Origin: Isoetes taiwanensis
Taxonomy: Eukaryota > Streptophyta > Lycopodiopsida > Isoetales > Isoetaceae
Reading direction: 5' to 3'
Length of the DNA stretch: 64,000 bases
Assembly (NCBI GenBank): GCA_021234155.1
Contig: JAJEKV010000012.1
Span: 5,769,789 to 5,833,788 of the forward strand
Shown: piece by piece, positions 1-64,000 of the stretch
Layout of the letters: every line of letters starts with the position of its first letter
Numbering within the stretch: position 1 is the first letter of the stretch
Program-made: the position numbers and the translations under genes
Notes under the pieces: generated by a model
Databases searched by the model: none
Seen by the model: only the letters and a program-made list of their open reading frames with translations
Told to the model about the DNA's origin: nothing

Positions 1-439
1 TTGGCTAGAGTTGCATAAAGATTAATTGGTGGTCTAGATCATTCCGATTTGCTGGCTCTTGCCCTAGTTCCAATCCATATGCAGTTCTTGCCTCTGAATC
101 TGCATCAACTTCAGTACATAAGTATCACGGGCTCCTGATTTCACTCTTATTCATGCTTCAATTCCTGTTTCAGTTTCATGTCTCGATCCAGTTCTATCAC
201 TGCCTCAGTTCATGTTCTAGACGATGTCCAACTTTCTATTTCTGTTCCAGTTACTGCTCTTGTTCCTGTTCTTGATCCTGCTCTTGGACCAGGCCGTTGT
301 TTTGGTGAAACCTTCTTCATGTCCTCAATTCTGTGTCACGAAGATCTCCTTTCACGAGTTTATTAAATCCAAAAGACAGGACCCAAGCTCATTATCTGCA
401 ATCCAAGTTCATCTACCAACTCTCTGCTTCAATAAAGGC

Positions 440-2340
440 TGCTCCCAGATAATGGCTTTTCCAATGTTTTTGACAAAGCAAGGCCAACAAGCTTCCAAAG
501 CACCGTCCATATGAATGTCCTATTGATTTGCAGCCCGAGACGATGCCACTATATGGACCAATATACAGTCTCTCCTCCACGGAGTTGAATTAAAGAAAAT
601 CTAGTTACGAGCTTCATTTGACATTCTGAGTTCCCTATTGGCGCACCCATATTCTTTGTCAAAAAGAAGGATGGTTCTCTGTGCCTCGTCATTGGTTGTC
701 GTGGCCTCAACACAACCACAATGCCGAATCGCTATATGCTTCTGCTAATTCCAGGGTTGTTGAAGCGGCTCCAATGTGTGCACTATTTTACGAAGATTGA
801 TCTTCGGGGTGCCTACAATCTCATTCGGATCTAAGAGAGTGATGAGTGGAAGACAACATTTCATACTCGGTATCGCCATTTTGAGTACACAGTTATTTGC
901 CCTTTGGGCTTATCAATGCTCCAGCAATATTCCAGCATATGACCAACGATGTCTTCTGTGAGTTCTTAGACAATTTTATTATCATCTATTTGGATGATAT
1001 CCTTATTTAGTCTAAGACCCTTGAAGAACATGAGAGGCATGTTCGACAGATCCTCCGGAAGCTTCATGAGCATGGGTTATATGCTAAATTCGAAAAGTGC
1101 CAGTTCGATCAGGATATTGTGGAGTTCCTTGGCTATCGTATCACTCCTCATATAAATCCCAAAAAGGTCAACACTGTTTTGGAGTCCGAGATATTCTAGA
1201 TTTGCCAACTTCTATCAACGTTTTTCCTTTGACACGCCTCACGACCAAAGATATACCATCTGAATGGAGTGTGAAAGTGGAAACTGCTTTCTTTACCCTG
1301 AAGCATGCGTTTACCACGATACTAGTTCTTGCTCATGCAGATCCTTCGCGCCCATGTATTATCAAAGTAGATGCTTCTGATTTTGCTCTTGATGTTATCC
1401 TATCACAAAAGGGAGATGATCATGAGGTACATCCGATTGTCTATCACTCGCAAAAGTTCGAGGCGGACGAAATTTATGACACTGAGTTGTTGGCTATAGT
1501 TGATTCTTTCAAGAAGTGGAGACAATTCCTGGAAGGAACTTCTCACAAGGTCACATTCTATACGGATCATCAAAATCTGGAATATTTTCAGTCTGCTTGA
1601 GTGCTTAAAACGTCGCGTACTCAAGTATTATCCTGCATTGATTTCATGATCAAGTATCATCCTGAACCTCTCAAATGGAAGGCTGCTGTCTTGTCTCAAG
1701 ATGCTCCTATCTTGAGCACAAGCTGGATGATCCCGCATTTGATTAGTAATCACAGGTTATCCTAGGGTCTGATCGGTTCCAGCTTATGGCCACCATTTTG
1801 TTTGAAAGGCCTCATGATATAGCCTTGTTGGAGTCTATTTGGGCATCTCTGCCCTCCGATCCATTGGCTCAAGATGTATTTTCACATCTTGGCTCAACAT
1901 CATCTTCGCGACAAATGCGGTCGGACTATGATCGTTTTGAGATTTGAGATGAACTTCTGTTCTGCGATCGGCTTCTGCATGTTCCAGATGGTGCTTCCCA
2001 ACTTCGGGTTCTTAAGGCTTGTTGTGACTCGTCTATGACTAGATATTTTGGAGTAGCCAAGGCTCTTGAACTTATTAGTCGAGAGTATTGGTGGCCTGGG
2101 CTTCGTCGCTCTGTCAACTATTGAGTAAAGATTTAGAGACATCTTCCTCGTGGTCTTTTCAGCCACTGTTGTTCTAGATGAACTTTGGACGAGTATTTCT
2201 GTGGACTTTATTCCAGAGCTGCCACTCTCTCAGTCGTTGTTGATCGCTTTTCTAGGATTGCTCATTTTATTCCCTACCATCACATATGGGTATTCATATC
2301 ATACGAGTATTCTACTCATATGTACAAAAGATGGTCACCA
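440..2340 (+). mobile_element. Ty3/gypsy retrotransposon pol remnant (RT, RNase H, integrase)
   Basis: Order of domains is that of Ty3/gypsy pol. The linker before reverse transcriptase reads KLPKHRPYECPIDLQPE around 490-545. RT pieces follow: KKDGSL near 665, KIDLRGAYN near 795, and the catalytic YLDDIL box at about 985-1004. RNase H is the longest open piece (1097-1600), with KVDASDFAL, YDTELLAIV and TDHQNLEYF. An H2C2-like integrase zinc region lies at about 1960-2130, and the catalytic-core start WTSISVDFIPELP at about 2176-2220, continuing one frame over as VVVDRFSRIAHFIPYH. Many stops and frame changes show it is dead. No LTRs were found; gag/protease upstream of 440 is not recognisable. 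The style resembles chromoviral (sushi-like) elements; that subfamily call is inference. Confidence 0.85.
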
Positions 2341-2800
2341 CGCGGATGCAAAAAGGTAGTTACATAAAGCAGGGTTTAAACTCGTGACCTTCTAGCTGCG
2401 AGTCACCTACCTTTGCCAAATGCATTACCAATACTTATTGAAGAGATTCTCTCACATCTTCTTTATGTGCAGGGCTGATTCTAGGAGGGTCTAGAATATT
2501 ATAGAACCTACATGCATGCATGACACTTGGAAGGATCTCGTCCCTTGGAGTGGTGCGATCCTAACCATTGGCCTAGATATATATAGAGGCACCTTCTTCT
2601 TGTCGATTTGTTCTCGTTCAACACCAATCTTGAGGCTTCTAGGCATCTCTCTTGTGTTCCTGCTTGCCTTCAGGTCATTGTATTCTTATTTCTTCATCGT
2701 ATATCCATTTTTTTGCCGATCTTGGCATATTTCTTGTGTATTTCTTGCGTATTTTCCTTGTTTTCGAGTAGCTTCATGACAAATACTCTAATAGAGATTG
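2341..2800. other. Spacer without recognisable gene
   Basis: AT-rich sequence between the gypsy relic and a LINE fragment. Short ORFs here are hydrophobic T-rich translations with no recognisable domain. A GGTTTAAACTCGTGACC-like stretch near 2371 weakly resembles a Pol III B box but has no partner A box. Confidence 0.5.
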
Positions 2801-2820
2801 ACTGATTGTTTAATATCAGC

Positions 2821-3525
2821 ATTAATGCTCAGTGAAACCGGCCTATATCCACTGGAAATGGAAGCTTTATTATAGACTATAACGTTCGTGAATAGAGTCA
2901 TGTCATAATCCCTAAATAGATTGCCACACATCACACTAGAATTCTCTAAGCGAGATGGTTGGTACCAAGATATGATGCACTGGGCCAGTGCATGGGGTAT
3001 ATCCAAGAGCGATTGGCCGGAAGACAAAGCGGCTACCCATTCCTTATTGGAGCAAAATGCTTTAACCTGCCTCTGGGCATCACAAGGAAGCAGATTGCAA
3101 CTATACAGGCTAAAAGTGAACCTCGGGCCAGACCACAAGAGCCAAGATTATCTCAATTCCGACATGCCACATTATTTAAAGAAGCTGGTAGCAAGATACA
3201 GATTAAACTCTCATAGGCTGGCAATCGAGACAGGAAGATGGCAGAAAATACCACCAGAAGAAAAGTTATGTCAGAATTGCATGTTGCATGAAGTGGAAAA
3301 TGAAATCCACGTGTTTACCGTGTGCCTTGCATACTCAGACATCCGCCCGCGATTCAACATACAAGCTAGGGACTTTTCTTCATTATTTGCTTCAGTGCCA
3401 TCATACACGAACTTAGGTTTTTTTATGAGATCACCGTTTATTTCTGTAAAGTACAGTAAAGAGTTAAGATGTGCAGGCTCCATGGCCTTTTAAGGTCCAA
3501 AGTGAGCGACGACGACGACGACGAC

Positions 3526-3565
<40 letters not shown>
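2821..3565 (+). mobile_element. LINE ORF2 C-terminal fragment with trinucleotide tail
   Basis: The translation from about 2826 (ETGLYPLEMEALL) and the open stretch 2921-3493 match the C-terminal region of the LINE copy at 46.8-47.6 kb: both have a GW(Y/F)QD block, then a YRLNSHRLAIETGRW-type block, then a cysteine/histidine finger (CQNC...H...C). Reverse transcriptase itself is missing, so this is a 5'-truncated insertion. The coding part is followed by AAGGTCC and then an uninterrupted (GAC)n(GAT)n run, which fits a LINE 3' end that carries a short tandem tail rather than poly(A). A stop near 2866 shows decay. Confidence 0.75.
3508..3565 (+). repeat. (GAC)n/(GAT)n microsatellite tail
   Basis: About six GAC units change into about thirteen GAT units with no interruption. 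It abuts the LINE 3' end and is probably the tail of that insertion, expanded afterwards. Confidence 0.9.
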
Positions 3566-4200
3566 TATAGAATGCCAAATATTTATGCCACATGACTCCA
3601 CCTATGGTAGGTAATGGCCCGCTATATGAGACAATCTTTTAAATGCATGAAATGAGAATCGGTTTTAATTAATACCACGAGCAATGGCGAACAACCCCCT
3701 CATATGAGACATTTAAGGTGAAAGCAGCTCTGAAAAGAAGAGGCAGTTGACTTCTAAACAAGTGGCAAGGGCTTACATTTGCTAATAATCCCTTAATTTG
3801 AGACACATAAAGATGAAAACAAATCTCGCATGAGGAGGAGTAGACAATTGAAACATAGTCAGATGGCAAGGATTAGATCCTTAAAGCCATTTTGCATCCA
3901 ACCCTTTTCAACAATACTTTGCATGGTTTTATCTGGCAATCTGTGATGTCGCATAGCTCATAATCCAATAATTGATTAATTGGTTAGCAAGACACTATAT
4001 GGGCCTCTAATTCAAGGCATCATGAGAAGACGTAATTGGGATAGAGAACTATAAAGCAATGTTGTCGTGGAGGGTGTAACATGTCAGTCTCCATTGGACA
4101 TTAAAAATATTACCTTTCATGATCTACATTTCTACAAAAGATTTCAAAGCATATGTACAAAAAAATTGTATTCCATCTAGTACCCTCAAAAATTTCGTGT
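3566..4200. other. Spacer without recognisable gene
   Basis: AT-rich sequence with repeated short phrases such as CATATGAGAC and TTTGAGACACAT around 3625-3805. It may include the decayed 3' part of the minus-strand LINE that starts at 5.1 kb. No ORF with a recognisable domain. Confidence 0.5.
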
Positions 4201-4263
4201 CTTCCAATGGATAGGCTGAAGTGGGTCCTTCCTCCACTAACTCTACAATGATCATGGTTGAAC

Positions 4264-5110
4264 CTATGACCTTGGGCATGGCAGTTTAGGCAACGTCAAT
4301 AAAATCCCTAACTGTATTAAATGTTCTCTTGAAATCCAAGTTAAGAAGCACACATTTTTGCTTAGAAAATTTATTCCAATAATGACCCTCCATGGCCACA
4401 ACATAGTTATTCGAGATAAATCAATTAGGAAGGAAGGCAGATTGCTTCTTGCTAATATTTCTCTGTAGATAAGGTTTGACCCTGAAAGCAATGATTTTGG
4501 TACATAATTTAAGTGGAATGGTAAGGGATATAGATCTCCAATCAGCGAATAGGTAGGATGATGAATAAGGGCAATGCACCCACTTGAAATAAGGTTGCAA
4601 ATGATGAGAGTGCCAAAAACTATGAATAAAAGAGACAATGTCGTCTATAACAAGATCCCAGAAATGAGAAAAGAATTCAGGAGGAAGGCCAATAGGACTA
4701 AGTGATTTGCCTTTACTAAAACTCTTAAGAACATTAAAAATTTCAATTTCAGTTGGCAAGGAAATAAAAGATCATCTATGCTCTCATTTGGATTAGGAAT
4801 AAGCCTGTGAAAGAGGTTCAGAAAATCAAATGCTTGAGATTGCAAAGCTTGAGGAATATGAATATTAGAGAAAAGCTCTTTGTATTCATAGTTAATAATA
4901 CTATGCTAATCTGTAAGCATCTCACCTCTGTCATTTTTCATTTTAGAATATAGAATTCTTCGTCAATCTAGTTTTAGCCACCATATAAAAAAACTTAGAG
5001 CTGCTATAATTCGTCTCATTGTTATATTTAATCTTTCATTTTGTAGCAACACCATTAGCTTCATATTCCTCAATGTTCTTAATATTTCTCCAAAATCTCT
5101 TCACCTTGTT
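4264..5110 (-). mobile_element. L1-type LINE fragment: reverse transcriptase N-terminal half
   Basis: Reading from 5110 downwards, the conceptual translation runs through the pre-RT linker (RFWRNIKNIEEYEANG, KFFYMVAKTR) into the first RT blocks: LKSFSKGKSLSPIGLPPEFF at about 4680-4730, then DWRSISLT, TKIIAFRVKPYLQ, ISKKQSAFLPN and LLNLDFKRTFNTV at about 4310-4350. These are the plant L1 blocks usually read as SPGPDGLPPEFF, WRPISL, RLKP, Q.AF and LDFEKAYD. Three overlapping frames (4264-4638, 4421-4759, 4645-4845) carry successive pieces, so frameshifts are present. The catalytic FADD box and everything after it are missing. This is an inactive fragment. No poly(A) or target-site duplication was found. 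Confidence 0.75.
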
Positions 5111-7130
5111 GCAAAGCAGTATTGTGAGGATCATGATGCAACAATGATATAGTTCTCTCTTCTGTCTAAGAAGATGATTTTTAACAATAATTCTGCTCGC
5201 ATATTTATGTCTAAAGCAATATTTATTCTAATATTTAACCCTTTTATGTCTAATACTATTGAAATTAGTAATATATTATTGAAAGTAATAATAACAATCA
5301 AGTTAATGCATGTGGTGCCTATGAAATTCCATTTCCTGTCCCGATTGCTTCCAATTTGAACCTGCATAATGAACTATTTGGATGATATGCTTGGAGATCT
5401 GATTGATGTCCTCAAGGGTGTACTACTCAGCAGTGTGGCAAACAGGTAATTTTTTAATTTGGTTTAAGAATTTGACATCAAATGCAGTGGATCTAAAATA
5501 TAGGTAAAAGCAGATGCGCACCACCTTGAAGGGCAGCTTTTGTTTTGTGTTTTCATGATTCATCCAAAGTGCAGGGGATCTTGTTAGCACCGATTGATCT
5601 ATATTGAGGATTGGAAGTCATGGCTGTGGTATTAATCTTCAAAAGCATCAACTATAAAGTTGCCTAGTTGGAATTGCACAATAACGAAGCGTACCATTTT
5701 GATGAATAAAACTTCCTTAATTTTTGCTATGGCAGCATATTCTCCTGAGTTATAAGTGTCCGGAGTATCATAAAATTGGCAAGGTTTTGTGTTAGAAAAG
5801 CATATGGGGCTTTGATTCTTTGAATGTAAAGCATACTATGATATATTTAACAAAATTTGGACTTATTCAAATCTAATAGATATGCTTCAAGGATGCATGC
5901 GATGATAAGATTATATGCATTTTTAATAATTTTTTCAATTTATCTTTACATCAAAAGTATGATGAAAACTAAAGTATAAAATTGCTTTCTAAACTAGTAT
6001 TTACTTTAATTTAATTAAAATTAAATTCTCATCTAAGATAAACTCTGTATAATTAAAATATTATTTTTTAACATATTTTAAGAAGATAATTTTAGATTGA
6101 AATTGAATATGTTTATCTTTTAATAATAACTATTGAATAGTTTATTGTTAATGAAAATAAAATCTATTGAAAACTAGTCAACAATAAACTCAACTTAAAT
6201 TTTTTCTTAAAGTATTTTTAAAAGTATATACATTTGTAAATTGTGAAATTCTTATAATAGTTTTAAGTCAATCGCTTATCAAACCATCAGATTTCATTTA
6301 GAAATTATCATCATTGCCAGATTTTAAATTTGTTAAATCACTAAAAATTGAAATTTTATATTCTTGAAATGTCTAATTCTAAATAGATTCAAGAGAAATT
6401 TAGTTTGGAAAGCAATTTTATTCTTTGATAACCATTATAGTTTTGATTTAAAAATAAACTTATATAATTAAAATCTATGAATATGATACCAATCAAGAAA
6501 ATAATATATATTCTTTGATGGCATTCTTGAAGTGTTATCTATCAAATCTGAATAAGTCTAAGTTTTGTTGAATATGTTATATTAGTCAGAAACCAGAGCA
6601 GCCTTGCCGTAGTATGTTTTATGGCCCAATAGAGCTTTCGCATTCAGATCAGAAGAAAAGCTACAAATTCAGTAGAAAAGCTTTTGCAAAACTCTTTCTT
6701 CGTCTTTTTTATCCTTCTTCAAAACCGCCACCCTCTCTATTCATACACGGAACAGAACTCTTTGCCCGATATTGTGCAGCAGCCCAGTTGACACCAGACT
6801 GAGATAAAGACAATGGAGTTTTTACTCGCAGATCTTACATATAAATTTCTCGTTGGTTTTCGTGCTATGTCCTGGTAATCCAAGTATACAGTCTAATCCA
6901 AGGGTTCATTTAGTGCCTTGTCTTGCCGGGGAACCCTACGCTCCAGCAGATAAAGCTTGGGACAGCTGCATTTTTTTTTGGGTCTCTCGCAATGCTAGGC
7001 CCTTTAGTGTGGATTGAACACTTCTAGATGTGCTCGACGAAGAAACAGAAAAATATGTCATCACCTGAAGTGACAGGATCGCATGACAATCTTATTATTC
7101 AAACTACATGCTGACTAACTAAAATTACAG
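5111..7130. other. AT-rich spacer
   Basis: Two kilobases with very high A+T, especially 5850-6560. ORFs of about 60 codons at 5174 and 6614 show no recognisable motif. I see no gene, RNA or element boundary here. Confidence 0.5.
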
Positions 7131-7279
7131 CCATATGCCACCCATTGCTGAACCTGGTGTTAGTGCTGGACTGAGTAAAGTTAGTAAACCAGTTATTATT
7201 CCAAAGAATGGTTTTGGGTATAGCACATGGAGGATGTGCCTGACAGTTTTGAACCTAAGGGGATACGCTTCTAAATTTG

Positions 7280-7915
7280 GATGGAAAGGAGTTTATGCGA
7301 TTAGGATTAGGAAGCTGTAGAAATTTTTGTAGCTTGTTGATTTTGATGGCTTCAGGTCCATTGGAGAAGGTGATTTTACTTATTTCAATAGTGCTGCTCT
7401 CATGTATGATTTATCGTGCAGTGTGTGGAAATGGTTGCCAGAGTGCAATTTACAAGTAGGAAGGCATCAGCTAAAGTTGATAGTTCATATACACATGGTC
7501 TTAGACTGTGTATTCACATTTGAGCCCTCACTGGCTACTTTTATGTCGCATCTCCTGTGCTTGTTTGCAACTTAGTCCTGCATTTCTTTTTCTCTCTTCA
7601 GCTATTCTACCGTGCTTATTTGAGCATCAGATGTGCCATTGCTTTTGACAAAGTTGTATGAGCAATTTGAAAGTCTGACCATTTTGCAGGTTCCACTTCT
7701 GCTAGTTCTGACCATCTAAGCTTTGGAGATAAATCTGGTCAATCTTCTATTTGTTTTGCTCAGTCTCCCTTTTTTTCCCTTTTGTACCTAAGTGGACTAA
7801 GTTTGCTTTGCTGAATGATGGGATGGGTTCTTGATATCTTTGTGACATTTTTTTTCCTAGCCGCTTGTCTTTTTGCTTGACCTCTTTATTCAAGCTTAAC
7901 GAAATGACACTTTCT
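7280..7915 (+). pseudogene. Partial duplicate of the F-box/kelch gene (C-terminus plus 3' flank)
   Basis: This segment is a direct copy of the last about 85 codons and 3' flank of the intact F-box/kelch gene at 59546-60700. Shared peptides include FRSIGEGD, WKWLPECNLQVGRHQLK and LDCVFTFEPSLATFM. It is dead: a TAG falls inside the FLQL block, four codons are missing between TYF and ALMYD, paired single-base indels garble the RYTHG stretch, and the original stop codon has become TCG. Similarity continues past the coding end through CTGACCATTTTGCAGGTTC (about 7675) and through the TTTGCTTGACCTC block near 7870-7910. It therefore came from genomic DNA and not from a spliced, polyadenylated transcript ending at the gene. 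The upstream limit is uncertain; weak similarity may reach about 7140. Confidence 0.87.
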
Positions 7916-8500
7916 TTTGAATTTTTTCCTTAGTGATGCTTATAATTGTTATGTTGGATACCACAAAAAGTTGGGAAGTTTTAACCATAAAATAATAATG
8001 CTTTTTCGCGATAGAGATACACACTATGCTATGCTTAAATTTTTGGGACGAGGGGATTAAGATATAGTTTAGAAGTGTAGTGCTCTTTGTTGCACCTCAT
8101 GTACTTTCAAATTACATTCTATTCCTCCCAGGGAGCAACCTTCCATTGTAGACCATCGGGTTCGAATTGGGTGATTAAGCTTATGGTGTTACCCAAACAA
8201 TTATTGCCACCTAGCATTCCACCTCGCAGAACTAGAACTACGCCTAACCATTTTTCACGTAACATGAATGTCGCACACAAATATGTCAAGGTCAGACACA
8301 TTGACATTTATATTTCAAATAGGTTTATTACTATATTGAGGATGCCGCCTCAAAAGTCTCAATTCAAAATAGTAATGAGCTTACCATATTTATTCAACAT
8401 AGACAATTTGATCTTAATAAACGATATCCACTTTACTCTCAGTTATGGCATGCATGTGCCGGATTTGGTATTTGGAAGCCTACCTGAAGAGTGATGATTG
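7916..8500. other. Spacer without recognisable gene
   Basis: Contains an ORF (8087-8494, plus) of 135 codons without recognisable domain, and its antisense shadow. I see nothing else. Confidence 0.45.
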
Positions 8501-8519
8501 AAATGAGCACGCACCATGT

Positions 8520-8614
8520 CATTCAGGTACAGAAGGCTGTCTTGGCAAAGGACTTAAAATCCTTGTAGGTCTTCCCGTGGACGTAAAAATTCTTATCTTA
8601 TCTTATCTTATCTT
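8520..8614 (+). mobile_element. LINE 3' end with (TCTTA)n tail
   Basis: The block CTTCCCGTGGACGTAAAAAT followed by four TCTTA units (8591-8614) matches, in the same sense, the 3' ends on the minus strand near 40.33, 10.14, 9.47, 19.99 and 61.97 kb. Only the last about 100 bases of the element appear to be present. Confidence 0.55.
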
Positions 8615-8849
8615 GTTCCACAATCCAGTTCTCAATTTAAATTCCATGTATACATACAATTGTTTCGTTCTCTTTCATACTATCCAATGCCTTAACCCCC
8701 TCATGTTGTAGTATAAAGATAACCAGAGATGAAAATCTTGAGTTATTCAACTTTCTCTATGCGGATATTCCATTGAATATGTCACATCAACATCTAATCA
8801 TTAAACATGCCTCTATCACTAATGTACTAGAAGTGCATTCCTTCCATCA

Positions 8850-9156
8850 TTAAGGGGTAGGTAACGCCCTGGCCAGAGGGCGTTATGGGAATAAAATTCA
8901 AGGGCAATATGGCCATGGCCAAAATGGCGAGGGCATGCGGGCGCACGCCCAAGCCATTTTGGCCATGGCCATATTGCCCGAGAATTTTATTCCCATTAAT
9001 GCCCGAGGGCCAGGGTGTTATCTCCCTTAACACCCTGTTCCGAGGGTGTTATGAGCCTTCGTGATAATGCCCTAGGGCGTTATGAACCTTCTTGATAACG
9101 CCTTAGGGCGTTATGACTGTTTTAGGCATAAAAACCCAAGAAGTAGGGTGTTAAGG
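8850..9156. repeat. Foldback element with repeated TAACGCCCT/AGGGCGTTA palindromes
   Basis: Left arm 8851-8928 and right arm 8953-9029 are inverted repeats of about 77 bases with few mismatches, containing GGCCATGGCC and GGGAATAAAATTC. The loop (8929-8952) holds the smaller hairpin GGGCGCACGCCC. To the right, three more short palindromes built on the same TAAC(G/A)CCCT...AGGG(C/T)GTTA theme follow at 9028-9051, 9064-9083 and 9095-9114, and one last AGGGTGTTA lies at about 9144. TTAAGG occurs at both outer edges (8850-8855 and 9151-9156) and could be a target-site duplication. It has no coding capacity; the ORF through it is a by-product. Confidence 0.75.
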
Positions 9157-9439
9157 ACTTGCGATTGGGATTCATGTTAGAGTTGCTTAGCTACTTCGAC
9201 AATATCCCTAGTTGCCCACCCACCACTACCACCAAGATTTGAGAAGCTTTTAATTTGAAAAGTTGCTTCATATGCAATATCAATTCTTCCTAATTGTGCA
9301 ACTAGGTTGACATGACACATCGTGTTGAGAATGGTACTGTATGAACAATTTTGTTCATGAAGGAACAAAAGAGGAGAAACAAAAGAGACTAGAAGGAAAA
9401 AGCAATTAGTTTATTGACGTTGAACCAATTGTTCTACAC

Positions 9440-9515
9440 GGGGTTTAGGAATAGAATAGAGTTTTTATTGTCCACGGGGACCAATTGGCCTATGATCCAC
9501 ACACCCCAAACCCCT
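9440..9515 (-). mobile_element. LINE 3' end, (TATTC)-type tail
   Basis: GGAATAGAATAGAG followed by TTTTTATTGTCCACGGGGAC and CCAATTGGCCTATG is the reverse complement of the shared LINE 3' block. The tail unit here is TATTC in the sense direction. The rest of the element is missing or unrecognisable. Confidence 0.55.
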
Positions 9516-10123
9516 TTTTTTTTTTTCCAAGGAGGTCACCCTAGGGTTGGGGGGCTTGTAGATGAGGATCATATAGATTTAGTTGTAAGGTGTCCCCCAA
9601 TAGTAAATTAACAAGCTTTTTTCAATGAATGAAAGAGCATAATTTGGAAGTAGAAAGATATGTAGCTTCATCCCTTATCATGTGTGGGTTGTTAGATGAA
9701 TGGTTTTTTAATATGCATGCATCTAATTCTTCTTGTCCATGAAGCAAAAAATTATATTGGCATTGCACCTTTTTTGCTTTCCACCATCTCCATTTGCAAA
9801 TAAATATTGGGATTGGAATCGCCATGGTGATTTCTTGCTATACATAGCTATTGTTGGGATGAGGATGCAGGTTTAGAAAGGGTAATGAACCTTCGCCTGT
9901 ATGGGGATATGCATGGCAAGCCTAGGAACTTGGCGTTTGTACACACAATGTTGTGATATGGAATTCCATGACAAGTCTAGGAACTTGGCATTTGTACACA
10001 CAAGGACTTCCATGATTTTTGTAGGCAAATTGAGTAGGCAAAGCATATGAACACTATGGTTAGGTCTCGTTAATGGCAGATGATTTCATTTATAATAGGC
10101 CTTAATAATCTGCCTTAGAGGCC

Positions 10124-10520
10124 CTTAAAATAGAATAGAATCTATTTTTATCATTCAAGGAGACCAATTGGCCTATGGGACCCAAACAAAAAGAGCAGTA
10201 AGTGTATTGCTATGAGGATTAAAAAGCTCCTGCCCTGAAGGGTTTTCGAGGGAAAAACCTTAGCAATAATAAGTGTGCTAGTAGATTGTACAATCGTATA
10301 GGACAATTCAATACTGCACCGGAGGACACAGCTGAGTCCGTGTAACCATAACATCTTGAAGGTATGATCCCAACAAGCCTACAGTGGTCATGTTCAATTG
10401 CACATGCAGTGGCTGGTCAGGCATAACTAACTGAACATACCGTGCACGGATATGATCGAATGCTAGACAGGTTTGAAGAGTATGGCATTCATCCTCAATT
10501 TGGTGCCTCGTTGGTAACAC
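10124..10520 (-). mobile_element. LINE 3' end with ORF2 C-terminal finger
   Basis: The minus-strand ORF 10308-10520 contains IEDECHTLQTCLAFDHIRARY, the same cysteine/histidine C-terminal block as IEDEEHALLHCSAYHALRAQH in the 47-kb copy. After the stop there is a short 3' UTR and then the shared block GGTCCCATAGGCCAATTGGT at about 10160-10185, ending in an AGAATAGAAT tail at about 10128-10140. This links the 3'-end block to the LINE family that has this C-terminus. Weak coding similarity may continue upstream to about 10820. Confidence 0.65.
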
Positions 10521-10820
10521 TGACAGATCCTGTCCTCATGTGCCCCTCAAGTCCATCAGCCTATCTCAATGCAGAGGCGATGCGCACCCGTGCGAATGGA
10601 AGCAAACAGTGTCAATAGTATGTCGTATATTGATGTTACATGAAATTTATACTTGGGTCTATAAAGTGTGTGATATCCAGATGAAAAAAAAAGTAGGATA
10701 AACAACACCAGGTTTAGAAGCATGGTTTCCTGAGGTGTATTTGATGTATTTCTTGAAAGGCTTGACTGCAGGAGAAGTATAATAGTGATTTTCATAAAGG
10801 ATTTAGTGGAATCAAACATG

Positions 10821-11400
10821 TTTGCAATAGATATTAACTTTTATGAGTATCGCAAGTTATAATTGATTACATAACTTCCTTTTGATATTGGAAATAATGT
10901 AGAGTGTAGGTTTAATAATAGCATAAATACTTTCCATAGTAGAGTTGCAATTCCTTAACGTTCTTGACATGAATGTAAGTCCCTCCAAAATTAATATGAA
11001 TGGTCTAACTGCAATAAAACCTAATCAAAAGTTGAATTGCAATAACAAAATATTTATTAGGGAGCAAACAAACTACACCCGTTTGCAAAAGGATTTGTAA
11101 GATTGGTCACTAAGCAGATGCCTGTAAAAAATTGTGCCCTTTGGAGTGTCAACAAGCTGAGATACTGGCACATGCTCTTTTGGCCAATTATGCATGAATT
11201 TTGGGTACTGGTCCAGCCTATTAGAATTCCCATTAAGGGGATGTTTGATTTTAATGGAGAATCACATTGGGTCATAGTCTGCAGAGTTATTTAGGGCTAG
11301 ATATATGATAATTAGCCAAGGATTTCATAGTAAAGGGCCTTAAGTATCCTGGATGTCTCATTGGATCCATGAGGAATGTCGTCTCATTGACGTTGCTGTA
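10821..11400. other. Spacer without recognisable gene
   Basis: AT-rich sequence with short ORFs of opposite strands overlapping at 11057-11294. No recognisable domain. Confidence 0.45.
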
Positions 11401-11405
11401 AGCAT

Positions 11406-12249
11406 TCAACTAGGCTCCCCTAGAGGATCGTTGAACTCTACTGCCAAAATACATTGTTTCATTTCCGATTTTGACTGCCTTCTACAAGCTATGCACTGCC
11501 TTCTTCCCAAAGAAGTCTTTGTACTTTTTGGTGTATCAAATCTCGGGCATGTTGGTGTAAACTTTGGTGCCAATGCTTCTTCCATTCCCTCTTGTTTGCA
11601 CCTTGTATGTCCCATATCCTTACTAGGATCTTCAGCACCTACATGTTCAGGGCTATTATGGGTGTGGAAAGGTATTGCAGTAGATTGCTCAGTATCATCC
11701 ATTTCAAAACCCTCAAAAGATTTTGTCTATAAGCCTAAGCATCTTCTTAGGTTGTGAAGTTACGTGAGAATTGGTGCCCATAACTGGAGCAAGAACCTCT
11801 ATATATGATTTCTATTTGTGAAAACCCTTGTCAAGCATTCTAGTTCACCCACACTCCTCTTTTGACATGCAACCAATACTGCATTTGGTCCCTCATATGG
11901 AATATTTGCGATTGTTGTTTTCCATATCAGAAGGCATTTACTCCATGTGTTGAACCTGTGGATAAACAATACAAATCAATTTGAGAATAATACAAGGAAA
12001 ATAAGAAGATAATTCAAAACCTGCAGAGCGATCAACATGCAGCTTATGAATATTTAAATTCAAGTGACCATCAGCTGAACTACAAAAAGAAGTTTGTTCA
12101 GCCATTGGCAAAAGTAGAAAATCTTCTTCTATCATGAAACTAGGTAGATACTCTTCATCTAACAATAGAGATAAAGTATAATGATCCGGTAAAAAAGAGG
12201 GGGGGGGGTCCGGTGCATGAATACCTCCAAAGCAAACATAAAGTGTCAA
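11406..12249 (-). other. Possible unrecognised gene fragment
   Basis: Two minus-strand ORFs have an amino-acid composition that looks coding rather than random: 11938-12249 (DEEYLPSFMIEEDFLLLPM and neighbouring residues) and 11406-11702 (acidic N-terminal part, then CPRFDTPKS, CIACRRQS). They might be exons of one gene or fragment, but I cannot recognise a family, and the antisense ORF 11353-11757 is equally long. Treat as unproven. Confidence 0.2.
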
Positions 12250-12391
12250 ATCTATTCTGCTAAAAATGATGGGGCCTATCCTATGTTGATGCAGGCGTAT
12301 GGTTGTTGCAGACTGCTATATTAAAAAAGGGACATTTATAATAAGGACAAGTTTGGTGGAAACATAAGAAAACTTTGTCTGGCAATGTCAC

Positions 12392-12407
12392 AAACTACAA
12401 TCAACAA
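12392..12407 (+). repeat. 5' target-site duplication of the 12.4-kb LINE
   Basis: AAACTACAATCAACAA here is identical over 16 bases to 18281-18296, directly after the LINE poly(A). It defines both ends of the insertion. Confidence 0.93.
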
Positions 12408-12604
12408 GACTCTCTCTAATTGCGATGGGAGTCTTCAAACTTGTATCTCTTGTCTGACGGCGAAACTTTGATCGGCGATATCTCTCTTATCTGGTGTCAG
12501 GCTCTTGGAAAGCTTGTTCCGAGCTCTTTCCGGTGGTGTATAGCATCAGCTGTTTTGCATGTGGTTTGGTACCGCAAATAGCTGATTTCCGGACTGGTTC
12601 GGAT

Positions 12605-14380
12605 GTCATGGCTCCTGCCAGACAGGCTGATGGGGGATCGATTGAGCCTCATGGCTTGGGGCTGAAGCCAAGGGAGATGGCGAGGAGGAAGAATCCTCCA
12701 GTAAAGGGGAAGGGCGCGGGTCTCGGCATGCATGAAGATGGCTGTAGGAAGCGGCATGCAATTGGTGGCAGAGATGAGGGAGCTCTTGGAATCCCCTTCG
12801 GTTGAGAGGTATGTGGATTGCTCTTCCTCTCAATATAATTCTGAGACCCCAGTAGATTGTGTTTTGGAGACTCCGGTCTTGATCCCATCAAGCATGCCCC
12901 CTTTGAAAACTGGATCTGTGATGCCCTCTTCCCCTGTGCTTGGGAAGGGATCACTTGCTGGTGATGCGCCCTCTTCTAGGGTGCATGTAGCTGATGTGCC
13001 TCCTGGGGTGCCCCTGGATACCTCTCGGGGATGCCGGGGCAGCAGCCCCAACTCCCCGCGCCGCCCTACCGGCCCGAGCAATGACACCGCTTGCTCGCAT
13101 CACTTTCGGTAGGGGTTTTCAGATTGGATCAAGCGCAAGGCTCCTGAGTGTAGGACTGCCGCAGTTCAAGAGGCTCTGAAATTTGTGGAGGATCATCACT
13201 CTATTGACCTGCAGGCAGCTCTTCCAGAGACTCCATGGATAGATATTGATCATACCAGGCATGTTCAGACTATTGAGAATCTAGTTTCATTTGCAGTATT
13301 GGGCTACTTCACGGGTTACATATTGGACACGAGGAGGTTTAGCTCTTGGCTTGCTGGACATCTGAGGCGGATTGGTTTGCCCAGGTATCAGTCTCTGAAA
13401 TTCCTCCCAAATAATTTTTTCATAATCATGTTTGAGGCTGAGTCTTCCGTGCGGCAATTGGTTAGTCGAGGGGTGGATACTTTGGGTGACTCATATGTGT
13501 TGTATCAGTATTATACTCCGGCAATGTCCACCAGTTCTTTGACAGCGGTTAAAATCCCGTGTTGGTTTCAGATTCAGGATCTTCCTCCTGATCTGATGGT
13601 GCCTGATTTCTTGGTTTCTATGGCTAATGGCCTGGGTGTATATTTGGCTCATTCTATTGTGCGCAGTCCCCAAGATCGTGTTGCTCTCCACTGCTTTGCG
13701 GCCCAGGCCCACTTCTCTTCCAAGACGTAGTGGTCCCCGGCATTTTCTATTCCGATTGAAGCTTTTGAATGGCTCTCGAGATCCGTGGATGTTTCCATCT
13801 ATTGTCTTTGCCATCCGACCACATTGATGATCCTGGGTGTGGTGCCGGGTGATGTGGTAGGGATTGCAGGTGCTTGTGCAGGGGCCCGGGATTCCTTTGT
13901 TCCTGAGGTAACAGGCGGAGGACTTCGTGGTGCAGTGAGTGGAGTTGGACGAGGTGGTGGTGTGGTTGGGAGAGGTGGTGTGGGACGAGGCCGGGCAAAG
14001 CTTGCTTGCCGGGCCGCCCATTGGATGGCGGTGGCTAGGGGGGTGGTGGCTCGTGGGAGGGCTCGGATGATGATTTGGTTGTGGCTAGGTCTGAGGACAG
14101 GGCTGTGGGAGGGGCTGGTGATCCTGTTGGGGATGTCCAGATAGCGGTATGTGCTGAGCATGAGGTGGCTGGAGCAGTCCGGTTGGAGGTAGAGACTAGT
14201 GTGGCCCATGACTCTATGGAGGTGCCTGGGGGACTTCCAACACGTGTTGGAAGTGGAGTGTCACATACAGCGGCTGTGGGTCACTTTGCTGTGATTAATC
14301 CTCTGGCTCTAGGTGATGACTATGTGGAGTTGACTGATGGCCTGGTGGGTGGGCATGTGGGGCTTGATACTTCTCCTCCG
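12605..14380 (+). pseudogene. LINE ORF1 (DUF4283 gag-like, glycine/arginine-rich tail)
   Basis: The longest clean frame, 13185-13730, has the DUF4283 pattern: FAVLGYFTGYILDTRRFSSW, then FLPNNFFIIMFE, YYTPAMS, and IPCWFQIQDLP followed by a hydrophobic helix. This domain forms the nucleic-acid-binding part of plant L1 ORF1 proteins, which coat the RNA in the retrotransposition particle. Upstream frames (12605-12800, 12732-13112) give basic and serine/proline-rich N-terminal stretches. Downstream, 13900-14000 encodes a glycine/arginine-rich RGG-like segment (GRGGGVVGRGGVGRGR). A possible CCHC-like cysteine/histidine cluster lies around 13800-13840 but crosses frames. At least three frame changes separate these pieces, so the ORF is broken. 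It is followed immediately by ORF2. Confidence 0.8.
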
Positions 14381-14382
14381 GG

Positions 14383-17300
14383 ATGAATAGGTCGATCCTC
14401 AGTTGGAATGTGCGGGGGGTGCGGTCCTCTAGTAGTAAGAGGGCCCGTGTTTCTTTGGCACTTCGGCAGTTGCGTCCTGATATTGTTTGCATTCAGGAGC
14501 ATAAGTGTCACAGGGGTGATATGTCTAGGCTCATGAATATGGTTGGTAGGCAGTTTGCCTCTATTGCTTCTTCTTCTGGGCGGACTAGTGGGGGTACTCT
14601 TATTGCTTGGAGGATGGATGTGCAGGTCACGTACTCTGCAGCAGACAGGTTTGGTCGGTGGGCAATCATTAAGTGGATGGAGGGAGGGCAAGAGTGGGGG
14701 ATTGTTAATGTTTATGCCCCTAATCAGCCTTCTCAGCGGGGTGCTTTATGGGCCACAGTTCGGAATAAGTTGCGAGCCCTTGGTGGGTTGCAGGTCGCTT
14801 GGTTCAATATGGTAGAGCGAGTAGAGGATCGCTCTGGTTCTGGAACCCAGGTTGTGCATGGGTTTGAGAGGGACCAGTGGTCTCGCTTGTTGCAGGATTT
14901 GGCCTTGGTTGAGGTCCCTGGGGACTTGTCTTTCACCTATTGTAATAGGCAGATTGGTGCGGGCCGGGCGTATGCTAGGCATGACCGGTGTTATGCTTCC
15001 CCATGCGCACTGGATGGTGTGCCCTCTTTGCGCCGGAGTAACATTCTGTCTACCTCCATTTCTGATCATTACCCTCAGGTTTTGTCCTGTCAGGGTGCAG
15101 TTGCCTCTCGGCCCTCTAGGACAGTGTTCCGTTTGAACACCCGGCTTCTGGCTGATGCGGATTTCGCCCCGGTGCCGAGTTGTGGCTTGATACCTTTTCA
15201 TCTCCTCGAAGGGTATGTCTGGTATGGTGACCGCCTTGGCCGTGGTGAAGCGCTTTGCCAAGGTCTTTGGTAGGCGCCGCGGTGCGCAGGAGCGCAGGAG
15301 TTGCATGGTCTCTATCGGGGAGTTGGAGAGGATTCGGGCGCAGCCTTCCTCGATGGCATTAGGGAGAATGCCGTGTTGCAGCCATATTGTTGCTCTCGAG
15401 CAGGTTAAAGTCACGAGAGGCACGCGTGTGAAGGCAGCCCCACCGGGTTGAAGGAGGGGGACACAAGTTCGCTCGGTTCTTCTTGAGCGGCTAGGCAAAT
15501 GGGCGATATCAAAGATCTATGGCGCCCCTGCTTTGCCCGATGGCCGGACTTTGGAGGATCCCGCTGATTTGCAGAGGTATGTGCATGCCCATTTCTCGGG
15601 GTTTTTCGCGACAAACAAGACTCTTCCCTATGAGCAGGAGATGCAGGAGCTTGTTTTGGGGGTCGTTAAGCCATCTATTCTCGCCTCACCAAATGAGAGA
15701 GCTTGGAGCAGAGCTCTCCGAGAGAGGATTTAGCTGCGTGGCATGTATGTGCATGGCCAAGGATAAATGTCCCGGGCTGGATGGCATCCCCGTGGAGTTC
15801 TTTCGGACTTATTGGGAGTGGGCTGGTGAGTCGGTTGTACCGTGTACCTTGAGTTGCTGCAGTCTTCTCAAATGGATAGGATCTTGAATACCGCATGCAT
15901 TTCCTTGATTCCTAAGGTTAAGCAACCTTCTACTATTAATGATTGAGGCCTATCTCCTTGTTGTCCTCGTGTATAAGATTATTGCGAAAAGCCCCGGCAG
16001 AAGTTGAAGCCGGTGTTGACTTCTTCCATTAGTAAGGTGCGATGGGTTTGTCCCCTCGAGGAACATTTTGACTAATGTTGCCGCAGCCTTATGAGGGGCC
16101 TTTATTGGGCCGTAAGAACGGGGCAAGGCATTGCCTATCTTAAGCTTGACTTTGCCAAAGCTTACGATAGTGTCCGCTGGGGAGTTCTTGTCTCGCCATG
16201 ATGTTAGCGTTGGGTCGTGGTCCACGCTTTCACCGAGACGATCATGAAGCCGCATAGGTCGCAAGACGCTACGGTGGTGTGTGCCAGGTGAACCCTCCTC
16301 CTTTTTCTCCTTAGGCGTAGGGGTGCGCGTCGGGGTGCCCTTTTTGGCTTTTTGTTTACGACAGGGTATGAGGCAATCGCCTCGCTTGTTTTGGTCAGCA
16401 GGTGGAGGAGGGAGTAGTGGATGGGCTTGGATGCGAGGATGGTAGCCAAAAAATTATTAACCAGGTTTGCCGATGACACTTTCCCTCTTCTTGTTGGCGT
16501 AAGAGAGGAATTTGCGCAATGTGAAGGGTTTGTTGGATACTTTCTCCTTGGCCTCGTGGCATTCTTCCTCAATTGGGGTAAGTGCTCCGCATTATGGGCC
16601 CCCACCGACTCCGCCCCCCCTTGTTTGGCTCTATTCCCTTGGAAGGTGCTTCCGTGTAATGTGTGTACTAAGTCATTGGGTATTCCCTTTGGAGGGATGT
16701 TTCCATGGGGAGGGTGTGGGATGAGATTTTGCGGGGATTGCGTAAAACACCTCAATTGGTGGAAGGGTAGCAAGTTGTCCATGGCGATAGGATCACTATT
16801 GCCAAGTCAAGATTTTTTGTAGCACTCATGTGTATCTGAAGATCTGCGATGCTAGCTCCCGAGGGTAAGATACGTGCTTTGGATAAGATTGTTCAAATTT
16901 TGTGTGGGGCGGGATGATGAAGGGCGGTTGTTAAAATGGCTTGGTGGAAGTGTCTCCGCCCCGGGAGGATGGGGGCTTGGCCATTCTCGGATTTAGCTGC
17001 ATAGTAAGGTGTTGGTCTCCAAGTTTGTTTGGAGCATTCTCAGGATGGAGCATCTTCTCCCCAGTGCGGGCGCTTGTTGTTGCGCTCTTCGCCATTGTGT
17101 GGTGTTTGGGAAGCCGTCTGTGCATGTGGAGTTGCCCCGCACCGTTGTATGGTCTCCGGCCTTTCCCACATGCATCCCCTTTTATCACAGAGTGTTGCGG
17201 GCTTGGGATCATGTGCGTGTGCTCTTCCAGCTAGATTATGCCTCGGTTTATCACCACTCTTCTCCTTTTCTTGTGGGTTCCTTTACCCCCAAGACTTGCC

Positions 17301-18091
17301 CCTTGGTCACCATCGTGCATGCTCTGGACGCAGTCCCGTTGGAGGCGAAGCCGTTGTGCTCACCTTGGAGGATTGGTATTGGGGTGGTGAGCTAGCTTCG
17401 TGGGAGTTCTTTCGAGCTTCGCCACCGAGGGGGCGAAGGGACCGGGCTATCCGGGAGCACGCGGGCGGGAGTATTCCGCTACACATACCTATAGTCCCTC
17501 GGGATGATGTGGTGGTGCGTGTTTGGAAGGTTCATCCGGATGTTGTGTCTTCTTGCTTTGTGCGGTCTTCTTATCGGTCTTTGGCTATTCATGACACACC
17601 GCCTCTTCGTGCAAGTGGTCTCTCGCAGCCTTCGGGTTCTCGATGGCGCCGGTTTGGGCGTGGACATGGAGCTCACTTCCCCAATCGGTTAGGGTGCTTC
17701 GTGGCGGGTGGTGCACCGGCCAGATCGTGGTGAATGCCCTTGTGAGTCGGTTTAGGCCGGGTGTGAGCCCTCTCTCGCCCTTGTTGTGGCCTTCATCGAG
17801 AATGTGGAGCATTATCCGGTTTTATGCCCTCACTTGCAGTGCCGCCTCGATTGGGTTAGGGCTCTGCTTTCGGTGAGATTGACTAGCCGCCAGCTTGTCG
17901 CTTCATGTGTATCCGGTGCTTGGCCGCTCTTGCGGCAGCAAGCCTTGCATCCGTATCGCGGCTTGGTTGGTGTGGCTGATTTGAAGCGGCGACGTTGTGG
18001 ATCTTTCGGGGGATTCAAAGCGGCCGCGGCCTCTCTCGATTCCTCGACTTCGTACAAGCTATTTCAAAGCTTTCTGGTGTTCTGGGAGTAG
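14383..18091 (+). pseudogene. LINE ORF2 (AP endonuclease, reverse transcriptase, C-terminal domain)
   Basis: The ATG at 14383 opens with SWNVRGVRSSSSKRARV, the usual start of a plant L1 endonuclease. IVCIQEHK (catalytic Glu), VNVYAPN and SDHYPQ (catalytic Asp-His near 15060) are present in frame to 15273. The GDFN box that should precede MVERVEDRSG reads AWFN (about 14795-14815), so a metal-site residue is lost. After frame changes, reverse transcriptase appears: DKCPGLDGIPVEFF at about 15765, IAYLKLDFAKAYDSVRW at about 16135-16185, and the catalytic RFADDTF at about 16460-16480. The stretch 17500-18090 resembles the zf-RVT region (VRSSYRSLAIHDTP). Multiple stops and shifts between 15270 and 17000 make it inactive. 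Confidence 0.87.
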
Positions 18092-18280
18092 TAGAGCGGA
18101 AGTTTGCCATTTGGCGGGACTTCTTGGGTGTTGTAGATGGTGATGGTCGGTTTGTACAGCAGTAGAGTTGCAGTTTTTCTGTGAGTTTGTTGTGGAGTGT
18201 CGAGGTATCGCTGTCTCTTTGGGGCAGTTCTCCTTCCTCCTCATTGATGACACAGTTCTTCAAAAAAAAAAAAAAAAAAA

Positions 18281-18296
18281 AAACTACAATCAACAA
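18281..18296 (+). repeat. 3' target-site duplication of the 12.4-kb LINE
   Basis: Identical to 12392-12407; lies immediately after the poly(A) run of 18262-18280. Confidence 0.93.
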
Positions 18297-19980
18297 AAAA
18301 GCTATGAAGTAATTTTAAAGTCATAATGTAATGTGAGAACTTGTCGTGCATGTATCCCTTGTGATTCATGGCATGATCAATTCTTGTACGAGAAGCAACT
18401 AGCTATACCAAAAAAAATGGCAAAAGTAGCTCCTAAATCATGCAACAAAGATAGTGCCCATGAACTAGAAGACACATTCAAATGCATACCAGAAAGAATG
18501 AAATGTGAACGAACAATGATAATGTGTTAAAAACGTTGAATGCTGAACAAAAGAATGCATGCTGGCATAGCTTTTGAAGCAACTTCATATCTAAAGTGTG
18601 AACCATAATTGCTTCAGATAATTATTATTCATTAACTCTAGCTGAAGATGGTATTAAATGACAGAAAGAACGTTTAACATGCTTTTGGCTTGGAACAGAA
18701 GCTTCAAGTATGATATATCAGAAGCTTGAAATAAACGACACGCAAGCCCTCTTGGCAGACACTCATGCTACATAGCTCTAGAGCTGGCGAATTTGGATAG
18801 GCTAATCTATTTAAGGAGCAAACCACTAGGATGAATCAAGACTATCATTTTTTGATGCACACCAATGTAGACTTATTCTACTTATCTTCATTTTTATTTA
18901 CATCAGATTAAAGAATCCTTAAGGACACTGAAATGCTTTCTTAAATAAAGACTCATTCTCTTTGGCTTTTGAATTGAACGATATCTCCACACTTTTGTGA
19001 ATCAGCATTATAGCTTTATATCCTTTTTATCTTGTAGGATATTTGAAATTTAAAGTGGAAATATCCTTGGTCAGAATTCATTTGGATGTTATGAAGTCTT
19101 CCATAGAGACAGAAGCACCATGAATTTCCTCCAGAGTAGCATTCCAATTTTTTCTATCTTTACGGTGGAGAGCATGGGAAAATAAGGACCAAATGCTACT
19201 GTAGAGATAATAACAGGCAACATTGAAGATAAATGTGGCCAGGCAAGAGTTTAACCCAGATGCAAAATTAACATTCAGAGACTGAAAATAAGTTAAACTA
19301 AAGCAAATCCAAAAGAAGGGTCCATAGAAAGAACAAAAACAAAGATTAAATGGCATTGATCCCCTCTGCATGGACATTCAACTAAGCTATGACCTCTGGC
19401 AGTTATAAGCGGATAACCCCATGGAGCAGATAGTAGATCAGCAGCTTCAGAGTTATCTGATACTTAACCCCAATGGTTTGCCACCAGATTTTGAACCATA
19501 ATTCCCCTCAGGCTTCTTCATGTAATAGCCACTCCTGGATCGATCTGCAACCAAAAGTAAAAAGGGGAACTTCAATCTCATCATCAAAGAGCCTACGACT
19601 TGGTAAGCTTAGCACTTAGGGATTTCTTGCAGATGGACACAGACATCCTAATTTTCAACTTCCAAGCCACTAATTGTTATTGGATTGGGCATAGCCATTT
19701 TTTTTGTGCCAAACAGTGGAAGTTCCGGGCTTATTTTTCACAAGTTTCTACTTTTCATGACCGTTAGATATGAAATAACGGCGCAGTATCCGTTTAGGTG
19801 ATGTGGAGAACTATATGGATAGGCTAGGAAGCTATAAATTCATGCAGAAGCTCACTGATGAAGAGAGGCATAGGTTCCGATGGAACAGAAATAAAAGGAG
19901 AGATGTAAGCAAGCATGGGTAGAGGCAAAGATGATCTTGGATTTGGTAATTCAATTAACATTTTAATAAAGAATGTCACA
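18297..19980. other. Spacer without recognisable gene
   Basis: AT-rich. A minus-strand ORF at 19078-19377 is hydrophobic in its first half and has no recognised motif; I do not call it a gene. Confidence 0.45.
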
Positions 19981-19997
19981 GAAAATTGAATTGAATT

Positions 19998-20110
19998 TTA
20001 TTGTTCATGCAGACCAAATGGTCTTATGGAGCCCATACAATAGAAAGCACTATGCAGGATCAAGAAACTTCCCAGCCTCTCCTTTGAAAACATTCACATT
20101 ATCACTTTTA
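19998..20110 (-). mobile_element. LINE 3' end, (AATTC)-type tail
   Basis: Reverse-complement reading: GGAAGTTTCTTGATCCTGC, then GGGCTCCATAAGACCATTTG, then AACAATAAAATTCAATTC. This parallels the 10.1-kb copy base for base in order, with a different tail unit. Confidence 0.55.
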
Positions 20111-21264
20111 CGTCTTTTGAGCCCACTTTTTCCTTTACTATAAATGTCCTACACAAATGAGAACCGAAGACTTGACTTTGGTGTCATGCGGACTAAGGCA
20201 ATGTGCTCTTTATTAGCACTTTGTATAGACAAAACTTGTCAACATTGATTTGTTTGTAAAAGATAGGGCTAAAACGGAGTCAACAGAAGCAAGATTGGCA
20301 ATCGAAAGAGGGACGAACGGAGCAAGCGGTATCATCTCCTAATTGAACCTTCGATTGTTATAACTCAAATGTGTTTATTCTCTCTTTATAGCTCCTTTTT
20401 CCATTCTTGTTTTGGAGCAATATACTATGTTATATTCCACAGTCATTACATTTTATTTATAGAATCCTAAACAACAATCTAAATAGAATCAATCATTATA
20501 AAACAGGCATCATGTAGCCCACATAGCCAAAAAACAAACTGGAAGCCGTTGCTATCAAAAAAGGGGGCAGAGTTCGAATCTTCAGGCCAAGGCACTCTCA
20601 TCAGAGTGCAAGAACATAACCTGCATCAACAAAGAATCATTCATTCATCATCTGCATCCATTCATTCATCTGCATCAACATAATTTCCAAGTACATTCAT
20701 CAAAGAATCATTGCAAGCTAAGTCTTCTATGTGCCACATAACCTGCTCAATAATACGGGCAATATAGGCTCTGCTCCAAAGCGGAAACAAGTATTCAAAG
20801 CCGAATAAAATATCCAAACTGTTTTTCACTACTAGTTGCCTCAAACTGACTCTCAAACTGACTGATTGCTTACAAACAACCAATGAAACACCAAAAATAC
20901 ATTAAGGATGAGTTTGATTTCATCCAAATTCTCTCACAAAGAAAACAAAGCAGCAGTCTTCTAGGTCGACATGAACAAGGCAGAGATACAATCATATCTA
21001 CATATCCACGAAGTTCGAGATTTTATTCCTGGACTACTGCACCTAGGCCCATGTTATCACAACATATATAAAGCAGTCTCATTTTTTGTTTGAGGCTAAT
21101 ATTTTCGTCCCAAAAAAAAAGGTGTACTTAAGAAAATAACAAAAATTAAAAAAACCCAAAATTCTTGCACGACCTTCCCCTTTCTTGCTCTTCAAGCAAT
21201 CCCTGACGGCTCAGCCAGCCGCCAGATCTCTGTGCCACTTCTCTGCGCCTTGCCACAAAAGAGG
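20111..21264. other. Spacer without recognisable gene
   Basis: AT-rich. A GAGTTCGAATC stretch near 20570 resembles a Pol III B box, but no matching A box or cloverleaf is visible. The minus ORF 20662-20883 has no recognised domain. Confidence 0.4.
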
Positions 21265-21415
21265 GCCACGAGCCCATCGCGGTAAATGTCGGACGTGAGC
21301 ATGTTATAGCCAGCCTTAAATGGCAAAAAATCCGCTGTCCACAAAAACGCCGTGTAATTTTTTTTTGGCGTGGCTATAGCATGTCAGAGACACAGATATA
21401 CCACTTATATGCCCG
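21265..21415 (-). repeat. Dispersed repeat, copy 1 (inverted relative to 29.7 kb)
   Basis: About 140 bases matching 29735-29880 in opposite orientation at high identity by eye. The shared core includes ATTACACGGCGTTTTTGTGG and TTTAAGGCTGGCTATAACAT. Within the unit, CATGCTATAGCCA and TGGCTATAACATG form short inverted arms, so it may be a small foldback element. Confidence 0.75.
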
Positions 21416-22780
21416 TAAAGATGGTGTCCGATATATACGGGGCTCCGCCACGAGCATCCAAGCTTCTTTAAACAGGGCTTACTTTGGGGCTTATTTGTCA
21501 TGTATTGACTGTCGTCCTGTATTGATCTGCCGTAGAAAATTTTATCAGAGCTATTTGGGCTCAGGCCGGCAGAAAAATCTAAGCAATAACCATAGCCAAG
21601 TCCGGAAGTCTACCCATGGCTCTACCCATGGCAGATAGGAAAAGATGATTTCATTACTTAAGTAAAGACCCATTCTCATAGCTTAGATCACCGTAATTCT
21701 CACAGTAACTCAAACAAGGTAATCTTGCAGATGCCATGAAGCCGGATAAGAAGTGTGGACAACCTGCCATTACTTTTCTCATGTGTTGATTGCTGATTGT
21801 TGTAAGGCGTGCAACCCACATAGTTTTGTTCTTCACTTGCATCGTATAGTCTGATAATAGGCAGGAATAATGTATTCACAGATTATGTGGAGACAGTCTT
21901 AAAGACATGTAACTGGAGAGTAGTGCAAGTTTGGGGCTTTAAAATGATTTCTGTACGATGATAGTCGACTGTAGGATTGGAGTTGAGATCATCAAACGAC
22001 ATGCAAGATGTGCTAGAAGGGAATTGGATTGGGCCGAAATCACCTAGAGGGTTAAGAGAGATTCAAGACTGTGGCAAAGGCTACGGATCTGCCATATAAA
22101 ATTCGTCCCAGCCAGAAACAAATCCCTGAGTTAACCTGAAACAGTCAATTTGCCCGAGGGAATTTCCGATTTTGCCATACTTGGGCTTGGGATAAAAAAA
22201 TAGAATAGCTTTGTTGGACCAGAATAAGGCTGCAAATCGATGATACCACGGTAAAATAGCCTCCAGAACTAGTCGGAATCTAGGCCAAGAAGGCCAATTT
22301 GCTGTGAAAAGGTCTTTGCTAGGTTGAACGTGTGGAAATTGAAAGATGAACGTCTCCTTCCTTGTGGCTATTCTGCCGAGACTTAAGAAGATCAACCAAC
22401 CTGATTTGGACTTGGAATTTTGTTAAAAAATAACAATATAATATCGGGGAGTTAACAATGTTATATAGGGGCATTTGAATTGTCCATAGAATTTCGTTAT
22501 TAGTGAAACTATGGGTGATTCCAGGCAAAGGGAGATGCACGAGAATTTGAAGTGCAAGTTTGGGTGCATAGTCAAAGTATTCTTGATGTAGACATATATT
22601 GGATTGTACGTGAAATTGTGATTGAATACCTATCAACATGAAATTGTGATTGAATACCTATCAACATGCTTCTCCTGTTGCTCAAACGAATGTTCACAAT
22701 CAGTTACTCGTCTTCCCAATACTCGTTTCATAGGAAAGAGAAATATTCGCGCAAGGCCACTGTGATAAATTTCTTGTTAG
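21416..22780. other. Spacer with unrecognised minus-strand ORF pair
   Basis: Two overlapping minus-strand ORFs (22319-22639 and 22081-22395) could be one frame-broken coding relic, since both have tryptophan-rich, protein-like composition (ANWPSWPRF, LPWYHRFAALFW). I cannot name a family. An exact tandem repeat is listed separately. Confidence 0.3.
22611..22666 (+). repeat. Exact 28-bp tandem duplication
   Basis: The 28-base unit beginning TGAAATTGTGATTGAATACC occurs twice head to tail with no mismatch. Confidence 0.95.
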
Positions 22781-22805
22781 GAAAGTCCACTTAGTGGACT
22801 TTGCT

Positions 22806-22827
22806 ATTACGTGGATGACACTTAGGT
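22806..22827 (+). repeat. Left terminal inverted repeat of Crypton-type element
   Basis: ATTACGTGGATGACACTTAG is the outer part. It pairs with the reverse complement of 26148-26169 at 19/22. Confidence 0.65.
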
Positions 22828-23613
22828 GTCATCCCCCTCGGCGCCACGTCACCATTTTTTTGCTTTACAATTTTTTTCCCCTGTTTTCTGCTTGCCTGTG
22901 CCGTGGCGATGGATCTTCGGAGACGTCGGCATGTTTCTTTTTGAGGCGTCGGCCTACATTTTTGAGGCGCTGGCGTTAGATTGTTAGGATTTCATTTGGC
23001 GCAAGCTGGGACATCCATTTGGTATCATTTTGTCAACATTTGAAGGTTTTTTTGGAAAGAATCTTAGGCGCTGGCCTAAGATCCATGATTTTTGACCTGA
23101 AGCAAGCTCGAACTTTGTTTTGCTCGAGAGTTTTCAAGGTTCTTAAGATCTGTTTCAATAAACTGAGGTATTTTTGTGATTTTGTTGAAGTATGAGTTTT
23201 CTTTTAGCTAACTTTCTTGTTCTTTTACTTGCAGGCGTGGATCTTGCTACTAGGTTCGTCATATTGTTATTTCTGAACGTACATTGCAATATTTTGGAAG
23301 TTTATAGTGTTGGAATGACATTTTGTGGAGAATACAACAGTTTAGCCGAGTCTCAACTTTGAACTTAGCCGAGTTTCGGTCTATCGGTTGTGCATTCCTG
23401 AGGTAACCACTTAGCTTTCTGCATGTTAAGTATTCTGCATGTTAAGTATTTACGGACGTAAAGATTTACATTGTGCATGTTTATGGTAAAGATTCTAATG
23501 TGAATGTGTTGTAGATTGAAGATCTGCTGTAAAGGTTTGATATGGATTCTCATCTGAAGGTTCTATTGCATACTTTACTTCTACTTTATGGAGCTTGTTC
23601 GAGGTTTGCAGGC

Positions 23614-25648
23614 ATGGATTGTTCAGCCCCGACCTTCAACATTCTTAGTCCTGAGGGTTGTACTTCTAGAATCCCTATGCTTGGAGATATTTCTAACATG
23701 CAGGATGATCAAGATAGTGACATGGAAGATGAGTTTGCTGTTGAGGCTGTAGAACAGTTTTTGAAAGAATCAGGTTGTGATTTGGAAATTAACAGTGAAC
23801 CTGATGCAAACAAGCCTGAGAATGGCAAAGTAGTACCATTCCTTGAATGGGACCAGGATCTGGTAAGCGAAATCCAGAATGGCGGTATCAGCAAATCTGA
23901 GGCTAAGTTGCAATGGGCAAGAAGGCAGTTTGATAGCTGGAGAGTTCACAAAAAAAATCCGATCGATAAAACAATTGAGCAGCTTGAGTTGAAGGAATTG
24001 GCAGGTATGTTAGAGTCGTTCATGATTCAAGTTGTGAAGCTGGATGGAAGCTTGTTCCCGTTGGAATCGTAAGTATATTTATTGATTTTGTTAATTATTT
24101 CCATGCATGTTATAATAGTTTACTTTTGTTGTGCAGGCTTCAGGATTTGTTTAGGAGATTTGGGTGTCTAGTTAGACGCAAACAGGAGTGGCGTATTGCA
24201 GAAATTGGTATTGAGGAGCCGATTCACGAGAGCCAGATTGGCTTGTGTTGCTGCTATGCGACGCTCTAGGATGACTCGAGGGATATGTAATAAGAGAAAA
24301 AAGGTGGACGAGATCTCATTTCAAAATGAACAAGCATTGTTAGCGGATGTCGATCATTCAATAAATCATTCTAAAGGTAAAACTTTTTTTGTATTTAATT
24401 TTATATTTATTTTCTGTTATTTAAGTGAATGTTTCTAATATTGTGTTTTGCAGGTTTGCAAAAGAGGATAATGTACTATTGTGTTTCTAGGTTTGGGATA
24501 AGAGGTGAAAAAGAACTAGCAGGTTCAAAGCTTTCAGATTTTACTATAGGTTCCGAGAATGAGAAAGAATTTGTGGAGTATAATGAGCGGCTGTCCAAGG
24601 CATATGACGTCGGTATGGATAGGTACCAGGAAGAGAGTTTCAGAATGCCGCTTCGTGTGTTTGAACATGATGTTATTCTAAGCTTCAAGCAATTCTTTCG
24701 ACACTATCCTACTGAGCCTAATGATTCCAATTGGTTGTTCAAGCAACCAATCATTTCACCTCGCAAATTTGTAAGCATTCAGTTTTTTACTGTTTTTCTT
24801 TTCTGTTATATATTTCTAACACTTTTGTTTGACAGGCATGGTATAATGTCAAACACCGCCTTAGTGGAAGAAAAATATCACAATGGCTGATGGTTCATTT
24901 AGCAATAAGAGTGGAAGAACAACTTTAGTTTCAAGGTTAAGTCGTGCTGGAGTGCCTCTTCAAGTCGGAATGAAAGTAACTGGTCATAGAACATCAGAAA
25001 CGTTCCACAGGTAATTCTCCATTTCTTTTCATTATTGTTTCTATTTTTCTATTATTAGTAATTGGTAGAATGCTAGTAGTTTATTCAGAATGCTAGTAGA
25101 ATGCTAGTGGAATAATTAGTATAATGCTAGTAGTAATTGGTAGAATGCGATTAATTTATTAAACTACTAGATTATGTTGCAGGTATGATAAGACCGCAGA
25201 ACTCCAGGTTAAAGCAGCAATGGAAATAGCAGGACAACCATTCAATTCTGACGGGTCTAGGCGGTTATATGAGGATGTCTATAACGATGAGCTGCACAAA
25301 TACGATGAGATTCAGAATGGAACGATAGCTGGAAATGCCTTATATGGTATCTCTCCTGCTTCAACTCCTTCTCATTCTGGTACAATACTACAGTCCATTG
25401 ATCAACAGTTGATCAAGAAAGACAGTGTAGTAAGCGCAAGCACAGGAGCACAAGAAAATGTAGGAGTTGTAGGTGACATTCATGCAGTTGTAGGTGATAT
25501 TCAGGCAGATAATGATCTTGCAGATGATGCTTTCCTCAATCGCCATTGGGAATCTCTCGAACAGGTCGCACATGAGCATCAGATTGCCATGAATATCTCT
25601 GGCGGCAAGTTTCAGAATTGCATCTTCAACTTCTATCGTAAAAGTTAA
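23614..25648 (+). pseudogene. Crypton-type tyrosine recombinase, five coding exons, two frame breaks
   Basis: Predicted exons: 23614-24068, 24137-24376, 24454-24770, 24836-25010 and 25183-25648, all joined by GT-AG introns of 65-172 bases. I chose ATG 23614 because it follows a TGCAG acceptor-like site; ATG 23542 is an alternative. The N-terminal half has the Crypton SAM-like pattern (WARRQFDSWRVHKK, ELKELAGMLESFM, KLDGSLFPLESLQDLF). Catalytic elements: arginine in SRFGIRGEKELAGSKL; KSGR in place of the usual HxxR; the TGHR histidine; and the tyrosine of HRYDK. The tail ends in GGKFQNCIFNFY, as in many Crypton proteins. Frame slips occur once between 24196 and 24225 and once in the A-run at about 24871-24875 (one A seems missing). 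Splice sites are intact, so decay is recent or the breaks are sequence errors. Expected role: DNA strand exchange in the nucleus. Confidence 0.8.
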
Positions 25649-26147
25649 GCCTACCGAACTCTGATATGAATTTGAGGAGAATTGGATATATTTTGGAATA
25701 CTTGCTATGATGTCTAATATGGTTTGAAATACTGGAATATGATCTGTGTTTTGAAATTTTGGAATATTATCTGTGTTTTGAAATACTGGAATATGATCTG
25801 TGCTCATTCTGAAATAGTGGAATATAATCTGTGCTTTGTGTATATCTGTGCTCATTGTGAATGAAATGATTTATTAAATAATGTACTAATGATCAGTGTA
25901 AAATTATACTGTGTAATGATCAGTGTCAAATGATGTTCCAAATGATCTATAAACCTGTGTAAAATGATTTGTAAAATTTCGTGTAAAATGATCTGTCCAT
26001 TGGAATGCAACTGAAAAACTCGAATACTGGAATGCAACTAAAATATTTGGAATGCAACTGAATAAAATGGATGTAGACTATATAGTCTACATGCCTGAAA
26101 ATGAAAATCAAATAAAAAAGGACACGTGTCACCACCATATTGAATAT

Positions 26148-26169
26148 ACCTAAGTGTCGTTTACGTAAT
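26148..26169 (-). repeat. Right terminal inverted repeat of Crypton-type element
   Basis: ACCTAAGTGTCGTTTACGTA plus AT; the reverse complement matches 22806-22827 with three transitions. Confidence 0.65.
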
Positions 26170-26334
26170 TATAAACAATTTGCAATACAATACATGGCAA
26201 AAATCACACTCCTAATCTTAGTAAGTGCTGCTGTCAAGTTTTACTAGAGTTTGTTCTAGAATTTAGCATGGCATGGGATTTAAGCCATTTACATGCTCAT
26301 TGTCCCAATGATACATTCTACCTTTAGAACTTGG

Positions 26335-26625
26335 ACTGAATGTCGCATGCAAAATCTATGAAATGCAGTCCAAGGAGCTGATAGCATGTTTGAAAAACCA
26401 AAAAAATCACAATGATTAGCATTATCTTGACATCCTTGATCAAGAAAACAACTAGAAAATAGATTGCGGGACTGAATGTCGCATACAAAATCTAGAAAAT
26501 GCAATGTCATCTCATTTATGCCATCGAGAAAGTGTGAGCTGATGGAACACTGCTTGAAAAACAAAAAAAATCACCATGAATATCATCATTTTGACATCCC
26601 TCGTCAAGAAAACAGTTGGACAACA
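26335..26625 (+). repeat. Imperfect tandem duplication, about 140-bp unit
   Basis: Each half starts with GACTGAATGTCGCAT(G/A)CAAA and later contains TTGACATCC followed by TCAAGAAAACA. The second copy has a short insertion. Non-coding. Confidence 0.75.
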
Positions 26626-27111
26626 GTTAAGACAACGTGCACAAGCCCATCATGAGCTGTGGAGGAAAGTAGAAAACATTTTTACCCGAAAAAACAAATG
26701 CATTTTGATGCTTGTTGAATGCACTTGTTGCCATTATACCACATAGCAGCACTTCTTGCCATTACAGTAGTACAGTGTAAAACCAGTTATTTTTTTAAAA
26801 GTCTCACCAGAATAAAAGATAATTGTAGTGACAGTCCTCTATAAGTGGCGCTAAAAAGAAACATTCAGACTATGGTTGGTTGGTGTGCAGATAAGAAAGA
26901 TATGTGAATGGGGGATCTGCATTTAGGATCTTGGGCATAACAACAGCAGAATTAGAAATGACTCCAAACCTACCATAGAAGAATGATGAATCTCGCGATA
27001 CCAATAAAAAGAGACATCTGCAAGATAAGGTAGAGAGGACATCATCTAACTTAAGAGGTCGGAAGATGGCATAAAATGTACATGTGTATGTCCTCTTTTA
27101 GATAACCATCA
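26626..27111. other. Spacer downstream of the MORG1 gene
   Basis: AT-rich; probably contains the 3' UTR of the minus-strand WD40 gene. No other feature seen. Confidence 0.45.
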
Positions 27112-29265
27112 TTACTTCCACAGACGAACTGTACCATCAACAGAGGACGTGACCATGCACACATCTGTAGGATGGTAACTTACACTTGTCACCTGCACAT
27201 AGCACAATTATTAGTATAAAGGAAGAATAATGTACTATAGGAGGAAGAATTAGGACAAAATTTTAATGCATAAATGATGAGACAAATAAATCTATAAACT
27301 CCACCACACTGTTAGATTATCTTACTTCCAGTATTGTGACCTCAAAATCCCCACCACTAAATGTCTCCTTTGTAGTTCTTTCTTTGTCTCCTAGTTTATT
27401 CTGATAAGATTCAATCACTTACTACGTTGTACCCTGTAGCATTATGTTTAAATCAATTCACCAACTGCTGTCTGCCACTCACATATTTTAGCTATAGCTG
27501 AATTCTCTTTCAAAAACCGGGTGAAAATATGCTCTTACTACTAAATACAGATGACATTCTCACATGTTGAAATTACAACAGCAACCTACCACTGATGCAT
27601 GAGCCTTGAAAGAATCTGTTTTTGAAGGATCCACTAAATCCCAGTAAACAATGCGCCCATCTTCGGAACCGGCAACAACATGTGCGTCCGTGTTTGTCAA
27701 GCAGCTGTCCGTTTTGTATGACTGTAACGATGAGTACTTTGGTAAGAACATCCACTCACACTGCACACCTTTTCTATCCATATTATGAGTTTGCTAGGTC
27801 ATAGACATATACTGCTGCAAAATAGAATACAAACTCATCCCCAATTCTAATGATCCAGGTATTAAACTATGAGATGGCAGCCCCCATGATGTTGAGGCTT
27901 CTCTGTTTACTGAGGCCAGGTCAGACTTGTATTTTAGTCTGATACCTCAGCTTTAAGAAGTATCTGCATCGCTTTCATATCTTTGGCGGCATAGGCTTGT
28001 GACTTTACTTTGGAAGGAAAGAAGGAAGGAAATCTATTCATGTCTACTGAAGAAGACATGCCAATGAACAGAGCAGAATAAGAGGACCATATGATTGCAA
28101 TACTTCATGGGAAAGGACACTGTTAATATTACTTGAATGAAGAAAATGACAAATGCACCTTGTTAATATGCCCCTTATATTCTTGCAATAGTTCTCCCGT
28201 TTCTCTGCATAATGGTGACCACTATAAGTATCCACCACTTGAAGAAGCTATTTCTACCAATTACATATCTATGACAAGGAATATGATTCCAATGTAATCT
28301 CAGGACTTACAACATCGAATTCGTACCTGTCAAGTAGTCTTAAAGTTGAATCAAGGCAGCCTGCCAGAATGCACTTTTTATCATTTGAGAGTGAAATACT
28401 GTTCACAGAATGGCCCAACTCGTCTCCAATTTGTCTGGAAAATAAACAACTTTGTTCAGAAAAGGCAGCTATATGACTAAAGATTTTTGGCATATTACAT
28501 AAACTACATACTGTTCATATAAGAAAATAAAAGAGTGGATTCACCTTCCTACACGAATATCAAATGTACGTATCGACCCGTCAACACTGCCGGCAATTAT
28601 TTCGAACTTCGTTACGACTACAGAAGTGACACTGTCTGTGAAGGCTTCCATTATCTGTATAAGATCCATCCACTCCTTAGGAGATCATTCACAGGCCAAA
28701 CAATAAATCATAGTTCTACTTCAACGAGAATATCATAACTACCAGGTAAAAAATATTTCTGTTGATAAGAGATATACCTGAATGGGCTCCATGCTGTGGG
28801 ATCGGCAATCCCAGACCCGCACAGATCTATCATATCCGCCTGAAATAATAGCTGTAACGAGCTCGTTGAATTTTACTGAATTCACCTGACAAATTTCCAG
28901 TGTAAGAATCTCATAAGTTCAAAAAATAACCAGGTAAAGAAGCTAAAGGTGGAGACCTCACTATCATGGCCTCTGAATTTACGAATCACACGGCCTGTTG
29001 AAACATCCCAGTAAAAGAGCTGTCTATCAGCTCCACAAGAACAAAGCTTAGAGTTATCCGCAGAGACAGCCACATCTCTAACTTCTCTGGCATGAGCATT
29101 ATAAGACTTGATGCGCAGGCCTTTGTGCAGGTTCCAGAGCCGAAGAGTACGATCTTTGCCATAGCTAAGGCAGTAATTACCATCGCCATTGAATCGCACC
29201 GCCAGAACAGGACCTTCGTGCCCCCGCAAAACTGACTCCTCCCTCTTAGGCAAATGCTCCTCCAT
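27112..29265 (-). CDS. MORG1: WD40-repeat protein, MORG1/WDR83 orthologue, seven exons
   Basis: Exons on the minus strand: 29265-28957, 28885-28778, 28654-28545, 28434-28327, 28204-28159, 27721-27590 and 27192-27112. All have GT donors and AG acceptors, and joined they give 297 codons plus TAA with no break. The family size is about 300-315. WD units seen: LRGHEGPVLAVRFNGDGNYC with TLRLWNL, NAHAREVRDVAVS with FYWD, GHDSEVNSVKFN with SVRVWDCRS, DSVTSVVV with IRTFDIR, LGHSVNSISLS with TLRLLDRETGELLQEYKGH, CLTNTDAHVVAGSEDG with VYWDLVD, and AHASVVTSVSYHP with TVRLWK. MORG1 is a seven-bladed propeller scaffold; in animals it binds MAPK components and is also found in spliceosome complexes. In this plant the same role is inferred. 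Exon 5 is only 46 bases. The repeat at 29.74-29.88 kb lies about 470 bases upstream. Confidence 0.93.
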
Positions 29266-29734
29266 AGCCGGCTACTAAAGAAAATTAAACCGCCCTAGAC
29301 ATTTGGGTCTTCATCAACTCCTTCTTTATTGCAATCCGGAAAGTCCCACTAGGATCCTCAGCTCCAATTCATGGATCATCAGAGTTATGGAGAAATTCTT
29401 CAAGTAGGTTCTTCCTTTTGACTAGGGAACTCCAAGCTATTGATCATCTAACGAGATCAAGGTTCTCTGGACTATGATTCAGGTTGTGCTAGAACTGTAA
29501 ACAGAAAGACATAATGGCTTATCCAATTACAATGAAGTTCCCGTTTGGTTACCTTCACACCTGAGGACGGACAGTAGCGGAGCATGAAGAATCATGCCAC
29601 AATCAGCATGCGCGGAAAATAGCAGGAGTCAGCAAAACTACAAGATCTGGCAGGAAAATGCATTTAGGGCGCGCAAAAACCCTAGTTTGGGGTTCTTTTG
29701 GGCCTGGTTTTTGGTTTGGGTTGCCCCTAACCAC
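29266..29734. other. Upstream region of the MORG1 gene
   Basis: Probable promoter and 5' UTR of the minus-strand gene. No TATA box or motif stands out. Confidence 0.4.
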
Positions 29735-29880
29735 GGGCATATCCGTGGTATATCCGTGTCTTTCACATATTGTAGCCACCCCAAAACAAATTACACGGCG
29801 TTTTTGTGGACAGCGGATCTTTTGCCATTTAAGGCTGGCTATAACATGCACACGTTCGACATTCACCGCGATGGTTTGGG
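29735..29880 (+). repeat. Dispersed repeat, copy 2 (inverted relative to 21.3 kb)
   Basis: Matches 21265-21415 in opposite orientation. The shared stretch runs from GGTATATCCGTGTCT to GACATTCACCGCGATGG. Confidence 0.75.
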
Positions 29881-30349
29881 TTGACCCTAGCCGGGGCGGG
29901 GGAACCCTTGTTGTGGAGGGGGGAAGTGACGTTTTGAAGGCGTAGATTTATCATGGAGATTATATGTGATCGAATATTCTCTTAGAAAGATGGTTAGGAT
30001 AGAATGGGCTTGAGCGTGAGCCCAGGTTAGGTTTTTGCAGGGCACATGTATTGTGCGTGAAGGGCGTGAGAGGGCGTTAGTGTAAGTAGTGGAGCTATGG
30101 CGAGTAGTCCGGATTTACGTGGAGAAAACCAAACCAAATTTTTTGAAGGCTTGCTTGCCTTCTTGCCCCATAAGAACCCATAGGCCGATCCAAGAACTGA
30201 GATGCTTCGGCAGAGCTCGCCTTTATTCTCTGTGGCATTCTGAAAATGGCAGGTTGTTCTTGTAGGCCATAGAAGGGAGAAAGCCAACGCAAAACACTCA
30301 GGTACTAGAAACGTGTGCCCAGCAATGCCGGGCATTAATCATGGACGTG

Positions 30350-30480
30350 TGTGGGGTTGAATGGAATGAGTTATTGGTAGAATGTAATAGGTAGAAGAGA
30401 ATGGAATGGGATGGATTGGTATGGAATCGAATGGAATGGATAGGTGGGATGGAATGAAGTGATAGGTGGGATGGAATAGG
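30350..30480 (+). repeat. Degenerate (GGAAT)n pentanucleotide repeat
   Basis: GGAAT/GGGAT/GAATG units recur with interruptions, including GATAGGTGGGATGGAAT written twice around 30440-30475. A shorter (ATAGG)n run follows at about 30712-30731. Confidence 0.75.
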
Positions 30481-30731
30481 TCGATATCATGCTTTGTGGA
30501 AATGCGTACATGTAAGTGATACGTGTAATTAAGAGGTGGAAAATGTATGATGTAGAGTGTTTCTAGCAATGCATGTCAAGATGAGAAGCGTACATTATTA
30601 GACAAACTTAAATGTTTGTTGACTATAGCTCCACATGTTGGGGCTATAAACAAATAGAAATGTGATGCCAGGCATTGATCATCGATGTGAAAATATAATG
30701 GATATGATATAAGATAGGATAGGATAGGATG

Positions 30732-32092
30732 TGTTGGATAGAGTGCTCGAGAAGGTTAAGCGTAATGGAGAATTTCAACTATGCATGTTATTTCTTAGCA
30801 CCGAGCAATTTTTAGACTGCCCAGATAAAATACTCAAATACAACATTTATCATTGGTAGCGTAATGTGGTTTGAGTCATTGGGTGTGGTAATTCTACTTT
30901 GATAAGTTGTAATATAACCTAGTCATAATGATAGTGGGTGGCATTGGCGGGCTTTAGCAACAATTTATCATGATATGGGAGAATAGAAGTCGTCATGTTT
31001 TAAGATTTTGACATGGATGTGAAAAAATGTCATGTAAGTAGACAAATTGGATTAATATGCCTTTGTACCTTCTGGATTTTGCAGGATATTGTTGATCTTA
31101 TGCTAACTATGTTTTGTAGTAAAAATAAATTGTGAACTAGCAAAAAGGCGCAACACGAGGATTGGGTAATTTTAAGCTTGGATTCAGTTTTACAACTGAT
31201 TAGGTTAGTTGTAGAGAAAAATAATTACTAGACAAATTATTAGTTGAAGGAATATTCAAACTAGGCACCTCAGTCCTTGTGTTTGAGTTGATCTTGAGTG
31301 TATTTTAGATGGAAGTGTGATTTGAATAGGTTCATGGCAAATTGTACATTAAACTAGGGTTCTCAGTGCCTTGCATTGCCCTTGTGTGAATATGTATCCA
31401 AAGCAATAGGTCTTAGGGAGAGTTATTATGTGGTTGTTATGTGGTTATGTTGTTTAAAAAAAATTTGGACCCTTGCAAAGCCATTAACTAAGATAACACA
31501 AAATTCAAATTACATTAAAAAAAAAAAAAGAACAAGAGATTAATTTTGATATGTATAGTATAAAATCACAAACTAGACATGGTACCTTTACTATATGAAA
31601 ACAAAAATAAATTATAGAACTATTGAAGTGTTTGAGACAGATATATGGTAAATGTAAGTACTACTAGACTTGTTGATCCCTCATCTTCATATATTGCTTG
31701 GTATTTATCTCTGCATGTCACCATTTGTACTTAATCATCAGTGGAATATCCATGATCCTGATTATCTTCTTTGCTCCTTCGTAATAATTTGTACTAGTTA
31801 CTTCAGAAACACATGTAAAGAATTTTGATCATGTCTACAAAGGATTTCCAGGAAATTACAAAGCACTTTGCCAACATGGAGGAGTTGTAGACAAGTTTGT
31901 ATTTCAAGAATTTGCAGCAAGGCATCGGCATGGATTGCCCATGTTTATAGAATCTGCAGAAGGACTGGTACCTCGTATTCAAGCAACCTTTAGAATTTAA
32001 GAAACAGTAAATATAACGATCATGAAGTAGCATTATACAATTCCGTGTAGATGCTGCTACTAGCTGCCAAAGATACACTAAAATAAGTTAAA
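30732..32092. other. AT-rich spacer
   Basis: No ORF with recognisable motif. The minus ORF 31803-32078 (91 codons) shows nothing recognised. The right part adjoins the poly(T) of the next LINE. Confidence 0.45.
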
Positions 32093-32334
32093 TTTTTTTT
32101 TTTTTTTGGAGGTAAGGTGGGTTTTGTATTCATACTAGAAACTTACATAGTGATATTGTATACCATCAGAGGTATACTGGTAGGCATAATGCCAAAAATA
32201 CACATTCCAAAGGTTTGGAGATGTGTTAAGAAAACCAGACTAATGCCTGTTAGCAGAAAAAGGTCTGTTACCTATTACATATATAAAATTATCAGATAAT
32301 CAAAGCTTTATGTTCATAAGTGTATTGATGCTTC

Positions 32335-35300
32335 CTATTGTGCATCAATCAGATCTTGCATGGTAAGATCCTGTATTCTTCGTCTGCCAAGGATATTCAG
32401 GTATAGGTCCAGTTTGGCAACCGGATAGTTAGTGAAATCCAAAAGAAGGAGAACATGGGCCTCCCGCTTCTGCTGCCACTTATGGAATAAATTCATGAAA
32501 TAAGGCCTGAGATTGTTATGTCTCCGTGCTTCGTTCTCTTCGTAATCTTCTTCAATGCCGCCAAGATGAATCATTTCTTGTTTCAGCTGGATGAAAATTT
32601 CCTCTTCTTCAATTTCGGGAAGATTAGACTCCTCAGTGTCCGAGTCCTCAGCAACCCCCATACCTCGATCCTGGGCTCCATATCTATTAAGCCTCCTCAT
32701 TGCATCTGTGCAAAATAACATCATCAGTAGTTAGATTAAGCACAAAGAAATCATAGACTCCTTGAAATCTACCAAAGGTCGTCCAAAATTTTTTATCATA
32801 GTTCATCCCCTTTAAGGATCTATGTGCAATTGCCGAGTTCACAAGTTCAGCTAGGAAGATTTGTTTGAGCCAGATAATATTTGGATTCTTGTGTTCCATT
32901 GTAACTCTATTTCTGTGTTTCCATACTGTCCAGCAGGAAAGTGCTCTTGTTGTGCTCAAAACCCCGCCCTCCTCAGATTCGTAAAATCTAGGAGACCATT
33001 CCCTCCAATCGTGCCTTTATTTATCTCAAGGGCAAAACCAGTTCGTAATTCATTAATGATCTCACATTGGAAGACATGGTTAGAAGATTCCTCCTTTCCA
33101 CATCCCATGAGACATCTCCCCGATATAGATGAGTCAAATTTGGCTTTCTTTTGATTGGTCATCACCCTTGATGCAATATAAGCCGTAAAAGGTCCTTACT
33201 TTATTTGCTGTGTAGCTCTTCCATCCCTTTCTACATACCTTTGCTAGAACCTTTTGCCTGCAACAGAGAGAGGCAGCTCTGGAAGGTTTGTGTTGGATCA
33301 GAGCTTTATATACTTCCTTCACCGAATATATTTCTTTGCCTTTGAAGTTCCACTGACTATATCTGTCTACCAGCTCATCAATATTCCCAACTTTGTCCAT
33401 TACTGCATTGTATATCTCCTTGTCCAGATTTGAACCTTTAGTTAAATTTGCTATTTCATCCCATGATTTCCATCCTGAATTATCGTCATAAAGGTCCCCA
33501 ATCTGTCTGATACCTGTTTTATGCCATTGCATGTATTTCTGTGGATGAATACATGCCAAACAGTTAATGTCACTATCTGCTATACCTGGATGCCAGAAAA
33601 ATTTCACCTCTTTAGAATTGCTATCAATCACTGGTGGTCTATAGCACGGAGAGGCTAAGTTCCAGGCCTCAAACATTCTCCTTAGGATACTTGAGGTGTT
33701 TGGACAGGGATTAAACTGGAAGTATGCAGAGTCTGGCAACTGATGCTTCAAAGTGTGGCTGCCTACAGGATAGGATTCTTGCAATCAGTTTTTGAGCTGG
33801 GGAAGGAGAGTTATTATGAATAGCTCTCCATACCATTTTAGCTGCTAGAGCTTGTGCCTGAACAAAGAGGTCCTTGCAACCGAGTCCCCCATCCTTCTTG
33901 GATTTGGTCAAGTCATCCCATGCTATCTTATGTGAGCCCTGCCAAATAAACTTTCTGATAGCTGTCTCTATTTTGGCATATGAGGCTTTGTCCCCAATGA
34001 TAGCTGAAGAGAAGTAAACATGTGTACTCCTATAACAAAGATTGGCAATCAGATTCTTCCAAATAAGGACAAAAAGATGTATATGTCCCAAGTTTTTTCT
34101 TATTTGGTCACAATTGGCTCCCACAAATTTTCAAAGTGTGGAATTCAAGGCCAAAGGGATACCTAATATCACAAGAGCGTAATCCTTATTTAGTACCTTG
34201 ATTCCTTTGCAGAAGCAACTTCTTCCTCGAGTCCATAATTATGGCACACTTGCTCTTATTCAAAAAACCCCGATATGCGCTACCAAATTTTTCCATTGTA
34301 TTTAAGAAATTGGATAGGCTTATTCCATCATCTCTCAAAAACAAAAAAATATCACAAGATATTGCATAATAGAAAAAATACCTCCTTCCCCGGTAGTTCG
34401 CGGGGCAATGAATATCACCTTTGGACTGCATATGCATCACCAACTTTGTAAGAACTTCAGCCACTATCGTGAATAGGTAGGGGGGGCAGGAGGGCAGCCT
34501 TGCCTCACCCCTCTTCTACAAGGGAACCGCCAAAGAGGGGGAACCATTGATAATCGAGATGAGGAGGCGATCATGTTGAATCCATATACTTTTTGATAAA
34601 CCTTTTTGGGAGTCCTATGTGCTCCATGGCTTTCTCCAGAAATTGCCACCGATTGTGTCATAGGCCCTCCTAAAGTCCAACTTAAGAAGCATACATTTCG
34701 CTTGGAGAGTTTGTTCCAAAGGCATACCTTCAAAGACTCCAATATAGTTATCCTAATGTTCCTTTGGGGAAGGAAGGCTGACCGACAGGGTTAATGACCT
34801 TCATTAGAATTGGCTTCAATCTGCTTTGCAAGGATCTTGGCTAGCATCTTGTATGTGGTATTGGTGAGTGAGATTGGTCTCCACTCTCCAATGTTTGTTG
34901 GGCTGCTAACTTTTGGTATAAGGGTAATAAGCCCTGCATTTATTGCTGGATGCAAATATCTTGCTTGCCATGCTCCCTTAATGAAAGTTATGAGGTCATC
35001 TTTCACCAGTTCCCAAAAACCTAAATAGAATTCAGGTTGAATCCCATCAGGGCCAGGACTTTTGCCATATGCCATGGATTGTAGAATTTCTTTGATCTCC
35101 CTTTCATTAGGGTTTTTTTGAGATTAAAAAAGGGCCTTCAAAACATGCCAACTAAGCCAAATGAAGATAAATGAACTACCAATCAAAATCGAGTCGATTT
35201 CAAAAAGCAAAGATAACTAACTCACCGGATCATATTTTCTAGCATAACTATTGATAGAAAAGTCCAAATGAGCTCTCGTTTAGTGCAATAGATAGATCTC

Positions 35301-36980
35301 ATTGAGATCTTTTTAACCTTAGGTGCTTTGCACATATTTTAACCACTTATGATTGTCAAAACTCCAAAAAATATGGTTTTTTTACTATCCTACGGGGCTA
35401 AAAGATATGCAAACCACCCAAGGTTGGAAAGATCTCAATGAGATCTATCTTTTGCACCAAACAAAGGCTCATTTGGACTTTTCTATCAATACTTATGCTA
35501 GAAAATGTGATCCATGGTGGAGTTAGTTATAAACTCGCTTTTGGCCTATTTGATTACCGCCTCTATTTTTTGATTGGTAGTTCATATAGCTTAGTCAGCA
35601 GTTCTTAGAAGGCCCTTTTATGATCTCAAAAAATCCCTAATGTCCTCAGGTGTCTTCAATAAGTCCTCATCATTGATTTCTGGACCCTTGGGAATTTGAT
35701 TAAAGAAATCTTCCATGTCTTTGGTATCAACTTCATACTTGCTGAACAGTTTTGGTATTCTTTGTGGAAGTATTCTTGTATCCCCTCTTGGGAGGCTAAG
35801 GTATTCCCCCTCCCATCTTTTACTAGCACAATACCATTGTTAATAATTCTGCTCTTAGCAGTCCTGAAGAAAAAGGATGAACCAGCATCATCCATTTGAT
35901 TGATATATTTGCATTTACTTCTTATGGCTAGACTTTTTGCCTCTGCTTCTTCTATTTTTTTGACCTTGATTTCCAATTCTGCCTCTTTTTCCTGCCAGCA
36001 TTTATTATCTTTGTCTTTGAACAGATATCCTCTAATCGCCTTCATGTCTTCATACACTTCTTGTTTCTCCTTTTTCTTCTTCTGATTCCATACCTTTCCC
36101 CATTCTTTAATCCATGATTTGATGTCCCTCAATTTCTGTACAAAATGCTTCATGGATTCCGAAAGGGGTACCTTAGGCATCTGTTGATAGAAACTTTTGA
36201 ATTCCTCACAAAATTGCTTATTTTGTAACATTCCTGTGTTGAATTTAAATGAAGTTTTTATACCACCTTTCTGAGGAGGTGTCATATCTCCCAAAAACTG
36301 AGGATAGTGGTCTGAAATGGAATTCCCAATATCACTCGAGATAGTAAGATTGTCCCAATCCTTCAGATCAAAATTACACAGGTAGAATCTATCTAGGAGA
36401 CAGTAGGTTCTTTGATTCAATTTCCTTTTATTGCTCCAAGAGTATTGTTGTGAGGAAGATGGGGGAATATAATGAAGTTAGCCATCAGCCTATCCCATGC
36501 AACTCGCTCTCCCCTGGACATATTCATTTGTTTCCCCAGTTTCTGATCCCACACAGGTGTGTTATTGAAATCTCCAGCCATGAGCCAATTTTTAATTTGA
36601 TGATTTTGGATCCATGTATCTATTTGCATCCACTGGGTTTCTCTTTCTGCTGGGTCAGTAGATGCATACACATTGATAACCCCAAAGACATTTTCCCCTT
36701 TTTTTAGCACTGCCACGGTCCACCTGCCACTGCCATGCTTATATTTTTCAATACAGTTAAAGTCTTTCCAGGCCATACAAATCCCTCCTTTAGTACCATC
36801 AGCTGCAGTCCATATGGAATCTCCATTTGGTATGATCCATTTTCCTAAATTTGAGGATTCAAATTCAGGCATAGCATAATTATCTCTGCTTTCATATCTC
36901 TTAAAGCTATCAGTGCCCTTTTTCTCTTGAGAGGGCCTTTGATGCCTCTCAGGTTCCAAGTTATGATTCTCATTGGACAA
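32335..36980 (-). pseudogene. LINE ORF2 (endonuclease, RT, zf-RVT, acidic C-terminus)
   Basis: The endonuclease start is frame-shifted but reads IITWNLRGIKGPLKRKR on the minus strand at about 36980-36930. MAGDFNNTP at about 36560 keeps the GDFN metal site, LLDRFYLC and ISDHYPQFL follow at about 36390-36290. RT: YGKSPGPDGIQPEFYLGFW at about 35070-35010, EWRPISLTNTTYKMLAKIL at about 34890-34835, GVRQGCP at about 34500, then a damaged YADD box reading YYAISCDIFLFL at about 34350. Later blocks: FIWQGSHKIAWDDLTKSKKDGGLGCKDL (33960-33870), and CLMGCGKEESSNHVFQCEI of the zf-RVT finger (about 33110-33055). The last frame, 32335-32724, adds an acidic stretch (ESNLPEIEEEEIF) and a C-terminal helix-rich tail that I do not recognise in plant L1 proteins. 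Confidence 0.85.
35110..35637. mobile_element. Foldback MITE inserted in the LINE RT, TA target-site duplication
   Basis: The outer ends GGGTTTTTTTGAGATT and (reverse complement) GGGATTTTTTGAGATC start inverted repeats of at least 70 bases, including AAAGGGCCTTC and TGAACTACCAATCAAAA. A TA dinucleotide flanks each end (35108-35109 and 35638-35639). A second inverted pair inside (GATAGAAAAGTCCAAATGAG with its complement, and AGATCTCATTGAGATCT with its complement) makes nearly the whole element foldable. There is no coding capacity. TA duplication suggests a Tc1/mariner-type (Stowaway-like) origin, though the terminal bases are not the classic Stowaway ones. LINE coding sequence resumes on both sides, proving insertion. 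Confidence 0.82.
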
Positions 36981-37255
36981 GGAGATTCTTTTTGCCTTGG
37001 CTTCTCAGGTTCAAGGCAGGACTATTCTCTGAAAAATGCACAATCTTAGTGCCCTTCTTCCTAGTGTGAGGAGTATAAAATTTGTCCTCATCAGCTTTCA
37101 ATCCCTTGGCATTAGTCTTCTCTGCTCCATTGATTTCAACCAATATCTGTCTAGACTCCTGGCCAGCTAACATGGATTTGTCAGGAGGGCTTACTAGTCT
37201 ACTCACATTAATTCCCAGGCCTTCTGATAGAGGATTACCAGTCGGACTTATTGGT

Positions 37256-38065
37256 CTATTTCCATGAGTTCCCAGGCCCCCCCGTGGATATTATCTTCTT
37301 TCTTTTTGCAGGAGTGAAAAATGTCTCTTCTTTGTCTTCTCCTATATTGTTATCTAATGGGCTTAATAGCCTATTGACATCAGTGTCAATTACCAGGCCA
37401 TTAGATAAGAGATTCTCTTGTTGGCATATGTTATCCATCCCCTGGCCCATAGGACTTATAGGGTCAATAGATTTCATTATGTCCTCTGAAGAAAAAGTGA
37501 TCTCTTCAGTGCCATTGTCCAGAGGATCCTCCAGAGTGATCTCCACATTGCCATTGTCCAATGATTCCTCTGTACTGTTTTTATAATCCATGGGAGATGT
37601 GGTGAAGAATTTATATTTGCCCTCTATTTCTTCCATCTGCCCTTTTTCCATGGGAGTATTCGGCACCACCTCCTTCTCCATATCTTCTTGCCTTTCCATG
37701 AGTTGGAGTAGAACATCATGTAATTCTTCATTTTCCTGTGACCCCTGCTTCCTTGAATCTATAGGGGAAAAATCCAGATTAGTTCCTTTAGAACAGTCTC
37801 CTTTGAAAAGCAGAGTTCCTCCTGCTGATCTGTCCGAATCAGAAGAGTCTGGGTAAGGATTTACAGGGGGATGTGTAGATTCAGCAATGGTCAGGGTATT
37901 ACTCCTGATCAGATGGGCAGGAGTAATATAAAGATTCCCTTCTTGGACCAGGTCTTTCCCTTTTTTCCCCTGTTCTTCAGTAGGCTTGACCAAGACCTTG
38001 ACTTTTTCAGCCATTTCTCGAAAGAAGCGGGATAAACCGACGAGATGTTGACAACTAGGATGCAT
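37256..38065 (-). pseudogene. ORF1-like linker of the 32-38 kb LINE
   Basis: A 270-codon open frame rich in Ser, Asp, Glu and Pro (VNPYPDSSDSDRS, LMERQEDMEKEVV) that ends in a basic TPAKRKKIIS stretch before the endonuclease. It looks like the disordered C-terminal half of a plant L1 ORF1. The DUF4283 core is not recognisable, so the 5' part is missing or too decayed. Confidence 0.55.
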
Positions 38066-38326
38066 GACATAAGACTGTTGGTCTACAAATTAGAATAAAC
38101 TATCCATTGTGCAAGCCAGTTTGCAAAATATACCACATTATGGCATAGCAGGCTACACTATAATATTCCTGAATCATTATCTTATTTGTCTTGGCCTTTC
38201 TTTAGCAGTACTCTTTCACCCTGAAAGAAACTGTCTAATCTTTCATGGAAGTCAACTTATTGCTAGCAAATAACAGTTGCAGCATTCCGTGTGCCAAACC
38301 TATTTCCTTTGCTGAGTTAAATTTTC

Positions 38327-40267
38327 ATAAGAAAAGATAGAGTCTAATATTCATTCTTTTGTTTTAAACTAATCTCTTGTCTTCCATGATCATCCATATC
38401 CATAGAGTTCTACTATAAGAAGGCATGAATATGAGTAGCGTGAGCCCAAACAACCTAGCAGAAAAGTACCAAGAATAGGCCCTCCTTTCATTTATGGCTT
38501 AATAGAAAATCTGAAATGTGCAAATGCAAACAACCCAACTTGATTTCACAGATATTGGCCTTTGCTTTGGCAGACACTTGGCCAACATTTTTGTTTTCAG
38601 AATGGCCATAATTTCACCATGCCCTGTACCAGCAATGTTATTGAGGATTGCCCTAAGCCACATATTGAGGATCGCTCCTTCTTGTGTTCAAGTGTTGTGA
38701 AGCTCCACAAATTCTTGTCTTTCACCTAAGGCATATTATAGTAAAGATGTATATAATAGAGATAAAATGGTAAACTAAAACAGGAACCAATGGTTGCACT
38801 CAATACTTACAAACTGAAGAAAATAATTTGCAATTTTAGTATCCCTGGGTGCTTTAAGAACAAAGCTTACTCTGCAACTTTTACAGAAAGATGTGCTTAA
38901 AATGCAACCAAGAACTTTGAAAGACGCCTATTGTTGAAGAAGCAAACGAGTTCCACAGAGGTGCAGGGAAAGCAGACTGCATACATCTGCTTAATTATTT
39001 CTCTTGCGCCATGTTAACCCTTAAAATAAATAATAGCCAAAAAATCGGAACATGCAAAGTAGAAACGATGCCCAGGTCACAATGCTCATGTCAAGAAGGA
39101 GAAAAACATCTAAAACCACAGACCAGAAAGCACATCACAACTGAAATTTTCTGGGCTCAAAACAAAGTGGAAGCCATGTTCAAGTAAAACAAATCATCTA
39201 CAAATTGAGACAGGCTCAGCAATGAAATCTAGAACTTAGTGTTTTATACTTCATAGAAGCTATGCAAATGAAGTCGTCATGCCTGCAGTATGCATTTCTG
39301 GAATCATCTTCATATAGGGACCCAGATATTTAACGGGTAAAAGCTTGGATAAGGAAGATATGCAGATGAAAAGGGCCGATTAACCCAAATGAAGTCTTCT
39401 GAAATCGATGGCAATAGAAGAGTAAAAAAATAACGAATCCAAAGTCCTGTTCCCGCAGCAAAGGAAGCAAGAAAGGAGCCATGGCCCCGATCCGTGGAAG
39501 AATGGTTGGGACGTCAAAAATAAAGATAGAGGTCGACCAACATCATCCAGCATGAATCTACAAAGGAAAAAACTCCAGGCTAGGTAGAGTTTATCATAAG
39601 CCAATCAAACACTACGTTGGGATGGAATTCGACAAGCAACAGAATCGCAAACATGGAAGAAAAAAGGAGGAATGAAGAGGTGGGAGGGTCGAACATCCCA
39701 AGAAGGGATTAGGTCGAGTGCGCGACGTTCCCAACAGGCATGGATGGCTTATTTTACTTAACTGTCCATTTCTTTAAATCAAGATCTAATGGCCCATTGA
39801 GTGTCCACGTCAAAATTTAAGACACATGGATAGCCTAGGCTTTGAGATAACGTGACACCCAGGGTTGGGTTGTTGCACTAAAAATAGTTGTATTGATTTT
39901 GTTCGCTTAATTATAATCAAGTAGTTTTGGCCATTGGCTTGGGCCAATGAAGACTTGAAATTTGAATGCCAGAGTGAGCTGTAACATTGAGATTTAAGGA
40001 CTTCTGGCTATTTATAATGTATAGAAGAACTATAAATTATTTGAATGTGCGTGTAGCATTTATACCCAATGCTAAGTCAAAGAGCCAATATCTTTGCCAC
40101 TTGTACCCAAACTATTTTTACTAAGCATGCACATTACATTCTCCATGCCCGATATCTTGACCTTAGTGGTTGGTTTCTATGTCGCATACTCTCTTTTTTA
40201 TGTAAAGACTTAAATAATTTCAATTGCCTTTGTTCTTCTATTATTTGTAATAAGACAGCTGGAAAAG
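38327..40267. other. Spacer without recognisable gene
   Basis: AT-rich; ORFs near 38518 and 39380-39604 have no recognised domain. I see no element ends. Confidence 0.45.
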
Positions 40268-40316
40268 CTTCATTTATTATGTGCATTTATTTATTTCTTA
40301 AATTTAGATATAGATA
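40268..40316 (+). repeat. Long direct repeat flanking the ORF1-only LINE, left copy
   Basis: Starts CTTCATTTATTATGTGCATT and matches 41236-41284 over about 48 bases with four transitions and one indel. It touches the pentanucleotide tail of the element and is best explained as an old, long target-site duplication. Confidence 0.7.
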
Positions 40317-41235
40317 AGATAAGATAAGAGTTTTTAACGTCCACGAGAACCCAATCGGGTTATGGGACCAGAACAGAAAAAGAGGGCATGAGCCCTAACA
40401 GAACTCGGGGACTGTGCCCCCTAACAAGTCTCAATAACGAGAACAAAAACAAGCTGGCATAAGCCCAAGCAGAACGCGGGGGGCTATGCCCCATATCAAA
40501 TAACAACAGAGCCAATGAAATGAAAATCAAACAAAAACCAAAACAAAACCGGGAAGCATAGGGCTATACAAAAACTGTCCATGGGTCGGGTGGCCAGTGA
40601 TCTCGGATGATAGCCTGGCCTCCTCTATAGACGGCCCACTTCCGCTGTAGGCGAGCCTCGCGGACCCGACATAATTCTTCCTTTCGTCTGCAGAGCTGTG
40701 CGGGGGTGAGGTCTTCCTGGACAGAGAAGGCAGTCCCTTTCAAGTGATTGCCATGCCGTAGGATGTGCAGTCTGGACAAGCCATCCCGAAAACGGACTAG
40801 CAGGTGTCGGGGGCGGTCGGGTCGTGCTGCTCCAACTCGATGTGCCGAAAGGATGCCCTCTGCCTGTATATGCATCACCTGAGTGAAAAACTGGCCTGCC
40901 TCAGCTATAGCAAGAGTGTCAGCCTACAATGCGTAGGCTCAGGGCGGACGTGTGCTCTGTGGCCCTACCAGGCTCCGAGTGCGAAACCTCTGCCTGCTCA
41001 GCGGGCAAATAGTCCTTCGGCGATGGCTGTGTGGGCCTAGGTATGGTATCATCTTCCTGGGGTATAACATGTACGTACTCAGGTGCTGACGTTGTAACAG
41101 ACACTGGTGGAACATTACTGTGCTTCACTGAGCTGTGCCCTGCCGACTGTAGCAATATCTCTAGAAGTTGTACCCAGCTTTCCAAGGGCAACTGAGCAGA
41201 TGTCTTTGTGAGAATGAAGTCTTGTTGGTCATAAC
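40313..41235 (-). mobile_element. Non-autonomous LINE relic carrying ORF1 only
   Basis: In the minus direction: an ORF1 piece (41235-40564), a 220-base 3' UTR, the shared LINE 3' block (GGTCCCATAACCCGATTGGG, CGTGGACGTTAAAAACTC) and a (TTATC)n tail at 40313-40335. Direct repeats of about 48 bases flank it. No endonuclease or RT lies between ORF1 and the 3' end. The structure is like the mammalian HAL1 elements (L1 derivatives with ORF1 only); that comparison is by layout. It must have used another element's RT. Confidence 0.68.
40564..41235 (-). pseudogene. L1-type ORF1 protein (RRM/C-terminal-domain type), frame-shifted
   Basis: The C-terminal frame (40878-40564, open upstream to about 40918) contains HRVGAARPDRPRHLLVRF, HLKGTAFSVQEDLTPAQ, then RRKEEL and WAVYRGGQAII, ending at a stop. 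This is the order of the animal L1 ORF1p C-terminal domain (HRLG...RP..ILVRF, ...I.EDLS..., R..L...). The N-terminal part lies one frame away (41235-40919), with a shift at about 40918. Plant L1 ORF1 proteins normally carry DUF4283 instead, so this domain is unusual here. ORF1p binds the element RNA as a trimer in animals; the role here is inferred. Confidence 0.68.
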
Positions 41236-41284
41236 CTTCATTTATTGTGTGCATTTGTTCATTTCTTAAATTATAGACATAGAT
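41236..41284 (+). repeat. Long direct repeat flanking the ORF1-only LINE, right copy
   Basis: Starts CTTCATTTATTGTGTGCATT; partner of 40268-40316. Confidence 0.7.
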
Positions 41285-44200
41285 GATGAAGTCGTGTTGG
41301 TTATAGGTAGGTTGTTGCTCAAGCCGCTTTCTCATGTGATTCTCTTAGACCTGGCCACCCCATGTCACAGAGTGCCAGTGTCGGCATCGAAAGAAAGAGG
41401 GAAATCGAGAAACGAAGGAAAACAAAAAGAAAAGACAGAAATTCAAACTTCAACTGTCCCGCAAGGGGAAGAGGAAATGTCGCATGCGGTGTAACATGCG
41501 GCGTTCCCTGGCACGCAATCCAACACTATCACAAATAAAAAAGAAGATGTTTATCAGTTAAGAACTAGTAAACTTAGATTGTCTGAACATAAACGAGTAG
41601 GTAAAACATACGCTTGACGTAGCACTCCATCTCACGACCCAACCATGAGCCCTCAGCCAAAACACAGCTGCCCCAGAGCTCTCCCTCGAGTAACTATATA
41701 GCATGCACGCCCCTTTGGTGCTCCTTTAGACCAAATCCTCCTTTGGACAAAGGCCCAAAGGTCCAAAGGCCCACATGGCCCAAAAAGGCCCAAGGCCTTT
41801 TGCCACATCTTTGGCATATATCATTACTTCCCTCTTGATATTGCAGCAGTCCTCTGCTGCAAAGGGTGTTTAAATACCTTTAGCCATCCGAGCATAATCC
41901 TTCCTTGGCCCTCGCTTAGGCCAGTTAGTAGAAGCCTATCCTTGGATATCTTATTGTCCCTCGGCATCCTTTGCTTTCTGATCTTTATATTCCTAAAGAA
42001 TATCCGGATAAGCTTTTAAAACATTGGCACGTACCCATAAAGAGTCCAAGTCACAAAGGTACTCAACCCCTTGTAACATCTGAACTTGTGCTCTATATAC
42101 TAACAAATTTATTGACCTTGCGTTCCTAGTTATGGGAGTATTACCTCCAAAGGATAGAGAAAGAAGAGGACAACAACAATGCCTCATCCAGTGCAACGAA
42201 ACACACTTTGACAAGCCAAATTATGAGACATGTAAACTTATGCGGAATCACTTGTTGATTATATACAAGGATGGATACAAAACATGATATGATAGACTTC
42301 AAGGAAATAGCAAGAAACTACAGGAATGAGTTCCAAAGGGACAAGAATGAAGATCCTGCAGAAGTAAACTTAAACAAGCCATACATTTTGGAGATGTAAG
42401 AAGATGATAATGTTTGAGTAGCTAGATTATGCATTTATCCTAGATCCTAAGCCTTGATCATTCATCATGATGTCCATTGAAATGACTAGATAGATAAGAT
42501 GGCCCACAATGCTTAATGTTTCTCTATTGACGATGACATAAATCTAACAAGCGAATTAGTTCATATATGCCTAGTATTTTCTGCGAGACATGACATGTCT
42601 CAAACCATATCCAAGTTTCAAACAAGATAAAAAATTTCATCGAATAGAAGTCCTTTTTTACTTTTATAAAGCTAAATTCTTCTCTCCAAGTAATGACAGA
42701 TCACTCCCAATCCGTTATCCAACAACTAGAAGAAGAAAAAAAATTCCTCTATACTAACAAACTTTTCATTGTTAAAACCCAGGTTTCTTGAAATATTTTC
42801 TAAAAGCAAACAATATTGTTGTTGATTATGGAAAGTTAACGAAGACTGAAGGCAACAAACTTCTAAAAGAATATCTAATGAAATGAACTCATATTAAATG
42901 AACATACTACACTTTGGCTCATGGAGAAAAGATGGGATCGGGCAACCATAACCATAAAGAAAACATTCCCATGACCATTGAGAAGATCACCCACATATTC
43001 AATAGCAATATGACATTAGAATTGTATGGCAACATAGAGTTCTTCCTAAGAGGAAACATTCAACATAGTTGAAATCTTAACTTAAAAGTCAGTTGATTCT
43101 ACAATGCAAAACAAAGTCGCTTTAAAACATACAATCTAAAATGACTAATTACGTTGGCAAATGTTTTTTTATAAAATTTTGGTTTTGGGGTTTGGGGTTT
43201 TTTTTTTTTTTTTTTTGAAAAAAAGAGGAGAATTTTTGGGCTTTCAAAGTGACGACGTGGCATAAAGCCATTGGATCAAAAGAAAAAAAGAAAAAATCGA
43301 AGGAGAGGCAGCGTGAATACCACGGCTGGCCAGTTCCTCCTGACCGCCACGACAACAGATCGATTTAGAGGCTGCCGGGGGCGAATTAGGGTTTCGGCCC
43401 CTTGGCTTTCTAATGAACCAGTCTAAGCAAGTTTGGTGCGGTATTTAAGAATGGCCCTTTTCTAAGAGAGGACATTGTTCTTGAAGGAAGAACTTTACTG
43501 CACCCCATCTCTGATATTCCTTTGATCACTTGAAGAATCTGGGATTCTTCTACACTGGAATGGGGGAAGCGAGGTAGCTGAGGAATCTGTTACATGGAGC
43601 AATACTGATTTATGTAGGACAGACTGGTTACCAATAATACCAGAAGAAATGAATGATGATTAAGATAATGAAGAGGGAAGGGACTGATTCAGCTTTATTC
43701 CAAAAATGCAATATGATTCATGCCGCTCCTCTTGTTATTCATGCAAAAGCTAAAGTCTGCATAGCACATGCTCCTACACAGGTTCCTTTTATGCGTCTGA
43801 CCCATTCCAATTTCTCAAATCTGGGTACTCATGGATCTCTCAATTATGCAAAAACTTTCCTGCCAGTAGCGTTGTGCTTGGAGCTATGTCTGCGCAAAAT
43901 GAATTTTGCACTTTTGGTTGCCCCTTTTATTTGGGATTTAGTTCAACGCATACTCAGAAGTAACCATCATTTCGGGATAATCGCAGATGCAGGATTACGT
44001 CGATATAGCCAGAGTCTGGATCAGGGTCTTCAATGACCCCATCAACCAGCCGTCCATCAAGATACCCTGATTCTTCATCTTCCATTCCATATGATTCATA
44101 GGGCAAGTCAACCATTCCAAGCACTAGGAGGGCATAGTGTTGTGCATCTCCATGTCCCAACAGTTGTGTGCTCTTGTTTTATCGAAGGGTTTCTTTTATA

Positions 44201-44464
44201 GGCTTACTGTCTGGCAAGCCTGCAAAAGTGGGTTGTTAATTGCACTGTTAATTTGCTCATTAAGGTGAAATCTTAAAAGGATTTTTATAGCATGCTGCAT
44301 ATCTGGTTGCCTTCATTAACTTCTCTTTGTCCATATGGTCTATCACTATTGCTCATTATGACATTCATCTTCCCAAGTTACCACTCTTAAACCCCTTTTT
44401 TCATGGCACTGTCAAATCATACTTCGTACTTGCGGACGTATCTCACATCACACCGTCTATTCTA
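41285..44464. other. Spacer without recognisable gene
   Basis: Contains a purine/GGCCC-rich patch at about 41740-41810 (AAGGCCCAAAGGTCCAAAGG) and a T/G-rich run at 43165-43215. The ORF 43653-44036 and its antisense partner 43954-44160 show no known motif, although the stretch before them (43370-43420, with GAATTAGGGTTTCG) resembles a plant 5' UTR. I cannot support a gene. Confidence 0.4.
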
Positions 44465-44898
44465 AACGAGGTGCACCCTAGACTACCACAGTCATCGGAT
44501 TCGTCGATGCTATGACCCATATTGTATGTTGAGGCCTCTGGGCACCTCTCGTTTTGCTTATAGTCATTTATGATCGGAGGCGCCTATGATTTTGAAATAT
44601 GAAATACGATTTCGCCTAAGGTTTTGAGGGAATATTGAACCTCTATATGGCCTTGCCTAAGATTTTAGAATATAAAATACGGGGGCTCGAACCTCTACCA
44701 AAATAACTCAATGTCCTAATAAGACTACTTTAACCAATGTACCCAGTGAGCTAATGTGATTATTTTATATCTTGAATCTATGTTTTTTTTATACCAACCC
44801 ATTCAATTGTTTTAGGGATATATGGTCTATGGTTTCAGGAATTGTTATTTTTACAACCATATCAAATCCCTTTGGAATCCCCAGTTATTTTGCTACAT
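44465..44898 (+). repeat. Intact copy of the X-Z repeat (empty site)
   Basis: X (44465-44592) matches 49131-49258, and Z (44598-44898) matches 52324-52608. Here they are joined at a single TGAAA (44593-44597). The same join at 49 kb is interrupted by 3.1 kb of inserted sequence. Non-coding. Confidence 0.82.
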
Positions 44899-46687
44899 AT
44901 TCCATTCGAAATCTCACGCAATTAAGATGCAAATCTCTTTCGGGTCCTAGTCACATTTTTGGCTCTCTTTCCTAATCCTCTGATGGTTGCGCCACTTGTC
45001 ACTTTCAACGGCCTTGATTATTCCTCACAAATTTATCTATAAATACTCTACAGAGCACCCATAAAAATCTTAATATCTTTTGCACCTTCTTGTCCTTCCA
45101 TCGCTGCCATCGCCAAACCTTGTATCTTTCTGCCATGACCTCTTCTTCTCGTCCTTCTGCCCTGTATACTACCGTCCCCATGGAAGCTGCTCTATTCCAG
45201 CACATTCGGTTTACGACGCCAAGTTCTACAGCCTACCTCAAGGAAGTTGATCGCCAAGTTGCTGTCAAAGTGGGACTTGATATCCTGGATCAAGTTCTTC
45301 CATCTTCTACTCTAGCACAGATATGTCAGTTTGTGGCCAATTTAGTTTCCACCAATACAGGTTATAAAAGTTCAGTTGTGGGTGCAGATATTCATCTCAA
45401 CCAAGAACTAGTCTCCTAGGCATTTCATCTCTCTCGAGGTGCAAATCCTCTCGGCTGGACCGAATTGAAAACATATATTTCACTATATCAATTTATTATG
45501 AGCTTCTTTATTAATGCATTTGTTGTTTAATGATATAATTGTTATGGACAAAGATATCAAGAGAACACTTATAATGCAAAACAAATCATATTATATTCCA
45601 TTGACTATATTAATATAATAAAATAAAATACCAGTAATGATGCACGGCATTGCCGGGAGTAAATATATTTAATTGTAGAGATCTATTACATTGAAAAAAA
45701 AATGGGAGAAGGGAGATGATGTTAGATTCTTTTAGAAGCAAATCAGCATATATGTTCATATTTTCAATTTAGTATGCATTAAGATTGCTCTCAAATTTGT
45801 ATATCATATCAAAAGGAGACCCATGAAGAACATGATAATATGACTGTAATACCTATTTGATGAAACTATGCTGATCGAAAAGTTCTATACCAGTAATATT
45901 TCAGATGTTTGCTTGTACATCTTAGGATTAAGAGTGGCAAAATCATCGGTAATAAATGAAACAACATTTAATTTTGAATAACCAATTCCTTTAACAACAT
46001 AGCCTTACATCTCAATCCATTTACCATAGGTTTATTATTCCTTCAATGATTATTTCTCGTGCAGATAATTATAAATATATTGCCAAATTTGAAAGGTGGC
46101 CAAGATCTTGTCCAATACTTGCAAGGTAATCTCCACTCTTAAGTGTAAGGACCATGATGTTGAAACTTGGAATATGTTGTGAAGCTTGGAATATGATTGT
46201 GTATGTGCGATCTGAAGGGGCAGTTGTGCATGGCTAAGGTTATAGAAATAAGTCTCCAACATAGTTTGGAATTGCACCAGTCCAAGCTTACAATGCATAC
46301 CACTTACACTTTAAAAGATGAACCTAATTAAAAACTCTATATTCGTGTGTTGTGGATAAATGTTGTAGATCAGCTGGGTGTTCCAACCCAGCAATGTCAA
46401 ATATATGAATGCCTATACTGTTCTTCATCTCTCATACCCGAGGAATTGGGCGAAAAGACAACGGCAAAAGGCTGAAAATAAATGTCGAATCGACCGAAAT
46501 ACCAATTGACATCAACTGAAACTCTGTTATAAGCTTAGTCTTTGAAGGGTTAAACTTCCCATTGCAAAAAATAAAAGTTTATCTTCTTGTACTCATATGT
46601 ACTTTATGCACAAGTTTTCTGTCACTACAAATATAGCCTTCAATTAAAAAAAGGAATGTCGTGGATAAAGGTTGGTTTGGTTATCGG

Positions 46688-46689
<2 letters not shown>
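44899..46689. other. Spacer with a TATA-like box and short ORF
   Basis: CTATAAATACTC at about 45038 is followed by a C/T-rich leader and an ORF starting at ATG 45135 or earlier (45090-45419, about 95-110 codons). The composition is coding-like but I recognise no family. The rest is AT-rich. Confidence 0.35.

Positions 46690-46772
<83 letters not shown>
46690..46772 (+). repeat. (GA)n microsatellite, left
   Basis: About 41 uninterrupted GA units; pairs with a second array at 47562-47656 on the other side of a LINE fragment. Confidence 0.95.
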
Positions 46773-49117
<2,345 letters not shown>

Positions 49118-49130
49118 ATTTTGCTACATA

Positions 49131-49258
49131 AACGAGGTGCACCCTGGACTACCACAGTCGTCAGATTCGTCGATCCTACGACCCAGATCGTATGTTGGGG
49201 ACTGTTAGTATCTCTCGTTTCACTTATAGTCATTTATGATTGGAGGCGTCTATGATTT
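49131..49258 (+). repeat. X half of the split X-Z repeat
   Basis: Matches 44465-44592 (GACTACCACAGTC, CATTTATGATTGGAGGCG). It ends at TGAAA 49259-49263, where the first LTR-like element begins. ATTTTGCTACATA precedes it at 49118-49130 and recurs at 52596-52608. Confidence 0.8.
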
Positions 49259-49311
49259 TGAAATGCATGTGATTCGACACCGTCGGATCGCCATTTTGGG
49301 GAGAGACGAGG

Positions 49312-49320
49312 CTATATATA
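49312..49320 (+). promoter_or_regulatory. TATA box in the conserved E1 5' end
   Basis: GGCTATATATA followed about 30 bases later by a C/T-rich stretch (CTCTTTCTCCATTATC), conserved in E2 at 50941. It fits a Pol II core promoter inside an LTR. Confidence 0.4.
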
Positions 49321-50021
49321 TGTTGTTGGGCTCTTTCTCCATTATCGGCTCTTCTCACATCAGTTTTTTGGTCTCAGTTCCACTTTCATTCCTCTTGTTC
49401 GTTGGAGATTTGCCATGTTAGTTACCTTGTATGCTTTTCTCGTTATGGCGCTCGATGCTTCTCTTGGTGTGGTGGTAGCACCTAATCTTTTGAGTTCATT
49501 CTTTTCTCTGGGTGTTCAGCAATGCTTCTTAATTTTCTCTCTCTCTAATATGTTCTTTATCTCGCATGAAAAATCTTTGGTTGGCAATTGCGGGCTGCTG
49601 CTTTCGTCAGTTGTGTCAAGCATCACTTGCTGCTTCTTGTTCTATAGCTATTTTGATGGCATCCCCATAGCATCTTCATATTCGTTATTGTAGGGCTTTT
49701 CATTCTTTATCCTATTGTTCAATTAGGGTTGTATGTTTTTCTCTGGATTTGACACCAGGTTTATCACTGTGAATCTAAACCCAAATCAAAATTTCGTTAT
49801 CTCATATGCTTTGATCAGATCTTCATCTCCTTTATGTCCTGACTGCTTGTAGGCCTGTTTTTTCATGCTTTTTCATGTTTTTCCCCGTTGTATCCCACGT
49901 TTGTACTGGGGCCTGCTTCCTGGCATCAAACTTCTTCCTCTTAAACACATCCGTTGCCATCAATCCCTGCTTGTTCCGCCGTTATATTTTGTCGAATTCG
50001 TCTTTCTCTGTTTTCCCTTTC

Positions 50022-50083
50022 GCATGCTTCTTTGCATGCTCCGCTTCTTTGCATGCATGCTTCTTTGCATGCTCCGCTTCTTT
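50022..50083 (+). repeat. Exact 29-bp duplication with 4-bp spacer
   Basis: The unit beginning GCATGCTTCTTTGCATGCTC occurs twice (50022-50050, 50055-50083), separated by GCAT. It is rich in GCATGC. Confidence 0.9.
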
Positions 50084-50166
50084 GTCGACCTGTGCATAAA
50101 AAATGCATCCTCCGCTACTCGAATAACATATACAGAACGTAAACTCTTTATTATTAATGCTTATTA

Positions 50167-50230
50167 TGGGTAATAATGGTTAGCATGCAATGCTCTTTAA
50201 CTTGTGGTGACGGGTTCAAATTCATGTGTT
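50167..50230 (+). repeat. Possible tRNA-derived SINE head
   Basis: An A-box-like ATGGTTAGCATGC (about 50176-50188) and a B-box-like GGGTTCAAATTC (about 50212-50223) are spaced as in tRNA genes and plant SINEs, with T-rich sequence after them. No cloverleaf can be drawn with confidence. Only one copy was seen. Confidence 0.33.
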
Positions 50231-50892
50231 GACATAATTTATTTTCTTTTAAGTACATTCGTTTCTATTTCCTTTCGGATATGTTTCTTTTCGAGTATAT
50301 TTGTTTCTATTTTCCTTTTCTTTTTGAATACATTTGTTTCTATTCTTTTGAATATATTTTTCTAATGTACCTTGTCTTTTTTGCGCCATGGACGTTTGTT
50401 ACCAACTTAGGATATTGCGTTTTATTGGTTTATACGTTTTTTCTATAGTAACGTGATATTTTTCACCCACATATGCTTGACATCATCACATTTAGATATT
50501 GTTTCTTACTATTGTTGGTTTATACTAGTTGATACTAGTTGGTTTTTACTATCGAAGCCGCCTTAAATAGTCTATTTAGATTGTTATAGTCTATTATGCT
50601 TATAACACCTCAAACTTGGTTTTGCTCGGAACTTATATTGGTAGCACCTAAGCCTAGTGTTGACTTTTTTTAGCATTTTTAATCTTGATGAATTGTTGTC
50701 TTTATTCCTTTTCCTTTATGTATTTAACTCTTCTTTTCTTCCTTTTTAGATCCACCTTACCTATTGTTCTACACCATCTTCCTTTTGTGCCAATACTGAC
50801 TTGATATCCCCGTCTCATCACCATAGGCTTTGAAATGGAAGTTCTCTTTTGATCGGTCGGCTTTCCCCCTCTAGACGAGTCTCTCACCAAAA

Positions 50893-52318
50893 TGCATGCG
50901 ATTCGACACCATCGGATCGCCATTTTGGGGAGAGACGAGGCTATATATACGTTGTTGGGCTCTTTCTCCATTATCAGCGTCTTCTCACAGCAGTTTTTTG
51001 GTCTCAGTTCCCTCCCTTCCCATCCTAAGTTGTTTACATTCATGTTTTTTCATTTTGATTTGTGATTCTATATCGCGTGGCTCGCGTGACCAGCCCCTCT
51101 GTATTTGAGAGGTTATGTTGTTTTAAGATATGATGTTATGTCGCTTGGCTCGCGTGACCAGCCCCTTTTTTATTCTTGAAGTATTTGTCATTTCTCGTGT
51201 GGCACGCGTGTATAGCCCCTCTGTGTTTGAGAGGTTATGTGGTTTTGCTGGACTGCACTGTGTATTTTTTTGTATAGTTTAATTCCTGGAGCTAGGAGCT
51301 GAAAAGAGCAGCTATAAGATGCCAAAGAACCATTTTTGAAGCAATTCTCGGGTGGGTGGTTAAGTCTCACCAGAGGTTTGCTTTTGAACTGCTGTGATAT
51401 TCTTAGTTTGTATTATAAGGCTTTTGGATTAAGTTACTTGATATTGATGGTGATTGATTGAGGAATCAATGATGCATAAGAAAATGGATCTTATTGGATG
51501 TTACTAAATAAAATAGATGCATCTTGGCACAGTTAGTTAATAAAGAAGATAAATTAAAGCCAAGGAAGTCATATGACATAGTCATGTGGTATGCTATTTC
51601 TCTATGGCGAGGAGGGTTTATATGATGTTATATCGCGTGGCTCGCGTGACCAGCCCCTTCTATTATTGAAGGATTGTGATTTGTTATGCCTCCGTGGGGG
51701 GTTTCGCCGAGCCAGCATGATGGCTTATATTTTTGAGTTACATGCTTCTTTTTACGTTGTTTCTTTTCAGGCCATCTCATCCAACTGTGGGGAACTCGAA
51801 CTTTTTTGAGTTACTTCCCTCCTATTCTATTCTAATGTCTAATGCATTTTGTTCGTTTTCTTTTACCTTAAGTTTTCAGGTGATCATGGCCATTTATTTC
51901 TTTCTTATGGCTCTCGTGTTGGGTTCGAGAGGAATCGTCTTATTTGCGACCTCCATCTTGTGCTTCCTCGACTTTTTCATCAATGATCTCCACTTTGATG
52001 GCCCCGGCTCTTCCTTTGGAGACGTCGGACGAAGGTTTATCATTAGGGTTTTCCTCGAAAACCCGAAAGGGCGGGGTTTTTCATCCCGATTTTAAACTTT
52101 CGCACGTTGCCTCCTATTTGCCTTTCTTATTTTACGCCATCTTAAAGGGGCCTGGGTTGTTCCTATGGCAGGTCCCCTTTATTATTATTAGTGGGTGGTC
52201 AGACCCAATTGGTAGACTACCCTCCACCTTAGATATTTTTTCAACATGTTTGTACACTGCTGTGATGAAAGATATGCCATATATCGGCCGGTTTTCCCCC
52301 TCCAGACGAGTCTCTCAC
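50893..52318 (+). mobile_element. LTR-like element E2 (tandem with E1)
   Basis: Begins TGCATGCGATTCGACACC and ends GACGAGTCTCTCAC; followed by TGAAA and the Z half. It shares terminal segments with E1 but has its own interior, which contains four copies of a GGCTCGCGTGACCAGCCCC motif (51071, 51139, 51193 and 51629 region). CTATATATAC at 50941 is the conserved TATA. It has no coding domain that I recognise; the short ORFs 51733-52321 are unremarkable. Confidence 0.58.
51071..51660 (+). repeat. Four dispersed copies of a GC-rich motif in E2
   Basis: TATCGCGTGGCTCGCGTGAC then CAGCCCCT occurs at about 51071 and 51630, with variants at about 51138 and 51193. Copies 1 and 3 are followed by CTGT(A/G)TTTGAGAGGTTATG. 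The GC-rich motif stands out in AT-rich surroundings. Confidence 0.8.
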
Positions 52319-52323
52319 TGAAA

Positions 52324-52608
52324 TATGAAATACGATTTCGCCTAAGGTTTTGAGGGAATATCGAACCTCCATACGACTTTGCTTGAGATTTTAGAATATG
52401 AAATACGGGTCTACCAAAATAACTCAATGTCCTAATAAGACTACTTTAACCAATATACCTAGTGAGCTAATGTGATTATTTTTTATCTTGAATCTATGTT
52501 TTTTTTTTTTTATAACAACCCATTCAATTGTTTTAAGGATATATAGTCTATGGTTTCAGGAATTGTATTTTTTACATCCACTGGAACCCCCTGTTATTTT
52601 GCTACATA
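52324..52608 (+). repeat. Z half of the split X-Z repeat
   Basis: Matches 44598-44898 closely, for example CGATTTCGCCTAAGGTTTTG and ACTCAATGTCCTAATAAGAC. It ends with ATTTTGCTACATA at 52596-52608. Confidence 0.82.
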
Positions 52609-54670
52609 TCAATTGGCCTAGTTGTAGAAATATACGAGGGTATTTAAAATAAAGGTAAAAATTGTGTGTGTGTGTGTGGTCGTGTTGGTCGGCAGGTGTC
52701 GACCGACCAAAAGCCGTGCTCTGGGTTGCTTTGGTCAGGTTGCTTGTTTGTTCAATGTCATTCTGTGGACGCGCTGCAAGTGTGTGAGAGATGTTCAAGG
52801 AACAATATTCATCTAGTTCACATTCTTCCTCGATGTTTCTTGACAATTTTAAACATTCACAATGAGAACCTGAAGAGCAAATGAATGACATAATGCAAAT
52901 GTAGTGACAAAATTTCTTTCTAATCATCAGATTCCTCAAAGACTAGCCCCATATTATTTGCTTTTGTGTTTATAGTTCATGGAAAAATTGTAGTTTGGCC
53001 TTGATTCCTGCTGTCGCCGTGGTTTATTCCTTTGCATGCAGTAGGTGAAACTCGGCTCCTATTTCAATACTATGAACATCATAACAAATCGATGGACGCC
53101 CCGACAGATATATAACTAGATCTATATATACATGTGTCTTACTTAATGGATTTCAAAATGGAATGTACATCTAAAGCCATGCAAAATCAAAAGATCATGC
53201 CTCCGTGCTTGTTTAAATATCTACCGCGAAAGCTCAATCGAAAAACCTCAGAACATGAATCTACATTTGCCTAATCTTGGTAGAGGTCAATTGAGAGTCA
53301 ATGAACAAAATGGTTAAAACCACCTTCAAAGAGATCCTGTAGATTCCAAATCTCAATACACACAATGTGCCACACAATTGAATGAGTAAACACAAGAAAA
53401 ATGTGATGAATATGTACTTAATTATGATAATAATGAATAACCTTGTTTTATGCTCCATTCCAGCTCGAGTGAAATAAACTCCTGCATGAAAGGGAAGAAA
53501 AATCTCATTTACCTAAGGAAAATTTGTAAAAATACCCTTTGTTTTTACGAAATTGTGAAAATGCCACTATCTTAGGGGTGTTTTTGATAGAATGACTAAC
53601 CTTTTTCTGATGATCCAAATAGGAATATGTCCTTCAGACGAATTATAAATGAGAATGATATTTTTCCAGCAAAGTTAAAATCACCTGAATCGGAGTCCGA
53701 AATCTTAAATTATGATTACGTTTTGTTTGTGTTTAAGAAATAACATAACTTGTGATTCTAAACTTTGATTGAGATGATTTTAACTTTGATTGGAAGATAT
53801 CGCCCTCATCTATAATTATCTTTGATTGGAAGATATTGTCCACATCTATAATACATCTATAATTCATCTGAATGCTGGAGATGGACATGCCAGACATCAT
53901 CCTCTTCCTGCCACACTCTGTTAATGCTAAATGATGGACTTTCTAAATCCACATTATGAACATATATGGTACATTCAGCATCGACAAAGTGTCCGAAAAT
54001 CTGCAAGAAAAAGATATCACAGTTTAGCTCCAATACAGGATCGTCCGAAGGATATCCCCATCCAAGAAAAACTTGGTGCTGTCCTACTTACCTCGCGGCT
54101 TTGTGACAATTTTTAAAGTCGGAGCTCTAATATACTTTGCTACAGAGGGTAATGCCCATTCTTTGCCTTTGATATAAGAAGAAACCCCCAAGAAAAGTCA
54201 AAATCTTTTGATGAATCTCCTGGGCAGAAGCAGCAGCCAAACAAGCATTTTAGTTGGTGAGTAGAAGTAGCCGTGCACTTCCAAATAAAATGGCCCATGC
54301 ACTTCCAAAGAAAATGGCCAAGGTTAAGAGAATTCATTCAAGCAAAAGCGTTCAGCTGCCTTATACTTTAATCTTCAGCCTGCATACTTAGTTGGTGCCA
54401 CAACTTGTATTTATGACAACAATGTAGTTTGGACAATCCAGGTGATCATACATGCCCTTGGCAAGCTCCCTCAAAATCGGCATCAATACCAGATGTTTCT
54501 CATCTCACAAACTTACCACAAACTTAGGAGATCACTGGAAATAGTTTATTGCTCTCTCTCTCTCTCTCTCTCTCTCTGGTGGTCTGCAGACGTGACTAAT
54601 AAACATTTCATTTCATTTCATTTCTCTCTCTCAAGTTGGTTAAGCTGAAAATTGAACCAGATTCTTATCA
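52609..54670. other. Spacer downstream of the PPR gene
   Basis: AT-rich. Contains a short duplicated phrase TTTGATTGGAAGATAT at about 53785 and 53823 and a (TC)n run at 54551-54578. No gene seen. Confidence 0.45.
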
Positions 54671-56479
54671 TCATCTCAATATCGCGTATAGATTGGCCAA
54701 TGATACATATGTTCCAGCATTTGATGGTGCAATTTCAATAATGTGTCTAGCAACCCGCTTAGCCCTGTCCATATCATCATGGAGTTTGCACGACTGAAAC
54801 AATGTCGTCCATAATGTAACATCTGCTTGAAGTGGCATGCTGATAATCAGATCTTCTGCCACATCTAATTGTCCTAACCTTCCATGATGATCCACTCTAC
54901 AGGTATAATGCTCCAATCTAGGCAAAACCCGAAACTCCTTATTCATTGATACCAGGCAATGAGAACCCTCATCCATCAGGTCAACATGGACATATGCATG
55001 CAGAATATTGACAATGGTAACCTCATCAGGTATGCAGCCTTCTGCTTGCATTTTGTGGAAATATTGTTCAGCATCTTCACCAAGTCCATGTTGAGCATAG
55101 GCTGCAATGATAGCATTCCATGATACGACATTGCGATTGTGCATTTTCTCGAAAACTGCATACGCATCATCTAGGCCCCCAGATTTACCATACATGTCAA
55201 TAAGTGCATTTCCTAATACTATTTCTGATGTCAACCCATCATCAATAACACACTTGTGCACCCACCTGCCATCTATTAAGGCTGATTGACTCGCACAAGC
55301 ATTCAGCATAGTTATATATGTAGTCTTATTAGGCTTTATTCCTTCCATTTTCATTTCCTGAAATACTTGAATAAGTTCCTTTATCTGTCCACACTCTCCA
55401 TAAGCTGCCATTAGTGCAGTGTAAGAAACTACATCCTTATGTGGCATTTCATGAAAGAGTTCGAGAGCATTGTCCAGCTGTCCATTCAGTGCATAACCTG
55501 CTAGCATTGTGTTCCATGACACTAAATCACGGCGAGGCATTTCTTCAAACAGCATTTTGGCATCCTTTAGCATATCACACTGAACATATCCTGCAATTAG
55601 AGAGTTCCATGATACCACATTGCGCTCCGGCATACGGAAAAAAAGCTTGTGAGCCTCCCTAATATGTTTATGCTGAGCATACACTGCAATCATGGTATTC
55701 CAAGAAAAAAGATCTCTGGATGGCATCTGTTCGAAGAGGCGGATGGCATCTTGAAGGTTACCATATTGACCATGGGCTGCAATCATGGAGTTCCAAGAAA
55801 TAATATCCCGGCCAGGCATTTGTTCAAACAAATTAATGGCATCCTTAAGACGTCCATGCTCAACATAAGCTGCAAGCATGGCATTCCATGACACTACATT
55901 TCTCTCTGGCATCTTATGGAAAAGCTCAAGAGCTTCTGTGAGATTCCCATTCTGGGCATATGTTTTAACCATGGTCGTCCATGATACCACATTTCTTTTT
56001 GGCATCTGCTCAAAGAGCTGGATGGCTTCTTTGAATCTTCCATGATCTGCATAAATTGAAAGCATAATATTCCAAGAGAAGCAATTCTTAAATTGCGTCT
56101 TCTGGAACAATTCTACAGCATATTCAATTGCCCCACATTTACCATACATAAACATGAGCCAGTTCCTAAGGAAAATGTTCTGCTCTACTTTATTCTTTTT
56201 GATGTATTCATGAATCTTCCTTCCCCTTATCAAGTCATTCTTATCAGCACAATTCTTAAGAGAAGATCCAATAGCTGGCACGTCCAATCCCCTCTTCAAG
56301 AACCATTCTTGCCCAGTATGCTTATTATTTTTTACGAAATTTGCACTCCGAGAATCTGAACCTTGGATATGCTCCATTGAAACATGAACTCTAATTTCCC
56401 ACTGTTTTTTGATTGGTAAGTTATCCTCATTCCGGGAGAATGCAACATGATGAATTGCAGAGGAGGCATAATTGGACAT
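54671..56479 (-). CDS. Pentatricopeptide repeat (PPR) protein, PLS class, intronless
   Basis: 602 codons, single exon, ATG at 56479. After a basic N-terminal region that may be an organelle-targeting sequence, PPR units begin at about residue 95. Seven consecutive 31-residue S-type units run from about residue 133 to 350, each of the form (N/D)VVSWN.M...Y...G....A..LF..MP. They are followed by longer P and L type units (EGIKPNKTTYITMLNACASQ, then HNRNVVSWNAIIAAYAQHG). It stops within the E region (APSNAGTYVSLANLYA), so no E2 or DYW deaminase domain is present. PPR proteins bind organelle RNA, one base per repeat, and act in editing, splicing or stability. Lacking DYW, an editing role would need a partner; the target is unknown. 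The gene is divergent from the ORF at 57159. Confidence 0.92.
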   Translation of the reverse strand: MSNYASSAIHHVAFSRNEDNLPIKKQWEIRVHVSMEHIQGSDSRSANFVKNNKHTGQEWFLKRGLDVPAIGSSLKNCADKNDLIRGRKIHEYIKKNKVEQNIFLRNWLMFMYGKCGAIEYAVELFQKTQFKNCFSWNIMLSIYADHGRFKEAIQLFEQMPKRNVVSWTTMVKTYAQNGNLTEALELFHKMPERNVVSWNAMLAAYVEHGRLKDAINLFEQMPGRDIISWNSMIAAHGQYGNLQDAIRLFEQMPSRDLFSWNTMIAVYAQHKHIREAHKLFFRMPERNVVSWNSLIAGYVQCDMLKDAKMLFEEMPRRDLVSWNTMLAGYALNGQLDNALELFHEMPHKDVVSYTALMAAYGECGQIKELIQVFQEMKMEGIKPNKTTYITMLNACASQSALIDGRWVHKCVIDDGLTSEIVLGNALIDMYGKSGGLDDAYAVFEKMHNRNVVSWNAIIAAYAQHGLGEDAEQYFHKMQAEGCIPDEVTIVNILHAYVHVDLMDEGSHCLVSMNKEFRVLPRLEHYTCRVDHHGRLGQLDVAEDLIISMPLQADVTLWTTLFQSCKLHDDMDRAKRVARHIIEIAPSNAGTYVSLANLYAILR

Positions 56480-57158
56480 AGCTAAAGCATTGGAGAAAAG
56501 GTTACCTGCATAACAGAATTATAATCCAGTAAGATGGCATCGACATTTGCTGCTTCGTTCGGGTATGTCCAAAAAAAAAAAAATTGCAAAAAGATTAACA
56601 AGGTATGCAAACACGGCTCTCTAGGCGCAGGCGCTGAAGCTTGGGCTTCGCCCTGTGCAAAAACAGCGACGTCTGGAACTGGCTATGGCAATGGCCATGG
56701 CAGGGAAAGAAAAAAAATGGGGCTGGCGGAAAGATGGAATGGAGGGACCGGGCACGAAAAAGATGGATGGTCTGCCGCAGAATATATGCTCCGGCAATGC
56801 GTTTACTTTATTGCTCTGATCCTAGAACCCCAAATCCAATCATAAATGCATTCATTTTCGTTTTCGCAACCAATATGCCCAAGGGTTGAAGCTCGACAGA
56901 ACGGCCTTCTCAAACCCACAATCCACAATCCAAAAACAATCTGACAAACCCATCTCAATCCCCCGATTCTTGGCAATGATCCTTGACCTGTTGATCTTCC
57001 AATACGAGAAAAAGGCAAAAAGGCACGTAAATTCAATCTTCCAATACGAGAAAAATGCAAATGTAAGAATCAGTAAGATGGCAAAAAGGCACGTAAGAAA
57101 AGGCATTATCCAACCCTTCGCAGAAATTATAAGCATAATTTTCGTAAGCGGATAACAC
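56480..57158. other. Divergent intergenic region
   Basis: Likely holds 5' UTRs and promoters of the PPR gene (minus) and the unknown ORF (plus). A local duplication of CTTCCAATACGAGAAAAA... GGCAAAAAGGCACGTAA occurs at 56996-57030 and 57038-57096. Confidence 0.5.
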
Positions 57159-57917
57159 ATGCATCGACATTTCTCTCCGGCGGGATGCTTAAGCGAAAAC
57201 CTTTGCCCTAAAATTGTTGATGAATTAGCAGACGGTTTACATAGCCCAGTTTTTGCCGATATGCCTAATGGAATGATTAAATCATCTTTTCTTGACGAAA
57301 TGGAACCAATATGTGACCCTCAACTAGGCCTAGAGTTTTACAAAAATGCTCCTCCCAATTCACCACCTTCTTCTCTGCCTTGTGACTCCCAATGGACTCC
57401 TCCTGTGTCCCCCGATGTCGAGATTTATGAAGAAGATCCCCATGCCGAGATTTACGAATATGCGCCTCTCCAGCCACAAGATCAATATGATGAACAGAAT
57501 CAAAAACTGCTCCATGCTGACTTCCACAACCTCTGTGGCAAACATATAGGTCTCCTGCCCCTGGACATTCAAATGTATATTGCAAACAAGCTGGTGGAAA
57601 GCCTATGGATAACGCAAATAGATTATGAAAAGAAGATGGCTATAATTGATGGATGGGAGTACCATCAATCTAGAGAGTGGTGTGAAAGTAGAGTAATATC
57701 GTATCTATTGGCTAGAGGTCTAGTAAAAACAGTTAAAGTGTATAGCCAGAGCACTCAAAGATGCGGAGGTGGATGCACTGACCTACCACTGGTCCATTAT
57801 AAAGAAGTGGTTCCCAATGAAGTTTTTGATGCTTTGAGGGCAATTGGGCCGCCATATGAGGTGCCTATCGAGTATGATTACTTTAATTTCTTCGTGGAAG
57901 AGAAGCCTAATTCTTAA
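57159..57917 (+). CDS. Uncharacterised acidic protein, 252 residues
   Basis: Intact single-exon ORF in a region without competing frames of similar length. The N-terminal half is acidic and proline-rich (PPNSPPSSLP, TPPVSPDVEIYEEDPHAE). The C-terminal half looks globular (IGLLPLDIQMYIANKLVESLW, WCESRVISYLLARGLVKTV, YDYFNFFVEE). I do not recognise a family, signal peptide or membrane segment. Balanced codon use and a protein-like C-terminal half support a real gene; it could also be a retained fragment of a longer one. It is head-to-head with the PPR gene, with 680 bases between the start codons. Confidence 0.5.
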   Translation: MHRHFSPAGCLSENLCPKIVDELADGLHSPVFADMPNGMIKSSFLDEMEPICDPQLGLEFYKNAPPNSPPSSLPCDSQWTPPVSPDVEIYEEDPHAEIYEYAPLQPQDQYDEQNQKLLHADFHNLCGKHIGLLPLDIQMYIANKLVESLWITQIDYEKKMAIIDGWEYHQSREWCESRVISYLLARGLVKTVKVYSQSTQRCGGGCTDLPLVHYKEVVPNEVFDALRAIGPPYEVPIEYDYFNFFVEEKPNS

Positions 57918-59072
57918 AGCCTACCAGAGCCACTTTGTATAACAAGGTCAAAATATATTTGTAGTTGTACATATGTCGAACAAAATACAATCTATCTACC
58001 TAAGTATTTTCTTAAGCAAAACTATGCTAAATTCGTTCTTGTGTAAAACTTAAATCTTTAAGCATAATACATTGTTTTGATGATTAATCAATTCTTATAC
58101 ATTCCCATTTCCTTCCAATTTAAAGTGACATATTTGTCCCTTGCTTTTATATTTCCTTCGAAATTGGAAGTGGCATATAACTGATAGGGAAATGAGTTGA
58201 TGATGGTACATTATATAGGAGAACTGGGACACCATTCCAATGCCTCCAGATTAGATTTTGCTTAAACCGGCAAAATGCCGTGCTTTGTTGCTACTTACCG
58301 GATTTTTCAGAAAATATCCTCTAATTTGCCGGATTTAACAAGCATTTTACAAAATTTTGACCAGAAATTTTCCGGCATCTATTAAAGAAACCGGATTTTA
58401 ACAACTTCAACCGGAAATTCTGGGGAGGAACCCCTGTCACATACCCGGCCAGAGTGTAGCGGATCTGAGTGGCTTAAATGGTAGTCTAGACACTGTTCCC
58501 CTACAAAATACAAACAGGGGAGCAATTTTTCTTGCAAAACCTTAACACATTTTACACACCCGATCACGACCCAACCATGATCTTGTCGTCCAGGATTGCA
58601 ACTAAGAAGTTGTTTTTTTCTCCTATCTATCTATCTATCTTAACTTTGTTTGTTCTAGTGATGCATACATATTTGAAATCACATGAGATAAAGTTTCGTC
58701 ACTATGCAACAGAGAGCACTACACTTATATGATGCCTAAAAATCCAAATCCTTATAAACTTCCGATGAGGTAAAAATAATTCCGGCAATTTTTCAACTGT
58801 TTTGGCAAACAAAATCCAAAAAAAATAGGCTTCAAAAAGGTTGAATTTTTTTTTTATTGGGTAACTTTTTCGAGTTGGGTGGACCACTAAGTTTGAGCCC
58901 TAGTCTCTGCAAGGCATAGTGTGTCTTTATCAAGAAGAAAAGCATTAAAGCATTATTCTTTTTGGTTAAGGCGGCTGAGGCTCAAACTTCGAACTCTTTT
59001 TGTCGTATCTCCATAAAAAAAAAAAATAAGAAGCACATGGAAAAATCGAAAGAATGCCAGCCGGGTGTCATT
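57918..59072. other. Spacer without recognisable gene
   Basis: Repeated CCGGA phrases at about 58265-58410 (TTACCGGATTTTTCAG, TTGCCGGATTTAAC, AAACCGGATTTTAAC) suggest a small decayed repeat. A short (CTAT)n run lies at about 58621-58640. Confidence 0.4.
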
Positions 59073-59182
59073 TGCTTAAGCTTGAATAAAGGGGCCAAGC
59101 AAAAGGACAAGCATCTAGGAGAAAAATTTGGTTAAGCTTGAATAAAGAGGCCAAGCAAAAAGACAAGCAGCTAGGAAAAAAA
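59073..59182 (+). repeat. Tandem duplication, about 54-bp unit
   Basis: Two copies of TTAAGCTTGAATAAAG(G/A)GGCC...AAGC(A/T/G)... CTAGGA lie downstream of the F-box gene. The related flank at 7.83-7.91 kb has only one copy, so the duplication arose after, or was lost in, that duplicate. Confidence 0.85.
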
Positions 59183-59545
59183 ATGTCACAAAAATATCAA
59201 GAACAAATCATTCAGCAGAGCAAACTCAATCCCTCAAGTGAAAAAAAAAAGAAAAAAAGGGATACTACAGGGAACTGCAGGGCAGGGGCACAGAAAAAGC
59301 AAAACAAATAAAAAATTCACCAGTTTTATATCCAAAGTTTAAATAATCATGAATAACAAAAGTTAGAACCTGCAAAATGGTCAGACTTCAATTGCTCATA
59401 CCATTTTCAAAAGCAATGGCATATGATCTGATGCCCAAATAAGCATGGTTAGAGAAAAAAAAGCAAGATAAATGATGTTGGTTCCTGAACATGTGCTCTG
59501 TCACAATCTTCTCAAGGAATAAGTAGCAAACAGGCACAGAAAATG

Positions 59546-60700
59546 CTACATAAAGGTAGCCAGTGAGGGCTCAAATGTGAATACACAGTCTAGGCCATGT
59601 GTATAGCGAACTATGGACTTTAGCTGATGCCTTCCTACTTGTAAGTTGCACTCTGGCAACCATTTCCACGCACTACGCGAAAAATCATACATAAGAGCAG
59701 CACTAGCATCAGCACTGGTGAAATAAGTAAGATCACCTTCTCCAATGGACCTGAATCTATCAAACTCAATAAGCTGCAAAAATTTCTTGCAAGTTTCCTC
59801 AGGCATCCTGGTCACCTCCTTCCAAGACTTGGCACTCTGGTCTAGTTGCCAGATGCAAAAACTTTCTGGATTGAATTCTCTGCCACCAGCCTTCCTAACA
59901 CCTCCAACCATCATTGCACATCCACCATGTTCAACAAGGTAAGGCGTTAGCACAGCACTGTCAATGGTAGCTTGTGGTTTGATCCAAACCTCTTCCTGCA
60001 CACTGTATGCCATAACTCCAGGTGGAAAACACGCGCGACAATACAGATATCCCTTGCAAAATGGTTTGCCAGAATAAAGTTGAAACACAGGGGTCTTAGC
60101 ATCCCTTCTTAATGGTAGATTGCCTACCAGTTTCCATGCATAAGTTTTGGAATCATATACCTCAGTTGTAGAGTCTTTTCCTGAGGAATAACCTGCCACT
60201 ATAACTTTAAAGCTTCTGGAACTATGGTCTACAACTAAAGCATGCATTGAAGGTATTCTACATACAGATCTGTAATGAAGGGGAGAAGGAAGCTCCTTAC
60301 AGGTTTTAGTGATTGGATTGCAGACAAGATACACAACTCCACCCATTTTTCTTGTTCTAAAGCAGAGCAACCCCCCTGCTGAGGCAACTAGAGTCACATC
60401 TGCACAAGGGGGCAAAAAAGAAAGAGATATGGCATACCACTTATCAGAAGTGGGCTCATAAACACCCAATACTTCACTGCGCCCTATGCTCACATGAAAC
60501 ACTAAGCACGGCTTCTTTGATGGATTCATACAGCTTAGCTGCCGGAAATGTCTTGACCTAATAATCTGGTCCCATCTTTTGCACACATATCTCATTCTCA
60601 GTATCCAAATAAGAGGAAGCTTTGCTAGCACTTTCTCAAGGAGATCCTCCGACAAATTACACCAGATACTTGGCTCCATTATCAACACCTTCTTAGCCAA
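59546..60700 (-). CDS. F-box/kelch-type protein, intronless
   Basis: 384 codons in one exon. The F-box is at residues about 10-50 (LSEDLLEKVLAKLPL, then MRYVCKRWDQIIRS), which binds SKP1/ASK in an SCF ubiquitin ligase. The rest is a beta-propeller-like substrate region with kelch-type blocks: GVYEPTSDKWYAI, SAGGLLCFR, YLVCNPITKTCKELP, TEVYDSKTYAWKLVGNLP, AYSVQEEVWIKP and ALMYDFSRSAWKWLPECN. This is the layout of plant F-box/kelch proteins such as the At5g15710 group; that assignment is from memory of the family. The substrate is unknown. The TAG stop is at 59546. Upstream, GGTAGGTAG near 61095 and CAATTCAG near 60998 on the minus strand could bound a 5' UTR intron, and a 75-codon upstream ORF lies at 60761-60988. 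Its 3' part has a dead copy at 7.28-7.92 kb. Confidence 0.93.
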   Translation of the reverse strand: MAKKVLIMEPSIWCNLSEDLLEKVLAKLPLIWILRMRYVCKRWDQIIRSRHFRQLSCMNPSKKPCLVFHVSIGRSEVLGVYEPTSDKWYAISLSFLPPCADVTLVASAGGLLCFRTRKMGGVVYLVCNPITKTCKELPSPLHYRSVCRIPSMHALVVDHSSRSFKVIVAGYSSGKDSTTEVYDSKTYAWKLVGNLPLRRDAKTPVFQLYSGKPFCKGYLYCRACFPPGVMAYSVQEEVWIKPQATIDSAVLTPYLVEHGGCAMMVGGVRKAGGREFNPESFCIWQLDQSAKSWKEVTRMPEETCKKFLQLIEFDRFRSIGEGDLTYFTSADASAALMYDFSRSAWKWLPECNLQVGRHQLKSIVRYTHGLDCVFTFEPSLATFM

Positions 60701-61950
60701 GCATTTGAGGACCAGTCAAGTAATAATCGCTGTTAATTTCAACCACAAAAACATCTAATCTCAGCCTGGCCGGCCACTGAAATCTTCTGGATCCAAAATC
60801 CTTCTGAGCATTCTTAAAACACATGCTCCACTCAACCTATCAATACGGCCATTAGAAACAAGACAATTAATCCTCCGTTCTAAGACGGAGGTCTCAGGAA
60901 CTACCCCCATCAAAAACTTCAGACTTTGCAGATCAAAAAGACATCTAAATCTGTCCAGATCAATGGTAATTCTTACAAAACGAACCACTTCCGCCTGAAT
61001 TGTAGATCAGAAGTGCAGATCCGAAGAAACCCACATCAAAACAAATGGCGTTTCTTGAATGTGTGAAGAAAAAATGAAGAAACAGAAATCTACCTACCAA
61101 ATGGAATAAGAAGATTGACAAGGAAAGGGCTACTGCTGCCGGATTGATGGCGTGCCGAGATCGGCTTGTCCGAAGAAGAAGACCGAAGGGGTGTGCCTAA
61201 CCGGCCAAGGGACCAACGTGGCAGAAATATTTTGCACCCTTTTGTAGAAATATTGGAACGAACGGATAAGAACGAAGTCCTACAAAACATATCTTGCCTA
61301 AAATGGCCCACTCGGTTGTCCTTAGCCTCTATTTTCTACATTTCATTTATAATAACTGTCTATCCTTTGGCATTGAATGAGTCGTGGCCATGCTTACCCA
61401 TTGTAATGTAAATTTCCTACTTGGCTAAGGCTGCATCGCCGGAGAGGGCCCTGTTTTGCCCTGTGTTAATCGGCTATGGCAGGTGATGGTCCATGTAAAA
61501 GGATGAGCCATTTTACACGATGGTGATGGCGTTTGCATGTGAACCGGCTCTAAGAATGTAGGGCTTTTATTCTATGCTTTGGAGTTTAGTTACCTACTTT
61601 AGGTTTATAGCTTAAGTTAGGTCTATGAGCAGAGAGGAGGGTTGTGGACATGATAGAATGTGACACGTAGCTGGCTATCGAACGTTGTCTGTTGTCTATT
61701 TGTCTAATTTCACTGGTGTTTATTGTCTAAGTTGACCTAAGTATTATTGTCAATACTTATTGCTGAACCCATGTATTATTGTTGCTAGGTCGTTGGACCC
61801 AAGGATATTCCATGGAATATCTTAAGACATGCAATCCTGACCCTCTATCCAAGCTTATGTGGCTCTATTTTTAGGGTCAACCTTACCTTAGGAAATAAGC
61901 TAAATACACAATTGACTTTGAGGCGTATACTACACCAAACTCTACATATG
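60701..61950. other. F-box 5' region and spacer
   Basis: 60701-61100 is the likely 5' UTR with a possible intron; 61100-61300 is the likely promoter. From 61300 on I see nothing. Confidence 0.45.
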
Positions 61951-61957
61951 AATGAAT

Positions 61958-62480
61958 GATATTTTAATGTCCGTGAAGACCAAATAGTTCTATTGGACAA
62001 ATATACAATGTTAATCTATAGAATTGGTAGAAGAGAAATGTGTTGCATTCACCCCCGTCTATGGTCTTCAATAGCATCGATGTGATTCATTGTTTGTTGC
62101 AGATGTTGTTGACCATCTGTGAAGCTAGCCAAGTCCAATTCCCAATCCAATTTGAAGTATTGTGCGTGTTATCGTTGTAGAACTCGCAATGGAAGATAAT
62201 GTGTGCTGCATCTACAACCTCAGGACATCATCTGCAACTACCCCCTCGGGACATATCAAACATATGCAATCTTCACATGGTATGTTCACTAACGGGCTTC
62301 CACATATAGATGATGAGAGATCATTTTCATTCGCGCCAAAACATATACCATCCATGGAGACCCATTGAGAAAATATAGTTGTGCCTTATGCTCAACTTTG
62401 GTTTAAACCTTTCCACATAATATTGAAATCTCCCGTGTAAGATAATGCACAAATGCTGTCTTCCGAAAAGATCCTCTCCT
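61958..62480 (-). mobile_element. LINE C-terminal fragment with (ATTC)-type tail
   Basis: The shared 3' block (CTATTTGGTCTTCACGGACA, then TTAAAATATC in the element's sense) with ATTCATTC as tail lies at about 61958-62010. Further along in the minus sense, a finger-like CRxCPEVVDAAHIIFHC translation at about 62180-62230 corresponds to the LINE C-terminus seen at 47 kb. Heavily decayed. Confidence 0.5.
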
Positions 62481-62811
62481 GTTGCTTGCTGTTGAGGCCT
62501 TGCAGCAGCCTACAGCCAAATCACATTTCAGAATCTGACACTACATAAGAAAAGCTGCAATACATAAGAAGAAACATAGGCATATATCAGGCCAGGGGAG
62601 TCAAATCCCTTGCGCTAGTGCGCATACCATGAAGCATATCGGCCCTTAAAGGGAATGCATGCAAGATGCAAATGCAAGATTTTTGTACACTTTTCAATGC
62701 GAATTTGATATGATTTAGTGGTGTATTCAAGTGGATGTACTAACGCATACATCTAGAGTGCGCATTGCATTTATATTTCTCAATCCCATATTCCTAATGG
62801 TTTTGCGTCCA

Positions 62812-64000
62812 AGTGTAGTCTTAACATATTCTCGCTCGCTAATGCGCGCCATGGCAAGCGAGGATATGGAGGGGTGGCATGCTACTTCAAAGATGCTATA
62901 GCAGCCACGGTCTCGCTCCACAAGGCTGACAGACTTAACCGCTACCTGTGGGTGAGAGTACTGGAGCCTCAGCATCATCCATTGTTTATTGCATGCTGTT
63001 ATGTACCCCATGCAGCCTCTAAGTTCTACCAGGTCCAGGAGGCAGACACGGATGTACAAATGCCTTATAGAGATCTGTATGATGACATAGAGCAATATCG
63101 CCAGCAAGGGCATGTGCTCTTGTTAGGAGATTTCAATGCCCACACTGCATAGCTGCAGTCGGTTACCTTCCAGGGAGAGGCCGATTCTGACCCACTCTGG
63201 CTTGAAACAACCGTGCACGCCAACATGCGAACATTGTCTCAAGATCTGATCCCAACGCCTTTGGAAGGGAGTTGGTTCAACTCTGCCAGGTCTTTGACAT
63301 GATAATGTGCAATGGTATGATCAGATGGCCGCAATCAGGGGGTTTTACTTGCAAGAGTGATAGACATGATGGTGGAGCTAGCATGGTAGACTATCTCCTT
63401 GCTCCAAAGGGTAGGACTTGACATGATCAGCGAGCTCTCAATTGGCACACCCACCGTGAGATGAGGAGGCTTTGTCTGACCACTATCCACTTTATGTCAC
63501 ATTGGATTGGGAGCACTTTCGAGGCGCAATCCGAGTAGAAACCATCAGGGGTTGAGATACACCCCCGACTACCGAAAGCAAGCAGAATATGAGTCTGTGT
63601 TGGAACGTGAACTGCAGGGGATTGATGCCCTTTGCACATTACATGATAGGTGGGAGTGGCTTGTAAACGCCTTATTCACAGCAGCTAGTGCATGCTTTGC
63701 AGCGAGGGATCGCTCGCGAATGGACACTATGCAGTTCCCTCAGAATCCCTGGTTTGACGCTGAGTGCAAGGCTCTAAAGACCCAACTGCGCCTCGTCTCA
63801 GATGCACAGCTGCGGCAGCAGGCCATTCAGGACTATAGAGCATTCTTGAAATCCAAAAAGCATGCGTACATTGCAGACCATCAGCAGCGCATGTTTGATT
63901 TGTTGATGACCGAGCCGAAAGCCTTCTGGCGTAGGGTGTTGTACAAGAGGCATCAACCACCCGGCAATATTACCATAGACCAGTGGATGCATCGCTTGGA
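62812..64000 (+). mobile_element. LINE ORF2 5' part: endonuclease and linker, cut by window end
   Basis: The frame opens with LNIFSLANARHGKRGYGGVA (about 62817), followed by CYFKDAIAATVSLH and LLLGDFNAHTA (about 63117-63150), the GDFN metal site of an AP endonuclease. After several stops, SDHYPLYVTLDW reads out near 63475 in a shifted frame. Then a long linker follows: YTPDYRKQAEYESVLEREL, NPWFDAECKALKTQLRL, KAFWRRVLYKRHQPP. This is the standard region between endonuclease and RT in this type of LINE. RT should start just past the window. It may be the 5' half of the family whose C-termini occur at 2.9, 10.4, 47 and 62 kb (inference). Confidence 0.8.

Follow-up and report, generated by a model that had tools for sequence, protein, structure and literature searches.

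The window (the whole 64,000-nucleotide stretch of Isoetes taiwanensis DNA analysed here) contains a decayed, Crypton-like element with a predicted five-exon tyrosine recombinase gene and, apparently nested in its left end, a Helitron-like element. Elsewhere in the window lie two retroelement pieces, one with an RT RNase H domain (1088–1600, +) and one, LINE-like, with an exonuclease/endonuclease domain (14368–15273, +), as well as a WD40 exon (28882–29271, −), a PPR protein with an E motif (54671–56518, −) and an F-box/KIB1-4 propeller protein (59546–60715, −). The features of the element are listed below; dyads and the right end are given without strand.

21053–21056 (+): probable true left terminal bases, GTTA, severed by the nested Helitron-like element; four bases only
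21057–22777 (+): Helitron-like element inside the left end; starts with TCACAACATATATAAAGC and ends with a hairpin and GATAAATTTCTTGT
22778–26165 (+): Crypton-like element, decayed copy, from the left-end remnant to the right terminus TTTACG, where the homology of dispersed copies ends
22779–22805: left terminal dyad; 10-bp arms AGGAAAGTCC and GGACTTTGCT, 9/10 paired, around the 7-bp spacer ACTTAGT
22817–22834: subterminal dyad GACACTTAGGTGTC(ATCC), an inverted copy of the right end
23614–24068 (+): exon 1, N-terminal part; a further in-frame ATG lies upstream at 23542
24069–24136 (+): intron 1, GT-AG; site also present in copy L023
24137–24376 (+): exon 2, frame broken; ~26 nt fewer than copy L004, near 24225–24234
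24377–24453 (+): intron 2, GT-AG; site also present in L023
24454–24770 (+): exon 3, with the first catalytic arginine (FGIRG), aligned with relatives
24771–24835 (+): intron 3, GT-AG; site also present in L023
24836–25010 (+): exon 4, with the KxxR box and TGHR, frame broken; ~28 nt fewer than L004, near 24889
25011–25182 (+): intron 4, GT-AG, interrupting HR|Y; site also present in L023
25183–25648 (+): exon 5, with the catalytic tyrosine (HRYDK) and the C-terminal GGKFQNCIFNF tail; stop at 25646–25648
26139–26165: right end, comprising the subterminal inverted repeat (decayed here, with 18/27 positions shared with its left counterpart) and the terminus ...CCTAAGTGTCGTTTACG

Structure of the window copy

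The original prediction placed an intron-bearing, Crypton-type recombinase element at 22806–26169. Comparison with dispersed copies moves these boundaries to 26165 on the right and to a left remnant that starts at 22778; the repeat that had been taken as the outer left end was rejected because copy homology extends further out. The remnant is preceded by a Helitron-like repeat that has its 5′ end at 21057 and its 3′ end at 22777. This repeat (window 21057–22777 and L034–L042) has paralogues with other flanks (L034–L036), shares its 5′ end with L050 and L051, and matches through its 3′ part at least about 40 places (40 of 77 candidates scored). The GTTA that precedes its 5′ end and the remnant TAGGAAAG together look like GTATATAGGAAAG. 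These four bases suggest that a Helitron may have inserted into the recombinase element, the true left terminus of which would then probably be 21053. No empty site for the window insertion was found, and the right flank is unique at the junction.

The motifs FGIRG, KSGR, TGHR, HRYDK and GGKFQNCIFNF are encoded within 24454–25648 as predicted, and the four introns have GT-AG borders at the predicted places. The spliced reading at 23614–25648 is, however, not open. When the window exons are joined, exon 2 runs into a stop and continues in a different frame, and exon 4 does the same; the ~26 and ~28 nt missing from these exons are arithmetic from the coordinates of the alignment of the window with L004. 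Broken in frame at two places, the window copy is a relic and cannot make the protein. In L023, a dispersed copy, the same four introns join the exons into an uninterrupted frame of 569 aa. Because these introns open the L023 frame and the exons are under purifying selection (see below), the exon–intron pattern is not due to chance, and it is conserved splice sites and frame, rather than RNA, that support the predicted introns.

A dispersed family with one open copy

A DNA search of the I. taiwanensis genome (1,658,258,908 bases in 1110 contigs) with window positions 22790–26190 returned at least 76 pieces that match, with 40 out of 137 candidates scored. Besides the window there are five near full-length copies with 84–89% identity, and a second subfamily is found at 70–74%. 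Both ends could be reached in ten copies, nine of them 3.3–3.5 kb long and the tenth, L019, internally deleted to 1.4 kb. Flanks differ among copies except in local duplicates such as L024 and L026, two near full-length copies that sit with element fragments in a segmental-duplicate cluster (C1033:11632000–11671999; L045–L048). Contamination was considered and rejected, as the copies are on many-Mb scaffolds and so are relatives of the small-contig loci L001 and L002.

Among the copies examined, only L023 is open. L028 was a second candidate (dS 0.033 from L023, stop-free over 563 aligned codons) and was rejected because 10 nt are missing from its exon 2. No stop interrupts the aligned pieces of eight of 25 rows (L023, L028, L010, the window, L015, L016, L013 and L001), most of which are incomplete or, as in the window and L028, have a broken frame. 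Between the window and L023, dN is 0.134 and dS 1.033 (dN/dS 0.129, 536 codons), with exon 3 differences distributed 10/10/48 over the three codon positions. The median dN/dS over 270 pairs of copies is 0.257, and the local duplicates L024/L026 stand at 1.18. These ratios indicate that the exons evolve under purifying selection.

Introns and selected exons would also be found in a domesticated, conserved host gene of Crypton origin. The copies are nevertheless dispersed, mostly with different flanks and many of them decayed, and the catalytic residues are retained (see below), unlike those of the domesticated DUF3504 genes described in PMC3212892, so that we give domestication next to no probability. 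A single-copy host gene, the alternative named in the original prediction, is rejected outright by a dispersed family of many copies.

The size of the copies bears on a further possibility, that the recombinase is what remains of a DIRS- or Ngaro-type retrotransposon after loss of its reverse transcriptase. Retroelements of these types also carry tyrosine recombinases, and DIRS1-like elements are reported from Viridiplantae (PMC4157794). The six near full-length copies (window included) and the nine two-ended copies of 3.3–3.5 kb leave little room for gag and reverse transcriptase, though, and the exons are selected as a stand-alone gene. Ten further ORFs of at least 50 aa on both strands of the window element gave no Pfam match at E 0.1, and the five recombinase pieces of the window gave no Pfam match to reverse transcriptase or transposase. 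A retrotransposon origin thus seems highly improbable. Since no reverse transcriptase was found in the ~3.4 kb between the ends (window copy scanned), we class the element as a Crypton in the broad sense, a DNA transposon with a tyrosine recombinase as its sole transposition protein; the recombinase is identified through relatives in the same genome.

Recombinase identity and catalytic residues

A DUF3504 architecture had been predicted. Neither the window pieces nor the L023 protein matched DUF3504 (PF12012) in Pfam, and L023 scored 17.6 bits against Phage_integrase, below the cut-off of 27.1. Only two related loci, L001 and L002 (contigs C31 and C606), passed the curated PF12012 cut-off of 29.7, L002 with 31.9 bits. 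These two loci represent a second spliced recombinase family, with eight predicted exons in L002 and the C-terminal tail FSFNFSFY. A third group, L054–L056, is a large set of single-frame recombinase ORFs of ~410 aa; in L054 and L056 one open frame follows a putative intron, judged by eye, at the intron 1 site. Phage_integrase (PF00589) is matched above cut-off by L056 (33.1 bits) and L054 (31.7), in both over the later half of the domain, and falls below it in L055 (25.5). Relatives of L056 are 96–97% identical to it, and the 96% one is stop-free. In the genome, the L002 protein has at least 156 matches, on many large scaffolds (82 of 1158 candidates scored), and the L056 protein at least 117 (101 of 2080); such genome match counts are of pieces rather than elements and are lower bounds, and some of the weaker matches may belong to other groups.

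The three groups, represented by L023, L002 and L056, are divergent. In a five-protein comparison, L023 is 35–36% identical to L054 and L056 (E 9e-65 and 3e-67, respectively), the 36% being to L056. With L002, it shares 26% identity across 408 aligned columns (E 3e-29 for this one pair), and a profile of 16 rows gives an hhalign probability of 98.6. Residues R261, K384xxR387, H410 and Y419 of L023 align in 5/5 proteins from the three groups (L054–L056 being one). Of the R-H-R-Y tetrad, the first and second arginines and the tyrosine are therefore present, and the HxxR histidine is a lysine in all five aligned proteins, as it is in 21/21 copies of the family that are readable there. Type IB topoisomerases likewise carry a lysine at the position of the HxxR histidine.

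Homology of L023 to its relatives in the same genome argues that the window family encodes a tyrosine recombinase. The original prediction had named a missing DUF3504 hit as evidence against itself, and for the window family the hit is indeed missing; the recombinase reading is rescued because L023 is homologous both to L056, which matches Phage_integrase, and to L002, which matches DUF3504. The predicted DUF3504 match is found in a related family of this genome and not in the window family. Beyond the genome, a large protein database that includes plant proteins gave no homologue at E 0.01 for the L023 and L002 proteins among the top 7992 and 7996 candidates scored, and viral and prokaryote contigs gave no relatives of either by two peptide patterns each. 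For L056, one weak phage match was obtained (E 2e-3, query 216–292). Solved structures provided no credible match.

Ends and target preference

Homology among the copies runs out at ...GTTTACG on the right side and, on the left, at GTATATAGG. Each left end carries a dyad, or two of them, built from 10-bp arms around a 7-bp spacer; when dyads were counted only if at least 9/10 arm positions were paired, 20 were found at left ends among the copies, compared with 26 in a scan of 148,245 positions for such dyads irrespective of sequence. One arm position varies, and its pairing is kept in 16/20 dyads (A-T in 11, T-A in 5) and lost in 4. Inside the left dyads lies GACACTTAGGTGTC, the inverted copy of which is the right end. 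The resulting subterminal inverted repeat matches at 19–24 of 27 positions in eight copies other than the window. The right-end 25-mer occurs 52 times with at most 2 mismatches (18 exact; some of the 2-mismatch occurrences are the left inverted copies) and its reversed control not once. A palindrome, GACACGTGTC, is present ~35–60 bp inside the right end in the window (26120–26130) and in L057, so that the window family and the L056 group share it.

The five bases preceding the left G match TTTAC at 44/70 positions over 14 insertions, a count based on a motif picked after viewing the flanks and tabulated by hand; the null mean is 19.6 and the largest of 100,000 draws is 35. Copies without an intact left end were excluded, L024/L026 were counted as one, and the window entry depends on the nested Helitron proposed above. 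When L005 and L028 are left out, the match is 34/60 (null mean 16.8, largest 32). The base following the right end is T in 12/17 copies, A in L015, L016 and L030, and G in L025 and L028 (L005 and L006 are too short to show it, and L020 is L017 again); among two-ended copies it is T in 9/10. Judged from these flanks, the insertions show a bias toward TTTAC^G-like sites. In the ten two-ended copies, compared by eye, no target-site duplication longer than G(T) was seen.

MITE-like elements with a similar end plan occur at L027, L005 and L008, some of them joined to the element as TTTACG|TATA. This junction is found at element ends in L005, L008, L017/L020, L027 (twice) and L028, and a MITE-like neighbour is seen only at L005, L008 and L027. 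As TTTACGTATA, the string is also present at two seemingly unrelated places, the minus strand of L023 and L044. The inverted repeats of the MITE-like neighbour match at 22/27 positions in L005 and weakly, at 12–16/27, in L008 and L027. At L008, the element sits between two direct copies of one MITE plus ~0.5 kb of flank (93% over 805 bp), so its contact with the MITE may stem from duplication. Tandem duplications of this sort (L008, C1033) may mean that some contacts arose by later rearrangement.

Subterminal inverted repeats and MITE-like relatives are reminiscent of a TIR-class DNA transposon, in which an unrelated transposase would move the element and the recombinase would be cargo. Yet no second coding region was recognised in the element, and the ten two-ended copies, compared by eye, have no recurring target-site duplication beyond G(T). 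Moreover, the arm and spacer lengths of the dyads (10 and 7 bp) come near the recombinase site format of 11–13 bp arms and a 6–8 bp spacer given in PMC3212892. We regard a TIR-class transposon as very unlikely.

Discussion

Taken together, the window element is very probably a tyrosine-recombinase-only DNA transposon, a Crypton in the broad sense, residing in the genome of a lycophyte. The original prediction of a Crypton-type, intron-bearing tyrosine recombinase element in a plant thus holds at its core, without its DUF3504 match, an intact window copy or its boundaries. The anatomy of the ends suggests how such an element could move. The protein from the spliced gene (569 aa in L023) would attach to the paired dyads of both ends and excise the element as a circle. 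The circle would then insert at sites similar to the right end of the element itself (TTTAC^G), among them the ends of elements already present, and would leave no target-site duplication longer than 1–2 bp.

Cryptons (CryptonF, S, A and I; Kojima and Jurka 2011) are listed for fungi, animals and stramenopiles in Table 1 of PMC3212892, where they are described as lacking terminal inverted repeats, and a Chlamydomonas sequence is named in the legend of the Crypton tree. Like them, the Isoetes element is a few kb long, encodes a tyrosine recombinase with no recognised reverse transcriptase, and is dispersed, with non-autonomous relatives that PMC3212892 also describes. A few dozen copies per species are given for Cryptons in PMC4157794. 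The Isoetes family differs from the Cryptons of PMC3212892 in its land-plant host, its four coding introns, the KxxR in place of HxxR, and its subterminal inverted repeats and dyads without a 4–6 bp direct repeat. CryptonF and CryptonS have 4–6 bp terminal direct repeats and no terminal inverted repeats, whereas only G(T) is common to the Isoetes ends; CryptonA and CryptonI have no terminal repeats, in contrast to the terminal inverted repeats seen here. With the DUF3504 genes (ZMYM2/3/4, QRICH1, KIAA1958, KCTD1 and WOC), the likeness is the PF12012 match of L002 above its curated cut-off; these genes have lost the catalytic tyrosine and the second arginine (PMC3212892), both of which the Isoetes proteins retain. 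Phage_integrase proteins are matched above cut-off by L054 and L056, but the Isoetes proteins are eukaryotic, have lysine in place of the first histidine of the HxxR box, and are spliced in L023 and L002. The plant DIRS-type recombinase elements and ALOG domains of PMC3537659 belong to a tyrosine recombinase lineage in plants as well; they are presented there as retroposons or transcription factors, while no reverse transcriptase was recognised in the Isoetes element.

In the literature searched, with Repbase Reports and most subscription papers lying outside it, no Crypton family described from land plants came to light; one may already be on record. Automatic "Crypton" labels do appear in plant repeat tables (535 in PMC8729191, 237 in one column of PMC10722297 and 24 in PMC6294377), and the word is absent from the main texts of both Isoetes genome papers. 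In land plants, elements of this kind are thus labelled by software, and no description of them was found.

A broader and decidedly tentative reading, which we hold to be improbable as a whole, is that quillworts have undergone a large, partly recent radiation of KxxR-type tyrosine recombinase transposons, in some of which several introns interrupt the coding sequence, and that the ends of these transposons act as a code. Every family like the window's would have its own dyad pair, with arms that differ and palindromy that is kept, around a CTTAG centre and inside a fixed outer TTTACG. Its members would insert at TTTAC^G-like sites and at the ends of one another, so that several recombinase/attachment-site pairs of separate specificity might coexist in one plant nucleus. 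Such a code does not extend to the L056 group, because the L056 family has a sharp right end, TCTATATTG, and no TTTACG terminus.

A land-plant radiation with spliced recombinases, close open-frame relatives and readable ends would extend the host range of Cryptons to vascular plants. It would also provide a case whose ends and target are legible in many copies, and a source of eukaryotic recombinases with their own introns that could be tested in plants.
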